Shown here piece after piece: positions 1 through 64,000 of a stretch of DNA of 64,000 nt. The DNA comes from Flavobacteriia bacterium (GTDB taxonomy: Bacteria; Bacteroidota; Bacteroidia; Flavobacteriales_D; Crocinitomicaceae), in NCBI GenBank assembly GCA_947446925.1, contig CANFHU010000001.1, positions 1 through 64,000 of the forward strand, read 5' to 3'. The notes below the pieces were generated by a model, which saw nothing but the letters and a program-made list of their open reading frames with translations, had not been told where the DNA came from and ran no database searches. The translations under genes and the position numbers were made by a program. Each line of letters begins with the position of its first letter. Position 1 is the stretch's first letter.

Positions 1-150
1 TTCTTTGTGAACAAAGTTGAAATCATAGTGCGCTTTGTGAAGATACCTTGGTGCACTTTGTGTTAAAATATGAAATCAATTAACACAGAGCCCTCAATGG
101 CACAGAGATTCACAAAGGTTAATTAATTTGTCACGGAGATACTTTGCTTT
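1..150 (+). repeat. left copies of a direct-repeat pair flanking the GxxExxY gene
   Basis: Two repeat modules lie here. Module A (1-66) recurs at 687-752 in the same orientation with about 61 of 66 bases identical. Module B (about 69-150) recurs more loosely at 609-690. Both are built from degenerate words such as CACAGAG, CACAAAG and CTTTGTG. The order is A-B, gene, B-A. No reading frame of note lies in 1-240. Confidence 0.85.
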
Positions 151-240
151 TTATGTTTAAAGATAATATTTCTTCAAAAAATTTAGGATGAAGTCATCCA
201 TTTGACTAATTTAAATAAGAAAATTTAAAAATACAAGATC

Positions 241-612
241 ATGGATGAAAATGAATTAGCACAAAAAGTCATCGGTTTAGCGCTTAAAGTTCATAAGACT
301 TTAGGCCCTGGATTATTAGAAAAAGTATATCAAGAATGTTTGTTCTATGAATTGAAAAAAGCAAACATTGAAGTAAAAAAAGAAGTTTCTATACCAATAA
401 AGTATAATGAATTAGTTATCGAAAGTGCTTATAGAATTGACCTTTTGGTTGAAAATAAATTAATTATTGAACTTAAATCAGTAGAAGAATTAAATGATTT
501 GCATTTTGCACAAACATTAACGTATTTAAAGTTAGCTAAACTGAAATTAGGACTTCTTTTAAATTTTAATGATGTATTATTAAAACAAGGAATTAGAAGA
601 GTTATAAATTGA
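241..612 (+). CDS. GxxExxY family protein (PD-(D/E)XK-like fold)
   Basis: A 123-residue protein with the family signature G24-LL-E27-KV-Y30, followed by a nuclease-like core: Asp67 in RIDLLV and the E77-L-K79 strand in LIIELKS, which match the D...ExK layout of PD-(D/E)XK enzymes. Length is typical for the family, whose biological role is not established. The ATG start directly precedes the conserved N-terminal helix. The gene stands alone and is framed on both sides by direct repeats (1-150 and 609-752), suggesting a mobile or duplicated cassette. Nuclease activity is inference from the motif only. Confidence 0.85.
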   Translation: MDENELAQKVIGLALKVHKTLGPGLLEKVYQECLFYELKKANIEVKKEVSIPIKYNELVIESAYRIDLLVENKLIIELKSVEELNDLHFAQTLTYLKLAKLKLGLLLNFNDVLLKQGIRRVIN

Positions 613-752
613 AAACAATAAACACATAGTCCACAATGGAACTGAGATACATAAAGATTAATTAATTTGTCACGGATACACTTTGTTTCTTTGTGAATAA
701 AGTTGATATCATTGTGAACTTTGTGAAGATACCTTGGTGCACTTTGTGTTAA
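609..752 (+). repeat. right copies of the direct-repeat pair flanking the GxxExxY gene
   Basis: Module B (609-690) and module A (687-752) repeat the sequences at 69-150 and 1-66. They fill the gap between the GxxExxY stop and the end of the convergent TonB receptor gene. Both are in the same orientation as the left copies. Confidence 0.85.
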
Positions 753-767
753 GTAACTAAAATTCAT

Positions 768-3362
768 TTACATTCGGAGGATCAGTTTCAGATTGAAACG
801 TCTTTGTGTTAAGTAGTTCGGAATAGCATACGTTTTACCTGTAACATCTTGCACCCACTGATGGGAAAGCACATTGTTAATTCCTAAAAGGTTAAAGACT
901 TCAAACGATAAAATAGCATCTGAAAAACCATGTTTAGTCTTGATTTTTAGTGCATGTGTTTTTTGTAATAAATCATACGAAAGTCCTAAATCCACCCGTG
1001 CATAGAATTTTTGACGTAATGTATCCTTGTAGCGTTGAAAATCTGGTGGACCATAGGGTAAACTTGATCCAAAATTAAATCCCATTTGGGCGGTTAACAT
1101 CTCGTAAGAAGTCATTTTATCTTGGAATAAAATCGCAAAGTTAATCCGTTGATCGGTAGGTCTCGGAATATATCCAGGATGATAGACAGTACTATCCACT
1201 TTCTTTTCATCTAATGTATATCCTGGTATAATCGTTTCTCCATTTTTATTGCGATACACCGTATATGCATCGTGTAAGAGATTCTCCATCGTTTTAAGGT
1301 ACCCTATTTTAAAAAAGGATTGTACTCCCTCAATAAATTCACCATGGATATTTACATCCGCACCATAGGCATAAGCGATAGCATCATTATTGGCATAATA
1401 TCTTGTTCGAACATTATCAATTTCATACGGGTTTACATTCCAGAAATATTTGTAATATGCTTCCATTGCAAATTTGAAAGGCGTCTTTCTATTCCACATG
1501 GAAAAATTAAAATCATAACCGGTAATGATGTGCGCAGATTTTTGAGAAACAACTTGCAAATTTAACTGACCATCGAGGGTTCTAAATTCTCTGTAAAACG
1601 GTGGTTGGTAATATAAACCAGCAGCCAAACGAACTTGCGCATTCCGACGCATCACTTTATTGTTGGAATAAAAATAGGTTCGAGGAAAGAAAATCAAGGA
1701 TACACGTGGAGTAACATACTGTTCTTGATTGACTTCCGTATAACCGAATCGAATACCTGAAGTTAATAAAAAACGACGTGTTGCAGCAGTTAAAGTATCT
1801 CTAGCAGTAAAATAGGTTTTCTTACCTACTGAATCTTTTATGAAATAAGTTGCTTTTACAGGAAAATTTATATTTGTCTTTCCCCATTCGAAACTATGTT
1901 GTAAAAATCCACTGATTCGTTGTGTTTGTAAGGCTAATTTACTTTTTAAAGCATAGGACAAATTAAAATCCGGATTTTTCGAGTTTGGTATCGTATATCC
2001 CGCAGAATCGACATTTTTCCATTCGCTCAAAACATCGTTGAAAACATCTTTTTGGTAATTTATCCCCCACAACAAACGTTGTTTATCTGTCCATTGATGT
2101 GTCCCATTATGATACACGTTTAGAATGGTTGCTTGCAAATTATTACGTGCATGGGTTAGGTAACTTCCTACACCAATAGAGGCTATGGAATCACCAAAGT
2201 TTTTCTTACCAGGATTTGTCTCTAATAAATTGATATAATATTGTCCTTGGACGTCAAAATACTCTTTTTCGTTGGTATGAAAAACACTTGCATAGAAATC
2301 TAAATTTGTTTTATCGGTGGGTTTATATTTTAATGCTGTCCCACCTGTCATAGTTTCAAACTTTGTTTGCTCCTGTCCATCAAAGTAAATCTTTAAACGA
2401 TATGCTTCATTGACTGTACCAAAATCGGTTTCTTGGGTTGTTGGTGCAAAACGGTAATTATTGGAAGAAAGGTGTCCCAAAGTACTCCAGGTAAGTTTTG
2501 GTGTAATGGCATAATTTAGAAGAAATTGCCCATCGTAAAAAACAGGATTATACGAACCTTGGGTTGGCAAAGCATTTAATAAATAACCATTTGCACGATA
2601 CCGCGCTCCAACCAAATAATTGAATTTAGCATTGACTTTTTGTGCTACATGGGATTCAATACCCATAAGTGACATCATTACCGAAGCATTGGTGGAATCT
2701 GGTGTTATGTATGTTATGTCTAAGACTGAACTTAACTTATCACCATATTTTGCATCAAACCCTCCACCACTAAATCGGATATCCTTCACCAAGGAGGAGT
2801 ATAAAAAACTTAATCCTTCTTGTTGCCCAGAGCGCGTTAAAAAAGGTCGATTGATTAAAAATCCATTTACATACACTAAATTTTCATCATAACTTCCGCC
2901 ACGCACATTGTAATTAGAGGTCAACTCATTGTTAGAACTCGCAGCAGTAGAATATATTAAGGTTCTTTCTACCGAATTAGAAGCAATTTTCTGCAAATCT
3001 AAAGAAGGTAATTTGAAGATATTATTATCCCCTTTATCCGTTTTAAGAAAGACGGAACTCATTACTGTGATTGGAAATTTTATTTTTCCTACGTATGTAC
3101 GTTGATTCGGTGAAACAAAAACGGATTTAGCAATTTCTATTGAATCATAAGAAAAAAGTATCTTTATTTCTTTGTCGACTGGGGCAGAAAATTCAAAATG
3201 ACCTAAGGAATCTGTGTAAAAATATTGGTTGTTATATCGGACTTTTACATTTTCCAAGGCCTTGTCTCTTTTTTCAACACACGTACCCTCCACGATTCCA
3301 TTAACTTGCGCAGCGATGGAAAAGGAAAAAAAGATGCATAGAGAAAAAAAGAAAAAACGCAT
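768..3362 (-). CDS. TonB-dependent receptor with carboxypeptidase-regulatory-like N-terminus
   Basis: An 864-residue outer-membrane receptor. Residues 1-19 form a signal peptide ending AAQ. A carboxypeptidase-regulatory-like beta sandwich (about 22-100) follows, then a plug domain (about 115-225) containing NYNVRGGSYDENLVYVNG. The rest is a long aromatic-rich beta barrel ending in RRFNLKLILRM, with a C-terminal aromatic/hydrophobic strand as expected. It would import an unknown ligand using TonB energy. It lies 39 bp downstream of bshC on the same strand and could be co-transcribed. No SusD-like or DUF4249 partner is adjacent, so the substrate cannot be named. Confidence 0.92.
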   Translation of the reverse strand: MRFFFFSLCIFFSFSIAAQVNGIVEGTCVEKRDKALENVKVRYNNQYFYTDSLGHFEFSAPVDKEIKILFSYDSIEIAKSVFVSPNQRTYVGKIKFPITVMSSVFLKTDKGDNNIFKLPSLDLQKIASNSVERTLIYSTAASSNNELTSNYNVRGGSYDENLVYVNGFLINRPFLTRSGQQEGLSFLYSSLVKDIRFSGGGFDAKYGDKLSSVLDITYITPDSTNASVMMSLMGIESHVAQKVNAKFNYLVGARYRANGYLLNALPTQGSYNPVFYDGQFLLNYAITPKLTWSTLGHLSSNNYRFAPTTQETDFGTVNEAYRLKIYFDGQEQTKFETMTGGTALKYKPTDKTNLDFYASVFHTNEKEYFDVQGQYYINLLETNPGKKNFGDSIASIGVGSYLTHARNNLQATILNVYHNGTHQWTDKQRLLWGINYQKDVFNDVLSEWKNVDSAGYTIPNSKNPDFNLSYALKSKLALQTQRISGFLQHSFEWGKTNINFPVKATYFIKDSVGKKTYFTARDTLTAATRRFLLTSGIRFGYTEVNQEQYVTPRVSLIFFPRTYFYSNNKVMRRNAQVRLAAGLYYQPPFYREFRTLDGQLNLQVVSQKSAHIITGYDFNFSMWNRKTPFKFAMEAYYKYFWNVNPYEIDNVRTRYYANNDAIAYAYGADVNIHGEFIEGVQSFFKIGYLKTMENLLHDAYTVYRNKNGETIIPGYTLDEKKVDSTVYHPGYIPRPTDQRINFAILFQDKMTSYEMLTAQMGFNFGSSLPYGPPDFQRYKDTLRQKFYARVDLGLSYDLLQKTHALKIKTKHGFSDAILSFEVFNLLGINNVLSHQWVQDVTGKTYAIPNYLTQRRFNLKLILRM

Positions 3363-3401
3363 AAGTAAAGGAGAACGTGAAAATCGTGGTTTTCGTATAT
3401 T

Positions 3402-4955
3402 TTAGTCTAAAAGTAACACAATCAAATCATTTTCAAAGGGATCCATAACACTTTTGAGTAGTTGTATTTTGGATTGGATAGCACCATCTTTACAAAAACT
3501 TAAAAAACTTTCGGTACGTTCTTGCAATGCATTATTTGGTAACATCTTGCCTTTTAAATCTTCCAATTGCTTCATTGCTAGATCTAATTGACTTTTTCGT
3601 TGTTTTATAAATTTCGCTTTTATTCCCTCGATTTGTTTGGATAATTTTGCAGACTCTGCATCCACATATCTTTCCATGTTCTGATCAAAAAGCGTGGCGT
3701 GATTATGTAATACTTTTTGCAATTCTTCAATTGCTAGATCTACCTGTGTGAAGTTTATTTCATCTCCCGAATTTACTTGAATGTATTGTCGTTGTAAATC
3801 TATCAAAGGTTTAAAAATCGCTTCCCAATTAAAACCTAATTTCTCCCATTTTTTCATGGTAGACGCATCCAAAATTTGGACAGAATTACGAACACTTAAC
3901 AAAGGAAATTCTAACCCAATTGTTTCAAAAATTCCTTTTTGTTGGATCCAATAACTAATTTCTCCGCCTCCACCTACGTATGCTAAATTTGGAAGAATCG
4001 TCTCTTGAAATGCTGGTCTTAAAAGTACATTTGGAGAGAAATGATCTGGATTTTCTTGCATCTCTTTTAATACTTCTGGATTATTTACTTCCAACAAGCG
4101 TTCTCTTTTACCTTCCGATAATCGAAACAAATTGATTGGCCGTGCGAATGCTTGTGGCGAAAAACCTAATTGTTCAATGGTTTGATTTGCTGTATGAACG
4201 CATTGCTCTACAAAAGGTATTTGTGCTTCTCGCTGCATCGTTTCTACAAACAATGCTTTTAAACCTGGCACATTTGGTTCCAAAACAATGACCCCCTCAT
4301 TTTCAAATAAGGCATGGTAGAATTGTTGTGTAGCATCTGCAACATTTTTTCCAGTATATTTTTGAAGCAATTGGTGAACTTCACTTTCTGGATTGTTTTG
4401 AAAAAACGCTGCTATTTCAGCCTTCATTTCTTCCCAGTGATGTAAATTGTACTTGCCAACTGCACCACCTTGATTTTCATTCCAACTAATTTTTTTACCA
4501 AAAATTGTTGTGTGGTTCACTTCATCAATATCATGATCTTCAGTTGCCAGCCAAAACACTGGAACAAAATCAAAATTAGTGTACGTCTTTTTTAATTCTT
4601 CTGCTAAACGGATAGAATGAATGATTTTGTAAATCACGTAGGCAGGACCAGTTCCAATATTTAATTGATGACCAGTTGTGATTGTAAATGTATCTTCACT
4701 TTCTAATTTTTGAATATTTTTAAAAACTGGAGACTCATCGGATAGGTTTGGGAATTGTTTTATTAATTCATGCACCAAAACTTGTCGATTATGTATGGAA
4801 TAATTTGCTTTTTTTCTTGCGATTTGCGCTCCTAAATTCTCCAACGAAAAAGGTGCTGTAAGCAAACTTGTTAATTGCTCTTGTTGATAAATTAAAGTTG
4901 AAGCTAATCGAGAAAATTGGTGTGTTTTTTCGCGATGTATGGTATGTTTTTGCAT
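3402..4955 (-). CDS. bshC: bacillithiol biosynthesis cysteine-adding enzyme BshC
   Basis: A 517-residue protein matching BshC, which adds cysteine to GlcN-malate in the last step of bacillithiol synthesis. Visible features are the N-terminal [20 protein letters not shown] segment (a nucleotide-fold loop with GHQ), [14 protein letters not shown], the [13 protein letters not shown] stretch and a C-terminal coiled coil. An upstream in-frame ATG would add 15 residues overlapping the divergent promoter region. I prefer the ATG at 4953-4955 because a perfect TAnnTTTG box sits 4 bp in front of it. That geometry would make the transcript leaderless. It is divergent from the cyclophilin gene. Confidence 0.95.
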
Positions 4956-4959
4956 AGAA

Positions 4960-4967
4960 CAAATGTA
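4960..4967 (-). promoter_or_regulatory. predicted -7 promoter box for bshC
   Basis: The minus strand reads TACATTTG, a perfect match to the Bacteroidota TAnnTTTG box, 4 bp before the bshC ATG. Transcription would then begin at or next to the start codon. No good -33 TTG is seen. Confidence 0.5.
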
Positions 4968-4984
4968 CAGAAAATTAAAAAACG

Positions 4985-4992
4985 TAACTTTG
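4985..4992 (+). promoter_or_regulatory. predicted -7 promoter box for the cyclophilin gene
   Basis: TAACTTTG matches TAnnTTTG and lies 17 bp before the cyclophilin ATG at 5010. It shares the 54-bp divergent region with the bshC promoter. Confidence 0.5.
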
Positions 4993-5009
4993 CAATTCAA
5001 AATATTACT

Positions 5010-5444
5010 ATGGAAGCAATAATAAAAACAGTAAAAGGAGATATGAAAGTATCTTTTTATGAAAATGACGCACCAAAAACGGTTGCCAACTTTGTAAAAT
5101 TAGCAAAAGAAGGTTTTTACGACGGATTAACTTTTCACCGTGTGATTCCTGATTTCGTTATTCAAGGAGGTTGTCCTAAAGGAACTGGTGTTGGTGGACC
5201 TGGATATAAAATTGATTGTGAGTTAACAGGTGATAATCAATACCATGATCGTGGAGTATTATCCATGGCACACGCTGGTAGAAATACAGGAGGATCTCAA
5301 TTTTTTGTTTGTCATAGTAGAAGACAAACTTCTCATTTAGACAGAAATCATACATGTTTTGGAAAAGTATATGAAGGTTTGGAGGTAATAGACCAAATAA
5401 AAGAAGGAGATAAAATAAATGCTATCGAAATTATTGAAAAATAA
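5010..5444 (+). CDS. peptidyl-prolyl cis-trans isomerase, cyclophilin type
   Basis: A 144-residue single-domain cyclophilin that catalyses proline isomerisation during protein folding. The catalytic signature [13 protein letters not shown] (Arg in FHR) and GGSQFFV are intact, and the C-terminus [14 protein letters not shown] is typical. There is no signal peptide, so it should be cytoplasmic. The start chosen is the ATG at 5010 in front of MEAIIKT. The longer frame beginning with TTG at 4917 would run across bshC and lacks family similarity. A strong terminator follows at 5469-5503. Confidence 0.95.
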
Positions 5445-5468
5445 TTTTAAATCGTAGCGATACGAATT

Positions 5469-5503
5469 AAAGGTTGTTCTAATACATAGGACAACCTTTT
5501 TTT
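5469..5503 (+). terminator. rho-independent terminator after the cyclophilin gene
   Basis: The stem AAAGGTTGT / ACAACCTTT with a 13-nt loop is followed by a run of T, 24 bp past the stop codon. Confidence 0.85.
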
Positions 5504-5590
5504 ATGCATTATATCGCATACTTTATGGTAAATTCATTGGATAACAAAAAAAAAAAACACAACTTTGTGACCAAATATTTCTTGCTCCAA

Positions 5591-5977
5591 ATGAAAGTAA
5601 GCATACTTTTTATATTTTTTGTAGTTCTTGCGCCTGTTTTCTCTAGTAAAGCAAGCGATTTCATGGATACGTTGAGTTACAATTATTTTACTCCAAATGG
5701 TGATTCTATTAATGATTCTTATTTTATAGAAAATTTAGATAGTTACCGCGACAACAAATTTTCTGTTTTTAATCGTTGGGGGGATTTAGTTTTTTATGCT
5801 TCGCCATATTCTAATAATCCAAATGATGGGGAGAACAAAACATTTGTAGGATTATGCAATCAATCCCTTTGCATTTTCGGGAAAGAGTTACCAGAAGGTG
5901 CTTATTTCTATCAATTTGAATATAAATTTGAGGACAAGCCAACCTATATTAATGGAAAAATAATTTTGAAACGATGA
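5591..5977 (+). CDS. minimal T9SS type B sorting-domain protein (gliding motility-associated C-terminal domain)
   Basis: A 128-residue exported protein: signal peptide about 1-22, roughly nine linker residues, then a type B (CHU_C/gliding-associated) C-terminal domain filling residues 32-128. Signatures are YFTPNGDSIND, FSVFNRWGDLVF, LPEGAYFYQF and the terminal NGKIILKR. Almost no cargo precedes the sorting domain, which is unusual because such domains normally end long adhesins. Two cysteines (C89, C94) sit where the family usually has a W-x-G turn. The stop overlaps the start of the porP/sprF gene by 4 bp, the classic type B cargo/SprF arrangement. The ATG at 5591 is chosen because it begins the signal peptide. 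Confidence 0.88.
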   Translation: MKVSILFIFFVVLAPVFSSKASDFMDTLSYNYFTPNGDSINDSYFIENLDSYRDNKFSVFNRWGDLVFYASPYSNNPNDGENKTFVGLCNQSLCIFGKELPEGAYFYQFEYKFEDKPTYINGKIILKR

Positions 5978-7002
5978 GGTTTTTTAGTGTCGTATTTTTT
6001 CTATTCTTGAGTTTGATAGGTTTTTCTCAAACCCGTCAGTTCTATAATCAATATATGTTAAATCCAGGATTTTTGAATCCTGCAAATATGGATGTATTTA
6101 CGAAATATGGTACGGTATTCCTGTCTCATTACGATTATACGAGTCAAGACAATTCAGCAACAAATTTTGCTGTAGTTTCGCATTACAATTACCGTCCACA
6201 TTTAGGATTTTCTGGTTTTGCCGTAAATGATAACTTTAGTGGGTACAATCAAATGGAAGTTGCTGGGAATGTGGCTTACAAACATTTTACTCGTAGTAAT
6301 GGTGGGATGTCTTTTTCCTACGGATTACGTTTAGGATTTACACAAAACACATTGAATGCAACTAATTTATATTACAAACAATTAGACGATCCTACACTAA
6401 CACAACCTGGAATTAATAAATTTGGGCTGAATTTAGGTTTTGGATTTGCCATGGTAACGCCAGATTTTGATTTAAACGTTAGTCTTCCAGGACTAATGGG
6501 TAACAGACTTCCAACGTCTGCAATCGATACTAGAAAACACAGTATTTTAGATTTAAGAAGTAATAATTTATTTATTTCTACTGGCTATAAATTTAGATGG
6601 GATAATGGATTCTATGTATTTTACCCAACTTTATCGTTACGTAGTATTGTTGGTGCACCATTGAATGTGAGTGCAGATATGAACTTTTTATTAAACCAAT
6701 TAATCTGGTTAGGCGCTGGTTATAGAACTGATAATACGATTGTAGCAAGTGCAGGTGTATTTTTAGATTTAGGTTGGAGATTTGTGTATACTTATAATAA
6801 TGCTGCACTTACGAAGCACTTTAATACTGGATCAAACCATGAGTTGTCTATCGGTTATGCACGAACAATTCCTGAGAATCCATTTTCGTATCGTAAATTC
6901 ACGAAAAGTAATGGAGAAACTAAAAAGAAGAAAACTATTAAAATTAACCTTCCTAAAATTAAGATATTCAAGAAAATGAAGGGAAGATTGAAATATGATT
7001 AA
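5974..7002 (+). CDS. type IX secretion system outer-membrane protein, PorP/SprF family
   Basis: A 342-residue PorP/SprF protein. A signal peptide (1-18, ending GFSQ) is followed by the family opener TRQFYNQYMLNPGFLNPA and a beta barrel rich in alternating aromatics. The C-terminus is a basic tail (SNGETKKKKTIKI...). SprF-type proteins help secrete or anchor T9SS cargo with type B domains. Translational coupling (ATGA overlap) to the tiny type B domain protein supports a dedicated pair. The basic tail after the last strand is longer than I would expect and may face the periplasm. Confidence 0.93.
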   Translation: MRFFSVVFFLFLSLIGFSQTRQFYNQYMLNPGFLNPANMDVFTKYGTVFLSHYDYTSQDNSATNFAVVSHYNYRPHLGFSGFAVNDNFSGYNQMEVAGNVAYKHFTRSNGGMSFSYGLRLGFTQNTLNATNLYYKQLDDPTLTQPGINKFGLNLGFGFAMVTPDFDLNVSLPGLMGNRLPTSAIDTRKHSILDLRSNNLFISTGYKFRWDNGFYVFYPTLSLRSIVGAPLNVSADMNFLLNQLIWLGAGYRTDNTIVASAGVFLDLGWRFVYTYNNAALTKHFNTGSNHELSIGYARTIPENPFSYRKFTKSNGETKKKKTIKINLPKIKIFKKMKGRLKYD

Positions 7003-7019
7003 GCAATAAAATAGTACAT

Positions 7020-7058
7020 TAAAAATAGGGGCAAAATTATTTGTCCCTATTTTTTTTA
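7020..7058. terminator. bidirectional terminator between porP/sprF and the EamA gene
   Basis: Stem AAAAATAGGGGCAAA / TTTGTCCCTATTTTT with a short AT loop, with T-runs on both strands. It overlaps the last codons of the convergent EamA gene. Confidence 0.8.
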
Positions 7059-7966
7059 CCATAATATGCTGTAATCCAAACTCCCGTAAAAATCATTACC
7101 ATATACCCTATTTTCTCCAAAGTGATTGTATTGGTGTAATCATCTGCTATGCCTACTAATGAAAAAAGATATGCAAAACCCATAACTAAAACAGGTTGGG
7201 TGTATATATAAGCACTAGCAATCGACGGGCCTACATACTTAAGTCCATACATGGTCAATAAATAGGTAAAAAAAGTAACGCCAATAACGATGTATGTGAT
7301 TTTAGCCCAGATAATAGGATGTATAGCACTAAAGTCAATTTGCACGATATCGATGTATGTTGGGGGATAAATTAACATATAAAAAAATCCAAAAGTAAAT
7401 ACATAAGTAATCACGGTAAACGGACTATATCGTTGCATTAAAGGTTTTGCAATTACTAAATAAACGGCATAACTAGCTGCGTTTATAAACAAAAACAAAT
7501 CTCCTAATGTTGAATCCCCTTTCCCTGTATTTCCTGCTAAGGACAATAAAATAGCACCTGTTGCACCTAATACAATACCCGTGACTTTCGTTGCAGTAAT
7601 TTTTTCCTTTAAAAGAAAATAAGCGATGATGGTTACTAATATAGGATTAGTAGTCATGATAATTCCCGAATTTATCGAAGAAGATAAACTCAAGCCATGA
7701 AAGAAAAAGAGTTGATTGATGGTAACACCAAACAAAGCGCATAACATAAATAGCCCTATGTCTTTGCGTTGTATACGTTCTTTTGGCAGAAATGCTTTAA
7801 TCAACCAAAAAAGCAACGTAGCACCTAAAATTCGAAAGAAAATAAAAGTGGTAGGCGTTAAAAAAGCTGGCATAACCCCTTTTGCAAGGATATGACCAGC
7901 TCCGTATAACATATTTACTAATAATAAGGCAAGATGCGCCCTCCAAATAGAATGTTTCAATGGCAT
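7037..7966 (-). CDS. EamA/DMT-family transporter
   Basis: A 309-residue integral membrane protein with about ten hydrophobic helices in two EamA repeats (about 10-140 and 155-300), as in drug/metabolite exporters. Motifs include FIFFRILGATLLFWLIKAF in the first repeat and GPSIASAYIYTQPVLVMGFAY in the second. The substrate cannot be told from sequence. Its ATG overlaps the YceI stop by one base (TAATG on the minus strand), so it is very likely translated from the YceI/b561 transcript. It converges with porP/sprF. Confidence 0.92.
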   Translation of the reverse strand: MPLKHSIWRAHLALLLVNMLYGAGHILAKGVMPAFLTPTTFIFFRILGATLLFWLIKAFLPKERIQRKDIGLFMLCALFGVTINQLFFFHGLSLSSSINSGIIMTTNPILVTIIAYFLLKEKITATKVTGIVLGATGAILLSLAGNTGKGDSTLGDLFLFINAASYAVYLVIAKPLMQRYSPFTVITYVFTFGFFYMLIYPPTYIDIVQIDFSAIHPIIWAKITYIVIGVTFFTYLLTMYGLKYVGPSIASAYIYTQPVLVMGFAYLFSLVGIADDYTNTITLEKIGYMVMIFTGVWITAYYGKKNRDK

Positions 7967-8511
7967 TAAATATCAAAAACAGTTTTAAAATCCATTACCA
8001 AATTATCATCTACAGATACACCCACCATGGATGGTTTTTCTACTTTGAATTTATCCAAACTCACATTAAAAGAACCAGATAACGTGATTTTTTTGTCCGA
8101 TGCTATTTGTTTGGCTTTGATAGTTATATCTTTTTTGATACCATGGAACGTTAATTCACCTACGATGGTAACATCTCCAGCTTCTTCTTTAATTGCTTTA
8201 CTTACAAAAGTTACTTTTGGGTATTTAGTACCTTCTAATACTTCTAAGGCATGAGAATCACGACTAGAGTTTTGAGAATCAAAGGAAGCTACAGCTGCTG
8301 CTACAACCAGTTTCGTTATTTGTTTAGTTGTATTGTCATAATACCCACCACAAATAAAATCTTTGGTGGTTCCAATGGATTTATGCGCTGGATGATCTAG
8401 CGTGTAACGAATAAAAGAATCCGTTTTGTTAAGTGTTAATTTAACACTATCGAAGGAACACAACACAAAAGTTAGTCCAAGAAAAAGAGAATAAATGATT
8501 GATTTTTTCAT
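7966..8511 (-). CDS. YceI family protein
   Basis: A 181-residue exported protein with an N-terminal signal sequence (about 1-19) and a YceI lipocalin-like barrel. Conserved pieces are SFIRYTLDHPAHKSIG, ASFDSQNSSRDSHALEVL, YPKVTFVSKAI and GELTFHGIKKDITI. Family members bind polyisoprenoid or amphiphilic lipids in the periplasm, and E. coli yceI neighbours a cytochrome b561 gene (yceJ). The same pairing appears here: the cytochrome b561-like gene lies 25 bp upstream on the same strand. A role in quinone/isoprenoid handling for that membrane protein is inference. Confidence 0.92.
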   Translation of the reverse strand: MKKSIIYSLFLGLTFVLCSFDSVKLTLNKTDSFIRYTLDHPAHKSIGTTKDFICGGYYDNTTKQITKLVVAAAVASFDSQNSSRDSHALEVLEGTKYPKVTFVSKAIKEEAGDVTIVGELTFHGIKKDITIKAKQIASDKKITLSGSFNVSLDKFKVEKPSMVGVSVDDNLVMDFKTVFDI

Positions 8512-8536
8512 GCGAATTTAAATTTATTGGTTAAGA

Positions 8537-9241
8537 TTAAAATTTCATTACAATTACCGCGCCTGCAAATAAAGCAGTAGTTATGTAACCAGATACTTGG
8601 TGAAAGTTACGTAATTTATCACTAGCGTCATTTTTAAGACTAACACTACCATACATCAATTGACCTGCAATTGGTGTAAGTACCATTCCAGAAAAATGTA
8701 AATATGCAAGGGTACGATGCGCTTTCATATTACTCCATCCTTTATTTTTACGAATTATGACTGGAGGTGGAGCTAACAATTGTAATAACGCTGTTGCTCC
8801 ATAAGCTACCATTGTGGTTGTAATTGCAGTTTTATGAAGTGATTTAACAAATTCTTGTGTATCTCCATTTCTAGTATTAATCATTATCTGACCCGTAATA
8901 CACGATCCAACCATTCCGCCTAAAGCAACAAATCCTAGTGCTTGATGTGTTTGAAGCATTCGTCTACGTACAATTAATTCGCGTTCCCGTTTTTCTGTAG
9001 TTAACTCAAAATAGTTAAACTTACGCATTGCACCTTTTTCACCCCATAAGGAACGGCGAATAAGTCCCATTCCCTCTGGTAATAAACTTTGTTGGATATC
9101 ATTTGCGCCTAATTCTTGCAGTAATAGATAATCCTCCGAAATTTTTGTTGTGTCTTGGATTGATTTTGTAGAATCCGTTTGGGCATTTATATGTTGTAAA
9201 AATAGCAAACATAAAACGCTTAAAAAAAGTAGTTTTTTCAT
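8537..9241 (-). CDS. cytochrome b561-like four-helix membrane protein
   Basis: A 234-residue protein with a signal peptide (1-20), a soluble segment (about 21-95) and four predicted helices (about 99-120, 137-158, 182-199, 213-232). Histidines stand at the start of every helix: H99, H136, H175/H182 and H213. Because helices alternate direction, H99 with H175/H182 and H136 with H213 would meet at opposite faces, the two-heme layout of cytochrome b561. It should pass electrons across or within a membrane. It precedes yceI by 25 bp. A near-consensus promoter (TACTTTTA, minus strand, 9253-9260) sits just upstream. Heme binding is predicted, not shown. Confidence 0.8.
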   Translation of the reverse strand: MKKLLFLSVLCLLFLQHINAQTDSTKSIQDTTKISEDYLLLQELGANDIQQSLLPEGMGLIRRSLWGEKGAMRKFNYFELTTEKRERELIVRRRMLQTHQALGFVALGGMVGSCITGQIMINTRNGDTQEFVKSLHKTAITTTMVAYGATALLQLLAPPPVIIRKNKGWSNMKAHRTLAYLHFSGMVLTPIAGQLMYGSVSLKNDASDKLRNFHQVSGYITTALFAGAVIVMKF

Positions 9242-9314
9242 TCTTTTTTAGTTAAAAGTAGTTTAATATTCAATAAAAAAGTCTCTTTTTAAATTGGATA
9301 AAAAAATATATTTT

Positions 9315-9334
9315 ATCGCTTTTCCTAAAGCGAT
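9315..9334 (-). terminator. hairpin between the ankyrin and b561-like genes
   Basis: Stem ATCGCTTT / AAAGCGAT with a four-base loop, followed on the minus strand by an A/T-rich stretch including a run of seven T. It may terminate or attenuate transcription from the DOMON-ankyrin part. The rest of 9242-9348 holds only the likely b561 promoter. Confidence 0.5.
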
Positions 9335-9348
9335 TGATTACTAAATGC

Positions 9349-9867
9349 TTATTTAATTATTAATTGTTTAATTACTAAATTATCACACTCTCTTGCGTAC
9401 TCCATTACCGATTTATTTGCATTATCCATGGCATTTATATCTGCTTTGTTTGCAAGTAATAATTTAACTATTTCTTCATTTTCAGCCATTATTGCAAACA
9501 TTAGTGGGGTAGTTCCAGCATTGTTTTTAACATTTATATCCGCATGGTGTTTCAAAAGGATTTTAACTAGTTCGACATTTGACTTATAACAAGCAGCTGT
9601 CAATACTGTTCCATCCTCTGATAGCGCATTCACATTCGCTCCTAATTCTAGTAGCACTTTTACTGCATCTAATTGATTTCTATAACCAGCAATTAGTAAA
9701 GGTGTGTAACCACTGTTATTTGGCGTATTGATTGTGTCCGGATTTAATTTTGATAATTGTTTTATTAACTCCACGTTGCCTTTTCTACACGCATCGTAAA
9801 TATCTTGCGTTAATCCATCTAAATGAACAAAAGCAACAATAAGAAATAGTACAATTAATTTATACAT
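9349..9867 (-). CDS. exported ankyrin-repeat protein
   Basis: A 172-residue protein with a signal peptide (about 1-20) and four to five ankyrin repeats from residue 22 to the end (NNSGYTPLLIAGYRNQLDAV, ALSEDGTVLTAACY, NNAGTTPLMFAIMAENEEIV). Ankyrin repeats are protein-binding scaffolds. In the periplasm this one probably acts as an adaptor or chaperone. It starts 10 bp after the DOMON-protein stop, so the two are probably one transcript. A partner role for the DOMON or b561-like protein is inference from neighbourhood. Confidence 0.85.
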   Translation of the reverse strand: MYKLIVLFLIVAFVHLDGLTQDIYDACRKGNVELIKQLSKLNPDTINTPNNSGYTPLLIAGYRNQLDAVKVLLELGANVNALSEDGTVLTAACYKSNVELVKILLKHHADINVKNNAGTTPLMFAIMAENEEIVKLLLANKADINAMDNANKSVMEYARECDNLVIKQLIIK

Positions 9868-9877
9868 CTAAAAGTGA

Positions 9878-11014
9878 TTATTGTACCACAAATTTTCGTT
9901 GTACGAATTTACCATTACTCCCAAAAGTTAAAATATAAACGCCTGGTTTAAATTCCGAATGTTGTATGGTTAATTCTCCTTGTGCTTTATTTTTTTCTTT
10001 GATTATATTTCCTTGTAAATCTGAAATTTGATAGTTGTAATCCGCATCATTTACAGAAAAAATAATAGATGAATTGGTAAATTGGATGTATTGTTTATCG
10101 GAAATTTCAAGAATACCCGCAGATACTTGGGCTGGTGCAGTCGTAAAATTCCATTCTGTTGGAGTAGAAATCCCTGTGAAAAAATTGCCTGCAATGTCTC
10201 TAATCGCCGTAGCAGAAAGAAGCAAATAATAATCGCTTGAATCACTAAGAGTATTTGTTGGATTAATTATAATTGTAGCTCCATTTACCGTCACATTTGA
10301 ACTTGGTAAATTATAAGCTTCAAAAACTGAGTTATTTGAAGAATAAAGTGTAATCGTTCCTGTTCCTATTGCTACATTTTCACTAAATGTTGCTGTTAGA
10401 TTTTGAGTAGTTGATATTCCTGATGAATTATCTGCTGGTGATACAGAAGTTAAGGTTGGTGGCGTTACATCTGGAACAGCCCAAGCCAAAGATATTCCAT
10501 ATGCTCTATTAGATCCTCCATGATCTTTCAAAACATAGGATGCAGTTAAACCTCTACCCCATATCAGATTAATAGATGCTGCGTTATAATTTATTACTGC
10601 ATCCTTCGCGTCTCCCGTATTTAATTTTCGAGAAGCGACTAATGTTCTCAATGAACCTGAAACGGTATTGGATTTTATTTTCCAATCTTGTTGGGCATCT
10701 TTAACAACCGAACTACTACTCGTACTTCCCATAAAATAATCCCACCAATCTTGCGTCCCACCAGAAGAGGTATAAATTAATGCATCCGAACCACCCATAA
10801 ACGATCCAAATCCAAGTCCAATCCATTTTGAAGAAGGACCCGCAAATGTAATTGTGATGGAATCGGGTGTAATGGAAGCACCAAAAAACATTCCTGAACC
10901 CGTTGAGGCACCTGAAGCAGATTTTAATTCTTGGTAAGCAATAGTTTTAGTTTGCGCTTGCGAAAAAAATGTTCCAAGCAACAATGAAAAACTTACAATT
11001 AATTTTTTTTTCAT
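9878..11014 (-). CDS. secreted DOMON-domain protein with Ig-like domain and T9SS type A tail
   Basis: A 378-residue exported protein. Signal peptide 1-20; DOMON domain about 24-180; SbsA-type Ig-like domain about 184-292 (begins PPTLTSVSPADNSSGIS); type A T9SS sorting domain about 300-378, ending GVYILTFGSNGKFVQRKFVV. The DOMON part has WIGLGFGSFMGGSDALIY and LKDHGGSNRAYGISL, placing Met73 and His165 where heme-binding DOMON proteins (cellobiose dehydrogenase cytochrome domain, plant AIR12) carry their axial ligands. It is therefore a likely cell-surface b-type cytochrome. It is first in a minus-strand cluster with ankyrin, b561-like and YceI genes. A Fur/Irr-like palindrome lies upstream at 11162-11176. 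Confidence 0.82.
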   Translation of the reverse strand: MKKKLIVSFSLLLGTFFSQAQTKTIAYQELKSASGASTGSGMFFGASITPDSITITFAGPSSKWIGLGFGSFMGGSDALIYTSSGGTQDWWDYFMGSTSSSSVVKDAQQDWKIKSNTVSGSLRTLVASRKLNTGDAKDAVINYNAASINLIWGRGLTASYVLKDHGGSNRAYGISLAWAVPDVTPPTLTSVSPADNSSGISTTQNLTATFSENVAIGTGTITLYSSNNSVFEAYNLPSSNVTVNGATIIINPTNTLSDSSDYYLLLSATAIRDIAGNFFTGISTPTEWNFTTAPAQVSAGILEISDKQYIQFTNSSIIFSVNDADYNYQISDLQGNIIKEKNKAQGELTIQHSEFKPGVYILTFGSNGKFVQRKFVVQ

Positions 11015-11161
11015 TTAAATACATGTTAAGTTATTGGAGAAAAAATGTTAAAAATTTAAAAATTAATAGATTATAATTTCAATCGTCGATTTTCATTTTT
11101 CTCCCGCTTTTTAGACGTAAACTTACACATGTCGTTGCTTATTATTTACCATGTAAACTAA

Positions 11162-11176
11162 TTTAGAATCATTCTA
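11162..11176. promoter_or_regulatory. Fur/Irr-like palindrome upstream of the DOMON gene
   Basis: TTTAGAATCATTCTA matches 14 of the first 15 bases of the 17-bp palindrome at 19621-19637 in front of a TonB receptor, differing only at the central base. It lies 148 bp upstream of the DOMON start and 5 bp past the metG stop. A near-consensus -7 box (TAAGTTTA, minus strand, 11118-11125) lies between. Operator function is inference. Confidence 0.4.
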
Positions 11177-11180
11177 CCTA

Positions 11181-13241
11181 TTAGCGAATTTCAGCCCCTG
11201 CATCAAACGCTTTTTCTGGAGAAACAAAACTCAATTCTCCTACTGCATTTTCCGCCATCAGTATCATACCGGCAGATTCTACCCCACGGATTTTACGTGG
11301 TTCTAAATTAATTAGCACAGAAACCGTTTTACCAACTACCTCCTCTGGGTTGTAAAAATTGGCAATGCCTGATACAATTGTACGAACATCCACTCCTGTA
11401 TCGACAGTTAATTTCAATAATTTATCTGCTTTTGGTACTTTTTCTGCTTCTATAATTTTACCTAAACGAATATCTAACTTGGTGAAATCATCAAAAGAAA
11501 CAGTTGGTTTTTGCGGAGCCGCTTGTACTTCCTCTGGAATAGCTTGACTTTGCTTTAAGAATTCAACTTCCGCCTCAACAAAAGTATCTTCAATTTTTGG
11601 GAAAAGAATTTCTGGTGTATTTACTTTATGTCCAGCTTCTAACGTGGTTGTTTGACCTATTTCACGCCAAATTGGTAGTTCCACATTTAAGAAAGAACGT
11701 AATTTTGTTGCTGTTGCTGGTAAAAATGGCTCCAATAAGAAACTTAAATTAGCCGTAATTTGAAGTGCAATATGTAAGATAGTCTCTACCCTTTTCGGAT
11801 CCGTTTTCACTAATTTCCATGGTTCGCTATCCGCTAAGTATTTATTTCCTAAACGCGCTAAATTCATTACTTCCGATTGTGCTTCCCGAATTTTATAGGC
11901 ATAAATCAATGTTGCAATTTTTTCTGGGAAAGCAGCAATGGTATCTAGTACACGTTGATCTTCTTCGGTAAGTTCTCCACATGCAGGAACAATTCCTTCG
12001 TAATATTTTTGGGTCAATACTAAAGCACGATTCACAAAATTACCAAGGATATCTGCTAGTTCATTATTCACACGTGCTTGAAATTCTTTCCATGTAAATT
12101 CACTGTCTTTACTTTCTGGAGCAATTGCAGTTAGTGTATATTTTAATTCGTCAATTTTTGTAGGATAACGTTCTAAATATTCGTGTAGCCATACCGCCCA
12201 GTTGCGCGATGTAGAAAATTTGTCTCCTTCTAAATTTAAAAATTCATACGCAGGAACGTTGTCTGGTAAAATTAAATCTCCATGGTCTTTCAATAAAATC
12301 GGGAAAATAATTGCATGAAAAACGATGTTGTCTTTTCCAATGAAATGTACCAATTTACGATCACCTGTCCAATAATCTTTCCAATCTTTATTATTATCTA
12401 AAGCCCATTGTTTTGTGGCAGAAATATACCCGATTGGTGCATCTAACCAAACATATAATACTTTACCATTTGCATCTTTCAAAGGCACTTTCACACCCCA
12501 GTCTAGGTCGCGTGTCATGGCTCTTGGTTTCAATCCTCCTTTAATCCATGACATACATTGACCAATCACTTGGTTTCTCCAGGTTTTTGGGTCATGTTGT
12601 TGTTTCCCATCTAATATGCCATCTTGTATCCAAGAAGTTAACCATTCCTCATGACGATCCATTGGTAAGAACCAGTGAGAAGTCGATTTTAAGATCGGTT
12701 TTTTACCGCTTAAAGTTGAAAGTGGATTAATCAAATCTGTAGGACTTAAAGCGGAACCACATTTTTCACATTGATCGCCGTAAGCATTCTCATTATGGCA
12801 ATTCGGACATTCCCCAACGATATAACGATCTGCTAAAAACTGGTTGTAATCTTCGTCGTAATATTGTTCCGTTGTTTCTTCAATAAACTTACCATTCTCT
12901 TCTAATTTCAAAAAGAAATCTTGCGCTGTTTTATGATGGATTTCAGCAGAAGTACGGTGAAAAATATCAAACGAAATTCCAAATTGTTGGAAAGAATCTC
13001 CAATTACCTTGTTGTATTTATCTACGATTTCTTGAGGTGTAATCCCCTCTTTTTTAGCGCGTAGTGTAATTGCAGCTCCATGTTCATCACTTCCACAGAT
13101 AAAAGCCACATCGTGCTCATTCATACGTAAAAAACGCACGAAGATATCTGCTGGTAAGTATACTCCTGCCACGTGTCCTAAATGAAGGGGTCCGTTGGCG
13201 TAAGGCAATGCTGCGGTAACGGTAAATTTTTCCTTGCTCAT
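11181..13241 (-). CDS. metG: methionine--tRNA ligase
   Basis: A 686-residue class I tRNA synthetase that charges tRNA-Met. The HIGH motif is HLGH (residues 20-23). Zinc knuckle cysteines are CPNCHNENAYGDQCEKCG, and the KMSKS loop appears as KFSTS. The C-terminal 110 residues form the tRNA-binding/dimerisation domain (FTKLDIRLGKIIEAEKVPKA...), as in long bacterial MetG. The region 13242-13481 in front holds a near-consensus minus-strand -7 box (TATCTTTA, 13264-13271), a GTGACGA-type short repeat and the paaZ operator hairpins. It is monocistronic or the head of the minus cluster. Confidence 0.98.
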   Translation of the reverse strand: MSKEKFTVTAALPYANGPLHLGHVAGVYLPADIFVRFLRMNEHDVAFICGSDEHGAAITLRAKKEGITPQEIVDKYNKVIGDSFQQFGISFDIFHRTSAEIHHKTAQDFFLKLEENGKFIEETTEQYYDEDYNQFLADRYIVGECPNCHNENAYGDQCEKCGSALSPTDLINPLSTLSGKKPILKSTSHWFLPMDRHEEWLTSWIQDGILDGKQQHDPKTWRNQVIGQCMSWIKGGLKPRAMTRDLDWGVKVPLKDANGKVLYVWLDAPIGYISATKQWALDNNKDWKDYWTGDRKLVHFIGKDNIVFHAIIFPILLKDHGDLILPDNVPAYEFLNLEGDKFSTSRNWAVWLHEYLERYPTKIDELKYTLTAIAPESKDSEFTWKEFQARVNNELADILGNFVNRALVLTQKYYEGIVPACGELTEEDQRVLDTIAAFPEKIATLIYAYKIREAQSEVMNLARLGNKYLADSEPWKLVKTDPKRVETILHIALQITANLSFLLEPFLPATATKLRSFLNVELPIWREIGQTTTLEAGHKVNTPEILFPKIEDTFVEAEVEFLKQSQAIPEEVQAAPQKPTVSFDDFTKLDIRLGKIIEAEKVPKADKLLKLTVDTGVDVRTIVSGIANFYNPEEVVGKTVSVLINLEPRKIRGVESAGMILMAENAVGELSFVSPEKAFDAGAEIR

Positions 13242-13309
13242 AAATGAATGAATTTGTAGAGTGTAAAGATAATAAAATAGTGACCCATCGAGAACCTCAG
13301 GGTAAACTT

Positions 13310-13331
13310 AGTGACGAGAGACGAGAGACGG
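13310..13331. repeat. dispersed GTGACGA-type intergenic repeat, copy 1
   Basis: AGTGACGAGAGACGAGAGAC is made of near-tandem GACGAGA words. Related stretches occur at 15533-15562 and, inverted, at 16494-16522, all in intergenic DNA. Confidence 0.55.
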
Positions 13332-13354
13332 AAAATTGGGAGCAGATTCATAGA

Positions 13355-13427
13355 TTACCAAAAATGCAAAAAATGTAAATTTTGGCAGTCGACTACCAAA
13401 AATGCAAAAATTTGTAATTTTGGTAGT
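13355..13427. promoter_or_regulatory. two tandem inverted repeats at the paaZ promoter
   Basis: Two adjacent copies of a roughly 37-bp element. Copy B (13392-13427) has perfect 10-bp arms ACTACCAAAA / TTTTGGTAGT. Copy A (13355-13388) is a degenerate version with CCAAAA / TTTTGG arms and the same ATGCAAAAA spacer. The right arm of copy B reaches the predicted -33 TTG (13427-13429), which is 19 bp before a near-consensus -7 box (AATCTTTG, 13449-13456). This geometry suits a repressor operator. Confidence 0.6.
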
Positions 13428-13481
13428 TGATGTCTTAAATAAAAGCACAATCTTTGAATAATATTAGCGAATACCAAACAT

Positions 13482-15530
13482 ATGATACAGGTAAAAAATT
13501 ACGTGATGGGTCAATGGACCGCAGGAGCAGGTTCAGAAACAACCTTATACAATGCATTAACAGGCGATGTAATTGGAGAAACTTCCAGTGCTGGATTGGA
13601 TTACAATCAAATTTTAGCATACGGAAGAGAAGTTGGAGGAAAAGCATTGCGTAAAATGACTTTCCAAGAACGCGGGCGTATGTTAAAAGCATTGGCTTTG
13701 TTCTTAATGGATAAAAAAGAATCTTACTATGCATTAAGTGCCTTGACTGGTGCGACACGTGTAGATTCCTGGATTGATATTGAAGGAGGAATTGGAAACG
13801 TTTTTGCCAATGCATCCTTGCGTAAACAATTTCCTGATTTACCGTATTATGTAGATGGAACAGCTGCTCCACTTTCTAAAAACGGAACATTTATCGGTCA
13901 TCATATCATGGTGCCAAAACAAGGAGTAGCGGTACACATCAATGCCTTTAACTTCCCAATTTGGGGGATGTTGGAAAAAATAGCGGTAAACTTGATGGCA
14001 GGTGTACCTTGCGTAGTTAAACCATCCGAGTTTACGTGTTTTGTAACCGAATTAATGGTGAAAGATATTATTGATTCCAAGCTTTTACCTGAAGGAAGTT
14101 TGCAATTAGTTTGTGGTCTAGGAAGAGGCATTCTGGACTTCGTTGATAGCGAGGATGTCGTAACCTTCACCGGAAGTGCACATACCGGAAAAGTATTAAA
14201 ATCTTTACCTCAATTTAGTGAACGTAGTATTCCATTTAACTTAGAAGCAGATTCCTTGAATGCAACGGTACTCGGTAAACATGCAGTTCCTGGTACTGCT
14301 GAATTTGATTTATTTATCAAGGAAACAACCAAAGAAATTACCATTAAAGCAGGACAAAAATGTACGGCAGTTCGTCGTATTATCGTTCCGGAAAATTTAG
14401 TAGAAGAAGTATCAAAACAAATTTCTGCACGTTTGGCAACTACGAAAGTGGGTGATCCAAGTGAAGAGGGTGTACGAATGGGTTCTTTAGCAACACAAAC
14501 ACAAGTGGATCGCGTGAGACAAAATGTACTTCAATTAGCGAAATCGCAAGAGATTGTTTACGGAAACGTTAATCACGTAGATGTGGTAGGAAATAACTGT
14601 ACAAACGGAGCATTCTTCTCCCCTATTTTATTTGTGAATAACGATCCATTTAATAAAACAGATGTACATAACATCGAAGCATTTGGACCTGTTTCAACTG
14701 TAATGCCTTACAAGGAAATCGACGAAGCGATCGAGTTAGCACGTATGGGTAAAGGTTCTTTGGTGTCTTCGATAGTTACACCAAATAATCAAGAAGCAAC
14801 TGATTACGTAGTTGGTGCTGCAAGCATGCACGGACGTATTTTAGTGTTGAATAAAGACTGTGCTAAAGAAAGTACAGGTCACGGTTCTCCTATGCCATTA
14901 TTGACACATGGTGGTCCTGGTCGTGCTGGAGGCGGTGAAGAAATGGGTGGAAAACGTGGTGTATTACATTATATGCAACGTACTGCTATTCAAGGTCATC
15001 CAACAACAATCACACACATTACCCAACAATTCCAAGTAGGCGCAGAAATGCCGGAAGCAAATCCCCACGTATTTAGAAAACATTTTGAAGAATTAGTAGT
15101 TGGAGAAACTGTATTTACGCATAAACATACGGTATCCGATGCAGACATCGTGAATTTTGCGAATGTGTCAGGCGATAATTTCTATGCCCACATGGATGCC
15201 ACTTCGTTGGAAGGTACCATTTTTGAGCGACGCGTAGCACATGGTTATTTTGTATTATCCAAAGCAGCGGGACTGTTTGTGGATCCTAAAAAAGGTCCAG
15301 TCTTATTAAACTACGGATTAGAAGAAGCACGCTTCACGAAACCTGTGTATCCTGGAGCAACCATTGGTGTACGTTTTACGGTAAAAGAAAAAGTAGATCA
15401 AGAAAAACGTTCGGAGGATGACATTGCGAAAGGAATTGTGAAATTCTTGGTGGATGTATATGATGAAACTGGAGAAACGGTTGCGATTGCTACGATTTTG
15501 ACCATGGTAAGAAAATTGGATCAAGCGTAA
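13482..15530 (+). CDS. paaZ: bifunctional phenylacetate-pathway protein PaaZ (semialdehyde dehydrogenase / oxepin-CoA hydrolase)
   Basis: A 682-residue fusion. The N-terminal aldehyde dehydrogenase (about 1-520) has catalytic Glu255 (NLEADSLN) and Cys294 (GQKCTAVRR), close to the E. coli PaaZ positions. The C-terminal MaoC-like hydratase (about 535-680) has SGDNFYAHMD and RRVAHGYF. In phenylacetate breakdown the hydratase opens oxepin-CoA and the dehydrogenase oxidises the resulting semialdehyde. No other paa gene is in the window, so its partners are elsewhere or it serves another aromatic route. Two tandem inverted repeats overlap the promoter and suggest substrate-dependent control. Confidence 0.95.
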   Translation: MIQVKNYVMGQWTAGAGSETTLYNALTGDVIGETSSAGLDYNQILAYGREVGGKALRKMTFQERGRMLKALALFLMDKKESYYALSALTGATRVDSWIDIEGGIGNVFANASLRKQFPDLPYYVDGTAAPLSKNGTFIGHHIMVPKQGVAVHINAFNFPIWGMLEKIAVNLMAGVPCVVKPSEFTCFVTELMVKDIIDSKLLPEGSLQLVCGLGRGILDFVDSEDVVTFTGSAHTGKVLKSLPQFSERSIPFNLEADSLNATVLGKHAVPGTAEFDLFIKETTKEITIKAGQKCTAVRRIIVPENLVEEVSKQISARLATTKVGDPSEEGVRMGSLATQTQVDRVRQNVLQLAKSQEIVYGNVNHVDVVGNNCTNGAFFSPILFVNNDPFNKTDVHNIEAFGPVSTVMPYKEIDEAIELARMGKGSLVSSIVTPNNQEATDYVVGAASMHGRILVLNKDCAKESTGHGSPMPLLTHGGPGRAGGGEEMGGKRGVLHYMQRTAIQGHPTTITHITQQFQVGAEMPEANPHVFRKHFEELVVGETVFTHKHTVSDADIVNFANVSGDNFYAHMDATSLEGTIFERRVAHGYFVLSKAAGLFVDPKKGPVLLNYGLEEARFTKPVYPGATIGVRFTVKEKVDQEKRSEDDIAKGIVKFLVDVYDETGETVAIATILTMVRKLDQA

Positions 15531-15532
15531 GG

Positions 15533-15562
15533 GAGTGACGAAGTTAAGAGTGACGAATGACG
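15533..15562. repeat. dispersed GTGACGA-type intergenic repeat, copy 2
   Basis: GAGTGACGAAGTTAAGAGTG continues into ACGAATGACG directly after the paaZ stop. The rest of the gap to 15656 shows no gene. Confidence 0.5.
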
Positions 15563-15656
15563 ATTTTTGATGATTGTAAAAGAAGTTTTAACCATTGAAA
15601 ATAATATCAACTCTAGTTTTATAAATCTAAATAATTCAGAATTAATGAAATCTGAA

Positions 15657-15995
15657 TTATTTAGATTTTATCATTTTAATTTCATCGGATAGTACAGGAA
15701 TATTTTTTTGAATAATTCCCCAAATCATTTCTGGTTCAATAGAATCATAAGCATGAGAAATAATATTTCGTAATCCAATGATGTTTTTAGAAGCGGAAAT
15801 TTGAATGGCTGGTTCAATTTCCAATATTTTACGAATAGCTTCTCCAATTATTTCTAAATCTCTTTCGATAGCGCGTTGTAATATGATGTCTGATTTAAAA
15901 TTCGTGAAATTGTTTTCGGATTTAATTTTTACTGCTTCAATTTCAAGAATGACACTTTCAATATCCAGTAAGTATTTCAATATTTTATGCTGCAT
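15657..15995 (-). CDS. HepT-like HEPN toxin (DUF86)
   Basis: A 112-residue all-helical HEPN protein. The active-site motif Rx4HxY is intact as R76-NIIS-H81-A-Y83. HepT toxins are RNA-cleaving or are themselves AMPylated by the partner nucleotidyltransferase. The start overlaps the end of the upstream MntA-like gene by 11 bp, the standard layout of this toxin-antitoxin pair. The family call is firm; toxicity here is inference. Confidence 0.9.
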   Translation of the reverse strand: MQHKILKYLLDIESVILEIEAVKIKSENNFTNFKSDIILQRAIERDLEIIGEAIRKILEIEPAIQISASKNIIGLRNIISHAYDSIEPEMIWGIIQKNIPVLSDEIKMIKSK

Positions 15996-16293
15996 ATAAA
16001 ACTACTTTTGAACGCTCAATGTCTTCAATTAGAATTTGATTTTTTAAAGATTTGATAGAAATTAAATCTACCTTTTTTCCTACAATTTTCTCTAATTCTT
16101 CTACTAAATTAAAGTAATTATCGGCATAATCAAGGACAGGCAGTTCGTCTGAAAACTGAACTAAAAAGTCGACATCACTATTTACGTGCATTGAACCTTT
16201 AGCTGCAGAACCAAATAAGGCAATAGAAATTACATGATGCGATTTGCAAAGCAAAATTATTTCTGTTATTCTATCTTCAATTAACTTAAGCAT
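15985..16293 (-). CDS. MntA-like nucleotidyltransferase antitoxin
   Basis: A 102-residue minimal nucleotidyltransferase with the GSx10DxD active site: G28-S29 in ALFGSAAKGS and D40-V-D42. In known MntA/HepT pairs it neutralises the HEPN toxin by transferring AMP to its Tyr. The small size and the 11-bp overlap with hepT are typical. A perfect TATCTTTG box (minus strand, 16301-16308) ends only 7 bp before the ATG, so the leader must be very short. Confidence 0.9.
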   Translation of the reverse strand: MLKLIEDRITEIILLCKSHHVISIALFGSAAKGSMHVNSDVDFLVQFSDELPVLDYADNYFNLVEELEKIVGKKVDLISIKSLKNQILIEDIERSKVVLYAA

Positions 16294-16300
16294 AGTATAT

Positions 16301-16308
16301 CAAAGATA
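16301..16308 (-). promoter_or_regulatory. predicted -7 promoter box for mntA-hepT
   Basis: The minus strand reads TATCTTTG, a perfect TAnnTTTG, 7 bp from the mntA ATG. Confidence 0.5.
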
Positions 16309-16421
16309 ATTCTTTTTGATTTGCATTGATAAATTTGAATAGATTTTAATGAGTAAGAAGTATTGCATAAATTTTCACCCTTTTAAATCATGTGAAGAAA
16401 TCTATACGAAATTAGTAAAAC

Positions 16422-16457
16422 AAAAAAGAGGTTTTTCGAATGAAAAACCTCTTTTTT
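16422..16457. terminator. terminator downstream of gcvH
   Basis: A strong hairpin, AAAAAAGAGGTTTTTC / GAAAAACCTCTTTTTT, with a 4-base loop and T-runs on both strands. It lies 75 bp past the gcvH stop and between gcvH and mntA. It is likely the gcvH terminator. Confidence 0.85.
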
Positions 16458-16493
16458 GTTTGTATCTAAAGCTCTAAAACCTCGAGTAATAAT

Positions 16494-16522
16494 CTTCACT
16501 CGTCTCTTCGTCGCTCGTCACT
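16494..16522. repeat. dispersed GTGACGA-type intergenic repeat, copy 3 (inverted)
   Basis: Read on the minus strand this is AGTGACGAGCGACGAAGAGA and a further CGAGTGAAG, resembling copies at 13310 and 15533. It lies just past the gcvH stop. Nothing else is seen in 16458-16532. Confidence 0.5.
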
Positions 16523-16532
16523 TGACTAATTC

Positions 16533-16910
16533 TTATCCTATTAACGCCTCGTAATCCGCAGCAGATAATAAAGATTCTAATTCAGAAGCATCTGAAAATT
16601 CAACTTTAATCATCCAACCATCACCGTAAGGATCAGAGTTTACTACTTCTGGTGTAGCTTCTAACGCTGTGTTAAATTCAATAATTTTTCCAGTTAATGG
16701 TAAATATAAGTCAGAAACCGTTTTTACTGCTTCTACAGTACCAAAGATTTCTTCTTTTCCAAGTTCTTCGCCTTCTGTTTCAACCTCCACATAAACGATA
16801 TCACCTAATTCACCTTGTGCAAATGCTGTAATACCTACTGTAGCTACATTACCTTCCACACGAACCCACTCGTGATCTTTCGTGTATTTTAATTCTGCTG
16901 GAATACTCAT
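16533..16910 (-). CDS. gcvH: glycine cleavage system H protein
   Basis: A 125-residue lipoyl carrier that shuttles the aminomethyl group between the P, T and L proteins of glycine cleavage. The lipoylated lysine is K63 in [11 protein letters not shown], matching the usual position, and the N-terminal [13 protein letters not shown] is canonical. Length is full. The other gcv genes are not in the window. A perfect TAnnTTTG box lies 25 bp upstream on the minus strand, and a strong terminator lies downstream, so the gene is probably monocistronic. Confidence 0.97.
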
Positions 16911-16935
16911 TATTGTACTATTTATATTTAGAAAA

Positions 16936-16943
16936 CAAATGTA
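16936..16943 (-). promoter_or_regulatory. predicted -7 promoter box for gcvH
   Basis: The minus strand reads TACATTTG, 25 bp before the gcvH ATG. Confidence 0.5.
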
Positions 16944-17085
16944 TGATTTTTCATCGAGAAGAATTCTAAAAAGGGAAAAAAATCAATTAATGATGATAAG
17001 AAGTGAAATATTTATTCCTAACTTTAATTAAAAAGTCCACTTGATTAATACAAAAAAATCAAATAACTAAACAAAAATTCAAACA

Positions 17086-17940
17086 ATGGAAAAAAGTAGC
17101 ATTATAAAATTAAACAGGCTTTTCGAAGAATATATTTATGAAAAAGATGGCATAGAATATTGGTTAGCAAGAGAATTACAAGAATTATTAGAATACAGTC
17201 AGTGGCGAAATTTTGTAAATGTCATTGACAAAGCAAAAATATCATGTAAAAACTCTGACAATGAAATATCTGATCATTTTGCTGACATCAGCAAAACGAT
17301 AGCAATGCCCAAAGGAGCGACTAAAGAAATCGAGGATATTATGCTTACCCGTTATGCATGTTATTTAATTGCTCAAAATGGTGATCCAAAAAAAGAAAAA
17401 ATTGCTTTTGCTCAAAGTTATTTTGCTATTCAAACAAGAAAACAAGAATTATTAGCAGAACGTATTCAGTTAATGGAGCGATTGCAAGCACGAGAAAAAC
17501 TAGCAGCAACTGAGACTGAGTTATCTAAAAATATTTTTGAGCGAGGAGTCGACAATTCTGGATTTGCTAGAATTAGAAGCAAAGGAGATTGGGCGCTTTT
17601 TGGTGGTAGTAACACCAACGTAATGAAACAAAAATTAGGAATAAAAGAAAATAGACCTCTTGCTGATTTTTTGCCAACTATTACCATTACAGCCAAACAA
17701 TTAGCAACAGAAATAACCAATTTTAATGTCCGAAAAGAAGATATAAAAGGAGAAATTAAAATTACGGATGAACATGTTAAAAACAATACAGATATAAGGA
17801 ATTTATTAGGTAAAAGCGGAATCTAACCAGAAGAATTACCAATAGAAGAAGACATCAAAAAATTAGAAAGAAAAGTGAAATCAATCGATAAAAGTATTTC
17901 AAAAAAAAATCTAAAAATCACACAAAAAAAGAATGGATAA
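17086..17940 (+). pseudogene. dinD: DinD-like DNA-damage-inducible protein, interrupted by an in-frame stop
   Basis: The first 246 residues match DinD: EYWLARELQELLEYSQW near the start, GATKEIEDIMLTRYACYLIAQN in the middle, GWAL-type stretch WALFGGSNTNVMK. A TAA at 17824-17826 then stops translation, but the same frame continues for 37 codons as PEELPIEEDIKKLERKVK..., the expected conserved C-terminus, ending in TAA at 17938-17940. A single nonsense change therefore probably truncated an about 284-residue protein. The shortened product might still fold. DinD binds RecA filaments in E. coli. It lies just upstream of xseA, another DNA-metabolism gene. A sequencing error is possible. Confidence 0.82.
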
Positions 17941-17966
17941 TTTTAGATTAAACCTTAAACTTGTGT

Positions 17967-19424
17967 ATGCCGGAAGAACACGAAATATATACTTTAAAGC
18001 AAGTCGCTAATTCCATTCAAAAGGCTATTTCAGAACGTTATAACCGCTTGTATTGGGTAAAGGCAGAGATGCACAAACTCAACTACACCATCAAAGGACA
18101 TTGTTATCCAGAACTGGTACATAAAGAAGATGGCAAATTAGTCGCAGACATGCGTGGACAAATTTGGAAGGCAAACTACGATCGTATTTTCAAAAATTTC
18201 AGTGAAATTGTAAAGGAACCTTTGCGCGATGGTATGACCCTCCTTTTTCAAGTTAAAATTTCCTTTCATCCGTTATATGGCATGTCTTTGGACATCCTAG
18301 ATATCGATCCAACCTTTGCATTGGGGGAATTACATAAAGAACGGGAAGAAACGTTGAAGCAATTAAGTAAAGAAGGGATTATTAATGCAAACAAAGCGTT
18401 AGCATTTCCCTTACTCCCAAAACGTATCGCAGTCATTTCGGTGGAATCAAGTAAAGGTCTTTCCGATTTCTACAGCGTAATTAAAAATAATACCTGGGGA
18501 TATAACTACTTTTTCATGTTGTTTACCGCACAATTAAATGGTGACCCGGCGATAGAAGCGATTCAAACACAACTGAAAAAAATCGAAAAAGTAAAACACC
18601 ATTTTGATGTAGTGACCATCATTCGTGGTGGCGGTGGAGAAATAGGACTTTCTTGTTATAATAATTATAGGTTAGCAAAAGCAATAGCTACTTTTCCCTT
18701 ACCGGTCTTGACTGGAATTGGACATTCTACCAATACAACTGTAACTGAAATGGTTGCTTATCGTAATGCGATCACCCCAACCGAATTAGCGGATTTTTTA
18801 CTACAAGCATTTCATAATTTTTCAGTCCCAGTTAAAGAAGCACAACGCATGCTGTTATTAGAAAGTAAACAAACAATAAAAACAGCACAAGAAGGATTAA
18901 CCCAAGAAATACGCGTATTTAAAGGAGAAACCTATAATCTGTTAATTGCATTCAACCACCAACTCAAAGATACTTCCCGTAGCTTACAATTAAATTCCAC
19001 TATTCGATTTCATGAGGAAAAAAAGCAACTATTTAGTAAACAAGAAAATTTAAAACATGGTGCGAATAAACTGAATCACGAAAAAAAATACCTACTCGAA
19101 CATACCATCCAGTCTTTAAAAAAAAATCACAGCAATTTTCAATTTTTCCAACATACTCGCCTGGAAGATATTTCGATTTTTCTTAAACAAACTGTACCAA
19201 AACGTTTGGATAAAGAAAGAGATGAATTAAAGGGGATTGAAAGAAATATACATTTAGTAGATCCAATCCAAGTCCTAAAAAGAGGTTATTCAATCACCTT
19301 GGTTGGTGGAAAAGTAATTTCCGAAAGTAATCCGGTTTCAATTGGAGACAAATTGGAGATAATTACCCTAAATAAGAACATAGAAGCAGAAGTTATACAA
19401 CTAAAAAATAAAGAAAATGAGTGA
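17967..19424 (+). CDS. xseA: exodeoxyribonuclease VII large subunit
   Basis: A 485-residue XseA, which with XseB degrades single-stranded DNA to oligonucleotides. The N-terminal OB-fold (about 5-110) and catalytic core are visible, including VVTIIRGGGGEIGLSCYN, FPLPVLTGIGHSTNTTVTEM and the A-x-x-A-T-PTELADFLL segment, followed by a long coiled-coil region (about 300-430) and the C-terminal VLKRGYSITLVGGKVI. The ATG at 17967 is preferred over the TTG two codons upstream. It overlaps xseB by 8 bp. Confidence 0.96.
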   Translation: MPEEHEIYTLKQVANSIQKAISERYNRLYWVKAEMHKLNYTIKGHCYPELVHKEDGKLVADMRGQIWKANYDRIFKNFSEIVKEPLRDGMTLLFQVKISFHPLYGMSLDILDIDPTFALGELHKEREETLKQLSKEGIINANKALAFPLLPKRIAVISVESSKGLSDFYSVIKNNTWGYNYFFMLFTAQLNGDPAIEAIQTQLKKIEKVKHHFDVVTIIRGGGGEIGLSCYNNYRLAKAIATFPLPVLTGIGHSTNTTVTEMVAYRNAITPTELADFLLQAFHNFSVPVKEAQRMLLLESKQTIKTAQEGLTQEIRVFKGETYNLLIAFNHQLKDTSRSLQLNSTIRFHEEKKQLFSKQENLKHGANKLNHEKKYLLEHTIQSLKKNHSNFQFFQHTRLEDISIFLKQTVPKRLDKERDELKGIERNIHLVDPIQVLKRGYSITLVGGKVISESNPVSIGDKLEIITLNKNIEAEVIQLKNKENE

Positions 19425-19617
19425 AGAAATGGCCTACACAGCAGCATTTGAAGAATTGCAATTAATCGTTCAAGAAATTGAAGAAGGTGGTATTTCCGTG
19501 GATGAATTATCCATTAAGGTGAAACGTGCAGCGCAATTAATCAAAATTTGTAAATCCAAATTGACAAGTACGGAAGAAGATGTAAATCAAATATTAAAAG
19601 AATTAGAAGGGGAATAA
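19417..19617 (+). CDS. xseB: exodeoxyribonuclease VII small subunit
   Basis: A 66-residue helical protein with the XseB pattern: YTAAFEELQLIVQEIEEGGI followed by SVDELSIKVKRAAQLIKICK. It binds the coiled coil of XseA and is needed for exonuclease VII activity. The 8-bp overlap with xseA suggests translational coupling. A second in-frame ATG lies five codons in. Confidence 0.94.
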   Translation: MSEEMAYTAAFEELQLIVQEIEEGGISVDELSIKVKRAAQLIKICKSKLTSTEEDVNQILKELEGE

Positions 19618-19620
19618 TTC

Positions 19621-19637
19621 TTTAGAATGATTCTAAA
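19621..19637. promoter_or_regulatory. Fur/Irr-like 17-bp palindrome upstream of a TonB receptor
   Basis: TTTAGAATGATTCTAAA is a perfect inverted repeat around one central base. It fits the TTTAGAA-N3-TTCTAAA pattern of Irr (Fur-superfamily) boxes. Its right edge is 18 bp before the predicted -7 box at 19656-19663, so it would cover the -33 region and could act as a repressor site. A related site lies at 11162-11176. Confidence 0.5.
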
Positions 19638-19655
19638 CTAAGATTAAATTTAACC

Positions 19656-19663
19656 TAATTTTG
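19656..19663 (+). promoter_or_regulatory. predicted -7 promoter box for the TonB receptor
   Basis: TAATTTTG matches TAnnTTTG. The 90-bp leader to the ATG at 19754 contains no clear structure. Confidence 0.5.
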
Positions 19664-19753
19664 CGTAGACTTAAAGGGTAAAATCCTTGATTCATCGAAA
19701 AAGGAATTTCTGTTTAACAAAAGTTACCTAAATTTAAACAAAAAAAATATTTT

Positions 19754-22075
19754 ATGAAAAATTTTATCGTTCTGACATTTTTTGTAACACTCTGTTTTAT
19801 TGGGTTTTCCCAAAACAAGTTTACCATAAGCGGAACCATTACGGAACAGACAAAAGGAGAGGCTTTAATAGGAGTCAAACTACGGGTAAAAGATCAATCG
19901 TATTTAGTTGCAACAAATGAATATGGTTTTTACTCTTTAACGATACCAGAAGGAAAATATACCCTTGTAGTAACATATATTGGATATCTACCGCAAGAGA
20001 AAGAGTTGGAATTAAAAGAAAATATATCCTTGAATTTTGTATTGGAGACCCCTTCTGAAAAAACAAAAGAATTAGAGACAGCGAAAGTAACTATCAACAA
20101 GCAAGACAACGTACGAGGTTCTACAATGGGGGTTGAACGTTTAGATCCAAAAGCAATTGCTAAAATACCAGTATTATTTGGGGAAAAAGATATCATCAAA
20201 ACACTACAACTATTACCTGGTGTAAAAAGTGCTGGAGAAGGAAATTCGGGGTATTATGTACGCGGCGGTGGTTCGGATCAAAATTTAATTTTATTAGATG
20301 AAGCTCCTGTATATAATGCGTCTCACCTACTTGGTTTTTTCTCTACATTTAATTCAGATGCGATTAAAGATGCAACCTTATACAAAGGAAATCAACCTGC
20401 AAATTTAGGGGGTAGATTGTCTTCTGTACTTGACATTAAAATGAATGAAGGAAATAACCAACGGTATAACGTAAGTGGTGGACTAGGATTAATTTCCTCT
20501 AAATTAAATGTAGAAGGTCCTTTAGTAAAGGATAAATCTTCGTTCTTAATTACAGGTAGAAGAACATATGCGGATTTATTTTTGAAAGCAAGTGAAAACT
20601 TCAAAAACAATACCCTTTATTTCTATGACTTAAACACAAAATTGAACTATAAATTCAGCCAAAAAGATAAACTTTATCTTTCCGGTTATTTTGGGCGAGA
20701 TGTGCTAGGTTTCGGTTCAACGTTTGGTATCGATTGGGGAAATGCAACAGGAACTGTTCGTTGGAACCATATCATATCGCCAAAATTATTCTCCAATACC
20801 TCCGTAATTTATAGTTCTTACGATTACAAAATCGCAATCACCGCAGAACAAGTAGATTTTACGATTAAATCCAAAGTATTAGATTATAACTTGAAACAAG
20901 AATTCCAATATTATGCTAATACAAAAAACAAAATCAAATTTGGATTAAATGTAATCAACCACAATATCACTCCAGGTCAATTAATTGGTTCTAAAGGGGT
21001 CTCTACGGGCATTGTTCAACTTAACCCTGCTAAATCCATTGAAGGTGCACTTTTTGTACTAAATGACTGGGAAGTAAACGAAAAGTTTTCTGTTAATTAT
21101 GGTGTTAGGTTGTCCACATTCTCCGTTTTGGGTAATGGACAAGAGATGTATACGTATGCAAATGGAAAAGTAAACGATACTTTACGTTATAGCGACAATG
21201 AATTTGTAAAAACGTACCCTGTATTTGAACCAAGACTTTCTATGAGTTATTCTTACAAAGAAGATCAAAGTTTTAAATTAGCGTACGCACGAAATGCACA
21301 GAACATTCACTTAGTATCGAATGCTACCACCTCCTCACCAACAGATGTTATTTTAGGTTCTACAATTAATACAAAACCAGAAATTGCAGATCAAGTAGCT
21401 TTTGGATGGTTTAAAAACATTAAAGAAAACACCTACGAATTTAATGCAGAAATTTACTATAAGTATTTACAAAATCAAATCGATTATCGTAATGGTGCAA
21501 ATACCCAAGCAAATCAAATCTTGGAAGGAGAATTACTGTATGGTTTAGGTAGAGCATATGGTTTAGAAATGATTTTAAAGAAAAAGAAGGGGAAGTTTAA
21601 TGGATGGATTTCCTATTGTCTATCAAAATCTGAAAGAAAAATCGAAGGGATCAACAATGGCGCATGGTATAATGCTAAACAAGACAGAACGCATGACGTA
21701 TCCGTTGTGACTATTTATGATTTAACACCTAAATTATCGATTTCTGCTTTGTTTGTATTCTACACAGGAAACGCTGTCACCTTCCCTTCCGGTAAGTATA
21801 CGATAGAAGGTCAAACTCAATTTTTATATACCACACGTAATGGTGGAAGAATGCCAAATTATCACCGTCTAGATTTAGGTGTAAATTGGATCCGAAAAAA
21901 TACAGACACCTATGAGAGCAGTTGGAATTTCTCCATCTATAATGTATACGGAAGAGAAAACGCATATACAATTGCATTCCGAGAAAAAGAAGGAAACCCG
22001 AATATTACAGAAGCAGTTCAAACCTCTTTATTCAGATGGATACCTGCAATTACCTATAACTTTAAATTTAAGTAA
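19754..22075 (+). CDS. TonB-dependent receptor (partner of a DUF4249 lipoprotein)
   Basis: A 773-residue outer-membrane receptor. Signal peptide 1-19; carboxypeptidase-regulatory-like domain about 22-105 (ISGTITEQTKGEALIGVKL); plug about 120-230 with LPGVKSAGEGNSGYYVRGG and DQNLILLDEAPVYNASHLLG; barrel to the terminal ITYNFKFK. The next gene, 1 bp after the stop, encodes a DUF4249 lipoprotein, a pairing seen in many Bacteroidota that parallels SusC/SusD. The palindrome at 19621-19637 suggests metal or heme control, so iron/heme uptake is possible but unproven. Confidence 0.93.
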   Translation: MKNFIVLTFFVTLCFIGFSQNKFTISGTITEQTKGEALIGVKLRVKDQSYLVATNEYGFYSLTIPEGKYTLVVTYIGYLPQEKELELKENISLNFVLETPSEKTKELETAKVTINKQDNVRGSTMGVERLDPKAIAKIPVLFGEKDIIKTLQLLPGVKSAGEGNSGYYVRGGGSDQNLILLDEAPVYNASHLLGFFSTFNSDAIKDATLYKGNQPANLGGRLSSVLDIKMNEGNNQRYNVSGGLGLISSKLNVEGPLVKDKSSFLITGRRTYADLFLKASENFKNNTLYFYDLNTKLNYKFSQKDKLYLSGYFGRDVLGFGSTFGIDWGNATGTVRWNHIISPKLFSNTSVIYSSYDYKIAITAEQVDFTIKSKVLDYNLKQEFQYYANTKNKIKFGLNVINHNITPGQLIGSKGVSTGIVQLNPAKSIEGALFVLNDWEVNEKFSVNYGVRLSTFSVLGNGQEMYTYANGKVNDTLRYSDNEFVKTYPVFEPRLSMSYSYKEDQSFKLAYARNAQNIHLVSNATTSSPTDVILGSTINTKPEIADQVAFGWFKNIKENTYEFNAEIYYKYLQNQIDYRNGANTQANQILEGELLYGLGRAYGLEMILKKKKGKFNGWISYCLSKSERKIEGINNGAWYNAKQDRTHDVSVVTIYDLTPKLSISALFVFYTGNAVTFPSGKYTIEGQTQFLYTTRNGGRMPNYHRLDLGVNWIRKNTDTYESSWNFSIYNVYGRENAYTIAFREKEGNPNITEAVQTSLFRWIPAITYNFKFK

Positions 22076-22076
22076 T

Positions 22077-22994
22077 ATGAAATCGAACATTAATTCAGTA
22101 CACTACTTTATAGGATTTTTATGTTTAGCAATAACGTTATTTTCGTGTGAGAAAGTAATTAAATTGGATTTAAACAAAGATGATCCAAAAATCATCATTG
22201 AAGCGGCTTTCGAAGTAGATTCCTTAAATCAAGTAGATAGTAGTACTCAGTATGTATATATCCGACGCACTGTAAATTTTGATACTGAAATAAATGGATT
22301 GGCAGTAGATAACGCTAGTATCACATTGACAGACGGAGTTGACACCATAAAATCCACAGCGAATTCTTACAAAGGCGATGGAAAATATGAATTAAAAATT
22401 CGTAAAGGATTTGTTACGGAAAGTAAAACATTTTCGTTATTTGTTAAAGTAGATAATAAAGTATATTCTGCTATTAGTAAATGTCCAGCAAATGCAGTTC
22501 CTTTAGATTCTATTGGTGTCTTTAAACAAAAATCCTTTGGAAGATATAACTATTCCATTGCTCCAATACGAAACGAAACTCCGGCAGGTATCCCAAATTG
22601 GTATCAATTTAAGGCGAAAAAAAATGGCGTGAAAATCAATAAGATATTGGTAGATGATGATCAAAATTTAGACGGGGTAATGTATACACGTAAACCGATA
22701 TTTGAATTAAATGAATTTTCGCCGGATACTATTGTTAAAAATGTTACTGATCAGCCAAAATTCATAGCAAAAAAAGACGGAGTAGTTACATTGGAAGATT
22801 CTGTAGAAATAGAATTAACATTAGTAAATATTGAATACAAGGTATATCGCTATTTATTTAATTTAGTATTAAATCAAGGTGGTAGACAAAGTGCTACTCC
22901 TTCGAATCCAGATCCTATTTTCTCGAATGGCGCTTTAGGTTATTTTTCCGTACAAAAAAGTTACACACGTAAAAAATGGATTAATAACAAATAG
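22077..22994 (+). CDS. DUF4249 family outer-membrane lipoprotein
   Basis: A 305-residue lipoprotein. The signal peptide ends in the lipobox LFSC with Cys24, followed by EKVIKLDLNKDDPKIIIEA, the usual DUF4249 opening. The rest is beta-rich and likely sits on the outer membrane as accessory to the preceding TonB receptor, from which it is separated by 1 bp. A longer frame starting at 21912 overlaps the receptor and is rejected. Function within the family is unknown. Confidence 0.88.
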   Translation: MKSNINSVHYFIGFLCLAITLFSCEKVIKLDLNKDDPKIIIEAAFEVDSLNQVDSSTQYVYIRRTVNFDTEINGLAVDNASITLTDGVDTIKSTANSYKGDGKYELKIRKGFVTESKTFSLFVKVDNKVYSAISKCPANAVPLDSIGVFKQKSFGRYNYSIAPIRNETPAGIPNWYQFKAKKNGVKINKILVDDDQNLDGVMYTRKPIFELNEFSPDTIVKNVTDQPKFIAKKDGVVTLEDSVEIELTLVNIEYKVYRYLFNLVLNQGGRQSATPSNPDPIFSNGALGYFSVQKSYTRKKWINNK

Positions 22995-23022
22995 TTATAA
23001 GTCAATAGTTCTTCTTATTTGT

Positions 23023-23030
23023 TAATTTTG
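23023..23030 (+). promoter_or_regulatory. predicted -7 promoter box for the cysQ operon
   Basis: TAATTTTG matches TAnnTTTG and ends 7 bp before the cysQ ATG, implying a very short or absent leader. Confidence 0.45.
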
Positions 23031-23037
23031 TTCCTAT

Positions 23038-23859
23038 ATGAACGGGTTACCAAAGAATTACACTATTGCTCTACAAGCTGCAATTGACGCATCTTTTGTG
23101 GTCATGGAGTATTATAATGTTGGTTTCTCTAGTGAAAATAAGTCCGATGGTAGTCCGGTTACAGAAGCAGACAAAGCCTCTTCCGATTTAATTAACAGTA
23201 GATTACAAACTACAGAAATCCCAATTATTGGGGAAGAAATCGTGAATTTAAGTTTTAATGTTCGAAAAAATTGGACGGAAAACTGGTGTGTAGACCCGTT
23301 AGATGGCACCAAAGAATTCATCAAAAAAAACGGTGAATTTGTAATTAACATCGCCCATATCGTTGCAGGAAAACCTGTTTTTGGTATTATCGTTTCACCC
23401 GTGCAAAAAAAGATTTTACTTGGAGGGAAAACAACTGGTGTTTTTATTGGATCGTTTGACGCTGCTGGTCAAACAGATAATTGGATAGAAATCAGCGCTA
23501 ATACACATATAAACCAACCAATGGTATTGGTGTCATCGCGTAGTTTTCATTCCCCAAAAACAGCAGAATTTGTAGAGGAACTAAGAAAAAAATATGGATC
23601 TCTAACCTATCTTGAAAAAGGAAGTGCATTAAAATTTTTCGATCTAGCAACCGGAACAGCAGATGTTTATCCACGGTTCGCTCCTACCATGGAATGGGAT
23701 ATTGCAGCAGGACAAGCAATCTTAGAAGCATTAGAGGGCACAATTCTTAATGTTCAAACCGGGAAACCTTTGACTTATAATAAAGAAGAACTTTACAATC
23801 CTTATTTTATAGCACAAACCAAAGCAAGTATACATTATCAACTAAATCCTATTGTATGA
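23038..23859 (+). CDS. cysQ: 3'(2'),5'-bisphosphate nucleotidase CysQ
   Basis: A 273-residue inositol-monophosphatase-fold enzyme that hydrolyses 3'-phosphoadenosine 5'-phosphate to AMP, removing a toxic by-product of sulfate assimilation. Metal-binding residues are E66-E67 in IIGEE and D86 in DPLDGTKEF, with the C-terminal MEWDIAAGQAIL motif. The stop overlaps the next start by 4 bp (ATGA), so it leads a tight operon with two outer-membrane barrels, an exporter and further genes up to 30226. Confidence 0.95.
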   Translation: MNGLPKNYTIALQAAIDASFVVMEYYNVGFSSENKSDGSPVTEADKASSDLINSRLQTTEIPIIGEEIVNLSFNVRKNWTENWCVDPLDGTKEFIKKNGEFVINIAHIVAGKPVFGIIVSPVQKKILLGGKTTGVFIGSFDAAGQTDNWIEISANTHINQPMVLVSSRSFHSPKTAEFVEELRKKYGSLTYLEKGSALKFFDLATGTADVYPRFAPTMEWDIAAGQAILEALEGTILNVQTGKPLTYNKEELYNPYFIAQTKASIHYQLNPIV

Positions 23860-25430
23860 AATTTAGGATATTAGTTATATTAATTTTTTGTTTTTCTGTC
23901 GTATACGGACAAAATAGGATTTTATTGCAACACTCCTATTTCAAAGAAAAATTTATCTATTGCTCTAAAAATAAATCGATTGAAACTTTTTTTCCAGCAA
24001 ATGCGAGTCAACTAGATGTAGCACATTTAAACCGAGATTCGATTGTTGTTTATTCTGACCTAGAAAATTATTTGTTTAAAAGATTCCCGATAGAAATCAA
24101 AAAAGAAGATTTTAAACTAGCTATCACCCCATTAATTAATTACGCTAAAGGTAGAGTGGGTACATTAGATTCCAACTATTGGCCGGTTTACCGAAACACT
24201 CGTGGGATTTATGCCGAAGGGGAATTAGGGAAGAAAATTGGATTTAATTTCACCTTTTGCGAAAATCAAGCAAGTTTTCAAGCCTATGAAAATGCATATT
24301 TTGACCAACAAGGTGAAAAATACATCAAATCGTATGGCATCTACAGCACACAAAATGCCATGATACCTGGGGCAAGTAGAACGAAACCATTTAAAGTAAA
24401 TGGATATGATTATGCGTTTTCATCTGGTAATATGTATATTAATTTCCATCCAAAATTTCAAGTTGAGTTTGGTAATAATCAACATTTCATTGGCTCTGGA
24501 TATCGTTCCTTATTACTTTCTGACAATAGCAGTATTGCACCAAATTTACGATTCAAATGGAAGATTAATAGTTACTTCGACTATCAAGTGTTGTATCGAA
24601 AGCAACTAAATCTATACCGTAAACCCACTACCTGGGCGGTAGAATCGAATTACGAAACGAAATTATTTGCTGCAAGTTATTTAACCTTCAAACCCAAAGA
24701 ATCAATTGCTATCAGTTTATTCACCGGTGGAAATCAGTTACGTGGTGATTCTATGCAAATGCATACATTAGATGCACGCCAATTATTACCATTACCGCTT
24801 TTACAAAACGACTTAATACTAGGAAATACATCGATATTAAATGGAATTACAGGGATAAATATCGATCTTGCATTTACAAAAGTGCGCGTATATGGCCAAG
24901 TTGTAGCAGACAAATTTAATAGCACCTGGCTGGGAGCTGGCCAACTTGGATTCTACTATTTTAATGCATTTGGGGTTAAAAACTTACAAATTCAATGCGA
25001 ATGGAACCAAGTACCACATCATTTTTATGCCGCAAATCGCGCAAAACTAGCATACAGCAATTATAATCTACCTTCTGCCCATCCGAAAGGAAATAATTTT
25101 AAAGAGTTATTTGTTAAACTTGGATATACCTATTCCAGATTCTATCTTACTTCAAAAACAAATTTCTATTTTACCCAAGGCGGAGATCTAAATCAACAGT
25201 TTTTGTCGAATTCAATTTTTGTACTGGACCCGAGTCAAAATACGAACCAACAAGGGAATACAATACTACAAAACCTTGAGTTTGGATACCGTATGAATAA
25301 TTTATACAATGCTACATTGTTCATCGCATACCAAGGAAGAGCAAGTAATTATCATCCTATAGATAATACCTACCAATGTTTGATGCTTGGAATTCGAACT
25401 GCAATCACCAACGAATATTTTGATTTTTAA
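23856..25430 (+). CDS. RemB/Wzi-like outer-membrane beta-barrel protein 1
   Basis: A 524-residue exported barrel. Signal peptide 1-18 (ending VYGQ), then long alternating strands rich in Tyr, Phe and Asn. The segment EFGNNQHFIGSGYRSLLLSD resembles the Wzi/RemB family signature. In Flavobacterium, RemB affects gliding; Wzi anchors capsule. It overlaps cysQ by 4 bp and the paralogous next gene by 1 bp. Which role applies here is unknown. Confidence 0.75.
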   Translation: MKFRILVILIFCFSVVYGQNRILLQHSYFKEKFIYCSKNKSIETFFPANASQLDVAHLNRDSIVVYSDLENYLFKRFPIEIKKEDFKLAITPLINYAKGRVGTLDSNYWPVYRNTRGIYAEGELGKKIGFNFTFCENQASFQAYENAYFDQQGEKYIKSYGIYSTQNAMIPGASRTKPFKVNGYDYAFSSGNMYINFHPKFQVEFGNNQHFIGSGYRSLLLSDNSSIAPNLRFKWKINSYFDYQVLYRKQLNLYRKPTTWAVESNYETKLFAASYLTFKPKESIAISLFTGGNQLRGDSMQMHTLDARQLLPLPLLQNDLILGNTSILNGITGINIDLAFTKVRVYGQVVADKFNSTWLGAGQLGFYYFNAFGVKNLQIQCEWNQVPHHFYAANRAKLAYSNYNLPSAHPKGNNFKELFVKLGYTYSRFYLTSKTNFYFTQGGDLNQQFLSNSIFVLDPSQNTNQQGNTILQNLEFGYRMNNLYNATLFIAYQGRASNYHPIDNTYQCLMLGIRTAITNEYFDF

Positions 25431-26944
25431 TGCGGATAATACTTCTACATATCATATTATTAACTGGGATTGTTCATGCGCAACAAACTGCGCAGGTAGA
25501 ACGTTTTTGGATAAATTCAAACACACATTCCGCTGTAAAAAACTTACAATTTTACCAAATAGATTCTTTGTTAGTTAAAGACAGTAGTCATATACAATTT
25601 CGGATTTTGCCAGATGAAATATTCGCTTTCAATGCTTTTTCCAATAATACTTCCGAATTCAAATTCCAGAAAGGATTAACATTTACTATAAATGGTAACA
25701 TTAGAGATAAATTTTCTTACATGCTGGATTATCGAGTTGGAACTGCAAACCAACCTCCAGTACCTTACAATTCTACCTTTCAAACTAAATCGTTTTTTTA
25801 CACGAATCTTAAAACAGTGAATCCATTCACTGCATATTCCATTTACGGGGATTTAAGAGGAAGAATTCTATATAAACCAAACCGAATACTCACATTAAGT
25901 GCTGGATTGGATAAATTATTTATTGGCGAGGGAGATCGCTCATTATTTTTTGGAAATCAAGGAGTTGCATCTCCTTTTGCTTCCCTTGTTGCTAAATTTA
26001 AAAAATTTGAATACCATTTCATTCAACAAGTTTGGCGCGAAAAGGAAGGAAATCATTATATCCCAAAAGGGAATGCAACCCATTTTTTAAGTTTTAAACC
26101 AACCAAAAAATGGAACATTGCTTTATTTGAAAATGTGGTATATCAAATGAAAGATACCCTGTACAACCGTGGTTTTGAAGTAGAATATTTAAATCCACTT
26201 ACCTTTTACCGACCACAAGAATATAACATGGGCTCCAGTGACAATGTCCTTTTAGGGATCAATCTATCCTTTACCCATAAAAACACCATGTTATACGGAC
26301 AAGTACTAATTGACGATTTCTTGTTGTCTGCCATGTTAAAACGCAACAAATGGTGGGCGAATAAATTCGGTGTGCAAATTGGTGTCAAAGGTTGGAAACA
26401 AATAGACTCCACTACAAACCTATTCTATCGTACCGAAATAAATCTGGTAAGGCCTTATACCTATTCTCAAAAATTTTCTGGGGGAGTAATGGGTAACCAA
26501 GGACTTCCAATAGCACATCCTTTGGGATCTAACTTTTTAGAATTGTACCAAGAAATTTCATTTCATCGAAAAAAATGGAGTTTTGAAATTTGGGGACAAG
26601 CATACCTAAAAGGGGATGACTGGTACACTACTGCAAAAACTGCATCTTATGGTGGAGATATTTACCAATCCTATAATAAATATGTTAAAGAATTTGGAAA
26701 TACGATTGGTCAGGGTAAAACCACACACATTATCCAACTTGGAACCTATATTTCCAGAAAAATAAAATATGAAAGCATATTTTTTGATTTAATTAAACTT
26801 CCTAAAATGTTACAAAGTAACCAAATGTCCATTTTTATAGAACCTAAAGTTCGATTTTCAAACGTCGAAGGAGAACATTTCACAAATTACTTTATCACTT
26901 TTGGAACAATTAAGACACTAGGAAGAGACCGACGAAACTATTAA
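25430..26944 (+). CDS. RemB/Wzi-like outer-membrane beta-barrel protein 2
   Basis: A 504-residue paralogue of the preceding protein. Signal peptide 1-18 (ending VHAQ); the matching signature is KLFIGEGDRSLFFGNQG, then a barrel with LIDDFLLSAMLKRNKWWANK and LGSNFLELYQE, echoed in protein 1 by KGNNFKELFVK. The start ATG overlaps the previous stop by one base (TAATG). Tandem duplication is evident at protein level but the copies have diverged strongly. Confidence 0.78.
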   Translation: MRIILLHIILLTGIVHAQQTAQVERFWINSNTHSAVKNLQFYQIDSLLVKDSSHIQFRILPDEIFAFNAFSNNTSEFKFQKGLTFTINGNIRDKFSYMLDYRVGTANQPPVPYNSTFQTKSFFYTNLKTVNPFTAYSIYGDLRGRILYKPNRILTLSAGLDKLFIGEGDRSLFFGNQGVASPFASLVAKFKKFEYHFIQQVWREKEGNHYIPKGNATHFLSFKPTKKWNIALFENVVYQMKDTLYNRGFEVEYLNPLTFYRPQEYNMGSSDNVLLGINLSFTHKNTMLYGQVLIDDFLLSAMLKRNKWWANKFGVQIGVKGWKQIDSTTNLFYRTEINLVRPYTYSQKFSGGVMGNQGLPIAHPLGSNFLELYQEISFHRKKWSFEIWGQAYLKGDDWYTTAKTASYGGDIYQSYNKYVKEFGNTIGQGKTTHIIQLGTYISRKIKYESIFFDLIKLPKMLQSNQMSIFIEPKVRFSNVEGEHFTNYFITFGTIKTLGRDRRNY

Positions 26945-26965
26945 CTTTACACCAAACATTAAACG

Positions 26966-27604
26966 ATGGAATTAATACTAAAGGCTGTTTTTACAGGAAT
27001 AATCTTAAGTTTAATGATAGGTCCTGCCTTCTTTTTGCTCTTAGAAACAAGTATTAAAAAAGGGGTCCGTGCTGCATTGGCATTCGATTTAGGCATCTTA
27101 CTAAGCGACTTATTTTATATAGCAATTGCCTATATATTTTATGGAGAAGTGGCAAAATTAGTTGCAGGCAAACACACCGAATTACTCAAAGCAATTGGAG
27201 GTGGATTATTCATCATCTACGGTGTTGTATCCTTTTTTAAAAAATCGAAAATTCAAAGCCAAGAAGAAATTGATAATTCGAGTAATACCTCAAAAGACTA
27301 TCTCATTCAATTTTTAAAAGGATTGATGTTGAATTTAGTGAATCCAATGGTTATTTTTTATTGGTTTAGTGTAATGGCGTTAGGAACAGAACACGGGGCA
27401 GATAGTTGGATAGATAATATTCTTTTTATCGGTATTTTATTAATCACCTTCTTTTCTATTGATGTATTGAAAATAATGGGAGCCAAAAAACTTCGTCCAT
27501 TTATAACAGATCCTTTATTACGTTCTTTAAACCGAATCACCGGTTCCATTTTATTTTTATTTGGAGTTGTGCTTTTACTTCAAGGCATATTAAAAAACTT
27601 TTAA
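26966..27604 (+). CDS. LysE-family exporter
   Basis: A 212-residue membrane protein with about six helices. The N-terminal LSLMIGPAFFLLLETSIKKG is the LysE/RhtB hallmark, and LMLNLVNPMVIFYWFSVM matches the conserved NP motif of helix four. These carriers export amino acids or related metabolites. It is 21 bp downstream of the second barrel gene, inside the cysQ operon. The substrate is unknown. Confidence 0.9.
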   Translation: MELILKAVFTGIILSLMIGPAFFLLLETSIKKGVRAALAFDLGILLSDLFYIAIAYIFYGEVAKLVAGKHTELLKAIGGGLFIIYGVVSFFKKSKIQSQEEIDNSSNTSKDYLIQFLKGLMLNLVNPMVIFYWFSVMALGTEHGADSWIDNILFIGILLITFFSIDVLKIMGAKKLRPFITDPLLRSLNRITGSILFLFGVVLLLQGILKNF

Positions 27605-27614
27605 TCGTTTCATT

Positions 27615-29285
27615 ATGAAAAATTTAATTTTAATCTTCTTTATTTTCATTGCTTTAATTGGTAAATCACAAACTGTAAAAAAAGAAAATTTAACCGAAAA
27701 AGATAAATTGTATTGGGACTTTAAAAAAACCAAACTTCAATCCACCGGAGCGTATTACAAGGATATTTTAGGAGAAACACGCGATAAACATGGTAAATGG
27801 GAATATTTCAATGAATTTGGCGATATCGAAGAGATTAGAAACTATTACCGTGAAAAATTGCATGGTCAAGTTTTCTTAAAGTATGCGAATGGAAAAGCGC
27901 GCCAAGAGGGATATTTTAAACTAGACAAACAAGATTCGATTTACCGTGAATGGGTAGAAAATGGAACCCTAATTGTAGAAGGAAAATATAAAAATGGAAA
28001 ACCTTTCGGCATTTGGAGAAGATATTACATGGATGGTAGAGAACAATCCGTGGAAGAATATGTAGATACACTTTGCATGCTTAAAGATTTTTGGAAAGAT
28101 GATTCCTTACATACGCGCACGATCAAAAATGGAACTGGTATAAAAACAACGTATTATCCAAATGGAAAAGTAAAAGAATTTTACAATTACAAAGAAGGGT
28201 TACACGATGGTGTTTTTGAAGAACGAAGTATTAATGGATACTTATTTTTAACCGGATTTTTCAAACAAGAACGTAAAGATGGTGAATGGAAATATTTCTA
28301 TTACACGGGCGATTTAGAAAAAATAAGTAATTATAAAAATGGCTTATTAGATGGTACCTATTCCTACTATTATGATACGAAAGTTTTGAATGTAACTGGA
28401 AATTACAAAGCAGGAAAAAAAGAAGGTAAATGGTATTGGTACACCAACAAAGGAGGAAAAGACATGGAAGGTACTTTTGTAAACAACCTACAAGATGGTG
28501 ATTGGATCTACTATTACCCAACCGGAGAAGTTTCGTATAAAGCATTTTACAAACAAGACAAACGAGAAGGTAAATGGGAATATTACTATGAGAACAAAAA
28601 ATTATTTAAAGTTGGAACCTACGCAAACGACTTGAAAGATGGCTTGTGGGAAACATGGTATGAGGATGGAGCATTGTTGATGACTGGCAAATATGTAAAA
28701 GGAAAAGAAGAAGGTATCTGGAAAAACTTTTGGCCAAATTCCACATTAAAAAACCAATCTACTTTTGAAAATGGTTTATTACATGGACAATGGTTTTCTT
28801 GGGCCATGGATGGAACAATAACCTTAACTGGGTTTTACAAAGAAGGATATAAAGTTGGTAAATGGACGAAATACTATGATAACGGAAAAATTGAAGACAT
28901 CAACACTTACAAAATCATAGAAAAAGCAGCGCCAATTGATTATGGTTTTGCGAAAGGTAGAAAAGTGAAAGAAAGTGTGAGACATGGTTACCATGCATCT
29001 TATTCCATGAAAGATTATGCACTTACCGAAGAAGGTCATTACATCAACGATGAAAAAGATGGTAAATGGGTGGATTACTTACCTGGCGGTGTATTACCAG
29101 CAGTAATTACCAATTATAAGGATGGAAAATTAGAAGGATTAATGACTCAATTTGGTCGTAGAGGTGAAAAAATATCTGAATCTGAATATAAAAAAGGACT
29201 CAAAGAAGGCAAATTCCGTATGTTTGATTCTTCAGGTAAAGTCATTTTAGAAAAAACCTACTCCAAAGGTCAAGAAGTTCGCTAA
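27615..29285 (+). CDS. exported MORN/YwqK-repeat protein
   Basis: A 556-residue protein: signal peptide 1-18, then some fifteen repeats of about 23-35 residues with the pattern NG..k....y..G..hG.w..y (for example HGKWEYFNEFGD, KDGEWKYFYYTGDLE, REGKWEYYYENKKL). These MORN/YwqK repeats fold into an extended beta meander. Role is unknown; surface or periplasmic scaffolding is likely. It starts 10 bp after lysE and ends 2 bp before the dehydrogenase gene. Confidence 0.88.
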   Translation: MKNLILIFFIFIALIGKSQTVKKENLTEKDKLYWDFKKTKLQSTGAYYKDILGETRDKHGKWEYFNEFGDIEEIRNYYREKLHGQVFLKYANGKARQEGYFKLDKQDSIYREWVENGTLIVEGKYKNGKPFGIWRRYYMDGREQSVEEYVDTLCMLKDFWKDDSLHTRTIKNGTGIKTTYYPNGKVKEFYNYKEGLHDGVFEERSINGYLFLTGFFKQERKDGEWKYFYYTGDLEKISNYKNGLLDGTYSYYYDTKVLNVTGNYKAGKKEGKWYWYTNKGGKDMEGTFVNNLQDGDWIYYYPTGEVSYKAFYKQDKREGKWEYYYENKKLFKVGTYANDLKDGLWETWYEDGALLMTGKYVKGKEEGIWKNFWPNSTLKNQSTFENGLLHGQWFSWAMDGTITLTGFYKEGYKVGKWTKYYDNGKIEDINTYKIIEKAAPIDYGFAKGRKVKESVRHGYHASYSMKDYALTEEGHYINDEKDGKWVDYLPGGVLPAVITNYKDGKLEGLMTQFGRRGEKISESEYKKGLKEGKFRMFDSSGKVILEKTYSKGQEVR

Positions 29286-29287
29286 AT

Positions 29288-30226
29288 ATGAAAGTTGTAT
29301 TTATAGATACGGTTCATCCGATATTGGAAGAACGCTTAACGAGCGAAGGCTTTCAATGTATCGATGCTACAAAATTCGACTTAGAAACTTGTCATTCCTT
29401 GGTACAGGATGCTATTGGTATTGTTATTCGTTCACGCTTTCCGATGGATGAATCGTTTTTGAAACATGCCGCAAATCTACAATTCATTGCACGATCTGGT
29501 GCAGGTATGGAAAACATTGATACATCTTACTGTCTAAAACGTAATATCCAATTATTTAACGCTCCAGAAGGAAACCGAAATGCAGTTGGGGAACACGCCT
29601 TGGGAATGTTGTTGGCTTTGCTGAATAAATTTATCCAAGGAGATAAACAAGTTCGACAAGGTATTTGGGATCGCGAAGGAAATCGTGGGGAAGAATTAGA
29701 TTGTAAAACTGTCGGCATTATTGGTTACGGGAATAATGGGCGTGCATTTGCCAAAAAACTCCGTGGATTCGATTGTAATGTACTTGTTTACGATAAATAC
29801 CTACCTACTATTGCAGATGATTTTGTAACCCAAGTTTCTTTAGAACAACTCTACCAAGAAGCAGATGTTATTAGTTTTCACATTCCCCAAAATGAAGAAA
29901 CACGCTATTGGGTAAATGATGCTTTTTTCGCATCCCTTGAAAAACCTATTTACCTATTAAACCTTTCAAGAGGAAAAATTGTGGAAACGCAAGCACTATT
30001 AAATGCTATCGCACGTGGTCAAGTGAATGGTGCTGGTTTGGACGTTCTTGAATTTGAAAAAGCGAGTTTTGAAAATTTTTCAGATAGTGAACGCTTATCT
30101 GTTTTTCAAGAATTGATTGCATCCGATAAAGTAATTCTTACCCCACATGTTGGGGGTTGGACGACAGAAAGTTATTTTAAGCTAAGTGATGTTTTGGCAG
30201 ATAAAATTTTAGCGTTTTATCGTTGA
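29288..30226 (+). CDS. D-isomer-specific 2-hydroxyacid dehydrogenase (NAD-dependent)
   Basis: A 312-residue dehydrogenase. The NAD-binding Rossmann motif is VGIIGYGNNGRAFAKKLRG; catalytic residues are in LLNLSRGKIVETQALLNA (Arg), DVLEFEK (Glu) and LTPHVGGWT (His). The N-terminal half has SRFPMDESFLK and ARSGAGMENID. It could be a phosphoglycerate or hydroxypyruvate dehydrogenase, but sequence alone does not decide. Last gene of the cysQ operon; it converges with hemL 6 bp away. Confidence 0.92.
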   Translation: MKVVFIDTVHPILEERLTSEGFQCIDATKFDLETCHSLVQDAIGIVIRSRFPMDESFLKHAANLQFIARSGAGMENIDTSYCLKRNIQLFNAPEGNRNAVGEHALGMLLALLNKFIQGDKQVRQGIWDREGNRGEELDCKTVGIIGYGNNGRAFAKKLRGFDCNVLVYDKYLPTIADDFVTQVSLEQLYQEADVISFHIPQNEETRYWVNDAFFASLEKPIYLLNLSRGKIVETQALLNAIARGQVNGAGLDVLEFEKASFENFSDSERLSVFQELIASDKVILTPHVGGWTTESYFKLSDVLADKILAFYR

Positions 30227-30231
30227 ATTGA

Positions 30232-31521
30232 TTACCCGTAAATCACATCCAATGCTTGGCAAAACTTCACCGCTACTTCAGCTAGTATCTCTGGTGTGTG
30301 TGCTTGAGAAACAAATCCGACTTCGTACCCACTTGGTCCTAAATATACCCCTACTTCCAATAATGCATGATGTAAATGTCTGAAACCAGTCATGTCTGGA
30401 TCGATGTCATCTGCACGACGAATGGTTTTATTACCAGAAAAAGACAACCAAAAGATTGAACCAATCGTGTGAATTTCAAATTCGTAATTTTTCGCTTTCG
30501 CATGGGCATTGATTGGTGCAATAAAATCAACAGTACGTTTTTCTAATTTCTCGTAAAAACCAGGTTTAGCACATTCTGTTAATTGTGCAATCCCTGCTGC
30601 CATTGCCACTGGATTACCAGATAATGTCCCTGCTTGATACACATCTCCATCAGGAGAAATACGCGCCATGATTTCTTTACTTGCACCATACGCCCCCACA
30701 GGTAAACCACCACCGATGATTTTACCATACGTAACAATGTCTGGTTTGATTCCATAGTGTTCTGCAGCTCCAGAAAAAGCAACACGGAATCCGGAAATTA
30801 CCTCATCAAAGAATAATAAAATTCCATTCTCTGTACAAATTTCACGTAAGGCTAATAAGAACGTTTTTTCTTGTAATAACAAACCGTTATTTGCTGGAAT
30901 TGGTTCGATAATCGCACACGCAATTTCGTTTTTATAATTCGCTACACACGTTTTTAAAGCTTCTATATCGTTTAACGGAAGTACAATCGTTTCTTGGGCA
31001 AAGCTCTCAGGAACACCTGCACTTGAAGAAGCGCCAAACGTGATTAAGCCACTTCCGGCTTTTACCAACATCGCATCAGTATGTCCGTGGTAACATCCTT
31101 CAAATTTGATCACCTTATTTTTACCCGTATATCCACGAGCCAAGCGTAATGCAGACATTACCGCTTCTGTTCCAGAACTTACGAAACGTAATTTTTCAAT
31201 AAATGGATTGCGCGATAAGATTAATTCTGCTAATTCATTTTCTAAACGTGTTGGTGCGCCAAAACTAGCTCCATTTTGTAAGGTCGCAACCACTTTTTCA
31301 TACACCGCTGGGTGATTATGCCCTAAAATGAGTGGTCCCCAGCTACAACAGAAATCCACAAATTCATTATCGTCTTCATCCCAAATACGGCAACCATCTC
31401 CTTTTTTGATAAACAACGGCGATCCATCCACCGATTTAAAAGCACGTACAGGGGAATTTACACCACCAGGAAAATAATTTTTTGCAGTAGCAAATAAGGC
31501 TTCGGAAGTTGTTGTTTTCAT
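30232..31521 (-). CDS. hemL: glutamate-1-semialdehyde 2,1-aminomutase
   Basis: A 429-residue PLP enzyme that makes 5-aminolevulinate from glutamate-1-semialdehyde, the C5 route to heme. The PLP lysine is K267 in TYGKIIGGGLPVGAYG; other marks are GGVNSPVRAFKS at the N-terminus, FVSSGTEAVMSALRLARG and the Asp of LFFDEVISGFR. Full length. It is divergent from kynU, with near-consensus promoter boxes in the 118-bp gap. Confidence 0.97.
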   Translation of the reverse strand: MKTTTSEALFATAKNYFPGGVNSPVRAFKSVDGSPLFIKKGDGCRIWDEDDNEFVDFCCSWGPLILGHNHPAVYEKVVATLQNGASFGAPTRLENELAELILSRNPFIEKLRFVSSGTEAVMSALRLARGYTGKNKVIKFEGCYHGHTDAMLVKAGSGLITFGASSSAGVPESFAQETIVLPLNDIEALKTCVANYKNEIACAIIEPIPANNGLLLQEKTFLLALREICTENGILLFFDEVISGFRVAFSGAAEHYGIKPDIVTYGKIIGGGLPVGAYGASKEIMARISPDGDVYQAGTLSGNPVAMAAGIAQLTECAKPGFYEKLEKRTVDFIAPINAHAKAKNYEFEIHTIGSIFWLSFSGNKTIRRADDIDPDMTGFRHLHHALLEVGVYLGPSGYEVGFVSQAHTPEILAEVAVKFCQALDVIYG

Positions 31522-31576
31522 AGGATAATTGATTTGAAATTGTGGGTGTAAATTTAGTGTTTTATGAAGTTAATTG

Positions 31577-31584
31577 TATCTTTG
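31577..31584 (+). promoter_or_regulatory. predicted -7 promoter box for kynU-kmo
   Basis: TATCTTTG, 55 bp before the kynU ATG. Confidence 0.5.
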
Positions 31585-31639
31585 AGACCGATTAATTAAG
31601 ATTAATCCTTTTTATTGTATTACAACTATTATTTTCAAC

Positions 31640-32920
31640 ATGGAAAATACACTTTCATACGCGCAACAACAAGACGCAAACGATTCATTACGAGCGTACA
31701 GAGATCATTTCTTTTTACCAACATTTCACGAAAATCAAGTTCGTTATTTCACAGGAAATTCCTTGGGATTACAACCTAAATCTGTTGGTTCTTACATCCA
31801 ACAAGAGTTAGACGATTGGGCAAAATGGGGTGTGGAAGGACATTTTCACGGGAAAAGACCTTGGTTTAGTTACCATGAGAATTTAACAGAGAAAATCGCG
31901 AAAGTGGTTGGTGCATTGCCTGGAGAAGTGGTTGTAACACATTCATTGACAACAAATTTACACTTGTTAATGGTGTCTTTTTTCGCACCACAAGGAAAAC
32001 GTAAAAAAATCATTTGTGAAGCAAAAGCATTCCCAAGTGACCAATACGCCTTGGAATCACAAATTAAATTCCATGGCTTGGATTTAGCAACGGACTTAAT
32101 AGAGATTGCACCAAGAGAAGGAGAGCATTTAATCAACGAAGAAGATATTCTAGCAAAAATTGCAGAAGTTGGTGAGGAATTAGCATTAGTGATGATTGGT
32201 GGTGTAAACTACTATTCTGGTCAATTGTTTGACATGGAAAAAATCACGAAAGCAGCACATGCGGTTGGTGCGATTGCTGGATTCGACTTAGCGCACGCAG
32301 CTGGAAATATCCACCTTAAACTACACGATTGGGGTGTTGACTTCGCAGCTTGGTGTTCCTATAAATATTTAAATTCATCTCCAGGTGGTGTTTCTGGAAT
32401 GTATGTGCACGAAAGACACGCAAACAGACCTGAATTACCTCGTTTTGCTGGATGGTGGGGTCACGATAAATCGGTTCGTTTCTTAATGGAACCAGGTTTT
32501 CAACCGATGCCAGGAGCAGAAGGATGGCAATTAAGTAATGCGCCAGTATTAGGAATGGCAGCACATTTAGCTTCCTTAGATATTTTTGATGAGGTAGGAA
32601 TGGAAAAATTGTGCGCAAAACGTGATGCGTTGACAGCCTATTTAGAATTTATCATCGATGATATTTCTAACAAGCATAAAGATTTGTGTACGTTTGAAAT
32701 CATCACACCACGAAATAAAGCGCAAAGAGGTGCTCAATTATCGATGTTAGTACACGGAAAAGGAAAAGCCATTTTCGATAAATTAAGCGAAGCAGGGGTT
32801 GTTGCCGATTGGAGAGAACCTAATGTAATTCGCTTAGCACCAGTACCTTTATATAATTCTTTTGAAGATGTGTATTATTTTGGTAAACATTTAGCAGATG
32901 CAATTGTAGAATTGGCATAA
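31640..32920 (+). CDS. kynU: kynureninase
   Basis: A 426-residue PLP enzyme that cleaves kynurenine or 3-hydroxykynurenine to anthranilate or 3-hydroxyanthranilate plus alanine. Visible features are [36 protein letters not shown] and the PLP lysine K242 in [13 protein letters not shown]. It is followed 51 bp later by kmo, so tryptophan catabolism, or de novo NAD synthesis via 3-hydroxyanthranilate, is the likely pathway. Confidence 0.97.
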
Positions 32921-32933
32921 AAAATAAACCATA

Positions 32934-32953
32934 AGATGTTACATGTAACATCT
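32934..32953. promoter_or_regulatory. perfect 20-bp palindrome between kynU and kmo
   Basis: AGATGTTACA / TGTAACATCT is a perfect palindrome with no spacer, 13 bp after the kynU stop and 18 bp before the preferred kmo ATG. It could be an operator for an internal promoter or an RNA hairpin that tunes kmo translation. It is wholly intergenic if kmo starts at 32972. Confidence 0.55.
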
Positions 32954-32971
32954 ATACAATATCGTATTAAT

Positions 32972-34309
32972 ATGAAAAAAATAGCAGTAGTAGGAGCAGG
33001 TTTAGCAGGAAGTTTACAAGCCATATTAATGGCAAAAAAAGGATATGAAGTATCTGTTTTTGAACGACGAACAGATTTACGTAAGGCAAAATTGATTGCA
33101 GGAAGATCGATCAATTTAGCATTGTCACATAGAGGTTGGAAAGCACTAGAATTGGCAGGTATTGCAGACGATATTCGCGAAATTGCAATCCCAATGTACA
33201 AACGTTGTATGCATGCACTAGATGGTACTTTGACCTACCAACCTTACGGAAAAGAAGACGAGGCAATCTATTCGGTATCTCGTGGCGGGTTGAACCAAAA
33301 ATTAATGAATTTGGCAGACCAATATCCTTCCATTTCTTACTACTTCAATCGAAAATGTAACGATATCGATTTAGCTACAAACACTTTGACCTTTGATAAT
33401 TCTGAGACAGGGGAACGCGAAAAGCACCAAGTAGATAAAGTATTTGCTACAGATGGCGCATTTTCAGCAGTACGTATGCGTATGCAAAAAAGTACAATGT
33501 TCGATTATTCTCAAAAATATTTGGACCATGGATACAAAGAATTAGTAATTCCTGCAAATGAAGACGGAACGCATAAATTAGATAAAAATTGTCTGCATAT
33601 CTGGCCTCGTGGTGAATTTATGATGATTGCTTTGGCTAATTTGGATGGTAGTTTTACCTGTACTTTATTCTTCCCAATGAAAGGAGAAGTTTCTTTTGAA
33701 AGTTTAGAAACGAGAGAACAAGTTTCTGCTTTCTTTGATAAAACCTTCCCGGATGCTGTAGCAATGATGCCAACTTTGTTAGATGACTATTTTAGTAATC
33801 AAACTTCTACATTAATAATGGTTCGTTGTACACCTTGGAACTACAAAGAAGACGTGGTATTAATCGGAGACGCTGCACACGCAATTGTACCTTTCTACGG
33901 ACAAGGCATGAATTGTGCGTTTGAAGATTGTACTGTTTTCCACGAAATGCATGAAGAAGCAAATGGAAATTGGGATGGTTTATTAGGACGTTTCTCCGAA
34001 AGAAGAGTTCCAGAGGGAAATGCCATTTTAGATTTAGCCTTACAAAATTATGTAGAAATGCGTGATTTGACAGCAGATCCTAACTTCCTATTACAAAAGA
34101 AAATAGAAGCGAAATTCAGTAAATTATATCCAGAAAAATGGATTCCATTGTATTCGCAAGTTACATTTAGTCATATCCCTTATAGTCAAGCGATTAAAAA
34201 TGGAAAAGCACAAGATGTAATCATGGGTGAAATCTTGAAAATGGATAACATTCACGAAAATTGGGATGCACCAGAAGTGATGGAAAAATTATTGACTTTA
34301 GTAAACTAA
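32972..34309 (+). CDS. kmo: kynurenine 3-monooxygenase
   Basis: A 445-residue FAD-dependent hydroxylase converting kynurenine to 3-hydroxykynurenine. The FAD-binding GAGLAGS is at residues 8-14, the RSINLALSHRG segment follows, and the second FAD motif is GDAAHAIVPFYGQGMNCAFED. The start at 32972 puts the dinucleotide fold at the N-terminus; the in-frame ATG at 32936 would add 12 residues encoded by the palindrome. It follows kynU in the same operon and precedes an outer-membrane-like gene by 6 bp. Confidence 0.96.
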   Translation: MKKIAVVGAGLAGSLQAILMAKKGYEVSVFERRTDLRKAKLIAGRSINLALSHRGWKALELAGIADDIREIAIPMYKRCMHALDGTLTYQPYGKEDEAIYSVSRGGLNQKLMNLADQYPSISYYFNRKCNDIDLATNTLTFDNSETGEREKHQVDKVFATDGAFSAVRMRMQKSTMFDYSQKYLDHGYKELVIPANEDGTHKLDKNCLHIWPRGEFMMIALANLDGSFTCTLFFPMKGEVSFESLETREQVSAFFDKTFPDAVAMMPTLLDDYFSNQTSTLIMVRCTPWNYKEDVVLIGDAAHAIVPFYGQGMNCAFEDCTVFHEMHEEANGNWDGLLGRFSERRVPEGNAILDLALQNYVEMRDLTADPNFLLQKKIEAKFSKLYPEKWIPLYSQVTFSHIPYSQAIKNGKAQDVIMGEILKMDNIHENWDAPEVMEKLLTLVN

Positions 34310-34315
34310 TAACAT

Positions 34316-35197
34316 ATGAAGTCTTTTCTACTAATTGTATTTTCCCTACTTTGCTTTGGTTCGGTAATTGCGCAAAAAAAAAGTAGAAAAGACTTTTTTG
34401 GTGGACCAAAAGATTATCGCAATCTGAGTAATAAAGGATTAACATTCTCTTTTGGTACTACCTATACCTTTACAGATACTAGTAGTCTGTATATCGATAC
34501 GCGAACCATTTACAAATTTCAACCAAAAGGAAAATATGGTTTTTTTGCAGAAATTGGCACCGTTGCCTTTAACTTGAAAAAACCAAAATTCAAATGGGGA
34601 AATTTAATCAAATATACCGATTGGGGCATAGGATTTAACCTATATGGAGGTTCTGAAAATACCAAAGTTTATAACACTGAATGGAATGCTACTTTATCAG
34701 AATGGCAAAAAATAGAGAATCAATTTTCCTATGGCTCTTTTTACCTAGGAAATTTAACTGGTAGACTAACCTTTCACCATACTTTTTACATTCCTAAAAC
34801 AAGCATTATGATTGATAATGGATTAGGAATAAATCTAGATTACCGGGTGTTCAAAAATGATTCGTTTGATAAAACACATCAAGAATTAGCAACATTAAAA
34901 ATAAATACACAAGCATTTTCCGGAAAATTTTTTGCACAACTCCATTATAATTTAGGGATTGGGTTAAAATTAAAAAGAGGAAGTTACCTTATCCCTACCA
35001 TGCAACTACCAATACTAGGGATGTATGCTTGGAATAAAGGTAGTGCACGTACTAATTGGTTCTCAAGCGATTACCTACCTGTCATTTTCAAATTAAAATT
35101 CATCTTTTTGTTTGAAAAACGATCTCAAGGAGGATGTGAAAATTTTGGATCCGAAGAAGATAGAAAGCGTAATGAAGAATATATGCAAAACAAGTAA
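34316..35197 (+). CDS. exported hypothetical protein, probable outer-membrane barrel
   Basis: A 293-residue protein I do not recognise. It has a signal peptide (1-19, ending VIAQ) followed by a lysine-rich linker and many amphipathic strands with alternating aromatics (YGFFAEIGTVAFNLKKP, GSFYLGNLTGRLTFHHTFYI), suggesting a small outer-membrane barrel. The C-terminus (EKRSQGGCENFGSEEDRKRN) is charged and lacks a sorting domain. It starts 6 bp after kmo and probably shares its transcript; any link to kynurenine metabolism is unknown. Confidence 0.7.
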   Translation: MKSFLLIVFSLLCFGSVIAQKKSRKDFFGGPKDYRNLSNKGLTFSFGTTYTFTDTSSLYIDTRTIYKFQPKGKYGFFAEIGTVAFNLKKPKFKWGNLIKYTDWGIGFNLYGGSENTKVYNTEWNATLSEWQKIENQFSYGSFYLGNLTGRLTFHHTFYIPKTSIMIDNGLGINLDYRVFKNDSFDKTHQELATLKINTQAFSGKFFAQLHYNLGIGLKLKRGSYLIPTMQLPILGMYAWNKGSARTNWFSSDYLPVIFKLKFIFLFEKRSQGGCENFGSEEDRKRNEEYMQNK

Positions 35198-35254
35198 TCC
35201 AAAAATTGGAGCTTGTTCCATAATTAATTTATTTTTTCTGCGATAAATTAAACC

Positions 35255-35269
35255 TTTCTAATTTAGAAA
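35255..35269. promoter_or_regulatory. 15-bp inverted repeat upstream of the ECF sigma gene
   Basis: TTTCTAA-T-TTAGAAA lies 25 bp before the sigma-factor ATG. No standard TAnnTTTG box is near, so an alternative, possibly self-regulated, promoter is conceivable. Confidence 0.35.
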
Positions 35270-35294
35270 AGTCCTATAAAAAAATCACGTTTAA

Positions 35295-35840
35295 ATGGCT
35301 GACTATAGCGACAAAGAATTGCTGGAATTATTCCATTCGGAACAAGCTTCCTACGCATTCAATTTGTTAGTCAGAAAATACCAAAAGAAAATTTATGCGC
35401 ATGTACGTAGAATCGTCATAGACCATGATGATGCTAACGATGTAGTTCAAAATATATTTATCAAAGTTTGGAAAGGTTTAGAAAAATTTAAGGAAGATTC
35501 TGAGTTATACACGTGGATCTATCGAATTTCTGTAAATGAATCCCTTACATTTTTAAAGAAAAAAAGAACGAAATTTTTCATTCCAATACACAATATTGAA
35601 AAGGAAATGTCGGACAAAATCGATGCTGGTGAACATTTTTCTGGAGATGAAATTGAAAAAAAATTACAAAAAGCATTACTAACCTTACCCGAAAAACAAC
35701 GCATTGTATTTAACTTACGATACTATGATGAAATGCCCTACGAAGAAATGTCACAAGTGCTTGGCACTTCGGTGGGAGCATTAAAAGCATCGTACCATAT
35801 TGCAGCAAAAAAAATAGAAGAAAATTTACTTGGACATTAA
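35295..35840 (+). CDS. ECF-type RNA polymerase sigma factor
   Basis: A 181-residue sigma-70 family factor with region 2 (about 10-80: YAFNLLVRKYQKKIYAHVRR, DDANDVVQNIFIKVWKGL) and region 4 (about 120-175: LPEKQRIVFNLRYYDEMPYE and a helix-turn-helix in MSQVLGTSVGALKASYHIA). It directs polymerase to stress-type promoters. The next two genes encode a single-pass membrane protein and a small exported helical protein, the usual company of such factors in Bacteroidota. Confidence 0.96.
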   Translation: MADYSDKELLELFHSEQASYAFNLLVRKYQKKIYAHVRRIVIDHDDANDVVQNIFIKVWKGLEKFKEDSELYTWIYRISVNESLTFLKKKRTKFFIPIHNIEKEMSDKIDAGEHFSGDEIEKKLQKALLTLPEKQRIVFNLRYYDEMPYEEMSQVLGTSVGALKASYHIAAKKIEENLLGH

Positions 35841-35878
35841 ACTTTTTGAAAGGAAATGTGTCCAACTAATAAGAAAAC

Positions 35879-36295
35879 ATGGAAGAATTAAAAAACATAG
35901 CGCCCCATTTAAGTCAACTCCCTAAAAAGGATGCGTTTACAGCGCCAGAAGGGTATTTTGACGACTTACCATCCAGAATTCAGGAACGCGTAAATACACA
36001 AAGGAAATTAACGTCACGCAACTTTTCTCCTGTTTGGATTTTTAGCACTTTAGGAGTTGCATCGGTGCTTTGTGTAATGTTCTTTTTGGGTAAATCACCC
36101 GAAGTGCAAAATTCCATCTCCGAGCAAGAAGCATCTGCCTATATAAACGAAAATTTGGAACAAGAATTTGATGAAACCTTATTGGCTGATGAACTAATAA
36201 CATCAAACAATAAAACATTTACTTCGGATGAAAACCTAGAAGAATATATCTTAAATCAAGATATTGATGAACAATTATTACGTGAAGAAATATAA
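35879..36295 (+). CDS. single-pass membrane protein in the ECF sigma operon, possible anti-sigma regulator
   Basis: A 138-residue protein with one transmembrane helix (about 51-70, PVWIFSTLGVASVLCVMFFL), an N-terminal cytoplasmic part with FTAPEGYFDDLPSRIQERV and an acidic C-terminal tail full of Glu and Asn. The PEGYF-type N-terminus is common in proteins encoded right after ECF sigma genes in Bacteroidota. It may bind the sigma factor; no zinc-binding anti-sigma motif is seen. It starts 38 bp after the sigma gene. Confidence 0.75.
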   Translation: MEELKNIAPHLSQLPKKDAFTAPEGYFDDLPSRIQERVNTQRKLTSRNFSPVWIFSTLGVASVLCVMFFLGKSPEVQNSISEQEASAYINENLEQEFDETLLADELITSNNKTFTSDENLEEYILNQDIDEQLLREEI

Positions 36296-36304
36296 CTTTA
36301 ACCT

Positions 36305-36733
36305 ATGAAAAATTTAATTATCCTATTATTTGTGTTGTACACCAGTTTTTCATTTTCCCAAAATGAGTCAAAAAATGACAAAGTGGAAACAATGAAAATT
36401 GCCTTTTTAACAAATAAATTAAACTTAACTGCAAAAGAAGCACAATTATTTTGGCCGTTATATAACGAATACAGCCAAAAAATGGAAGCATTACGCAAAG
36501 CCAAAAAATCAGAATACGACGAAATCAAAAGTAAAAATGGTACCCCGACCGATAAGGAAATCGCTGCGTATATGGAAGAAGTGTTCTTAACTAAACAGAA
36601 AGAATTAGACCTACAAAAAGAGTATTACAATAAATATGTAAAGATTCTTCCGCTGAAAAAAGTAGCACAACTCTATCAAGCTGAAAATCAATTTAAAAAA
36701 GAATTATTACGCATCATTAAAGATAAAAAATAA
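36305..36733 (+). CDS. small exported helical protein (Spy/CpxP-like, sensor of ECF sigma)
   Basis: A 142-residue protein: signal peptide 1-18 (ending FSFS), then charged helices with LNLTAKEAQLFWPLYNEYSQ, a pattern (LT..EA..FWP.Y) found in small periplasmic proteins next to ECF sigma genes. The helical, Lys/Glu-rich make-up recalls Spy/CpxP stress chaperones. It starts 9 bp after the putative anti-sigma gene and is likely part of the same envelope-stress circuit. Confidence 0.75.
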   Translation: MKNLIILLFVLYTSFSFSQNESKNDKVETMKIAFLTNKLNLTAKEAQLFWPLYNEYSQKMEALRKAKKSEYDEIKSKNGTPTDKEIAAYMEEVFLTKQKELDLQKEYYNKYVKILPLKKVAQLYQAENQFKKELLRIIKDKK

Positions 36734-36738
36734 ATCTT

Positions 36739-37416
36739 TTGTATTCGTTAGTAGCACAACTTACTGATACCTTTCGTCAGCATGCTAATCCTTCCAAAGC
36801 GGCGGAAATGGAACGCTACATGAAAAACTTATTTCCATTTTTTGGAATTCAAGCCCCTACTAGACGAGCAATTCATAAAGCGTGGTTGAAAGAAGCAACT
36901 GCACAAACCCACACTTCAGACCAACGATGGGAATTAGTGCATACACTTTGGATTCAAGAAGAACGAGAATTTCAACACACCTGTATCGATTGGATACAAA
37001 CATGGAAAAAGCAGGAATGGAACCAAGAAGATGGAACACAATTAACCTGGATTTTGACAAATAAATCGTGGTGGGATTCTGTTGACACCATCGCCACGCA
37101 TTTTGTGGGGAATTACTGTAAATGCTTTCCAAATGAAGGAGCGCAACTTATCCAATACTATCGCACTTCCTCCAATATATGGTTAAACCGCACTGCCATC
37201 TTGTTTCAATTGAAATACAAAAAAGAAACAGATTTAGATTTATTAGAAGAAATCTGCGCTCAATTTGAACCAAACAAAGAATTTTTCATCCAAAAAGCGA
37301 TAGGTTGGAGTTTAAGAGAAGCAGGTAAAACGTTTCCGACAGAAGTCAAAGCGATGGTTGAAAGATTGAAATTAAGTGGTTTGGCGCGTAGAGAGGCATT
37401 ACGAAGAATGGGGTAA
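36739..37416 (+). CDS. DNA alkylation repair protein, AlkD-like
   Basis: A 225-residue all-helical HEAT-repeat protein of the AlkD glycosylase family, which removes alkylated bases. MERYMKNLFPFFGIQAPTRR and the active-site region TNKSWWDSVDTIATHF (Trp-Asp) are clear. No ATG is available before the conserved N-terminus: the only start in frame is TTG at 36739, 5 bp after the previous stop, with an in-frame stop just upstream. It is therefore likely translated by coupling at the end of the ECF operon. Confidence 0.9.
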   Translation: MYSLVAQLTDTFRQHANPSKAAEMERYMKNLFPFFGIQAPTRRAIHKAWLKEATAQTHTSDQRWELVHTLWIQEEREFQHTCIDWIQTWKKQEWNQEDGTQLTWILTNKSWWDSVDTIATHFVGNYCKCFPNEGAQLIQYYRTSSNIWLNRTAILFQLKYKKETDLDLLEEICAQFEPNKEFFIQKAIGWSLREAGKTFPTEVKAMVERLKLSGLARREALRRMG

Positions 37417-37458
37417 AATTTACACCCTAAATCATACCATAAAACTCGATTAAAAATT

Positions 37459-37466
37459 TAACTTTG
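37459..37466 (+). promoter_or_regulatory. predicted -7 promoter box for the amidophosphoribosyltransferase gene
   Basis: TAACTTTG, 25 bp before the ATG at 37492. Confidence 0.5.
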
Positions 37467-37491
37467 CACCATAATTTACTAACGTAAACCT

Positions 37492-39393
37492 ATGAGTGAT
37501 CCTATCAAACACGAGTGTGGTATCGCACTTATCCGATTAAAAAAGCCTCTTGAATTCTATTTAGAAAAGTATGGAACGCCTTTTTACGCCTTAAGTAAAC
37601 TGCATTTGTTGATGGAAAAACAAAGCAACCGTGGTCAAGATGGTGCAGGTGTTGCAAATATCAAATTTGATATGAAACCAGGTCAACGTTACATTTCACG
37701 TCAACGTTCTGTTCACAGCAAACCTACACAAGACATTTTTGATTACATAAATGGTCGCTTTAAAGCAATCGAAGAACAAGATCCCTCCAAATTAAAAGAT
37801 GTGCAGTATTTGAAAGAAAATGCTGGATTTACAGGAGAATTGTTCTTAGGTCACTTACGTTATGGAACGTTTGGAAGAAACAGCATCGAAAGCTGTCACC
37901 CATTCTTACGTCAAAACAACTGGATTACACGTAACTTAGTGGTTGCGGGTAACTTCAACCTAACCAACGTAGACGAATTATTTGACGTATTGGTAGAAAT
38001 TGGTCAACATCCAAAAGAGAAATCAGATACCGTTACCGTATTAGAAAAAATTGGGCATTACTTGGATGAAGAAAACGATGAAATCTATCGTGATTTAGAA
38101 TCTAAAGGATATGCTAAAAAAGATATTTACGACACCATTGCTAAAAACCTAAACATCGAACGTATTTTGAAACGTGCTTCCAGTGATTGGGATGGTGGCT
38201 ATGCGATGGCTGGTTTATTTGGACATGGGGATGCATTTGTATTACGTGATCCGGCAGGAATACGTCCAGCATATTGGTTCGAAAATGACGAAGTGTGTGT
38301 TGTAGCATCCGAAAGACCTGTTATTCAAACAGCATTCAACTTACAACAAGAAGATATTAAAGAATTAACTCCTGGTCATGCCTTAATCATCAAGAAAGAA
38401 GGGCAAATTTCAGAGGTTAAAATCAATGAACCAACGGTTAATAAAAGTTGTTCGTTTGAGCGTATTTATTTCTCTCGTGGAAACGATGTTGAAATCTACG
38501 AAGAACGTAAACGATTAGGAGATTTAGTAGTCCCACAAGTATTAAAAACGATTGATTACGATTTAGATAACTCTGTATTCTCGTTTATTCCAAATACTGC
38601 TGAAACTTCTTTTTATGGAATGATCAAAGGCTTGGAAGATCATTTGAATGATGTAAAATACAAAGCGTTAGCAGCCATTGAGGGGAAACCAAGCGAAGAA
38701 CAACTAAAAGAAATCTTATTCAAACGCGCACGTATTGAAAAGATTGCGATTAAGGATGCGAAATTGAGAACCTTCATTACACAAGACGATCAACGCGATG
38801 AAATGGTTTCTAGTGTTTACGACATCACCTATGGTTCTGTTCACCGCGGAAAAGACAACTTGGTGATTATTGATGATAGTATTGTACGGGGAACAACATT
38901 AAAACAAAGTATTTTAAAGATTTTAGATCGTTTAGGTCCTAAAAAAATTGTTGTTGTATCTTCTGCTCCGCAAATTCGTTTCCCAGATTGTTATGGTATC
39001 GACATGGCGATTATGGGTGATTTCATTGCTTTTGAAGCTGCTATTCAGTTATTAAAAGACAACAAACAAGAGCATATCATTCAAGACGTTTACAAAAAAT
39101 GTCAAGAGCAAACAAATCTTCCAAAAGAGCAAATTAAAAATTACGTAAAAGAAATTTACGCGCCTTTTACCGACGAACAAGTTTCTGCTAAAATCGCTGA
39201 ACTATTGACTCCAGCAAACATCCAAGCAGAAGTGGAAATCGTATACCAAACGGTGGAAAATCTGCATAAAGCTTGTCCTAAAAATCTTGGTGACTGGTAC
39301 TTTACAGGAGATTATCCAACTGCAGGAGGTAATAAGGTGGTGAATAAGGCGTTTATGAACTACGTAGAAGGGAAGAACGTTAGAGCGTATTAA
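37492..39393 (+). CDS. amidophosphoribosyltransferase (long, PurF-like)
   Basis: A 633-residue enzyme with an N-terminal class II glutamine amidotransferase domain (nucleophile Cys9 in HECGIALIRL, RGQDGAGVA) and a phosphoribosyltransferase domain with LVIIDDSIVRGTTLKQSI. It would transfer glutamine-derived ammonia to PRPP at the start of purine synthesis. It is about 130 residues longer than ordinary PurF, with an insert around 120-200 and a C-terminal extension, and so may be the second, long form seen in Bacteroidota. A short N-terminal propeptide of eight residues may be removed. The first REP element begins directly at its stop. Confidence 0.9.
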   Translation: MSDPIKHECGIALIRLKKPLEFYLEKYGTPFYALSKLHLLMEKQSNRGQDGAGVANIKFDMKPGQRYISRQRSVHSKPTQDIFDYINGRFKAIEEQDPSKLKDVQYLKENAGFTGELFLGHLRYGTFGRNSIESCHPFLRQNNWITRNLVVAGNFNLTNVDELFDVLVEIGQHPKEKSDTVTVLEKIGHYLDEENDEIYRDLESKGYAKKDIYDTIAKNLNIERILKRASSDWDGGYAMAGLFGHGDAFVLRDPAGIRPAYWFENDEVCVVASERPVIQTAFNLQQEDIKELTPGHALIIKKEGQISEVKINEPTVNKSCSFERIYFSRGNDVEIYEERKRLGDLVVPQVLKTIDYDLDNSVFSFIPNTAETSFYGMIKGLEDHLNDVKYKALAAIEGKPSEEQLKEILFKRARIEKIAIKDAKLRTFITQDDQRDEMVSSVYDITYGSVHRGKDNLVIIDDSIVRGTTLKQSILKILDRLGPKKIVVVSSAPQIRFPDCYGIDMAIMGDFIAFEAAIQLLKDNKQEHIIQDVYKKCQEQTNLPKEQIKNYVKEIYAPFTDEQVSAKIAELLTPANIQAEVEIVYQTVENLHKACPKNLGDWYFTGDYPTAGGNKVVNKAFMNYVEGKNVRAY

Positions 39394-39438
39394 AACAGGA
39401 CTTTATCCTGTTGAACTATATATTGCCCTTTCAGGGCT
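39394..39438 (+). repeat. REP-like two-hairpin element, copy 1
   Basis: Hairpin one is AACAGGA / TCCTGTT (39394-39412); hairpin two is GCCCT-TTC-AGGGC (39425-39437). The element starts at the first base after the upstream stop codon and may also terminate transcription. Confidence 0.8.
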
Positions 39439-39466
39439 AGATGAAACGATAAAAACACATGATATT

Positions 39467-39525
39467 CAGCCCTGAAAGGGCGAAATAAAAAGTATTATTA
39501 ACTTACTATTTTTTTTAAAAATTAG
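39467..39525 (-). repeat. REP-like element, copy 2, with extended direct-repeat flank
   Basis: CAGCCCTGAAAGGGCG (inverse of copy 1's second hairpin) and the following AAATAAAAAGTATTATTAAC with a T-run resemble 43093-43150 over about 55-60 bp. The two mark the ends of the TIR/NHL segment. The rest up to 39675 is AT-rich and shows no gene. Confidence 0.75.
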
Positions 39526-39675
39526 TCGAAAATAATTTATATAGACTAAAAAATAGTGTCTATATTAAATGAATTTAATCCAAACTTTCAAGCTATATTC
39601 ATATTATAAAAATGAATTCTTCTACAAATCATAATTAATCATTTAATAAAGGTTATATGATATTTAAAAAAATAA

Positions 39676-40791
39676 ATGGTTAAAAATAAATTAAAAATGA
39701 TTTTTTTATCCTATTCTTGGCGCAATGATGAAATTGCCAATTCTATCGATTCCTTTTTTAGTCAAAATGGAGTAACTATTCAGCGTGATCGTAGAGATTT
39801 AAAATACAAACAGAGCATTAAGGAATTTATGAATTCAATCCGTAATGCTGAATATGTAATTATGATAATAAGCGAAGAATATTTACAATCTAAAAACTGT
39901 ATGTACGAGGTAATGGAATTTGTAAAGAATTTTGATTTTCAAGATAAAATAATACCTGTAATAACTGAAAATGCAAAGATTTTTGACATTTATAATAAAA
40001 TAGAATTTCACAAATATTGGGTTGAAAAAACTAAAAAATTAGAGGAGTCTTTTAAATATCTTGATCCTTTAAAGTCTATTCATGTAATTGAAGAATTAAA
40101 AGAATATAAACATATTGAAACCGAAATTTTAAATTTCTTAAAAATTATTAGTGATATGAAAAACATAGTACTAAGTGATGATGAATTTAAAGAAATTCAT
40201 TTTGATACAATTACTAATTTTTTAGAACTAGAAAACGTACGAATGAAAAATATTGTTTTAAATTATCAGTTGGTTAAAAGTGAAAATGTAAATACATCAG
40301 ATGTAATTGAATATATATCAAAAGTTTTTATAGATTTTCAGGTTTATAGTGTAAAAGATGAAAAAGCATCTTTCAAGTTTAAAACTTTTAAAACTATTCA
40401 AGAAATTAAAAATGGATTGCTAACAAAATTTGGAGAAGACAATTTCAAAAAAATTGATTGTTTTAATTATGATGATGCGTATTATATTGCAGGCAAAAAA
40501 AAGATTGTTGAGTATAATTCCAAATCAATAATTTGGTGGGGGCATTTTCAAAATGGTTATACAGAAAATTTGAAAAGTGCTGGTTTATACTCTTTTGAGG
40601 AAATAGAAAAAATTATTAAATTTGAAGAAAACTCTTATAAAAAAGAACAACTAGGAATTAAGGCTAAATATGTTGATAATTTAGATTTAAGTATTATACC
40701 TATTGATACAAAATATAGTCAAATTTTAGTGCAAAATTCAAATAAAATATATGGAATTAGTGATTGGAAAGATTATGAAGGCTTTTCATGA
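39676..40791 (+). CDS. TIR-domain protein with an unassigned C-terminal region
   Basis: A 371-residue protein. The N-terminal TIR domain (about 7-135) starts KMIFLSYSWRNDEIANSI and carries a candidate catalytic Glu78 in SKNCMYEVMEF, as in NAD-cleaving bacterial TIRs, preceded by a box-2-like RDRRDLKYKQS. Residues about 150-371 are Lys/Glu/Ile/Asn-rich and match nothing I recognise. There is no signal peptide or membrane helix. The gene is strongly AT-rich, stands alone and sits inside a REP-bounded island, so an anti-phage or stress effector is plausible. An alternative start is Met8 at 39697. Confidence 0.82.
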   Translation: MVKNKLKMIFLSYSWRNDEIANSIDSFFSQNGVTIQRDRRDLKYKQSIKEFMNSIRNAEYVIMIISEEYLQSKNCMYEVMEFVKNFDFQDKIIPVITENAKIFDIYNKIEFHKYWVEKTKKLEESFKYLDPLKSIHVIEELKEYKHIETEILNFLKIISDMKNIVLSDDEFKEIHFDTITNFLELENVRMKNIVLNYQLVKSENVNTSDVIEYISKVFIDFQVYSVKDEKASFKFKTFKTIQEIKNGLLTKFGEDNFKKIDCFNYDDAYYIAGKKKIVEYNSKSIIWWGHFQNGYTENLKSAGLYSFEEIEKIIKFEENSYKKEQLGIKAKYVDNLDLSIIPIDTKYSQILVQNSNKIYGISDWKDYEGFS

Positions 40792-40942
40792 AATTTGAAC
40801 ATATAGTTTATGAAAATAAATTTGCATAATCCAGAGTTTTTTTCATTATAAATAATAAAGAAATTATCCAACAGCTCATTTAATTGAAAATTAAAAAAAT
40901 AATTTATAAATTTTACTAACATTTATTTTTAATTTAACTGTA

Positions 40943-42913
40943 ATGAAAAAATTAATAACAATCCTAACAATCCTTTTTTTTACAAATGTAAATTCCCAAA
41001 TAATTAACACAATAGTAGGAATTGGTACATCTGGAAATACTAATGATAACAGCCAAGCTTCGACAGCAAAAATATCACCTAACGCAATTGCATTAGATGT
41101 TTCAGGTAATTTATATATTGCTTCAGGTAATAAAATAAGAAAAGTTAATGCAACTTCAGGTATTATTACAACAGTTGCTGGAGGTGGTAATGTAACCACG
41201 GATGGAGGTCTAGCAACTTCTTCAAAATTTACATCCATTAAAGGTGTTGCTGTAGACGCATTAGGCAATTTTTACATTGCTGCAGAACATAAAATTCGCA
41301 AAGTAAACTCTAATGGAATAATATCAACAATTGCAGGTACTGGTATTGCAGGTTTAAGTGGAGATGGTGGACAAGCATCATTAGCTCAATTATATTCTCC
41401 AGAGGGTATTGCAATAGATTTAGCGGGTAATTTATATATTGCTGACAACTATAACATGCGAGTTAGAAAAATAGCTACCGATGGTGTTATTTCAACAATT
41501 GCAGGTAGTGGAATATACCCTAATAATATCGGTTCTGGAGGAGATGGAGGTCTCGCTACATCAGCAAAACTATACAATCCACAAGATGTTGCAGTAGATC
41601 AATATGGTAATGTATATATAGCAGATGCAAGCAATAAACGTATCAGAAAAGTAAATACCAACGGTATTATTTCAACAATTGCTGGAAAAGGAACTTCAAG
41701 CTATAGTGGTGACGGCGGTGAAGCAATTAATGCTGAAATAGCTTCACCTTGGGGTATTGATGTTGATGATTTAGGAAATGTCTATGTAGCTGATTTTATT
41801 AACAATCGTATTCGAATGATAAATTCTCACGGAATAATCTCTACTATTGCTGGTAGTGGAGGTACGGGTACTGGTAGTGGTGCATTTAATGGTGATGGCG
41901 GTCAAGCTACATCTGCACAATTAAATTATCCATATGATGTAGTTGTTGACAATAAAGGTAATATATATATTGCTGATTTTTTAAATTATCGCGTTCGAAA
42001 GTTTTGTAATTCTGGTACCATTGTATCAAGTTCATCCCCATTATGTTCAAATAATTCAGCTACACTTACTTGTACTAGTTCGGGTTCCAAGTTTACATGG
42101 AATACAGGTCAAACAAACATATCCAGCATTGTAGTTAAACCAAATTCTCAAACGACATATACTGTTACAAGTAATGTTGCATGTAATAACAATGTTATTT
42201 CAAATAGTATTACAATATCATTAATATCTTCACCAAATGTATCAATAACTTCCTCTAATTCGAATACAAATTTTTGTTCTGGTAGTGTTGGCCATTCAAC
42301 TTTAACTGCTAATGGCGCAATTAATTATGCTTGGAATAATTACTCCCAAAATGCTTCAATTGATGTATATCCTACATTAACTACCAATTACTATGTAGTT
42401 GGTACAAGTTCAAATGGTTGTACAGATACTGCTAACATTACATTGTTTTTTAACTCTTTACCACAGCCTAGTGTTATAATTTCGGGAAATAAAATTTCAA
42501 CTCAAAATTTCTCAACATATCAATGGTATTTGAATAATATGTTGATAGCAAATGCTACAAATCAAAATTACATTCCACTTGTAAGTGGTTTATATAGCGT
42601 TCATATTACTGATATTAATGGTTGTAGTAATACATCTACAGGTAACTATTTTGATGTTAAAGTTTCAAGTATTGATGAGATAGCAAATGATGAGAAAATA
42701 ATATTTTATCCTAATCCTGTAAATTCAATCCTCTATTTTAATTCTGAATTTCCAATGGATATTGAAATCACGAACTCATTAGGTATTAAAGTGTTGAAAA
42801 AAAATCTAAACGAAATAAAACAAATTAATTTTTCTGAATATGAAACAGGGTTATATTATTTAAAAGTATTATACAATAACTCCACAACTACATATAAAAT
42901 ATTAAAAAATTAA
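40943..42913 (+). CDS. secreted NHL-repeat protein with T9SS type A tail
   Basis: A 656-residue exported protein. Signal peptide 1-18; six NHL repeats about 25-355 (units such as GNLYIADNYNMRVRKI, GDGGQAS, ISTIAG) forming a propeller; a Cys-containing Ig/PKD-like region about 365-560; and a type A sorting domain about 575-656 with FYPNPVNSILYF and ETGLYYLKVLYN. It would be secreted through T9SS and attached to the surface. Repeats are nearly identical in places, so assembly there should be checked. It follows the TIR gene by 151 bp without evidence of a shared transcript. Confidence 0.9.
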   Translation: MKKLITILTILFFTNVNSQIINTIVGIGTSGNTNDNSQASTAKISPNAIALDVSGNLYIASGNKIRKVNATSGIITTVAGGGNVTTDGGLATSSKFTSIKGVAVDALGNFYIAAEHKIRKVNSNGIISTIAGTGIAGLSGDGGQASLAQLYSPEGIAIDLAGNLYIADNYNMRVRKIATDGVISTIAGSGIYPNNIGSGGDGGLATSAKLYNPQDVAVDQYGNVYIADASNKRIRKVNTNGIISTIAGKGTSSYSGDGGEAINAEIASPWGIDVDDLGNVYVADFINNRIRMINSHGIISTIAGSGGTGTGSGAFNGDGGQATSAQLNYPYDVVVDNKGNIYIADFLNYRVRKFCNSGTIVSSSSPLCSNNSATLTCTSSGSKFTWNTGQTNISSIVVKPNSQTTYTVTSNVACNNNVISNSITISLISSPNVSITSSNSNTNFCSGSVGHSTLTANGAINYAWNNYSQNASIDVYPTLTTNYYVVGTSSNGCTDTANITLFFNSLPQPSVIISGNKISTQNFSTYQWYLNNMLIANATNQNYIPLVSGLYSVHITDINGCSNTSTGNYFDVKVSSIDEIANDEKIIFYPNPVNSILYFNSEFPMDIEITNSLGIKVLKKNLNEIKQINFSEYETGLYYLKVLYNNSTTTYKILKN

Positions 42914-43022
42914 ATCAAATTCTATAAAAACAAAAACCCAGTTTCATCATCTAATAAATAGAGAGAGGATTTACTGGGTATCGCATTACAAATATACCAC
43001 AATTATTAAATTTACTATTATT

Positions 43023-43076
43023 CAGCCCTGAAAGGGCGAGGTTATTTAACGACGGACATTTAGTCCGTCGTTTTTT
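43023..43076 (-). repeat. REP-like two-hairpin element, copy 3 (inverted)
   Basis: AGCCCTGAAAGGGC hairpin, then AACGACGGAC / GTCCGTCGTT (43048-43072) followed by a T-run. The same order as copies 5 and 6 read from the other strand, with a different sequence in the second stem but conserved pairing. It may double as a terminator on the plus strand. Confidence 0.75.
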
Positions 43077-43092
43077 CTAATATATAATTCTT

Positions 43093-43150
43093 CCAGCCCT
43101 GAAAGGGCGAAATAAAAGGATTATTAACGTAATTTTTTTTTAAATCGGAT
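43093..43150 (-). repeat. REP-like element, copy 4, with extended direct-repeat flank
   Basis: CAGCCCTGAAAGGGCGAAAT and its flank match copy 2 at 39467-39525, 3.6 kb away in the same orientation. Confidence 0.75.
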
Positions 43151-43255
43151 GAACTTAACTACTAATTTTACTTAACTTAATAGTAAAGGACGATATTTTT
43201 CATCCTTAAACAGCTATTAATCAACTATTAGAAAAATTAAAAAACGACAAAAAAC

Positions 43256-43708
43256 ATGGGGCAATCATTAGTTAAAAATTACGTACATATCGTTTTCGGA
43301 ACCAAACATCGCGCACCATTCATTCATGAATCCATCGAAAAAGAACTACACAGTTATTTAGGAGGAACCTGCAATCGTTTAGAATGTCAAGTTATTATCG
43401 TAGGAGGTTATACTGACCACATACATATCTTATGCTTACTTTCTAAGAAAATAACTTTGGCAATGCTAGTTCAGGAAATTAAATCTCACTCGTCCAAATG
43501 GATGAAAACCAAAAGACGTGAATTTTCTAACTTTTACTGGCAGGATGGGTATGCAGCTTTCTCTGTATATCCTGCTGAAATAGAAGTTGTAAGAAGATAT
43601 ATAGCAAATCAAAAACAGCATCACGGCAAAAAAACGTTCCAAAAAGAATATATAGAATTTTTAGAGAAAAATGAAATGGAGTATGATGAAAGGTATGTTT
43701 GGGGTTGA
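43256..43708 (+). mobile_element. REP-associated tyrosine transposase (IS200-like, Y1/HUH)
   Basis: A 150-residue Y1 transposase. The HUH metal site is H55-I-H57 in GGYTDHIHILCLL and the nucleophile is probably Tyr115 in VVRRYIANQKQHH. The ending YDERYVWG is typical of Bacteroidota IS200-like RAYT proteins. REP-like hairpin elements flank it: copies 3 and 4 upstream in one orientation, copies 5 and 6 downstream in the other. RAYTs cut at such hairpins, so this gene and the six elements are one system. The gene looks intact. Confidence 0.9.
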
Positions 43709-43720
43709 TTAAAATCAACA

Positions 43721-43766
43721 AATAGGACTTTGTCCTATTGAGGAATATTTCGCCCTTTCAGGGCTG
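43721..43766 (+). repeat. REP-like two-hairpin element, copy 5
   Basis: AATAGGAC-TTT-GTCCTATT (43721-43739) then GCCCT-TTC-AGGGC (43752-43764), starting 12 bp after the transposase stop. Confidence 0.85.
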
Positions 43767-43787
43767 GAAAAAGTTAATAGTAAATTG

Positions 43788-43831
43788 ATAGGACTTTGTC
43801 CTATTGAGATAGATTTAGGCCCTTCAGGGCT
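43788..43831 (+). repeat. REP-like two-hairpin element, copy 6
   Basis: ATAGGAC-TTT-GTCCTAT (43788-43804) then GCCCT-TC-AGGGC (43819-43830). It ends 22 bp before the histidine kinase ATG and so may affect that gene's leader. Confidence 0.85.
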
Positions 43832-43853
43832 AATAATTGTTTATATTTACACC

Positions 43854-44744
43854 ATGAAAAAACAAACCGCTGTCATCTTTTATGTACTCGCTGCGTATGT
43901 TGCGTTACAGTTTGCATGGTGGGGGTATCATTTGATTCAACTCACGCAAGAACTCGGTAAAACAGATGCAATAATTACAAAAAAAGTAATTATGATTACC
44001 GGGGAAGGATTGGTGTTTTTCATGATCCTATTTGTTGGTTTGTGGAGAATTCGCACCGCGATTAGGCGCGATCAACAACTCAATGAACGTCAAAGTAATT
44101 TCTTATTGTCTGTAACCCATGAACTCAAAACTCCCTTGGCATCTACGAAATTATATTTACAAACTTTGATGAAGCGTGATTTTGAACTAGAAAAACGCAA
44201 TGAATTATTACAAAAAGCCCTACTGGAAAATCAACGCTTAGAAGAAATGGTAGAAGCGATTTTAACTGCTTCTCGTCTAGAAAATCAGACAATTATTCCA
44301 CACAAAGAATGGATACATTTAAACGATGTTTTCACAGAACTAGCAAAACAATACAATACCCGCTTAGATAAAGAATGGATCGTGTTAGATCTTAAAGAAA
44401 AAGTTTCCATCGAGACGGATGCATTTATGCTAAAAACAATTGTGACTAACTTGATCGAAAATGCATACAAATACGCTGGAACGCAGGAAAAATTGGTCTT
44501 ATTTTTATACCGCGACAAACAAAATAGTAAATTTGGAACGAAAGATACTGGACCTGGTGTAGCACCAGAAAATCAAGCAGATATCTTTCATAAATTTGTA
44601 CGACTTGAAAATGAAGAAACGCGATCGCAAAAAGGTACTGGTCTAGGGCTTTTTATCGCTTCCGAGTATGCAAAGATTATTGGTGGTAAAATTGAATACA
44701 AACAGAATAACCCAAAGGGTGCAATTTTTGAAATAACGCTATGA
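43854..44744 (+). CDS. sensor histidine kinase
   Basis: A 296-residue kinase with two membrane helices (about 5-28 and 46-66) flanking a very short periplasmic loop. The H-box is SVTHELKTPLAS with His89, the N-box is NLIENAYKY, and the G-boxes are DTGPGVAP and GTGLGLFIASEYAKIIGG. No response regulator is adjacent. The ATG at 43854 starts the first helix; an upstream TTG at 43785 would translate a REP element and is rejected. The stop overlaps the gpmI start by 4 bp. Confidence 0.94.
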   Translation: MKKQTAVIFYVLAAYVALQFAWWGYHLIQLTQELGKTDAIITKKVIMITGEGLVFFMILFVGLWRIRTAIRRDQQLNERQSNFLLSVTHELKTPLASTKLYLQTLMKRDFELEKRNELLQKALLENQRLEEMVEAILTASRLENQTIIPHKEWIHLNDVFTELAKQYNTRLDKEWIVLDLKEKVSIETDAFMLKTIVTNLIENAYKYAGTQEKLVLFLYRDKQNSKFGTKDTGPGVAPENQADIFHKFVRLENEETRSQKGTGLGLFIASEYAKIIGGKIEYKQNNPKGAIFEITL

Positions 44745-46258
44745 CAAAAAACATTGGATTGATAATTTTAGATGGTTGGGGTATTGGGGATAAATCAAAG
44801 TCCGACGCAATATACAATGCAAATACTCCGGTAATGGATGATTTATTAGCAAACTATCCTTCTGCTACTTTATTAACTTGTGGCGAGGATGTAGGACTAC
44901 CTGAAGGTCAGATGGGTAATTCGGAAGTAGGACATTTAAATATCGGTGCTGGTCGTATTGTTTACCAAGAATTAACCCGAATCAATAAATCTATTCGCGA
45001 CAAAGAATTTTTTCAATTAGATGCTTTAGTAGACGCTTTTAAAACTGCAAAAGCAAACAATGTACCTGTACATTTAATCGGATTGGTTTCGAAAGGAGGT
45101 GTACATAGTTCGCAAGAACATATTTACGCTTTATGCGAAATGGCAAAGCAACAAGGTGTTGAGAATGTATTTATCCATGCGTTTACAGACGGTAGAGATT
45201 GTGATCCAAAAAGCGGGTTGCATTTCATCCAAGAATTAGAACAAACAATAGCAAAATCAACCGGTAAAATAGCATCTGTAATTGGACGTTATTTTGCCAT
45301 GGACAGAGATAACCGTTGGGAACGTGTTAAAAAAGCATATGACCTTCTGGTTTTAGGGAAAGGTACTGCTGTTAATTCTGCCGAAGAAGCAATTCAAAAT
45401 TCGTATGCCAATGAAATTACGGATGAATTTATCGAACCAGCATATATAGCGGCAAATGGTCAGCCAATTGCAACAATTAAAGAAGGGGATGTAGTTATCT
45501 CGTTTAATTTTAGAACTGACAGACCGCGTGAAATCGTTACTACCTTAACCCAAAAAGATTTTCCGGAATTTGAAATGAAGAAATTAAACCTTCATTTATA
45601 TACGATGACAAGTTACGATGCTACGTTTAAAAATGTGCGCGTAATTTATGAAAAAGATAATTTAGTAAATACACTAGGAGAAGTACTTACAAAAGTAGAT
45701 CGTACACAAGTACGTATTGCAGAAACAGAAAAATACCCGCATGTAACCTTCTTTTTCAGTGGTGGTCGCGAGGAAGTTTTCCCAAAAGAAACACGTATTT
45801 TAGTGAATTCGCCAAAAGTTGCAACCTACGATTTACAACCTGAAATGAGTGCGCCAGAAGTAAAGGATAAAATCATTGCTAGTATGCAAAATGAGCAACC
45901 TAACTTCTTTTGTTTGAACTTTGCAAATCCAGACATGGTAGGTCATACGGGTGTTTACAGCGCGATACAAAAAGCGGTTGAAACAGTAGATACTTGTTTG
46001 GGCGAAGTAATAACTGCTGGAAAAGAATTAGGCTATGAATTTTTAGTAATTGCTGACCATGGGAATGCCGATTTTGCACTAAATGCAGATGGTTCACCAA
46101 ATACTGCACATTCGTTAAATCCTGTTCCAGTTGTATTGGTTACCAACGATGATATCCAACTTGAAAATGGTATTTTGGCAGATGTAGCACCAACCATTTT
46201 GGGTCGTTTAGGAATTGCTACACCGCTAGAAATGACTGGAAGAAATTTGGCTAAATGA
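44741..46258 (+). CDS. gpmI: 2,3-bisphosphoglycerate-independent phosphoglycerate mutase
   Basis: A 505-residue metal-dependent mutase interconverting 3- and 2-phosphoglycerate in glycolysis. The catalytic serine is S61 in QMGNSEVGHLNIGAGR; metal ligands include the N-terminal ILDGWG, and FANPDMVGHTG and IADHGNAD near the C-terminus. Full length. It overlaps the histidine kinase by 4 bp and precedes a hydrolase gene by 15 bp, forming one operon. Confidence 0.97.
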   Translation: MTKNIGLIILDGWGIGDKSKSDAIYNANTPVMDDLLANYPSATLLTCGEDVGLPEGQMGNSEVGHLNIGAGRIVYQELTRINKSIRDKEFFQLDALVDAFKTAKANNVPVHLIGLVSKGGVHSSQEHIYALCEMAKQQGVENVFIHAFTDGRDCDPKSGLHFIQELEQTIAKSTGKIASVIGRYFAMDRDNRWERVKKAYDLLVLGKGTAVNSAEEAIQNSYANEITDEFIEPAYIAANGQPIATIKEGDVVISFNFRTDRPREIVTTLTQKDFPEFEMKKLNLHLYTMTSYDATFKNVRVIYEKDNLVNTLGEVLTKVDRTQVRIAETEKYPHVTFFFSGGREEVFPKETRILVNSPKVATYDLQPEMSAPEVKDKIIASMQNEQPNFFCLNFANPDMVGHTGVYSAIQKAVETVDTCLGEVITAGKELGYEFLVIADHGNADFALNADGSPNTAHSLNPVPVVLVTNDDIQLENGILADVAPTILGRLGIATPLEMTGRNLAK

Positions 46259-46273
46259 CTGATAAAATAGTAT

Positions 46274-47035
46274 ATGCTATTACATTATAAAGAAATTGGC
46301 GAAGGTAAACCTTTAGTTATCCTACATGGACTTTTCGGTACCTCCGATAATTGGCAAACACATGCAAAAAAATTAGGAGAATATTTCCGTGTAATCTTGG
46401 TAGATCAACGAAACCATGGACATTCACCTTGGTCAGAAGAATTTACATACGAACATTTAGCAGACGATTTAGAACGTTTAATCGTTCATCTTGAAATAGA
46501 GCAGTTCATACTTATCGGACATTCGATGGGAGGCAAAACAGCCATGTATTATTCCCAAAAATATCCAAACCGCCTAGAAAAAATGGTGGTGGTAGATATT
46601 GGTATCAAACGTTACCCTATGCACCACAACGAAATCATTAAAGGCATTAAATCTATCGATTTATCCACTATTGCGTCTCGATCAGCGGCGGAACAAGCGA
46701 TGATCCCTTTTGTCGATTCGTATGGTGTTCGACAATTTTTACTCAAAAATTTATATTGGGTGGAAAAAGGGAAATTGGCGTGGCGCATGAATGTGGATGT
46801 GCTTGAACGCGAAATGGAAGAAATTTTGGCACCCATTCCATCCATCGAAGTTTGGACACCTACCCTATTTTTGCGTGGAGCAATGTCGAATTATATTCTA
46901 GATGAAGATTGGGATGCTATTGAAGAAATATTTCCAGATGCGACACTTGAAACAATAGATAATGCTGGTCATTGGGTACATTCCGAACAACCAGATGAAT
47001 TCATAGAAAAGGTATTAGGATTTATAATACGATGA
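46274..47035 (+). CDS. alpha/beta hydrolase, YbfF-esterase-like
   Basis: A 253-residue alpha/beta hydrolase. The nucleophile is S84 in IGHSMGGKTAM, the oxyanion region is LHGLFGTSDNWQTHA, and the catalytic His is about H233 in DNAGHWVHSEQPDEF. The DQRNHGHSPW segment is typical of YbfF-type acyl esterases. The natural substrate is unknown. It is the last gene of the kinase-gpmI operon and is followed by a 48-bp palindrome. Confidence 0.92.
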   Translation: MLLHYKEIGEGKPLVILHGLFGTSDNWQTHAKKLGEYFRVILVDQRNHGHSPWSEEFTYEHLADDLERLIVHLEIEQFILIGHSMGGKTAMYYSQKYPNRLEKMVVVDIGIKRYPMHHNEIIKGIKSIDLSTIASRSAAEQAMIPFVDSYGVRQFLLKNLYWVEKGKLAWRMNVDVLEREMEEILAPIPSIEVWTPTLFLRGAMSNYILDEDWDAIEEIFPDATLETIDNAGHWVHSEQPDEFIEKVLGFIIR

Positions 47036-47074
47036 CCTATTTTTTGTATTCGTTGGAATTTATTTTTACGTTTA

Positions 47075-47122
47075 TATTTTACATGTAGGGATAGGGCATG
47101 CCTTATCCCTACATGTAAAATA
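47075..47122. repeat. 48-bp near-perfect palindrome at a convergent gene junction
   Basis: The arms TATTTTACATGTAGGGATA and TATCCCTACATGTAAAATA surround GGGCATGCCT; only one pair (47094/47103) fails to match. It lies 39 bp after the hydrolase stop and 9 bp from the prfB stop. Its length and layout equal the palindrome at 59851-59898. It may serve as a two-way terminator. Confidence 0.85.
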
Positions 47123-47131
47123 CACAAAATA

Positions 47132-48217
47132 TTAATTCCCGTAGGTCATCAAATACGATTTCAAAAACTCGTTGATATCGCCATCCATAATTGCTTCGAC
47201 ATTACCAGATTCATAGCCAGTACGAACATCTTTCACTAATTTATACGGATGCATCACGTAGTTTCGAATTTGAGAACCCCATTCGATTTTCTTTTTATTA
47301 GCCTCAATTTCATTTCGTTTCTCCATACGTGCACGTAACTCCAACTCATATAATTGTGAACGCAATAATTGCATTGCTTTCTCTTTATTGGCTAATTGTG
47401 AACGTGATTCCGAGTTTTCAATGATAATTCCTGAAGGCGCGTGACGTAAACGAACTGCCGTTTCTACCTTATTTACATTTTGTCCACCAGCACCACTTGC
47501 ACGCATGGTTTCAAAACTAATATCTGCAGGATTTATATAAATTTCAATCGTATCGTCTACCAATGGATACACATACACCGAAGCAAAGGATGTATGACGC
47601 TTAGCGTTTGAATCAAAAGGAGAAATACGTACCAAACGATGCACCCCATTTTCACCTTTCAAATATCCAAAGGCAAAATCACCTTCAAACTCGATGGTTA
47701 CCGTTTTAATCCCTGCTACATCTCCTTCTTGGTAATTTAATTCTTTCAGTTTATAGCCATTCTTTTGTCCCCACATCATGTACATACGCATCAACATGGA
47801 AGCCCAATCGCAACTTTCTGTTCCACCAGCACCAGCAGTAATTTGTAATACCGCACTTAATTGGTCCTCTTCCCCAGAAAGCATGTTCTTTAATTCTAAT
47901 TCTTCGACCTTGGTCTTCAAATCTATATGCGATGCATCCAATTCAGCTTCCGTAGCCTCTCCTTCTTTAAAGAAATCTAATAGTACTTCTAAATCCTCCG
48001 CTGCAGCAGCCAATTCCTCGTAGGTTGTAATCCAAAATTTAAGCGAACGGATGTTTTTCATTTCCGCCTCTGCTTTTTTAGGATCATCCCAAAAAGATGG
48101 ATCTTGCGATTTTAATTCTGCCTCCTGCAGTTGTACCTTTTTTTCAGGTATTTTAAGGTAATTAGAAATTGCTTGTATACGCGTTTGTAACTCTTTAACT
48201 TGATCTTGGTTAACCAT
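47132..48217 (-). CDS. prfB: peptide chain release factor 2, no frameshift site
   Basis: A 361-residue RF2 that releases peptides at UGA and UAA codons. The recognition tripeptide SPF is in [12 protein letters not shown] and the catalytic GGQ is in [19 protein letters not shown]. The N-terminus runs uninterrupted through [10 protein letters not shown], where many bacteria have a UGA and a programmed +1 shift; here the codons read TAC CTT AAA ATA, so autoregulation by frameshift is absent. It follows kup on the same strand after 27 bp. Confidence 0.96.
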
Positions 48218-48244
48218 TGTATTAATTAGGAACGTTTTAAAAAA

Positions 48245-50209
48245 TTAAGATTTACACGAATAATTTTCAAATTCTTCATGCATTTCTTGTTGGTATTGTT
48301 TAGTAACATTAATTGGAACATATTCTTCCATTACGTTTGTTTTATCTAATCCAAAATCTTCCGCTGCTTTTAACCCCGTAGACTTAATAAAACGATATGC
48401 TTTCACGCAAATAATTTGGAAGGTAGTAAGTTTGTTGTCTGTTGCAACACGGGAACTTAAAACGATAAACTTGAAATCTGGATTTTCCATATCATCCCTT
48501 ACGCAATCGAAGATACTTTTACCTTCAATCTCTCCTTTTTGCACCATATGGTCGTGTATTTTACGAATCATATATTCGATACGGTGCTCCTCTTTAAATC
48601 CTAATTGTAAAGATACGTGGTAGCAGTGTTTATCGATAATTTCATTTACTGAATAATCAACACCCCATGGATCTGACTTAATTTCCACATGTAAAAACCA
48701 TACGATATCTGCTCTACGTGGACGTTTTTTAAATAAGGAGTAATAAACGGTAGAATCTAATTTAGCAGGACTTTCACTACGCGTAGGATAAACAAGGTTC
48801 GTTGCTTCGTATGGAATTTTGTCATCTAAACGTACTTTTTCGAGTTTATTGACAATACGAGACATTGGAATATATTCGGTAATGTTCGCACGTAATTGTC
48901 TTGCCTTGTAAAACAAATAAAGTGCAGAGAAAAATAAAATTGCTAAAACTAAGGTAAACCAACCACCTTCTGGGATTTTATGGATATTTGAGAATAAAAA
49001 GACTCCTTCTACCACAAAGAAAACAGCAAAAATGAGTGTGAAAATTGCTTTTGATTTTGGATAACGAATGTATAACATAAGAATCAATAAGATAGATGTC
49101 ATAATCATATTAATGGTGATTGCTAAACCATAGGAAGCCTCCATTTGAGAAGATGTTGGGAATTTCCAAAGAACTAATAAACAACCCACTAACAATACCC
49201 CGTTAATAAAAGGGATATAAATTTGTCCATGATGATCGGTTGGATATTTTACTTTTAAGTTCGTCCACAATTTCAATTTAATCGCTTCATTCATCAAAGT
49301 AAAAATACCGGTAATTAAAGCCTGAGAAGCAATAATAGTAGCGGCAGTTGCAATCGTAACCGCAAAAATCAGCATGTCTTTTGGTACCATCGCATAAAAA
49401 ATAGTTTGTTTTGGTAACAAATGGAATCCAGGAGTTAACGCTAAAGCCGCTTGCCCGAAGTAATGAATTACTAATACAACACTCATCATTCCCCAGCTCA
49501 CACGTATATTTCCTTTTCCACAATGACCTAAATCCGAGTAAAGTGCTTCTGCTCCAGTAGTACATAGGAAAACAGCACCTAATACCCAGAATCCTCCAGG
49601 TACATTCACAATCAAGTTGTATGCCCACCAAGGATTTAAAGCCTTTAATACAGTTGGATTTGCGGATAAATGTGTTAACCCCAAATACAATAGGAAACCA
49701 AACCAAACCAACATAATTGGTCCAAACACCTTACCAATAATCACAGTACCAAACTGTTGAATTGCAAAAAGCGCAAATATAATTCCGATGATAATTTGCA
49801 TAATTGGCAAGTCTGGATTGATATTCGCTAATCCTTCTACTGCGGATGAAATCGAAATGGCTGGTGTAATAAAACCATCTGCCATTAATGAAGCACAACC
49901 AATTAAGGTTGGCACAATGATCCATTTTGCTTTCTTGTCTTTTAATAAAGCATACAAAGCAAAAATTCCACCTTCACCTTTGTTATCCGCATTTAGTGCG
50001 AAATATACATATTTGATAGTTGCTAATAAAAACAAAGTCCAAATAACGGCAGATAAACCTCCCAAAACTAAACCTTCGGATAAATTTTTACCTTGGCTGG
50101 TAATGGCTTGAAAAACGTACAATGGAGAGGTACCTATGTCACCAAAAACTATCCCGATGGTTATCAATACACCTGCAGCGGTAAGTTTGGTTTTATGCTC
50201 TGAACTCAT
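48245..50209 (-). CDS. kup: KUP-family potassium uptake transporter
   Basis: A 654-residue transporter with about twelve membrane helices in the first 450 residues and a cytoplasmic C-terminal domain. Motifs are GIVFGDIGTSPLYVFQA near the N-terminus, ALNADNKGEGGIFALYALL and TGAEALYSDLGHCGKGNIR. It imports potassium with protons. The gene precedes prfB on the minus strand, with 27 bp between. A perfect -7 box lies upstream at 50235-50242. Confidence 0.97.
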   Translation of the reverse strand: MSSEHKTKLTAAGVLITIGIVFGDIGTSPLYVFQAITSQGKNLSEGLVLGGLSAVIWTLFLLATIKYVYFALNADNKGEGGIFALYALLKDKKAKWIIVPTLIGCASLMADGFITPAISISSAVEGLANINPDLPIMQIIIGIIFALFAIQQFGTVIIGKVFGPIMLVWFGFLLYLGLTHLSANPTVLKALNPWWAYNLIVNVPGGFWVLGAVFLCTTGAEALYSDLGHCGKGNIRVSWGMMSVVLVIHYFGQAALALTPGFHLLPKQTIFYAMVPKDMLIFAVTIATAATIIASQALITGIFTLMNEAIKLKLWTNLKVKYPTDHHGQIYIPFINGVLLVGCLLVLWKFPTSSQMEASYGLAITINMIMTSILLILMLYIRYPKSKAIFTLIFAVFFVVEGVFLFSNIHKIPEGGWFTLVLAILFFSALYLFYKARQLRANITEYIPMSRIVNKLEKVRLDDKIPYEATNLVYPTRSESPAKLDSTVYYSLFKKRPRRADIVWFLHVEIKSDPWGVDYSVNEIIDKHCYHVSLQLGFKEEHRIEYMIRKIHDHMVQKGEIEGKSIFDCVRDDMENPDFKFIVLSSRVATDNKLTTFQIICVKAYRFIKSTGLKAAEDFGLDKTNVMEEYVPINVTKQYQQEMHEEFENYSCKS

Positions 50210-50234
50210 TTCAAAAAATATAATAATTGGACAT

Positions 50235-50242
50235 CAAATGTA
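50235..50242 (-). promoter_or_regulatory. predicted -7 promoter box for kup
   Basis: The minus strand reads TACATTTG, 25 bp before the kup ATG. Confidence 0.5.
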
Positions 50243-50335
50243 TTTAAATCTTTGCAGTTTGAATTGTAAATACAGAAATATTTTACGAATATTTTAAGAA
50301 AAAGTTAACCTATTGATATACAGCAATTAATTGTC

Positions 50336-53300
50336 CTAATAATTAACTATCCAACCCCGATTTTGCATCACTTGATGAAAAGTTATCAATTCATCTGCTT
50401 GATGTAAGGTATCGTAAATCGAATCAAATTTAACGTGCTGGTCTTTCAAGTACGTTGGCGTTAAAGCATAGGGGAAATTCCATGTAGATTCGGTATGTTT
50501 CTGCGCTGCATCTTGCAGGTACAAGCGCAATAATTGCATGGATTCATTATCCGTAATCGGAAAATCACTTGCTAATACGGAAGTAAAAAGATGAATGTTT
50601 TTTTGCGCTCGGGTGAATAATACGTTGAGTCGTCGGTATCCATTGCGACGATTTAGTGGACCCATACGTAATTGAAATTTTCCTGCTTCATTCCTTCCGT
50701 AACCAATCGAGATAAATAATTGCGCACATTCTTCTCCTTGTACTTGTTCCAAAGTTTTGAAAAAACCGTTGCCAGTTTCCAAATTTTCGCTTATTTTTTC
50801 TTTTGTAACAGCAGATAAATGTTGCCAAATACAACTCAATTGTTCCTGTGAAAATGCCACTACACCAATGGAATCGCTTGCAATTTCTACTTGTTTTTCA
50901 ATGGCTCGTGCTATTTTTTCTGCCTCAACCTCGTTTTTACGTTGGGTAAATACACCATCGCTACAAACATGTAATTGAATTGGAAATGTTTTCTGCTGTG
51001 CCGTTGGATAGGCAAGTAATTGATTTTGATAAAAATGTTTATTGGAAAATGCAATCAACGCTGGATGTTGACTACGGTAATGGTGTGTCAATGTACTTGA
51101 TTTCCAATAGTAGGATACATGGTGTAAAATATCTATTTGTTCCGACTTTTTAGAGAAATAACTGCCAGGCGCCATCTGCTTACTATCCCCACATACCAAG
51201 GCGCGGGCACTTCGTTGCAACGCACCCAAAGCATGGGTCAAAGGCAATTGACTCGCCTCCTCAAAAATCACTAATTCAAAAAAGGAGGATGCCATCGGAA
51301 ACGAAGTCGCTATCTGTCCAGGTGTACATAACCAAATAGGTACTAAAAGTTCTATCCATTCTTTTGCTTCCGAATTGAGTAATTCACGAATCGATTTGGT
51401 ATGTCTAGTCTTAGCAAATTCTTTCACCAATATAGATTTTCCTTTTTTCAATCGGGCCTTTAACACTTTTTCTGGTGCTGATAATTTCGTGCTCGGTGTT
51501 TGTAAAATCGCGTGATATGCATGAAATTTCGCCGCACGTTTGGCATGGATATATGTCACATACTCCAGATTATCCTGCTTTTCAACTTGGATTATATCTT
51601 CTAGTTTATGTCCTAATGCCTCCCCTGAAAACGTTCGTAAAACAGGAAATAAATTCTCTAACTGAACAAGATGTGATTTCAACACTGTTTTTTCTAACGC
51701 TTCGAAGGTATTTGCTCCCTGAATCAAGCCATAATTGGTTGCTGTGAGTTCACTAAAAAAAGTAGTAAATGGAAGTAAACCCGTATATGCATTTTGGATG
51801 TGTTCCCCAAACACAATAAGAGAAAAGTGGGTATTAAATGTAAAATAAATGTTTAAATTGTGTAAAAAATGTTTTATTCTTTGGTTGTTTTCTACCAATA
51901 GTCTGCGGTAAGTTTCAGAACGTTTTGATGCCGTTTTTATTTTGGTATTTTCTTTACTTTCCCATTGAATTACCCAGGCATAAATACTTTCTAATTCAGA
52001 AGTAATTGGTTGAACCCCTAGGTGCAAACAATCGATTTCCAATTGGTTTAATGCAGCCTGAACGCCTAGGTATTTTTGTGTTGTGGTAAGTACCTCTAAG
52101 ATTGGTATACTTGTATCGTTTAAATTCATTGCGATTTGTACACGTGTTTTTCTGCGTGTCCACCAAGAACCGTTTGTTAGATTACTTTCCCATGTTCGAA
52201 CTTGTAATGGTGTCGGTACTATTTTCCAAACCGTCATTTCTGCATGTAACAATGTACATTCCTTCTTCTTTTTTTGAAGTTCAAAATACAGTTTCTTGAA
52301 CTTTTTACGTAAACTATCTTTTTCAAAAAGTGCCAACTGTTTTTTAACTACTTCGTTTTCGATCATTTGCACATAAATAACCTCGGAAAGTAATTCTTCC
52401 ACTTCTGAAACTGTTGTAACTCCGAAGGTATCGTGTAAAAAAGTGCTTTCTTTTACATAAGAATCAATTACCTCATCTAAGCGTACGTTTTTCTCAAAAC
52501 AAGTTTTTTGGAAAGATTTTAATGCTTCGATATTTGGATGTTGTCCGTAAAAATGAGCGATTTTTTCTACATCCTTCAACCAATCTTTCATCGATGGAAC
52601 ATTGGAAACATAAGGAACCGATTCGAGATCTTTACCAGCAAGCATTCCTAAAAACGTACTATATGCTATCCCTCCAATTAATTCTTTCGCAGTTAATTTA
52701 TCCAATAATAATTGCAGATTTGCTCTTTTTTGTTGTCCGAGATACATTGGTTGCCGGACTTTCTGGAAGTTATTTTCTAGCAATTTCCATGTCGCACTTA
52801 GTTGATCGATTAAATCCTTCGTGCGCGTATCGCTGGATAATACGATTGCATATGGATCTAAGCCGTTTTTAGCAAGTTTTTTAGCGATCACGTCCAAAGC
52901 CGTTTTCTTTTCCGAAACAAGCAATTGACTCGTGTTGGATGTTAGGCATTTTGCAAGAATATTGGTAATCAATTCCGATTTACCAGTTCCTGGTGGACCT
53001 TCCACCACTACATTTTGGTTTTCTAATAATTTTATTACCGCTTGTTGGTCGCGATCTAAAGCACTAAGATTTCCTTCCTCCAAAAAAAGGTACTTCTTGG
53101 TTGTAGCGCTTTCATTTCCCAATAAAGATTGTACTAATTCACTAGGAATTTTTGTTTGTAATTCTTCCAATTCTTTCACCAATAAAAAGCGATGGTGATG
53201 AAAATTTCCGATAATGGTTACCTCTGTAATTGGATATGTATGTTCTTTTAATACTTGATATACAAACTCCTTTTTCACTTCAAAAGTCTCCAAATCTGCA

Positions 53301-53707
53301 TTTTCTAACGTTGCTTCATGGATTTTTTTATATTCCAACAACAAATATGGATTAAGAAAAGCATCTTCCAATTCGAACGAAATTTCGATCGTATTTGTGT
53401 TTTTAATCATGCGGTAACGCAAGGGAACCAACCAAATGGGTGTTTGCTTCTGGTCGGAGATAGTAACTGTATCCAAAGCAACACAGAGTGTATGCGTATC
53501 GGCAGACTTATGCACCGAAGCAGCAAATGTTACTAAGTGTTTCCATGCAGGTGTTAGTGGAAAAGAAATAGGCGAATTGGAAGGAGTATCTATGAATACC
53601 AATTGCTTGTTTTCACGGGAGCAATGGACCAAAATATCCGAAGAAGGAATTGCTAATAATTCTTCTAAATATGCTTGAAAATGTGATTTTTCATAGGTAG
53701 AATGCAT
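50336..53707 (-). CDS. large superfamily 1 (Upf1-like) DNA/RNA helicase
   Basis: A 1123-residue SF1 helicase. Walker A is GPPGTGKS at 237-244 with the Q-motif-like LDRDQQAVIKLL before it; Walker B is VIFEEASQLPLTHAL, then GDSKQMAPGSYF; the C-terminal core has GVVAFSQEQLSCIWQHL, QVQGEECAQLFISIGYG and RRLNVLFTRAQKNIHLF. Between the two RecA-like cores lies a helical, coiled-coil-prone insert of roughly 400 residues. The N-terminal 200 residues are beta-rich. No nuclease domain is obvious at the C-terminus. It is divergent from msrC. Such proteins occur in housekeeping and in defence loci; no partner is nearby. Confidence 0.9.
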   Translation of the reverse strand: MHSTYEKSHFQAYLEELLAIPSSDILVHCSRENKQLVFIDTPSNSPISFPLTPAWKHLVTFAASVHKSADTHTLCVALDTVTISDQKQTPIWLVPLRYRMIKNTNTIEISFELEDAFLNPYLLLEYKKIHEATLENADLETFEVKKEFVYQVLKEHTYPITEVTIIGNFHHHRFLLVKELEELQTKIPSELVQSLLGNESATTKKYLFLEEGNLSALDRDQQAVIKLLENQNVVVEGPPGTGKSELITNILAKCLTSNTSQLLVSEKKTALDVIAKKLAKNGLDPYAIVLSSDTRTKDLIDQLSATWKLLENNFQKVRQPMYLGQQKRANLQLLLDKLTAKELIGGIAYSTFLGMLAGKDLESVPYVSNVPSMKDWLKDVEKIAHFYGQHPNIEALKSFQKTCFEKNVRLDEVIDSYVKESTFLHDTFGVTTVSEVEELLSEVIYVQMIENEVVKKQLALFEKDSLRKKFKKLYFELQKKKKECTLLHAEMTVWKIVPTPLQVRTWESNLTNGSWWTRRKTRVQIAMNLNDTSIPILEVLTTTQKYLGVQAALNQLEIDCLHLGVQPITSELESIYAWVIQWESKENTKIKTASKRSETYRRLLVENNQRIKHFLHNLNIYFTFNTHFSLIVFGEHIQNAYTGLLPFTTFFSELTATNYGLIQGANTFEALEKTVLKSHLVQLENLFPVLRTFSGEALGHKLEDIIQVEKQDNLEYVTYIHAKRAAKFHAYHAILQTPSTKLSAPEKVLKARLKKGKSILVKEFAKTRHTKSIRELLNSEAKEWIELLVPIWLCTPGQIATSFPMASSFFELVIFEEASQLPLTHALGALQRSARALVCGDSKQMAPGSYFSKKSEQIDILHHVSYYWKSSTLTHHYRSQHPALIAFSNKHFYQNQLLAYPTAQQKTFPIQLHVCSDGVFTQRKNEVEAEKIARAIEKQVEIASDSIGVVAFSQEQLSCIWQHLSAVTKEKISENLETGNGFFKTLEQVQGEECAQLFISIGYGRNEAGKFQLRMGPLNRRNGYRRLNVLFTRAQKNIHLFTSVLASDFPITDNESMQLLRLYLQDAAQKHTESTWNFPYALTPTYLKDQHVKFDSIYDTLHQADELITFHQVMQNRGWIVNY

Positions 53708-53733
53708 CTCCGATAAGCGATAGATTGGAGTGT

Positions 53734-53741
53734 CAAAGGTA
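53734..53741 (-). promoter_or_regulatory. predicted -7 promoter box for the SF1 helicase gene
   Basis: The minus strand reads TACCTTTG, 26 bp before the helicase ATG. Confidence 0.5.
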
Positions 53742-53772
53742 AGAAAATATAGTGTGTTCTAGGAATAAACTT

Positions 53773-53780
53773 TATCTTTG
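53773..53780 (+). promoter_or_regulatory. predicted -7 promoter box for msrC
   Basis: TATCTTTG ends 4 bp before the msrC ATG, the same spacing as at bshC; the transcript would be leaderless. Confidence 0.5.
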
Positions 53781-53784
53781 TTTC

Positions 53785-54264
53785 ATGGCAGAACACTTCT
53801 CCCTTATTGGAACTACCCGCGAAGAACAATACACTTCTTTGCTTCCGCAAATACAAGTATTGGTAGGGGATGAAAAAAATCTGATTGCCGTGTTATCGAA
53901 TACCGTTGCTGCTTTAAAACAACAATTTGGATTTTTCTGGGTTGGATTTTATCTCGTAGAAGCGGAACATTTAGTGCTTGGTCCTTTTCAAGGAACGGTT
54001 GCATGTATGCGTATCGCCAAAGGGAAAGGTGTATGTGGTACTGCATGGGAAAAAGCAAATTCACAATTAGTTCCAGATGTCGATGCATTTCCAGGACATA
54101 TCGCTTGTAGTAATGCTTCCAAAAGTGAAGTCGTGCTTCCAATTTTGAAAGGGAAAGAGGTAGTAGCCGTACTGGATGTGGATAGCGACAAACTAGCTGA
54201 TTTTAATTCAACAGATCTCCTTTATTTAGAAAAATTATGCAATTGGTTAAGTACTTATTTTTAA
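53785..54264 (+). CDS. msrC: free methionine-R-sulfoxide reductase (GAF domain)
   Basis: A 159-residue GAF-fold reductase that repairs free methionine-R-sulfoxide. The three functional cysteines are C74 (TVACMRI), C84 (GVCGTAW) and C108 (HIACSN), with the same spacing of 10 and 24 as in the E. coli enzyme. The ATG at 53785 is favoured over an upstream in-frame start that would cover the promoter box. The 3' end overlaps the following lipoprotein gene by 28 bp. Confidence 0.95.
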   Translation: MAEHFSLIGTTREEQYTSLLPQIQVLVGDEKNLIAVLSNTVAALKQQFGFFWVGFYLVEAEHLVLGPFQGTVACMRIAKGKGVCGTAWEKANSQLVPDVDAFPGHIACSNASKSEVVLPILKGKEVVAVLDVDSDKLADFNSTDLLYLEKLCNWLSTYF

Positions 54265-55793
54265 TTGTATTAGGTAGCATTACCTTTGGTTGTGCGATAC
54301 AAGGTTCCATTGATGGTGGCCCAAAAGACACGCGTGCACCGCAAGTTGTTTCCAGTTCACCAAAAGCAATGTCGACCAATTTTCAGTCGAATGAAATTCA
54401 CTTTCAACTAAATGAATTTTACAAATTAAACGATCCAAACACCACCCTGTTTATTGTTCCTGCCCATGTAAAATTGGAAACAGTTGCCAAAGACAAAGAA
54501 TTGATTGTTAAAATCAAAGGAGAACTCCAAAAAGAAACAACCTACGCACTTTATTTTAATAAAACCATCAAGGATATTCATGAAGGGAATGATACCCTAA
54601 TGACCTATGTTTTTTCTACTGGAAATTGGATTGATTCTTTAAGTTATTCCGGGGTAGTTAAAGATGCTTTAACTCGTTTGCCTTTACCCAGATTAAATGT
54701 TTGTTTATTAGCAGATACTGCTACGAATTTTAGTCAAAAGGCGAACTATTTTACCAATACCAACGAACAAGGCGCCTTTACTTTCTCCTATCTAAAACCA
54801 GGAAAATATCACGTAATTGCCTTTGAAGATAAAAGCAAAGATTTGATTCCACAGGCATTTGAACACGTTGGATTCTCCAAACAAGCAGTAACTATTACCC
54901 AAAACATAAAAGATAGCGTTCCAATTTTAGTATTTCCACCAACACCAAAACGCTTGATACGTTCGGCTAGTTTTGTTGGTCCAAACCAAATTATACTGGG
55001 AGCATCGAACGAACTACAAACCGCACGATTTTACCTGAAAGACAAAGAAATTAAGCCTTTTGTACAAGCACACGGAAACGATTCTTTAAGTTTATTTACC
55101 GATTTACAAACCTTGGATACGCTGGCTTTGCATATTCAAACAACGAATTCGAAGGATAGTGCTTATATACGTTTACCTTTGAAAGAAAAGCAAAAAACAC
55201 CTCGTAGTTGGACAAACACCAAACAACTTCCAAATCAAGCAATTTACCTTTATTTCTCCGATGTAATCACTCGTTTTAATGCGGATTCCATCCAAGTATT
55301 TGCAAATGATTCACTTCCTTTGAAATTTCAAACAAGCAAAAACACCGAAAATTCAATCGCTATTCAATTGCCTAAAAATGAATATAAAAGTCTAAAAATT
55401 AAATTGTTAAAACAATCCATTCAATTCAAAAACTTTATTGGAAACTACAAAACAGAAGTAACCATTATCCCTATCGATGAAAAACAAATTGGGAATGTGA
55501 TTGCAAAAATTGATTCCATTCCTGTGGGAACCATCATCGAACTTTTTCAAGGAACAAAATTAATCGAAACACATACCAAAAAAAGTAATGAAAAAACACA
55601 CACCTTTGGATTTTTAGACAAAGGCGATTACCGAATTCGTTTTATTTTGGATGAGAATAAAAACGGTCGCTGGGATACTGGTAGTTTGACTACAAAAAAA
55701 CAGGCCGAAGAAACTCGCTGGTGGAACGAGACAATTACGGTGCGTCCGAATTGGGATATTGAGGTGGTGTTGGATTTGAAGAAAGTGAAGTAG
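54237..55793 (+). CDS. Ig-like domain lipoprotein
   Basis: A 518-residue lipoprotein. The lipobox SITFGC places the lipidated Cys at 19. An SbsA-type Ig-like domain (about 33-130, opening RAPQVVSSSPKAMSTNFQS) is followed by a carboxypeptidase-regulatory-like sandwich (about 138-215) and further beta domains ending in a DENKNGRWDTGSL turn. It is common in Bacteroidota; the function is unknown, with a surface or periplasmic location likely. The start overlaps msrC by 28 bp in another frame, an unusually long overlap, but the signal peptide begins exactly there. Confidence 0.88.
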   Translation: MQLVKYLFLIVLGSITFGCAIQGSIDGGPKDTRAPQVVSSSPKAMSTNFQSNEIHFQLNEFYKLNDPNTTLFIVPAHVKLETVAKDKELIVKIKGELQKETTYALYFNKTIKDIHEGNDTLMTYVFSTGNWIDSLSYSGVVKDALTRLPLPRLNVCLLADTATNFSQKANYFTNTNEQGAFTFSYLKPGKYHVIAFEDKSKDLIPQAFEHVGFSKQAVTITQNIKDSVPILVFPPTPKRLIRSASFVGPNQIILGASNELQTARFYLKDKEIKPFVQAHGNDSLSLFTDLQTLDTLALHIQTTNSKDSAYIRLPLKEKQKTPRSWTNTKQLPNQAIYLYFSDVITRFNADSIQVFANDSLPLKFQTSKNTENSIAIQLPKNEYKSLKIKLLKQSIQFKNFIGNYKTEVTIIPIDEKQIGNVIAKIDSIPVGTIIELFQGTKLIETHTKKSNEKTHTFGFLDKGDYRIRFILDENKNGRWDTGSLTTKKQAEETRWWNETITVRPNWDIEVVLDLKKVK

Positions 55794-55796
55794 ACA

Positions 55797-56090
55797 CTAT
55801 TTTTTAATCCAATTTTTACTCGGATTTAATTTAGTATGAATAAGAGCATGAATGAAGACTTGGTCTTTTATGATGCTAAAATGAATCATAAAAGGATATT
55901 TTTTTAGTGGTAAACAGTGAACTTCATCATACCTTTTTTGAAAAAATGGGTTCTTAGAAAGACCAATAATGTACTTATTTAAATATTTTTCAAATTTTTC
56001 ACCCAAACTTTGTGATTGTTCATTATAATAATCTATCACATTTTGAATATCATCGATTGCACGAGGATCAAGTAACAGTTGAAATTTCAT
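55797..56090 (-). CDS. RelE/ParE-family toxin
   Basis: A 97-residue protein with the ParE/RelE fold pattern: DPRAIDDIQNVIDYYNEQS at the N-terminus, then FFQKRYDEVHCLPLKKYPFMIHF and a final strand VFIHALIHTKLNP. ParE-like toxins block gyrase, RelE-like toxins cleave mRNA; sequence does not settle which. It starts 4 bp after the antitoxin gene on the same strand and converges with the Ig-like lipoprotein gene, 3 bp away. Confidence 0.85.
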   Translation of the reverse strand: MKFQLLLDPRAIDDIQNVIDYYNEQSQSLGEKFEKYLNKYIIGLSKNPFFQKRYDEVHCLPLKKYPFMIHFSIIKDQVFIHALIHTKLNPSKNWIKK

Positions 56091-56094
56091 TAAT

Positions 56095-56298
56095 TTATTT
56101 TACTTTCAATTGTTTTCTTGCTTCATCCCAAGATATATAATCTTCTTTTTTAGCTGTTTTTATTCTTTCTCTTACTAATTGTTTGTGCTCTTCTGGAATT
56201 TCATCCGTTGGGATAGAAAAATCAAATCCAAGATTTTGAACTAATTCCATGAAAAATGAAACTTTAGCATCAGGTATTTTTAGCGTAATTTCAGTCAT
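56095..56298 (-). CDS. antitoxin of the RelE/ParE pair
   Basis: A 67-residue protein typical of small addiction-module antitoxins: a beta strand (EITLKIPDAKVSFFMELVQN) and a charged helical C-terminus (LVRERIKTAKKEDYISWDEA). It directly precedes the toxin gene by 4 bp. A perfect TAAATTTG box lies 25 bp upstream on the minus strand at 56324-56331. Confidence 0.82.
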   Translation of the reverse strand: MTEITLKIPDAKVSFFMELVQNLGFDFSIPTDEIPEEHKQLVRERIKTAKKEDYISWDEARKQLKVK

Positions 56299-56323
56299 TA
56301 GATTTGATATTATACATACTACA

Positions 56324-56331
56324 CAAATTTA
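56324..56331 (-). promoter_or_regulatory. predicted -7 promoter box for the RelE/ParE module
   Basis: The minus strand reads TAAATTTG, 25 bp before the antitoxin ATG. Confidence 0.45.
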
Positions 56332-56385
56332 AACTAAATCAGATAAGTTTCAAAATTTATCCTACGAGATTATTACTTTTACCCC

Positions 56386-57534
56386 ATGAATTCCGCTTTC
56401 GCTTCTTGGAAAATTTACCTTGCGATTCTCTTTGGTTTGAGCATTACAGGATATTTGTTATTCAATAGTTTGAATCAAACACACTTTATTGCATCTAAGC
56501 AACAAGCCACGCACTGCTGGAAAGATGTGAACCACAATCACCAAATCGATTACTCGGATGCACAGGAGTTTTATCCGTGTAAAAATGGCACATACAAACA
56601 AGAAGAATTAAGCGATATACTTACCGAAATCTCTTGGAAACCTGCTTCCATTTTTTGGATTTTTCTCGCCATGCTATGCATGGTTGGGCGCGACTTCTTC
56701 TATATGTTGCGCATTCGAATTTTAACCAAAAAACAACTGACTTGGAAAAAAGCATTTAATGTCATTTTATTGTGGGAATTTGCCTCTGCCCTTTCTCCTG
56801 GAGTGGTTGGGGGTGCTACCGTTGCGATGTTTATTCTCAATAAAGAAAAAATCAATCTGGGTCGTTCTACCTCCATCGTTATGATTACAGCATTGTTAGA
56901 TAACCTGTTTTTCATCCTACTCATTCCATTTGTGTTTTGCTTTATTTCTTCCGACATGCTCTTCCCGAATGCAACCTGGGTCGACAAAAGCATTGCCTTA
57001 GTTTTTTGGGGTGGATTTGGGATTATTGCCTTGGTTTGCGTGCTTTTATTTTTGAGTGTTTTTGTTTTTCCTAAAGGAATAGGACTACTTCTTTACAAAC
57101 TTTGTCAAATCCCTTTTTTGCAAAAATTTCAAGGGAAAATGCTCCAATTACAGCATGATCTTCAATGGACATCCCAAGATATGAAACAAGAAAACAAACG
57201 TTTTTGGGTCGGAAGTTTTGGTGCTACCATCCTATCTTGGACCTGTCGTTATTTGGTCATTAACTGTGTATTGGCGGCATTTTTACCCATTTCGTTTTTT
57301 AATCACATCTTTATTTTAGGAAAGCAATTGGTGCTTTGGATTTTCATGTTAATCAGTCCTACTCCGGGCGCAAGTGGTATCGCAGAATTCGCTTTTGGAG
57401 AACTCATGGGCGAGTTTAGTTCCTCCATTTTATTAATTGTTGCACTAGCAGTTATTTGGCGACTCATCTCGTATTTCCCATACCTCATCATCGGTTCGAT
57501 ATTATTGCCTAAGTGGTTGCAGAAAAAAGCCTGA
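56386..57534 (+). CDS. YbhN/UPF0104-type (LPG synthase TM-like) membrane protein
   Basis: A 382-residue integral membrane protein with about eight to nine helices. The signature WEFASALSPGVVGGATVAMFIL and the later ISPTPGASGIAEFAFGELM are characteristic of lysylphosphatidylglycerol-synthase TM-region proteins, proposed lipid flippases. There is an N-terminal periplasmic insertion (about 32-75) with a DVNHNHQIDYSDAQEF loop that resembles an EF-hand (dockerin-like) calcium site, an uncommon addition. It precedes lysS on the same strand but lysS has its own promoter-like box. Confidence 0.88.
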   Translation: MNSAFASWKIYLAILFGLSITGYLLFNSLNQTHFIASKQQATHCWKDVNHNHQIDYSDAQEFYPCKNGTYKQEELSDILTEISWKPASIFWIFLAMLCMVGRDFFYMLRIRILTKKQLTWKKAFNVILLWEFASALSPGVVGGATVAMFILNKEKINLGRSTSIVMITALLDNLFFILLIPFVFCFISSDMLFPNATWVDKSIALVFWGGFGIIALVCVLLFLSVFVFPKGIGLLLYKLCQIPFLQKFQGKMLQLQHDLQWTSQDMKQENKRFWVGSFGATILSWTCRYLVINCVLAAFLPISFFNHIFILGKQLVLWIFMLISPTPGASGIAEFAFGELMGEFSSSILLIVALAVIWRLISYFPYLIIGSILLPKWLQKKA

Positions 57535-57541
57535 AAAAGAT

Positions 57542-57549
57542 TATCTTTG
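57542..57549 (+). promoter_or_regulatory. predicted promoter for lysS
   Basis: TATCTTTG, 24 bp before the preferred lysS ATG; a TTG at 57517-57519 lies 22 bp upstream and could be the -33 element. Confidence 0.55.
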
Positions 57550-57573
57550 CACCAAATTTTTAGCAAAAAACCC

Positions 57574-59289
57574 ATGAGTGCAATCGAACTTTCAGAACAA
57601 GAAATTCAACGTAGAGATAAATTAGACAAATTACGTGCGTTAGGAATCAATCCGTACCCTGCAGATTTATATCCGGTAACAGACACAGCAAGTGCTATTT
57701 CTGAAAACTTCGAAGATGGTAAAACGGTTTGCATCGCGGGTCGTTTGATGAGTCAACGTATCATGGGGAAGGCATCGTTTGCGGAATTATTGGATAGTAC
57801 TGGTCGTGTACAAGTATACTTCAACCGTGATGAATTGTGTCCGGGAGAAGACAAAACGTTGTACAACGAGGTTTTCAAAAAATTGTTAGACCTAGGAGAT
57901 TTCGTAGGGGTAAAAGGATATGTATTCAAAACACAAGTAGGTGAAATTTCGGTACACGTACAAGAATTTACCTTGTTGTCGAAAGCATTGAAACCACTTC
58001 CACTACCTAAAACGGATGCGGATGGAAATACGCACGATGCATTTACCGATCCTGAATTGCGTTACAGACAACGTTATGTAGATTTAGTGGTAAACCCACA
58101 TGTAAAAGATACGTTCATCAAACGTACGAAGGCAATGACTTCGATGCGTAATTTCTTTAATGATAAAGGGTATTTAGAAGTAGAAACGCCAATTTTACAA
58201 CCAATTCCAGGAGGAGCATCTGCACGACCATTTATGAGTCACCACAACGCCTTAGACATTCCTTTGTACTTACGTATCGCGAATGAGTTATACTTAAAAC
58301 GATTGATCGTTGGTGGATTTGATGGCGTGTATGAATTCGCGAAAGATTTCCGTAACGAAGGAATGGACAGAACACACAATCCAGAGTTTACCGTAATGGA
58401 AATTTATGTAGCCTACAAAGACTACAACTGGATGATGGATTTCACCGAACAAATGATTGAGAAAGTAGCAACAGACGTATGTGGAAGCACAGAAATCACT
58501 GTTGGACCTAATAAAATATCCTTAAAAGCACCTTTCAAACGTATTTCCATGCGTGATTCAATTTTGGAATTCACTGGATTTGACATTTACGGAAAAGACG
58601 AAGATGCATTACGTGCAGCCGCAAAAGGAATGGGTATCGAAGTAACAGAATCAATGGGTAAAGGAAAATTGATTGATGAAATCTTTGGGGAAAAATGTGA
58701 AGGAAACTACATCCAACCAACGTTCATTACGGATTACCCAATTGAAATGTCTCCGTTGTGTAAAAAACACCGCGATAATCCAGAATTGACAGAGCGTTTT
58801 GAGTTGATGATCAATGGAAAAGAAGTTGCTAATGCATATTCTGAGTTGAACGATCCTATCGACCAACGCGAGCGTTTTGAAGAGCAATTGCGTTTGTCTG
58901 AAAAAGGCGACGACGAAGCCATGTTTATCGATCAAGACTTCTTACGTGCCTTAGAATACGGTATGCCACCAACATCCGGTATGGGGATTGGTATCGATCG
59001 TTTGGTAATGTTATTGACAAACAATTCATCCATTCAAGAAGTATTGTTCTTCCCACAAATGCGACCAGAAAAATTCCAAACAGGACCAGACTTGAAAGCA
59101 TTTCAATCGATTGGTGTGCCAGGAACGTGGGCAGAACATATGGCAAAAGCAGGTTTCTCCAGCGTAGACGAATTGTTAGAAGCAAAACCTACAGCCGTTC
59201 ACCAAAAATTGAACGGTTACAGAAAGAAGAATAAATTAGAAATTCCAGCATTGTTGATCGAAGAGGTTGAAGCGTGGTATTCGAAGTAA
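57574..59289 (+). CDS. lysS: lysine--tRNA ligase (class II)
   Basis: A 571-residue class II synthetase. The N-terminal OB-fold anticodon domain (about 50-150) precedes the catalytic core with motif 2 ([20 protein letters not shown]) and motif 3 ([14 protein letters not shown]). About 65 residues longer than E. coli LysS at the C-terminus, where [19 protein letters not shown] forms an added helical tail often seen in Bacteroidota. ATG at 57574 is favoured because upstream sequence contains the promoter box. Confidence 0.97.
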
Positions 59290-59306
59290 AATTATAGATC
59301 GATTAT

Positions 59307-59834
59307 ATGAAATTTATACTCTACGTGTTTATAATTGTTAGTAGTTTTTCTTGTTCTAAAGAAAATCTTTCTGATGATAAACTAACACTTTCTAGAGTTC
59401 CCATATCAACTAAAGAATTAAAACTAAAAGGTTACTATTATACCAAATATGATAACTCTCAAAAAGTTTCTATTTACTTTTTATATAATGATGGTACTTT
59501 ACTTTTTGCTGGTGATGGTTTTGATTATAATAATATAAATGATTACGAGAAAACTCTTCTTTCTGAAAATTTCATAAACAAATTGAAGAATATAAAGTTT
59601 GCTTGGGGGATTTTTAACATCTCTGATAAATTTATTCAGTTAGAAAAATGGGAACCATCTTCAGGTGGACCTTTAAAGTCTTATATAAAATCTGGAACAA
59701 TTATAAATGATACGATTTTTGTACTTAACCAATCTAAACGATCGAATGGAGATGAATTAAATAAAATTGATAAAACCTATTATTTTAAAAAACTCACATC
59801 AAAACCTGATAGTACAAATTCGTTTATTAATTAA
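59307..59834 (+). CDS. small hypothetical lipoprotein
   Basis: A 175-residue protein with a lipoprotein signal ending SSFSC (Cys16), then an Asn/Lys/Tyr-rich beta-leaning sequence (ELKLKGYYYTKYDN, YNDGTLLFAGDGFDYNN). I recognise no family. It starts 17 bp after lysS, is more AT-rich than that gene, and ends just before a 48-bp palindrome. Confidence 0.7.
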   Translation: MKFILYVFIIVSSFSCSKENLSDDKLTLSRVPISTKELKLKGYYYTKYDNSQKVSIYFLYNDGTLLFAGDGFDYNNINDYEKTLLSENFINKLKNIKFAWGIFNISDKFIQLEKWEPSSGGPLKSYIKSGTIINDTIFVLNQSKRSNGDELNKIDKTYYFKKLTSKPDSTNSFIN

Positions 59835-59850
59835 TTTCTATCACAAACCC

Positions 59851-59898
59851 TATAAAACCAGTAGAGCCACAATGCATTGTGGCTCTACTGGTTTTATA
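59851..59898. repeat. 48-bp perfect palindrome at a convergent gene junction
   Basis: The left arm begins TATAAAACCAGTAGAGCCAC and continues AATG, and the right arm is its exact complement, giving 24 bp per arm with no spacer. It fills the gap between the lipoprotein stop (59834) and the ATPase stop (59901). With T-runs on both sides it can act as a two-way terminator. Confidence 0.9.
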
Positions 59899-59900
59899 AA

Positions 59901-61028
59901 TCACATAAACACAAACCCTTTAAAATTTATTGGCGTTATTATCTCTGTCTTCGCCGTTGGATACGCATTTGTAAATGCAAGCGTTACTTTATGATTTTTC
60001 TGAGTGTTCCACTTCATTTCGTATGCAGTCAATTCTCCATATTGTTCTTCTATGTAATCCACTTCGCGTTGTTGTTTGTTTCTCCAAAAATAACTTCTGG
60101 CAGTAATATCTTTCCATGCCTTCATTTTCAGGCGTTCTGAAACCAAGAAGTTTTCCCAAAGTGCACCAATGTCGTTTCTCAATTCCAAGGGTCTAAAATC
60201 ATCTATAATTGCGTTGCGAATCCCGTTGTCCCAAAAGTAAATTTTACTCATCTTCGTGACCTCTTTTCGGTCATTGGTACTATATGATTTCAAACGAAAA
60301 ACAACGAACGATTTTTCTAATAAGTCAATGTAATTTTCAACCGTTTCAGATTTCACTTTTAAGGCATTCGCCAATTCATTGATGGAAACTTCTGAACTCA
60401 CTTGATAGGCTAGTAACTTCAATAATTTATCCAACAATTCTGGTTTACGAATATCTTTCCAAACCAATACGTCTTTATACAAATATTGTCCTGCTAAATT
60501 TTTCAATAATATTTCAGCATCATTAGGGTTTAAAACAACATCTGGGTACGAGCCAAAGCGTAAATGAAAAGGAAGTTGTTGTTCCAATTCGAAAGAAGAT
60601 TTTGTTGGATAAATCTCCGCTTGTGCAAACGGATACAAATGAAATAAAATATGCCTTCCTGTTAATGGTTCGAACACCTTATCTGAAATTTCTAATGCCG
60701 ACGAACCAGTTGCAACAAATTGCACCTCTGAAAAATTATCGATCATCATTTTTAACAGAAGACCTGGATTTAATATCCGTTGCACCTCATCGATGACCAC
60801 AATTTTATATCCGCCTATCAAATCTTTAATTCCGGCGAGAGTTATCATATCTAAACGTGATCGCGCTGCCGGATCATCCCCATTTAACCACAACATCTCC
60901 TGACCATCAAACAAATCGTGTAATAAAGTCGTTTTACCTACTTGTCGCGCACCGGTCAACACAAGTACTTTTCGCTTGTTTAACCAATAACGTAACTTGT
61001 CTTTTAATACCCGATTGACAGAACTCAT
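59901..61028 (-). CDS. AAA ATPase with DUF4143 C-terminal domain
   Basis: A 375-residue protein: an AAA_14 ATPase with Walker A GARQVGKTT (26-34) and Walker B KIVVIDEVQRI, then a DUF4143 domain (about 190-330) with a winged-helix-like segment (SINELANALKVKSETVENYI) and a restriction-endonuclease-like core in the tail (YFWRNKQQREVDYIEEQYGEL). Family members are widespread in Bacteroidota with no settled function. The promoter region carries 33-bp tandem repeats at 61055-61137. Confidence 0.92.
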   Translation of the reverse strand: MSSVNRVLKDKLRYWLNKRKVLVLTGARQVGKTTLLHDLFDGQEMLWLNGDDPAARSRLDMITLAGIKDLIGGYKIVVIDEVQRILNPGLLLKMMIDNFSEVQFVATGSSALEISDKVFEPLTGRHILFHLYPFAQAEIYPTKSSFELEQQLPFHLRFGSYPDVVLNPNDAEILLKNLAGQYLYKDVLVWKDIRKPELLDKLLKLLAYQVSSEVSINELANALKVKSETVENYIDLLEKSFVVFRLKSYSTNDRKEVTKMSKIYFWDNGIRNAIIDDFRPLELRNDIGALWENFLVSERLKMKAWKDITARSYFWRNKQQREVDYIEEQYGELTAYEMKWNTQKNHKVTLAFTNAYPTAKTEIITPINFKGFVFM

Positions 61029-61054
61029 ACGCTTTTATTTTATTCAAAAGTAGT

Positions 61055-61137
61055 ATATTTTCCATTATAAAAGAAAATAAACTATGTATTTTTTCCACTA
61101 TAACGGAAAATAAACTATGTATTTTTTCCATTATAAA
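61055..61137. repeat. 2.5 tandem 33-bp repeats upstream of the AAA/DUF4143 gene
   Basis: Full units at 61073-61104 and 61106-61137 (period 33) and a partial unit at 61055-61072. Junctions form the inverted repeat TTTTCC-N8-GGAAAA (61091-61110) and a variant at 61058-61077. They lie 27-110 bp upstream of the ATPase start and could be binding sites for the protein itself or for another regulator. Confidence 0.75.
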
Positions 61138-61247
61138 ATATTATAGTCCAAAAACACGTGAATTTTGAAAGAAACTCAAATTAACATGTAACACATTTTA
61201 TTAAATGAGAAACAAACTTTGCATGCTACATTTTGTTAAAACTACCC

Positions 61248-63230
61248 ATGAAAAACTGCTTCTTTATTGTATGTATACTTTTTGTTTTTCAAACTAAATT
61301 ATATGCGCAAATTACAAGTGAAATAGATAGTAAAACCATTGAAAAAGCAGATGAATTCATCGAAAATGATCGATTTGCAGAAGCATTACCTTTGTATCTA
61401 AAAGTAATCAAAAAAGATTCGCTAAATCCGGAGTTAAATTTCTTGGTGGGCGTTTGTTATATCCATTCAAACACACAAAAATCAAAGGCTATTCACTATT
61501 TAGAACATGCAATTACTTGTATTGTGAAATGTACCTTGAAAGATGATAAAGCGCACCAAATGGCATTTTTATACCTAGGAGACGCATACCATTCCGACTA
61601 CCAATTTGACAAAGCAATAGAAACATACCAACATTTTAATTCCCTTATTTCCCAAAACAAAGAAAAAACATTGGTAGAAGAAGTTGCGCGAAAAATTGAC
61701 ATGTGCAACGTTGCCAAACAATTAGTTGCGCATCCTGTAGATGTACAGATTACGAATTTAGGTCCGCACATAAACACCCAATACGCCGAATATTCTCCTG
61801 TACTAACAGCAGATGAAAACACGCTAATTTATACTACACGAAAACCAAATAGCACCGGAAGAGTTGGTGATAATTCCGGTATTACGTTTGAAGATATTTT
61901 CATTGCACATAAAAAAGATACGACCTGGGAAACCGGAACAAACATTGGAACAACAATTAATACAGCGGGGAATGAAGCATCGGTCGGAATTTCTATCGAC
62001 GGTCAGATTATTCTTATTTACAAAGATTCAATTGATGGTTCAGGGAATTTATACCATACCCATTTGCAAGGAAATCGTTGGACCAAACCAGAAAAATTAA
62101 ATGACAATGTAAATACGAAAGGATGGGAACCAAGTGCTTTCATGTCTGCCGATGAAGAAAAATTGTATTTTGTAAGTGATCGACCTGGTGGATATGGTGG
62201 GCGTGACATTTATGTAAGTAATAAACTTCCAACAGGAGAATGGGCTAAAGCAACGAATTTAGGTCCAACGATAAATACACGCTTTGAAGAAGATGCGCCA
62301 TTTATTCACCCAGATGGAAAAACAGTGTATTTCAGTTCAAATGGACATGAGACGATGGGTGGCTTTGATATTTTCTCTAGCACATTATCGCCTACCAATC
62401 AATGGGAAAAACCTGTAAACATCGGTTATCCAATTAATTCACCGGAGGATGATATCTATTTTGTAGTTAGCCCAAACAAACAACGGGCCTATTACTCTTC
62501 TTTTAAAGCAGGTGGATACGGCGAAAAAGACATTTATAAAATCACGTTTAAAAACTTTGTGGAGCCACAACTTACTGTTCTTAAAGGGTGTGTAACCGAT
62601 GCCTACGGAAACCCAATTATAGGGGATGTATTTATCACTGTTACAGACAATGAAACAGGGATCGTATCGGGAACCTACCATGTAAATACCGTGAGTGGCT
62701 GTTATATTCTGATTCTTCCTTCTGGAAAAAATTACAATGTGACCTACGAAGTAGAAAATTACTTGTTTCAATCGACAAACATCGATGTGGCAGAGAGTTC
62801 CAGTTATAAAGAAATTCACGATGTAATTCAACTTCAGCCTTTGGTAGTTGGTTCAAAAATTATACTCAAAAATCTATTTTTTGACTTTGATAAATCGAGT
62901 CTCCGACCAGCATCGAATGTGGAATTAAACAAACTTATCGCCATTTTAACAAAGTACCCAAACATGGTGGTAGAAATTTCTGCGCATACCGATTCGCAAG
63001 GTACAGACGCATACAACTTAGTGCTCTCCGAACAACGTGCAAAATCGGTCGTTGATTTTCTAATCCATCATGGAATTCCGAGTTTCCAATTGGTTTCGAA
63101 AGGCTATGGAGAAACCCAACCTGCTCAGCGTAATACAAATCCCGACGGGAGCGATAATCCTGTCAACAGACAATTAAATCGTCGGGTGGAGTTGAAAATA
63201 TTACGTATAGATGGAGCAAAAAAGAATTAA
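61248..63230 (+). CDS. PorE-like TPR/propeller/OmpA-family T9SS-associated lipoprotein-type protein
   Basis: A 660-residue exported protein. Signal peptide 1-20 (ending LYAQ; no lipobox Cys seen); TPR repeats about 25-150; PD40-type propeller about 175-430 with repeated LYFVSDRPGGYGGRDIY and VYFSSNGHETMGGFDIF units; a carboxypeptidase-regulatory-like sandwich about 435-530; OmpA C-terminal domain about 540-655 with FDFDKSSLRP and SAHTDSQGTDAYN that binds peptidoglycan. The order TPR-propeller-CRD-OmpA is that of PorE, which ties the T9SS to the cell wall. A near-consensus box (AAACTTTG) precedes by 26 bp. Confidence 0.87.
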   Translation: MKNCFFIVCILFVFQTKLYAQITSEIDSKTIEKADEFIENDRFAEALPLYLKVIKKDSLNPELNFLVGVCYIHSNTQKSKAIHYLEHAITCIVKCTLKDDKAHQMAFLYLGDAYHSDYQFDKAIETYQHFNSLISQNKEKTLVEEVARKIDMCNVAKQLVAHPVDVQITNLGPHINTQYAEYSPVLTADENTLIYTTRKPNSTGRVGDNSGITFEDIFIAHKKDTTWETGTNIGTTINTAGNEASVGISIDGQIILIYKDSIDGSGNLYHTHLQGNRWTKPEKLNDNVNTKGWEPSAFMSADEEKLYFVSDRPGGYGGRDIYVSNKLPTGEWAKATNLGPTINTRFEEDAPFIHPDGKTVYFSSNGHETMGGFDIFSSTLSPTNQWEKPVNIGYPINSPEDDIYFVVSPNKQRAYYSSFKAGGYGEKDIYKITFKNFVEPQLTVLKGCVTDAYGNPIIGDVFITVTDNETGIVSGTYHVNTVSGCYILILPSGKNYNVTYEVENYLFQSTNIDVAESSSYKEIHDVIQLQPLVVGSKIILKNLFFDFDKSSLRPASNVELNKLIAILTKYPNMVVEISAHTDSQGTDAYNLVLSEQRAKSVVDFLIHHGIPSFQLVSKGYGETQPAQRNTNPDGSDNPVNRQLNRRVELKILRIDGAKKN

Positions 63231-63889
63231 AATAGATACAAGGTTGTCACAATCCTTCCTCTTCCATTACCTAATTCCAAAGACAGTAATTCGTTTACAT
63301 CTTTCACTTTCCAATAAAAAGGTTGCGCCAACACATCTATCCCGCTGTTTTGTTTTAAGCGTATCCCCTGACCCGAAATTTTATCTTTGTTTGGTTCGAA
63401 ATCTCCAGAAGGAATGTGTTCGGTGATGATGACGTAACGATAGCGCGATAACTTATCTAGTATCTGCTGTACTTCTTGATTGGATAAATGTTGTAGTACT
63501 TGTCGTACCAACGCGCAATCACCCGAAGGTAGTTCATCCACCGCCACATCCAAACAATGAAATGAAAGATTTTCAGTATTAAAAAGGGTCTTATTTCGTT
63601 CTATCAAGGCAGGAACTATATCTATTGCGTGATAATGTGCTGCAAATTCAACCAATTCCTTTCCAATATTAAAATCACCACAACCCAAATCGCATACGGT
63701 GATTGGTTCATCAAAAGACTGTAAAAAATCAGATATAATGTTAATGTATGGCGTTACAATATGTGGATCATGTGAACCTTCCCCCGAATAAAATTCAGCA
63801 GGATTTCCGCCCCACAGATTCTTTTCATAGATCTGTGACATGGCGGCTTTGGTAGGCCAAGGGATTTTTACTTTTGGAGATTGTTTCAC
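63227..63889 (-). CDS. class I SAM-dependent methyltransferase
   Basis: A 220-residue methyltransferase with a Rossmann core: motif I is VCDLGCGDFNIGKEL, the acidic residue is in YHAIDIVPALIERN, and motif IV-like is DCALVRQVLQHLSNQEVQQIL. The substrate is unknown; the N-terminal NLWGGNPAEFYSGEGSHD is distinctive of a small-molecule subset. It converges with the PorE-like gene and overlaps its stop by 4 bp. Confidence 0.9.
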   Translation of the reverse strand: MKQSPKVKIPWPTKAAMSQIYEKNLWGGNPAEFYSGEGSHDPHIVTPYINIISDFLQSFDEPITVCDLGCGDFNIGKELVEFAAHYHAIDIVPALIERNKTLFNTENLSFHCLDVAVDELPSGDCALVRQVLQHLSNQEVQQILDKLSRYRYVIITEHIPSGDFEPNKDKISGQGIRLKQNSGIDVLAQPFYWKVKDVNELLSLELGNGRGRIVTTLYLF

Positions 63890-63954
63890 TTTAGAAATTT
63901 ATTTATCAAATTGAAAGGTTGTCACCCCTCATCTCCCATCAAGTGGAAAAACAA

Positions 63955-64000
63955 TTATATCTCTTTCACAAAATCCAAAAACACTTTCTTATGCAATTCC
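63955..64000 (-). CDS. 3' end of a further gene running off the window
   Basis: Read on the minus strand, the frame entering from the window edge gives ELHKKVFLDFVKEI and a TAA at 63955-63957. Only 14 codons are visible, so the product cannot be named; the ending would suit an alpha/beta hydrolase, which is a guess. Confidence 0.4.
   Translation of the reverse strand, partial: ELHKKVFLDFVKEI

Follow-up and report, generated by a model that had tools for sequence, protein, structure and literature searches.

Two Conserved Gene Pairs, DOMON–Ankyrin and b561-like–YceI, Meet in a Bacteroidota Locus with a Possible Shared Electron Path

Do adjoining genes for a DOMON protein, an ankyrin protein, a four-helix protein resembling cytochrome b561, and a YceI lipocalin-like protein encode a single electron path in the bacterial envelope, or do they adjoin for other reasons? 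The genes lie in a 64,000-nucleotide stretch of a Flavobacteriia contig (CANFHU010000001.1), here called the window, which comes from a freshwater organism. An earlier note on this DNA had read the locus as a bacterial path from the cell surface to the membrane, a reading that our comparisons support in part. Genes of the window were assigned with Pfam and NCBIfam profiles against their cut-offs, and the gene positions, together with the spacings of the ankyrin, YceI and EamA genes, agree with those given earlier (table 1). The locus is the meeting point of two conserved pairs, DOMON–ankyrin and b561-like–YceI; an electron path shared by the two is plausible.

Table 1. Features of the locus, in window coordinates
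Feature	Position	Strand	Details
DOMON protein gene	9878..11014	-	378 aa; DOMON domain at about residues 22-182
Ankyrin protein gene	9349..9867	-	172 aa; starts 10 bp past DOMON gene
Hairpin in ankyrin/b561-like intergenic gap	9315..9334	-	read from sequence
b561-like four-helix protein gene	8537..9241	-	234 aa; 107 bp past ankyrin gene
YceI lipocalin-like protein gene	7966..8511	-	181 aa; 25 bp past b561-like gene
EamA transporter gene	7037..7966	-	one base shared with YceI gene

The DOMON protein and its ankyrin neighbor

The DOMON protein carries a signal peptide (by eye), a heme-type DOMON domain (PF03351, 41.6 bits against a cut-off of 32.7), one Ig-like domain and a T9SS type A sorting domain; the Big_5 and TIGR04183 profiles (the latter at 33.7 bits, cut-off 23) agree with the Ig-like domain and T9SS tail read earlier. 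The tail also exceeds the cut-off in seven of ten other DOMON proteins checked, the remaining three scoring 20.1–22.9 bits. Across 26 aligned DOMON domains the sole invariant residues are Gly59, Met73 and His165, the last two being those previously put forward as heme ligands. The modeled domain (pLDDT 90.4) matches the cytochrome domains of cellobiose dehydrogenase, with Foldseek E values from 1.4e-4 (4qi3) to 7.7e-3 (4qi7_B) and VIA Z scores of 11.2–11.8 over 139–148 residues; the next-best structure of a different kind is a sugar-binding module (Z 6.5). The domain is predicted to belong to the heme b subclass, and we infer that heme occupies it.

The ankyrin protein has ankyrin repeats (Pfam) and is probably periplasmic, because a signal peptide is seen by eye. 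Its gene adjoins the DOMON gene in 8/8 loci within the genus and in all 19 fetched loci outside it (strong DOMON matches, E<1e-30), the latter in either gene order and spread over seven genera and four families, so that it can be regarded as the conserved partner of the DOMON protein. At four of these 19 loci, YceI and a lipoprotein-like protein with CxxCH are encoded nearby, in one of them (L146) on the opposite strand; the stretch fetched at the other 15 has no YceI.

Arg28 and Tyr62 are invariant in the 27 aligned ankyrin proteins. Four ankyrins linked to catalases, two of them near-identical, keep the Tyr in every case and the Arg in three; the Tyr is also present in one of three ankyrins without a catalase neighbor. 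As Tyr62 is common to the four catalase-linked proteins, the analogy suggests that the ankyrin protein is a heme-loading chaperone for the DOMON protein. We know of no route by which non-covalent b-type heme enters proteins before T9SS export, and the strict DOMON–ankyrin pairing, together with this shared Tyr, offers a direct test of heme loading at that stage.

A remote b561 family and its YceI and Rieske partners

By sequence comparison, the four-helix protein is a member of a remote cytochrome-b561-type family of the phylum. The window protein itself scores 20.1 bits against PF01292, under the cut-off of 30.1. Among 39 family members, nine match the eukaryotic cytochrome b561 profile PF03188 and five, the window protein included, match PF01292 (both at E<=1e-3), one member (L081) exceeding the PF03188 cut-off (24.9 bits against 23); the b561-type assignment proposed earlier is borne out by these matches. 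The N-terminus is signal-peptide-like, and one His stands at the start of each of four hydrophobic helices (His99, His136, His175 and His214), as the earlier note had described, except that it gave the fourth as 213. A further residue missed there, His182, is invariant in the family along with His99 and His175 (39/39 each); His214 is kept in 38 members and His136 in 33, with Lys in five and Gln in one of the other six.

When set in a single register starting at their His, helix 1 and helix 3 resemble each other with a score of 27.2, reached by 0 of 20,000 shuffles (mean -19.8, s.d. 6.9). Helices 1 and 4 likewise lie above every shuffle, and the pairs 1/2, 2/3, 3/4 and 2/4 are exceeded by just 9 to 52 of 20,000. 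Since the likeness is not specific to helices 1 and 3, it supports a repeated helix unit, not the His pairing itself. Structure prediction, which gave a cytochrome fold for the DOMON domain, was unspecific here: b561 structures (4o6y, Z 8.6) do not fit the model any more closely than helical bundles of other kinds do. Profile comparison with Escherichia coli YceJ was weak (probability 3.6). Positive charges precede helix 1 and occupy the loop between helices 2 and 3, positions that run against the sidedness implied by a cleaved signal peptide.

The YceI protein of the window (PF04264, 61.2 bits, cut-off 23.7; signal peptide by eye) represents the conserved partner of this family: its gene lies immediately downstream of the b561-like gene in 10/10 genus loci, the window counted, and likewise in all but one of 31 loci from elsewhere. 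A Rieske protein is found at 26 of these 31 loci (Pfam assignments over cut-off in 8/8 proteins checked), and the Rieske partner in most relatives has a lipobox-like Cys; none of the 31 gives a DOMON match. The b561-like–YceI pair resembles LcoA–BcnA of the Proteobacteria. The EamA gene, which the earlier note had listed with the others, adjoins YceI in the window and in eight of nine other genus loci (the exception being L017); we judge it to lie outside the conserved unit, as a genus-built profile finds no match at the 31 loci outside.

One electron path or two units

We prefer, tentatively and with slightly less than even confidence, to read the locus as a redox module of the envelope whose redox partner can be swapped, and in which the ankyrin protein loads the DOMON heme and the b561-like protein passes electrons to a lipid carried by YceI. 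As an inner-membrane protein, the b561-like protein would bind one or two b hemes through the His pairs 99/175 and 136/214 and would deliver electrons through the membrane to a quinone or isoprenoid that periplasmic YceI carries, as proposed for LcoA–BcnA. The Rieske protein would be the neighboring one-electron partner in most relatives, replaced in this genus by the heme b DOMON protein. The periplasmic ankyrin protein, by analogy with those serving catalases, would put heme into the DOMON protein ahead of export, and T9SS would place the latter on the cell surface. A DOMON protein at the cell surface is out of direct reach of an inner-membrane cytochrome, so that a carrier must be assumed; we infer the chaperone role, the electron direction and a functional connection of the pairs. 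The likely use would be a protective or scavenging reduction in the envelope, whether of lipid peroxyl radicals or of an acceptor outside. A broader version, which we regard as doubtful, posits a modular electron system of the Bacteroidota, with a minimal four-helix diheme b561 core bound to YceI and interchangeable one-electron partners (Rieske, c-type, or ankyrin-loaded, T9SS-exported heme b DOMON); if true, bacteria would have a split equivalent of the eukaryotic DOMON–b561 proteins, in which the surface cytochrome comes with its own heme loader.

The two pairs could instead be self-sufficient units adjoining by historical chance, a heme DOMON–ankyrin pair at the surface and a b561-like–YceI pair of the inner membrane and periplasm, on a common strand but with no electron path between them, an explanation that is possible but less likely than not. 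Each pair is found elsewhere without the other (three DOMON–ankyrin genomes, G268, G277 and G311, have no b561-like match), and they were seen joined in this genus only. A conserved neighborhood, whose absence would by the earlier note have refuted its reading, is found beyond the genus for each pair, and the DOMON-to-b561 link was seen in one genus alone. Even there, the pairs lie on separate contigs in one member (G006), and in two deeper members (L018 and L019) the b561-like gene is instead preceded by one that looks by eye like Mfd. The flanking genes PaaZ, MetG, PorP and bshC hold their order in the genus equally well, so the junction may reflect shared ancestry alone. A gap with a hairpin also separates the pairs in the window; the hairpin, which had been taken as a possible divide between two transcripts, is missing at the corresponding place in four relatives when their alignment is inspected by eye, which weakens this point. 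In G006, a gene for a lipoprotein-like product with CxxCH motifs lies next to the b561-like gene.

Against two unconnected units, DOMON occurs in the 13 genus genomes only alongside the b561-like gene (in 8/10 with it and 0/3 without), a count that is soft because several of these genomes are incomplete: the two with a b561-like gene and no DOMON match (G002 and G003) reach 59% and 84% completeness, and among the three lacking both genes two reach 80 and 85%. DOMON–ankyrin moreover meets YceI in other families too, and b561-like–YceI usually has an adjoining redox partner, the Rieske protein, whose slot DOMON fills here.

Less well supported than the module with a swappable partner, and in our view unlikely, is a split reductase of ferric iron or another outside acceptor, similar to CYBDOM proteins or FRRS1, with electrons running outward from b561 through DOMON to Fe(III). 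A Fec-like set precedes Rieske–b561–YceI at five loci of genus g116, comprising a protein of 927–932 aa (one cluster, 5/5; STN and plug domains over cut-off in the two checked), a FecR-type protein (four loci) and an ECF sigma factor (three), and keeps iron possible, but such sets in this phylum serve other nutrients as well and this one was seen in a single genus. Reeler domains with CxxCH beside Rieske–b561–YceI (L069, L070 and L072) recall FRRS1, whose domain order is Reeler–DOMON–b561. The ligand logic is also that of the CYBDOM protein HYP1, as given in the available part of its description (PMC10784544). Yet a further wire would have to connect DOMON on the cell surface with the inner-membrane b561, and the lack of a DOMON match at all 31 b561-like loci outside the genus speaks against such a reductase. 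Very improbable is a surface DOMON protein supplying electrons to a secreted polysaccharide-oxidizing enzyme, as fungal cellobiose dehydrogenase and the YceI/c-type protein Cbp2D do for lytic polysaccharide monooxygenases: it could draw on the heme-binding structural relatives of the DOMON domain, which include cellobiose dehydrogenase cytochromes, on Cbp2D as a YceI-like domain joined to c-type domains (PMC8981238, a paper on the reduction of these monooxygenases, from an excerpt), and on an amylase-like gene (by eye) three genes ahead of the ankyrin gene in L101, but no dehydrogenase or copper monooxygenase gene was seen by eye among the inspected DOMON–ankyrin neighbors.

Comparison with known systems

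The DOMON protein is alike in fold to the cellobiose dehydrogenase cytochrome (AA8), and the Met/His positions agree within the aligned ranges; it differs in being bacterial, in lacking a dehydrogenase domain, and in having an Ig-like spacer and a T9SS tail. Catalase-linked ankyrins (AnkB, Cj1386 and Leptospira ank-katE) are likewise encoded by a small gene adjoining that of a heme protein, and Tyr is conserved at one position in the four catalase-linked proteins compared and in the DOMON-linked ankyrins. In the portions of the sources available, Cj1386 is reported to traffic heme, bound via Tyr57 (PMC11442138), ank-katE forms an operon in Leptospira (PMC7567364), AnkB is reported as required for catalase activity (PMC11442138, PMC7567364), and the title of a cited paper describes AnkB as periplasmic. 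Tyr62 may correspond to Tyr57 of Cj1386. These ankyrins serve catalase, whereas the putative client here is a DOMON cytochrome whose heme is predicted, and Cj1386 is listed as cytoplasmic, unlike the probably periplasmic protein of the window.

CYBDOM proteins such as HYP1 and FRRS1 combine DOMON Met/His ligands with a four-His b561 core paired first to third and second to fourth. The same logic would apply here, with the difference that CYBDOM proteins hold both domains on one polypeptide and the window has them in separate genes, adding a T9SS tail on DOMON, the ankyrin protein and YceI. For Arabidopsis HYP1, the text available gives Met90/His174 as DOMON ligands and H211–H278 and H245–H314 as the b561 pairs (PMC10784544).

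Our literature search returned nothing related on DOMON with ankyrin and heme or on bacterial DOMON–b561 heme operons, and nothing on DOMON in Flavobacterium or on YceI with Rieske in Bacteroidetes; within this literature the combination is, as the earlier note held, not previously described. In LcoA–BcnA and in E. coli yceJ–yceI, as here, the gene of a b561-type membrane protein comes immediately before that of a secreted YceI. LcoA belongs to the PF01292 family of b561 cytochromes; the window protein, by contrast, falls under that cut-off and has a signal-peptide-like N-terminus, and its family has one His at the start of each of four hydrophobic helices and is accompanied at most loci by a Rieske or DOMON protein. 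The pairing of cytochrome b561 with a YceI lipocalin alone is already described for LcoA–BcnA, with more lipid peroxidation in mutants, according to the part of the report available (PMC9113575). Several poorly understood families gain testable partners from these comparisons, and the b561-like–YceI–Rieske cluster takes the LcoA–BcnA idea into another phylum with an additional redox center, where it may reveal the YceI cargo and the electron direction.

Gene layout and conserved pairs

The minus strand of the window encodes, in order of transcription, a DOMON protein with an Ig-like part and a T9SS tail, an ankyrin protein, a four-helix b561-like protein, YceI and EamA. The first four genes are spaced by 10, 107 and 25 bp, and YceI and EamA overlap by one base. 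The window sequence and domain searches bear out the gene content and positions of the earlier note, and its observation is real; the solid finding, however, is two conserved pairs, DOMON–ankyrin and b561-like–YceI, rather than the four-gene string that it had read as a single electron path. EamA, listed there as coupled by one base, is rejected as a partner: a genus-built profile, which may miss remote EamA genes, found none outside the genus of the source organism (hereafter the genus). The hairpin thought to divide the transcripts is present in the window sequence but is not conserved among the four relatives aligned (by eye it is missing in loci L011, L012, L014, and L016), and a conserved terminator was rejected.

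Beyond EamA, on the opposite strand, lie proteins of two T9SS kinds, PorP/SprF and CHU_C-tail, likely a cargo–anchor pair. Two public MAG contigs of the genus (L023 and L031) carry the names Chryseobacterium gleum and Chitinophaga pinensis in their titles; these titles are doubtful because the gene order is common to the genus.

Features of the window and of two loci in relatives (L017, L136)
Feature	Location	Strand	Remark
DOMON protein	window:9878-11014	minus	
Ankyrin protein	window:9349-9867	minus	
Hairpin	window:9315-9334		
b561-like four-helix protein	window:8537-9241	minus	
YceI	window:7966-8511	minus	
EamA	window:7037-7966	minus	
CHU_C type B tail protein	window:5504-7002	opposite EamA	few-base overlap with PorP/SprF protein; conserved in genus
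Lipoprotein-like gene, two CxxCH-type motifs	L017:8863-9363		replaces DOMON–ankyrin before b561-like gene
One ankyrin gene, then two DOMON genes in tandem	L136:6435-8640		

The DOMON–ankyrin unit

The search for DOMON homologues covered the genus and two draws, which may overlap, of 198 phylum and 396 class genomes. They are uncommon: with the source genome counted, 7 of the 198 and 26 of the 396 have one at E ≤ 0.001. All non-genus loci at E < 1e-30 from the class draw were fetched, and in 19 of 19 (seven genera, four families) the immediate neighbor of the DOMON gene is an ankyrin gene, of a single kind throughout, which lies on the upstream side in some loci and on the downstream side in the rest; the same holds for eight of eight DOMON genes of the genus. 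The DOMON gene of L143 was confirmed by translation and a six-frame search. Left out were L104, whose examined ORFs include no obvious DOMON gene, and three weak matches of the class draw (genomes G658, G958, and G357). Weak or different DOMON genes in L099, L147, L148, and L149 have no ankyrin neighbor.

Only Gly59, Met73, and His165 are invariant in 26 aligned DOMON domains, and since two of these three columns are the heme-ligand candidates, Met73/His165 as a chance pattern is rejected. The DOMON model (pLDDT 90.4) has a structural match to dopamine beta-hydroxylase (Z 15.9) and also matches cellobiose dehydrogenase cytochrome domains (Z 11.2–11.8), ethylbenzene dehydrogenase gamma (11.5), pyranose dehydrogenase (11.2), and nitrite oxidoreductase (10.9), after which Z falls to 6.5. 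Residues 24–182 align with 14–180 of 1d7c and 16–194 of 4qi3. Judged by the aligned ranges, Met73 would fit Met65 of structural relatives, and His165 would fit His176 or His163. Met65 is named in the structure title of 1pl3, and PMC10784544 gives His176. By sequence, solved structures gave no match at E ≤ 10 to the DOMON profile A7, and only five (E 0.24–0.95, the best being a T9SS tail) to the genus profile of the whole protein. The Ig-like part varies, from complete absence in L011 through a single domain in the window protein to several in L014, and ten plasmid records match the DOMON query P0002 mainly via this part.

Among 27 aligned ankyrin proteins, Arg28, Gly30, Ala60, Tyr62, Gly86, and Ala125 are invariant, and Arg28 and Tyr62, as read from the sequence, stand at the equivalent place of successive repeats. 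Two species are reported to require ankyrin proteins for their catalase to be active, and Cj1386 is reported to bind heme via Tyr57 (PMC7567364 and PMC11442138). Tyr62 of the DOMON-linked ankyrin may correspond to this Tyr57. Of 233 ankyrin-matching plasmid records, seven were examined; they were chosen among the 40 matches listed, partly guided by expected catalase neighbors, so that the four catalase-linked cases of seven do not represent a rate. In three of these loci the catalase gene is immediately followed by the ankyrin gene, and in L175 a ferritin-like gene lies between the two; the ankyrin proteins of L176 and L179 are near-identical. Catalase-linked ankyrins keep the Tyr in four of four and the Arg in three of four; one of the three others has the Tyr.

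YceI, CxxCH lipoprotein-like, and DUF5777 barrel genes occur near DOMON–ankyrin in L102, L103, L145, and L146 (DUF5777 confirmed by Pfam in each), in what resembles a second redox cluster formed around this pair; in L146 the YceI and CxxCH lipoprotein-like genes are on the strand opposite DOMON–ankyrin. A Crp-type regulator gene is found upstream of the DUF5777/CxxCH/YceI/ankyrin/DOMON cluster in L102 and L103. A membrane protein with weak DUF2306 likeness beside DOMON–ankyrin (L138, L139) was not kept as a b-type partner because a different gene is there in L140 and L141 and the b561-like profile does not match.

The b561-like protein and its neighbors

Order-level searches, which used either the window protein or a genus-built profile, recovered the four-helix protein from no other genus; it was present in 10 of 59 relatives in one search and 5 of 245 in another, the source genome included each time. 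The phylum draw gave matches at E ≤ 0.01 in 35 of 392 genomes; five weak partial matches (G398, G452, G581, G291, and G522) were dropped, and 31 full-length genes were obtained from 29 genomes besides the source genome, in 17 genera. In 39 aligned proteins, His99, His175, and His182 are conserved in all, His214 in 38, and His136 in 33 (Lys in five, Gln in one). All four His at the helix starts are present as the earlier note described, the fourth being His214 and not 213, and His182 is a further one beyond its list. Conservation rejects a chance reading of His99, His175, and His214, and less strongly of His136. The Lys variants are those of L061, L065, L066, L074, and L075; such a Lys might itself serve as a heme ligand, or one of the hemes may be missing.

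Helices 1 and 3 align ungapped from their His, with 9 of 24 residues identical in the window protein and a family score of 27.2 (shuffled mean −19.8, s.d. 6.9), which 0 of 20,000 shuffles reach; every other register scores at most −4.7. It should be noted that the control pairs are not clean: helices 1 and 4 score 22.2 (0 of 20,000), and of 20,000 shuffles, 9 reach the score of the pair 2/4, 28 that of 1/2, 37 that of 2/3, and 52 that of 3/4, indicating that all four helices have a common pattern. The putative b561 membership rests on family matches to PF03188 (9 of 39 members) and PF01292 (5 of 39), not on the window protein alone or on the fold. A scan of 20 genomes with PF03188 matched in none of them, its controls included, and therefore carries no weight. 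Against solved structures, the wide profile A3 gave no sequence match at E ≤ 10 and the genus profile only a light-harvesting chain (E 0.66). Foldseek of the model returned nothing below E 0.29, mostly ferritins, and a second structural comparison placed b561, Dcytb, and STEAP1 at Z 8.2–8.6, tied with unrelated bundles. Sidedness cues conflict: the signal-peptide-like start puts His99/His175 outside, whereas the charge pattern argues the opposite.

By home-made profiles, YceI lies directly downstream of the b561-like gene in 30 of 31 non-genus loci, and 26 of the 31 have an adjacent Rieske gene; Pfam confirmed Rieske in eight of eight and YceI in four of four sampled neighbors. The sole locus without YceI, L077, has neither His136 nor His214. 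C-x-H and C-x-x-H are invariant in 13 aligned Rieske proteins, and Cys25 would suit a lipobox. A lost Rieske partner whose place DOMON took in the genus was considered; Rieske-like genes occur elsewhere in the genome in 10 of 13 genus genomes. Beside Rieske, L069, L070, and L072 encode a Reeler protein (PF02014; 26.1–30.6 bits, cut-off 21) with CxxCH and a T9SS tail; the related CxxCH protein of L078 has no Reeler match and a T9SS tail below cut-off. For the lipoprotein-like gene of L017, no Pfam match reached its cut-off. Rieske–b561–YceI is preceded in L067 and L076 by an unknown protein and a gene of ECF sigma type, with Pfam run on that of L067.

One system or two, and known relatives

Whether the two pairs form one system or are separate units is, in our judgment, close to an even call. 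The pairs are contiguous in the window, L011, L012, L014, and L016, and YceI also stands beside DOMON–ankyrin in other families. Within the genus, DOMON is confined to genomes with the b561-like gene (8 of 10, vs. 0 of 3 without it; completeness 59–100%). In G001 and G009, contigs end ∼90–110 bases past the ankyrin gene and other contigs of these genomes stop ∼30–45 bases short of the b561-like gene, the pattern that a break within the gap between the two genes would give. Against this, the entire region is syntenic in the genus anyway, the two pairs are apart in G006, and L018 and L019 have other genes upstream of the b561-like gene; DOMON–ankyrin occurs elsewhere without the b561-like gene, and none of the 31 non-genus b561-like loci has a DOMON match.

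A ferric reductase is improbable. It is favored by one other genus, g116, in which a Fec-like set, identified by sequence cluster, lies upstream of Rieske–b561–YceI (L085, L087, L088, L089, and L090), with a receptor-like protein (STN/plug) in five of five loci, a FecR-type protein in four, and an ECF sigma factor in three; Pfam covered all three of these genes in L087 and, in L085, the receptor-like one. This set makes the ferric reading somewhat more probable than it would otherwise be, and the favored redox-module reading and that of two separate units slightly less so. Ferric reduction would be one among several possible uses of the module.

Searches of largely open-access literature on DOMON–ankyrin–heme, DOMON in Flavobacterium, YceI–Rieske in Bacteroidetes and bacterial DOMON–b561 operons found no such system, nor did wider ones among the titles listed; subscription literature, for example, Iyer et al. 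(2007) on DOMON, may hold a prior mention. PMC9113575, which mentions neither Bacteroidetes nor Rieske, describes bcnA (YceI) and lcoA (b561) as linked across many Gram-negatives and fused in most alphaproteobacteria that it names; mutants show increased lipid peroxidation, and its authors suggest that BcnA-bound ubiquinone is re-reduced by LcoA. A protein investigated for supplying electrons to polysaccharide monooxygenases combines YceI-like and c-type domains (PMC8981238). A CYBDOM protein described in PMC10784544 has its ligand logic in common with the window module and shows ferric reduction.
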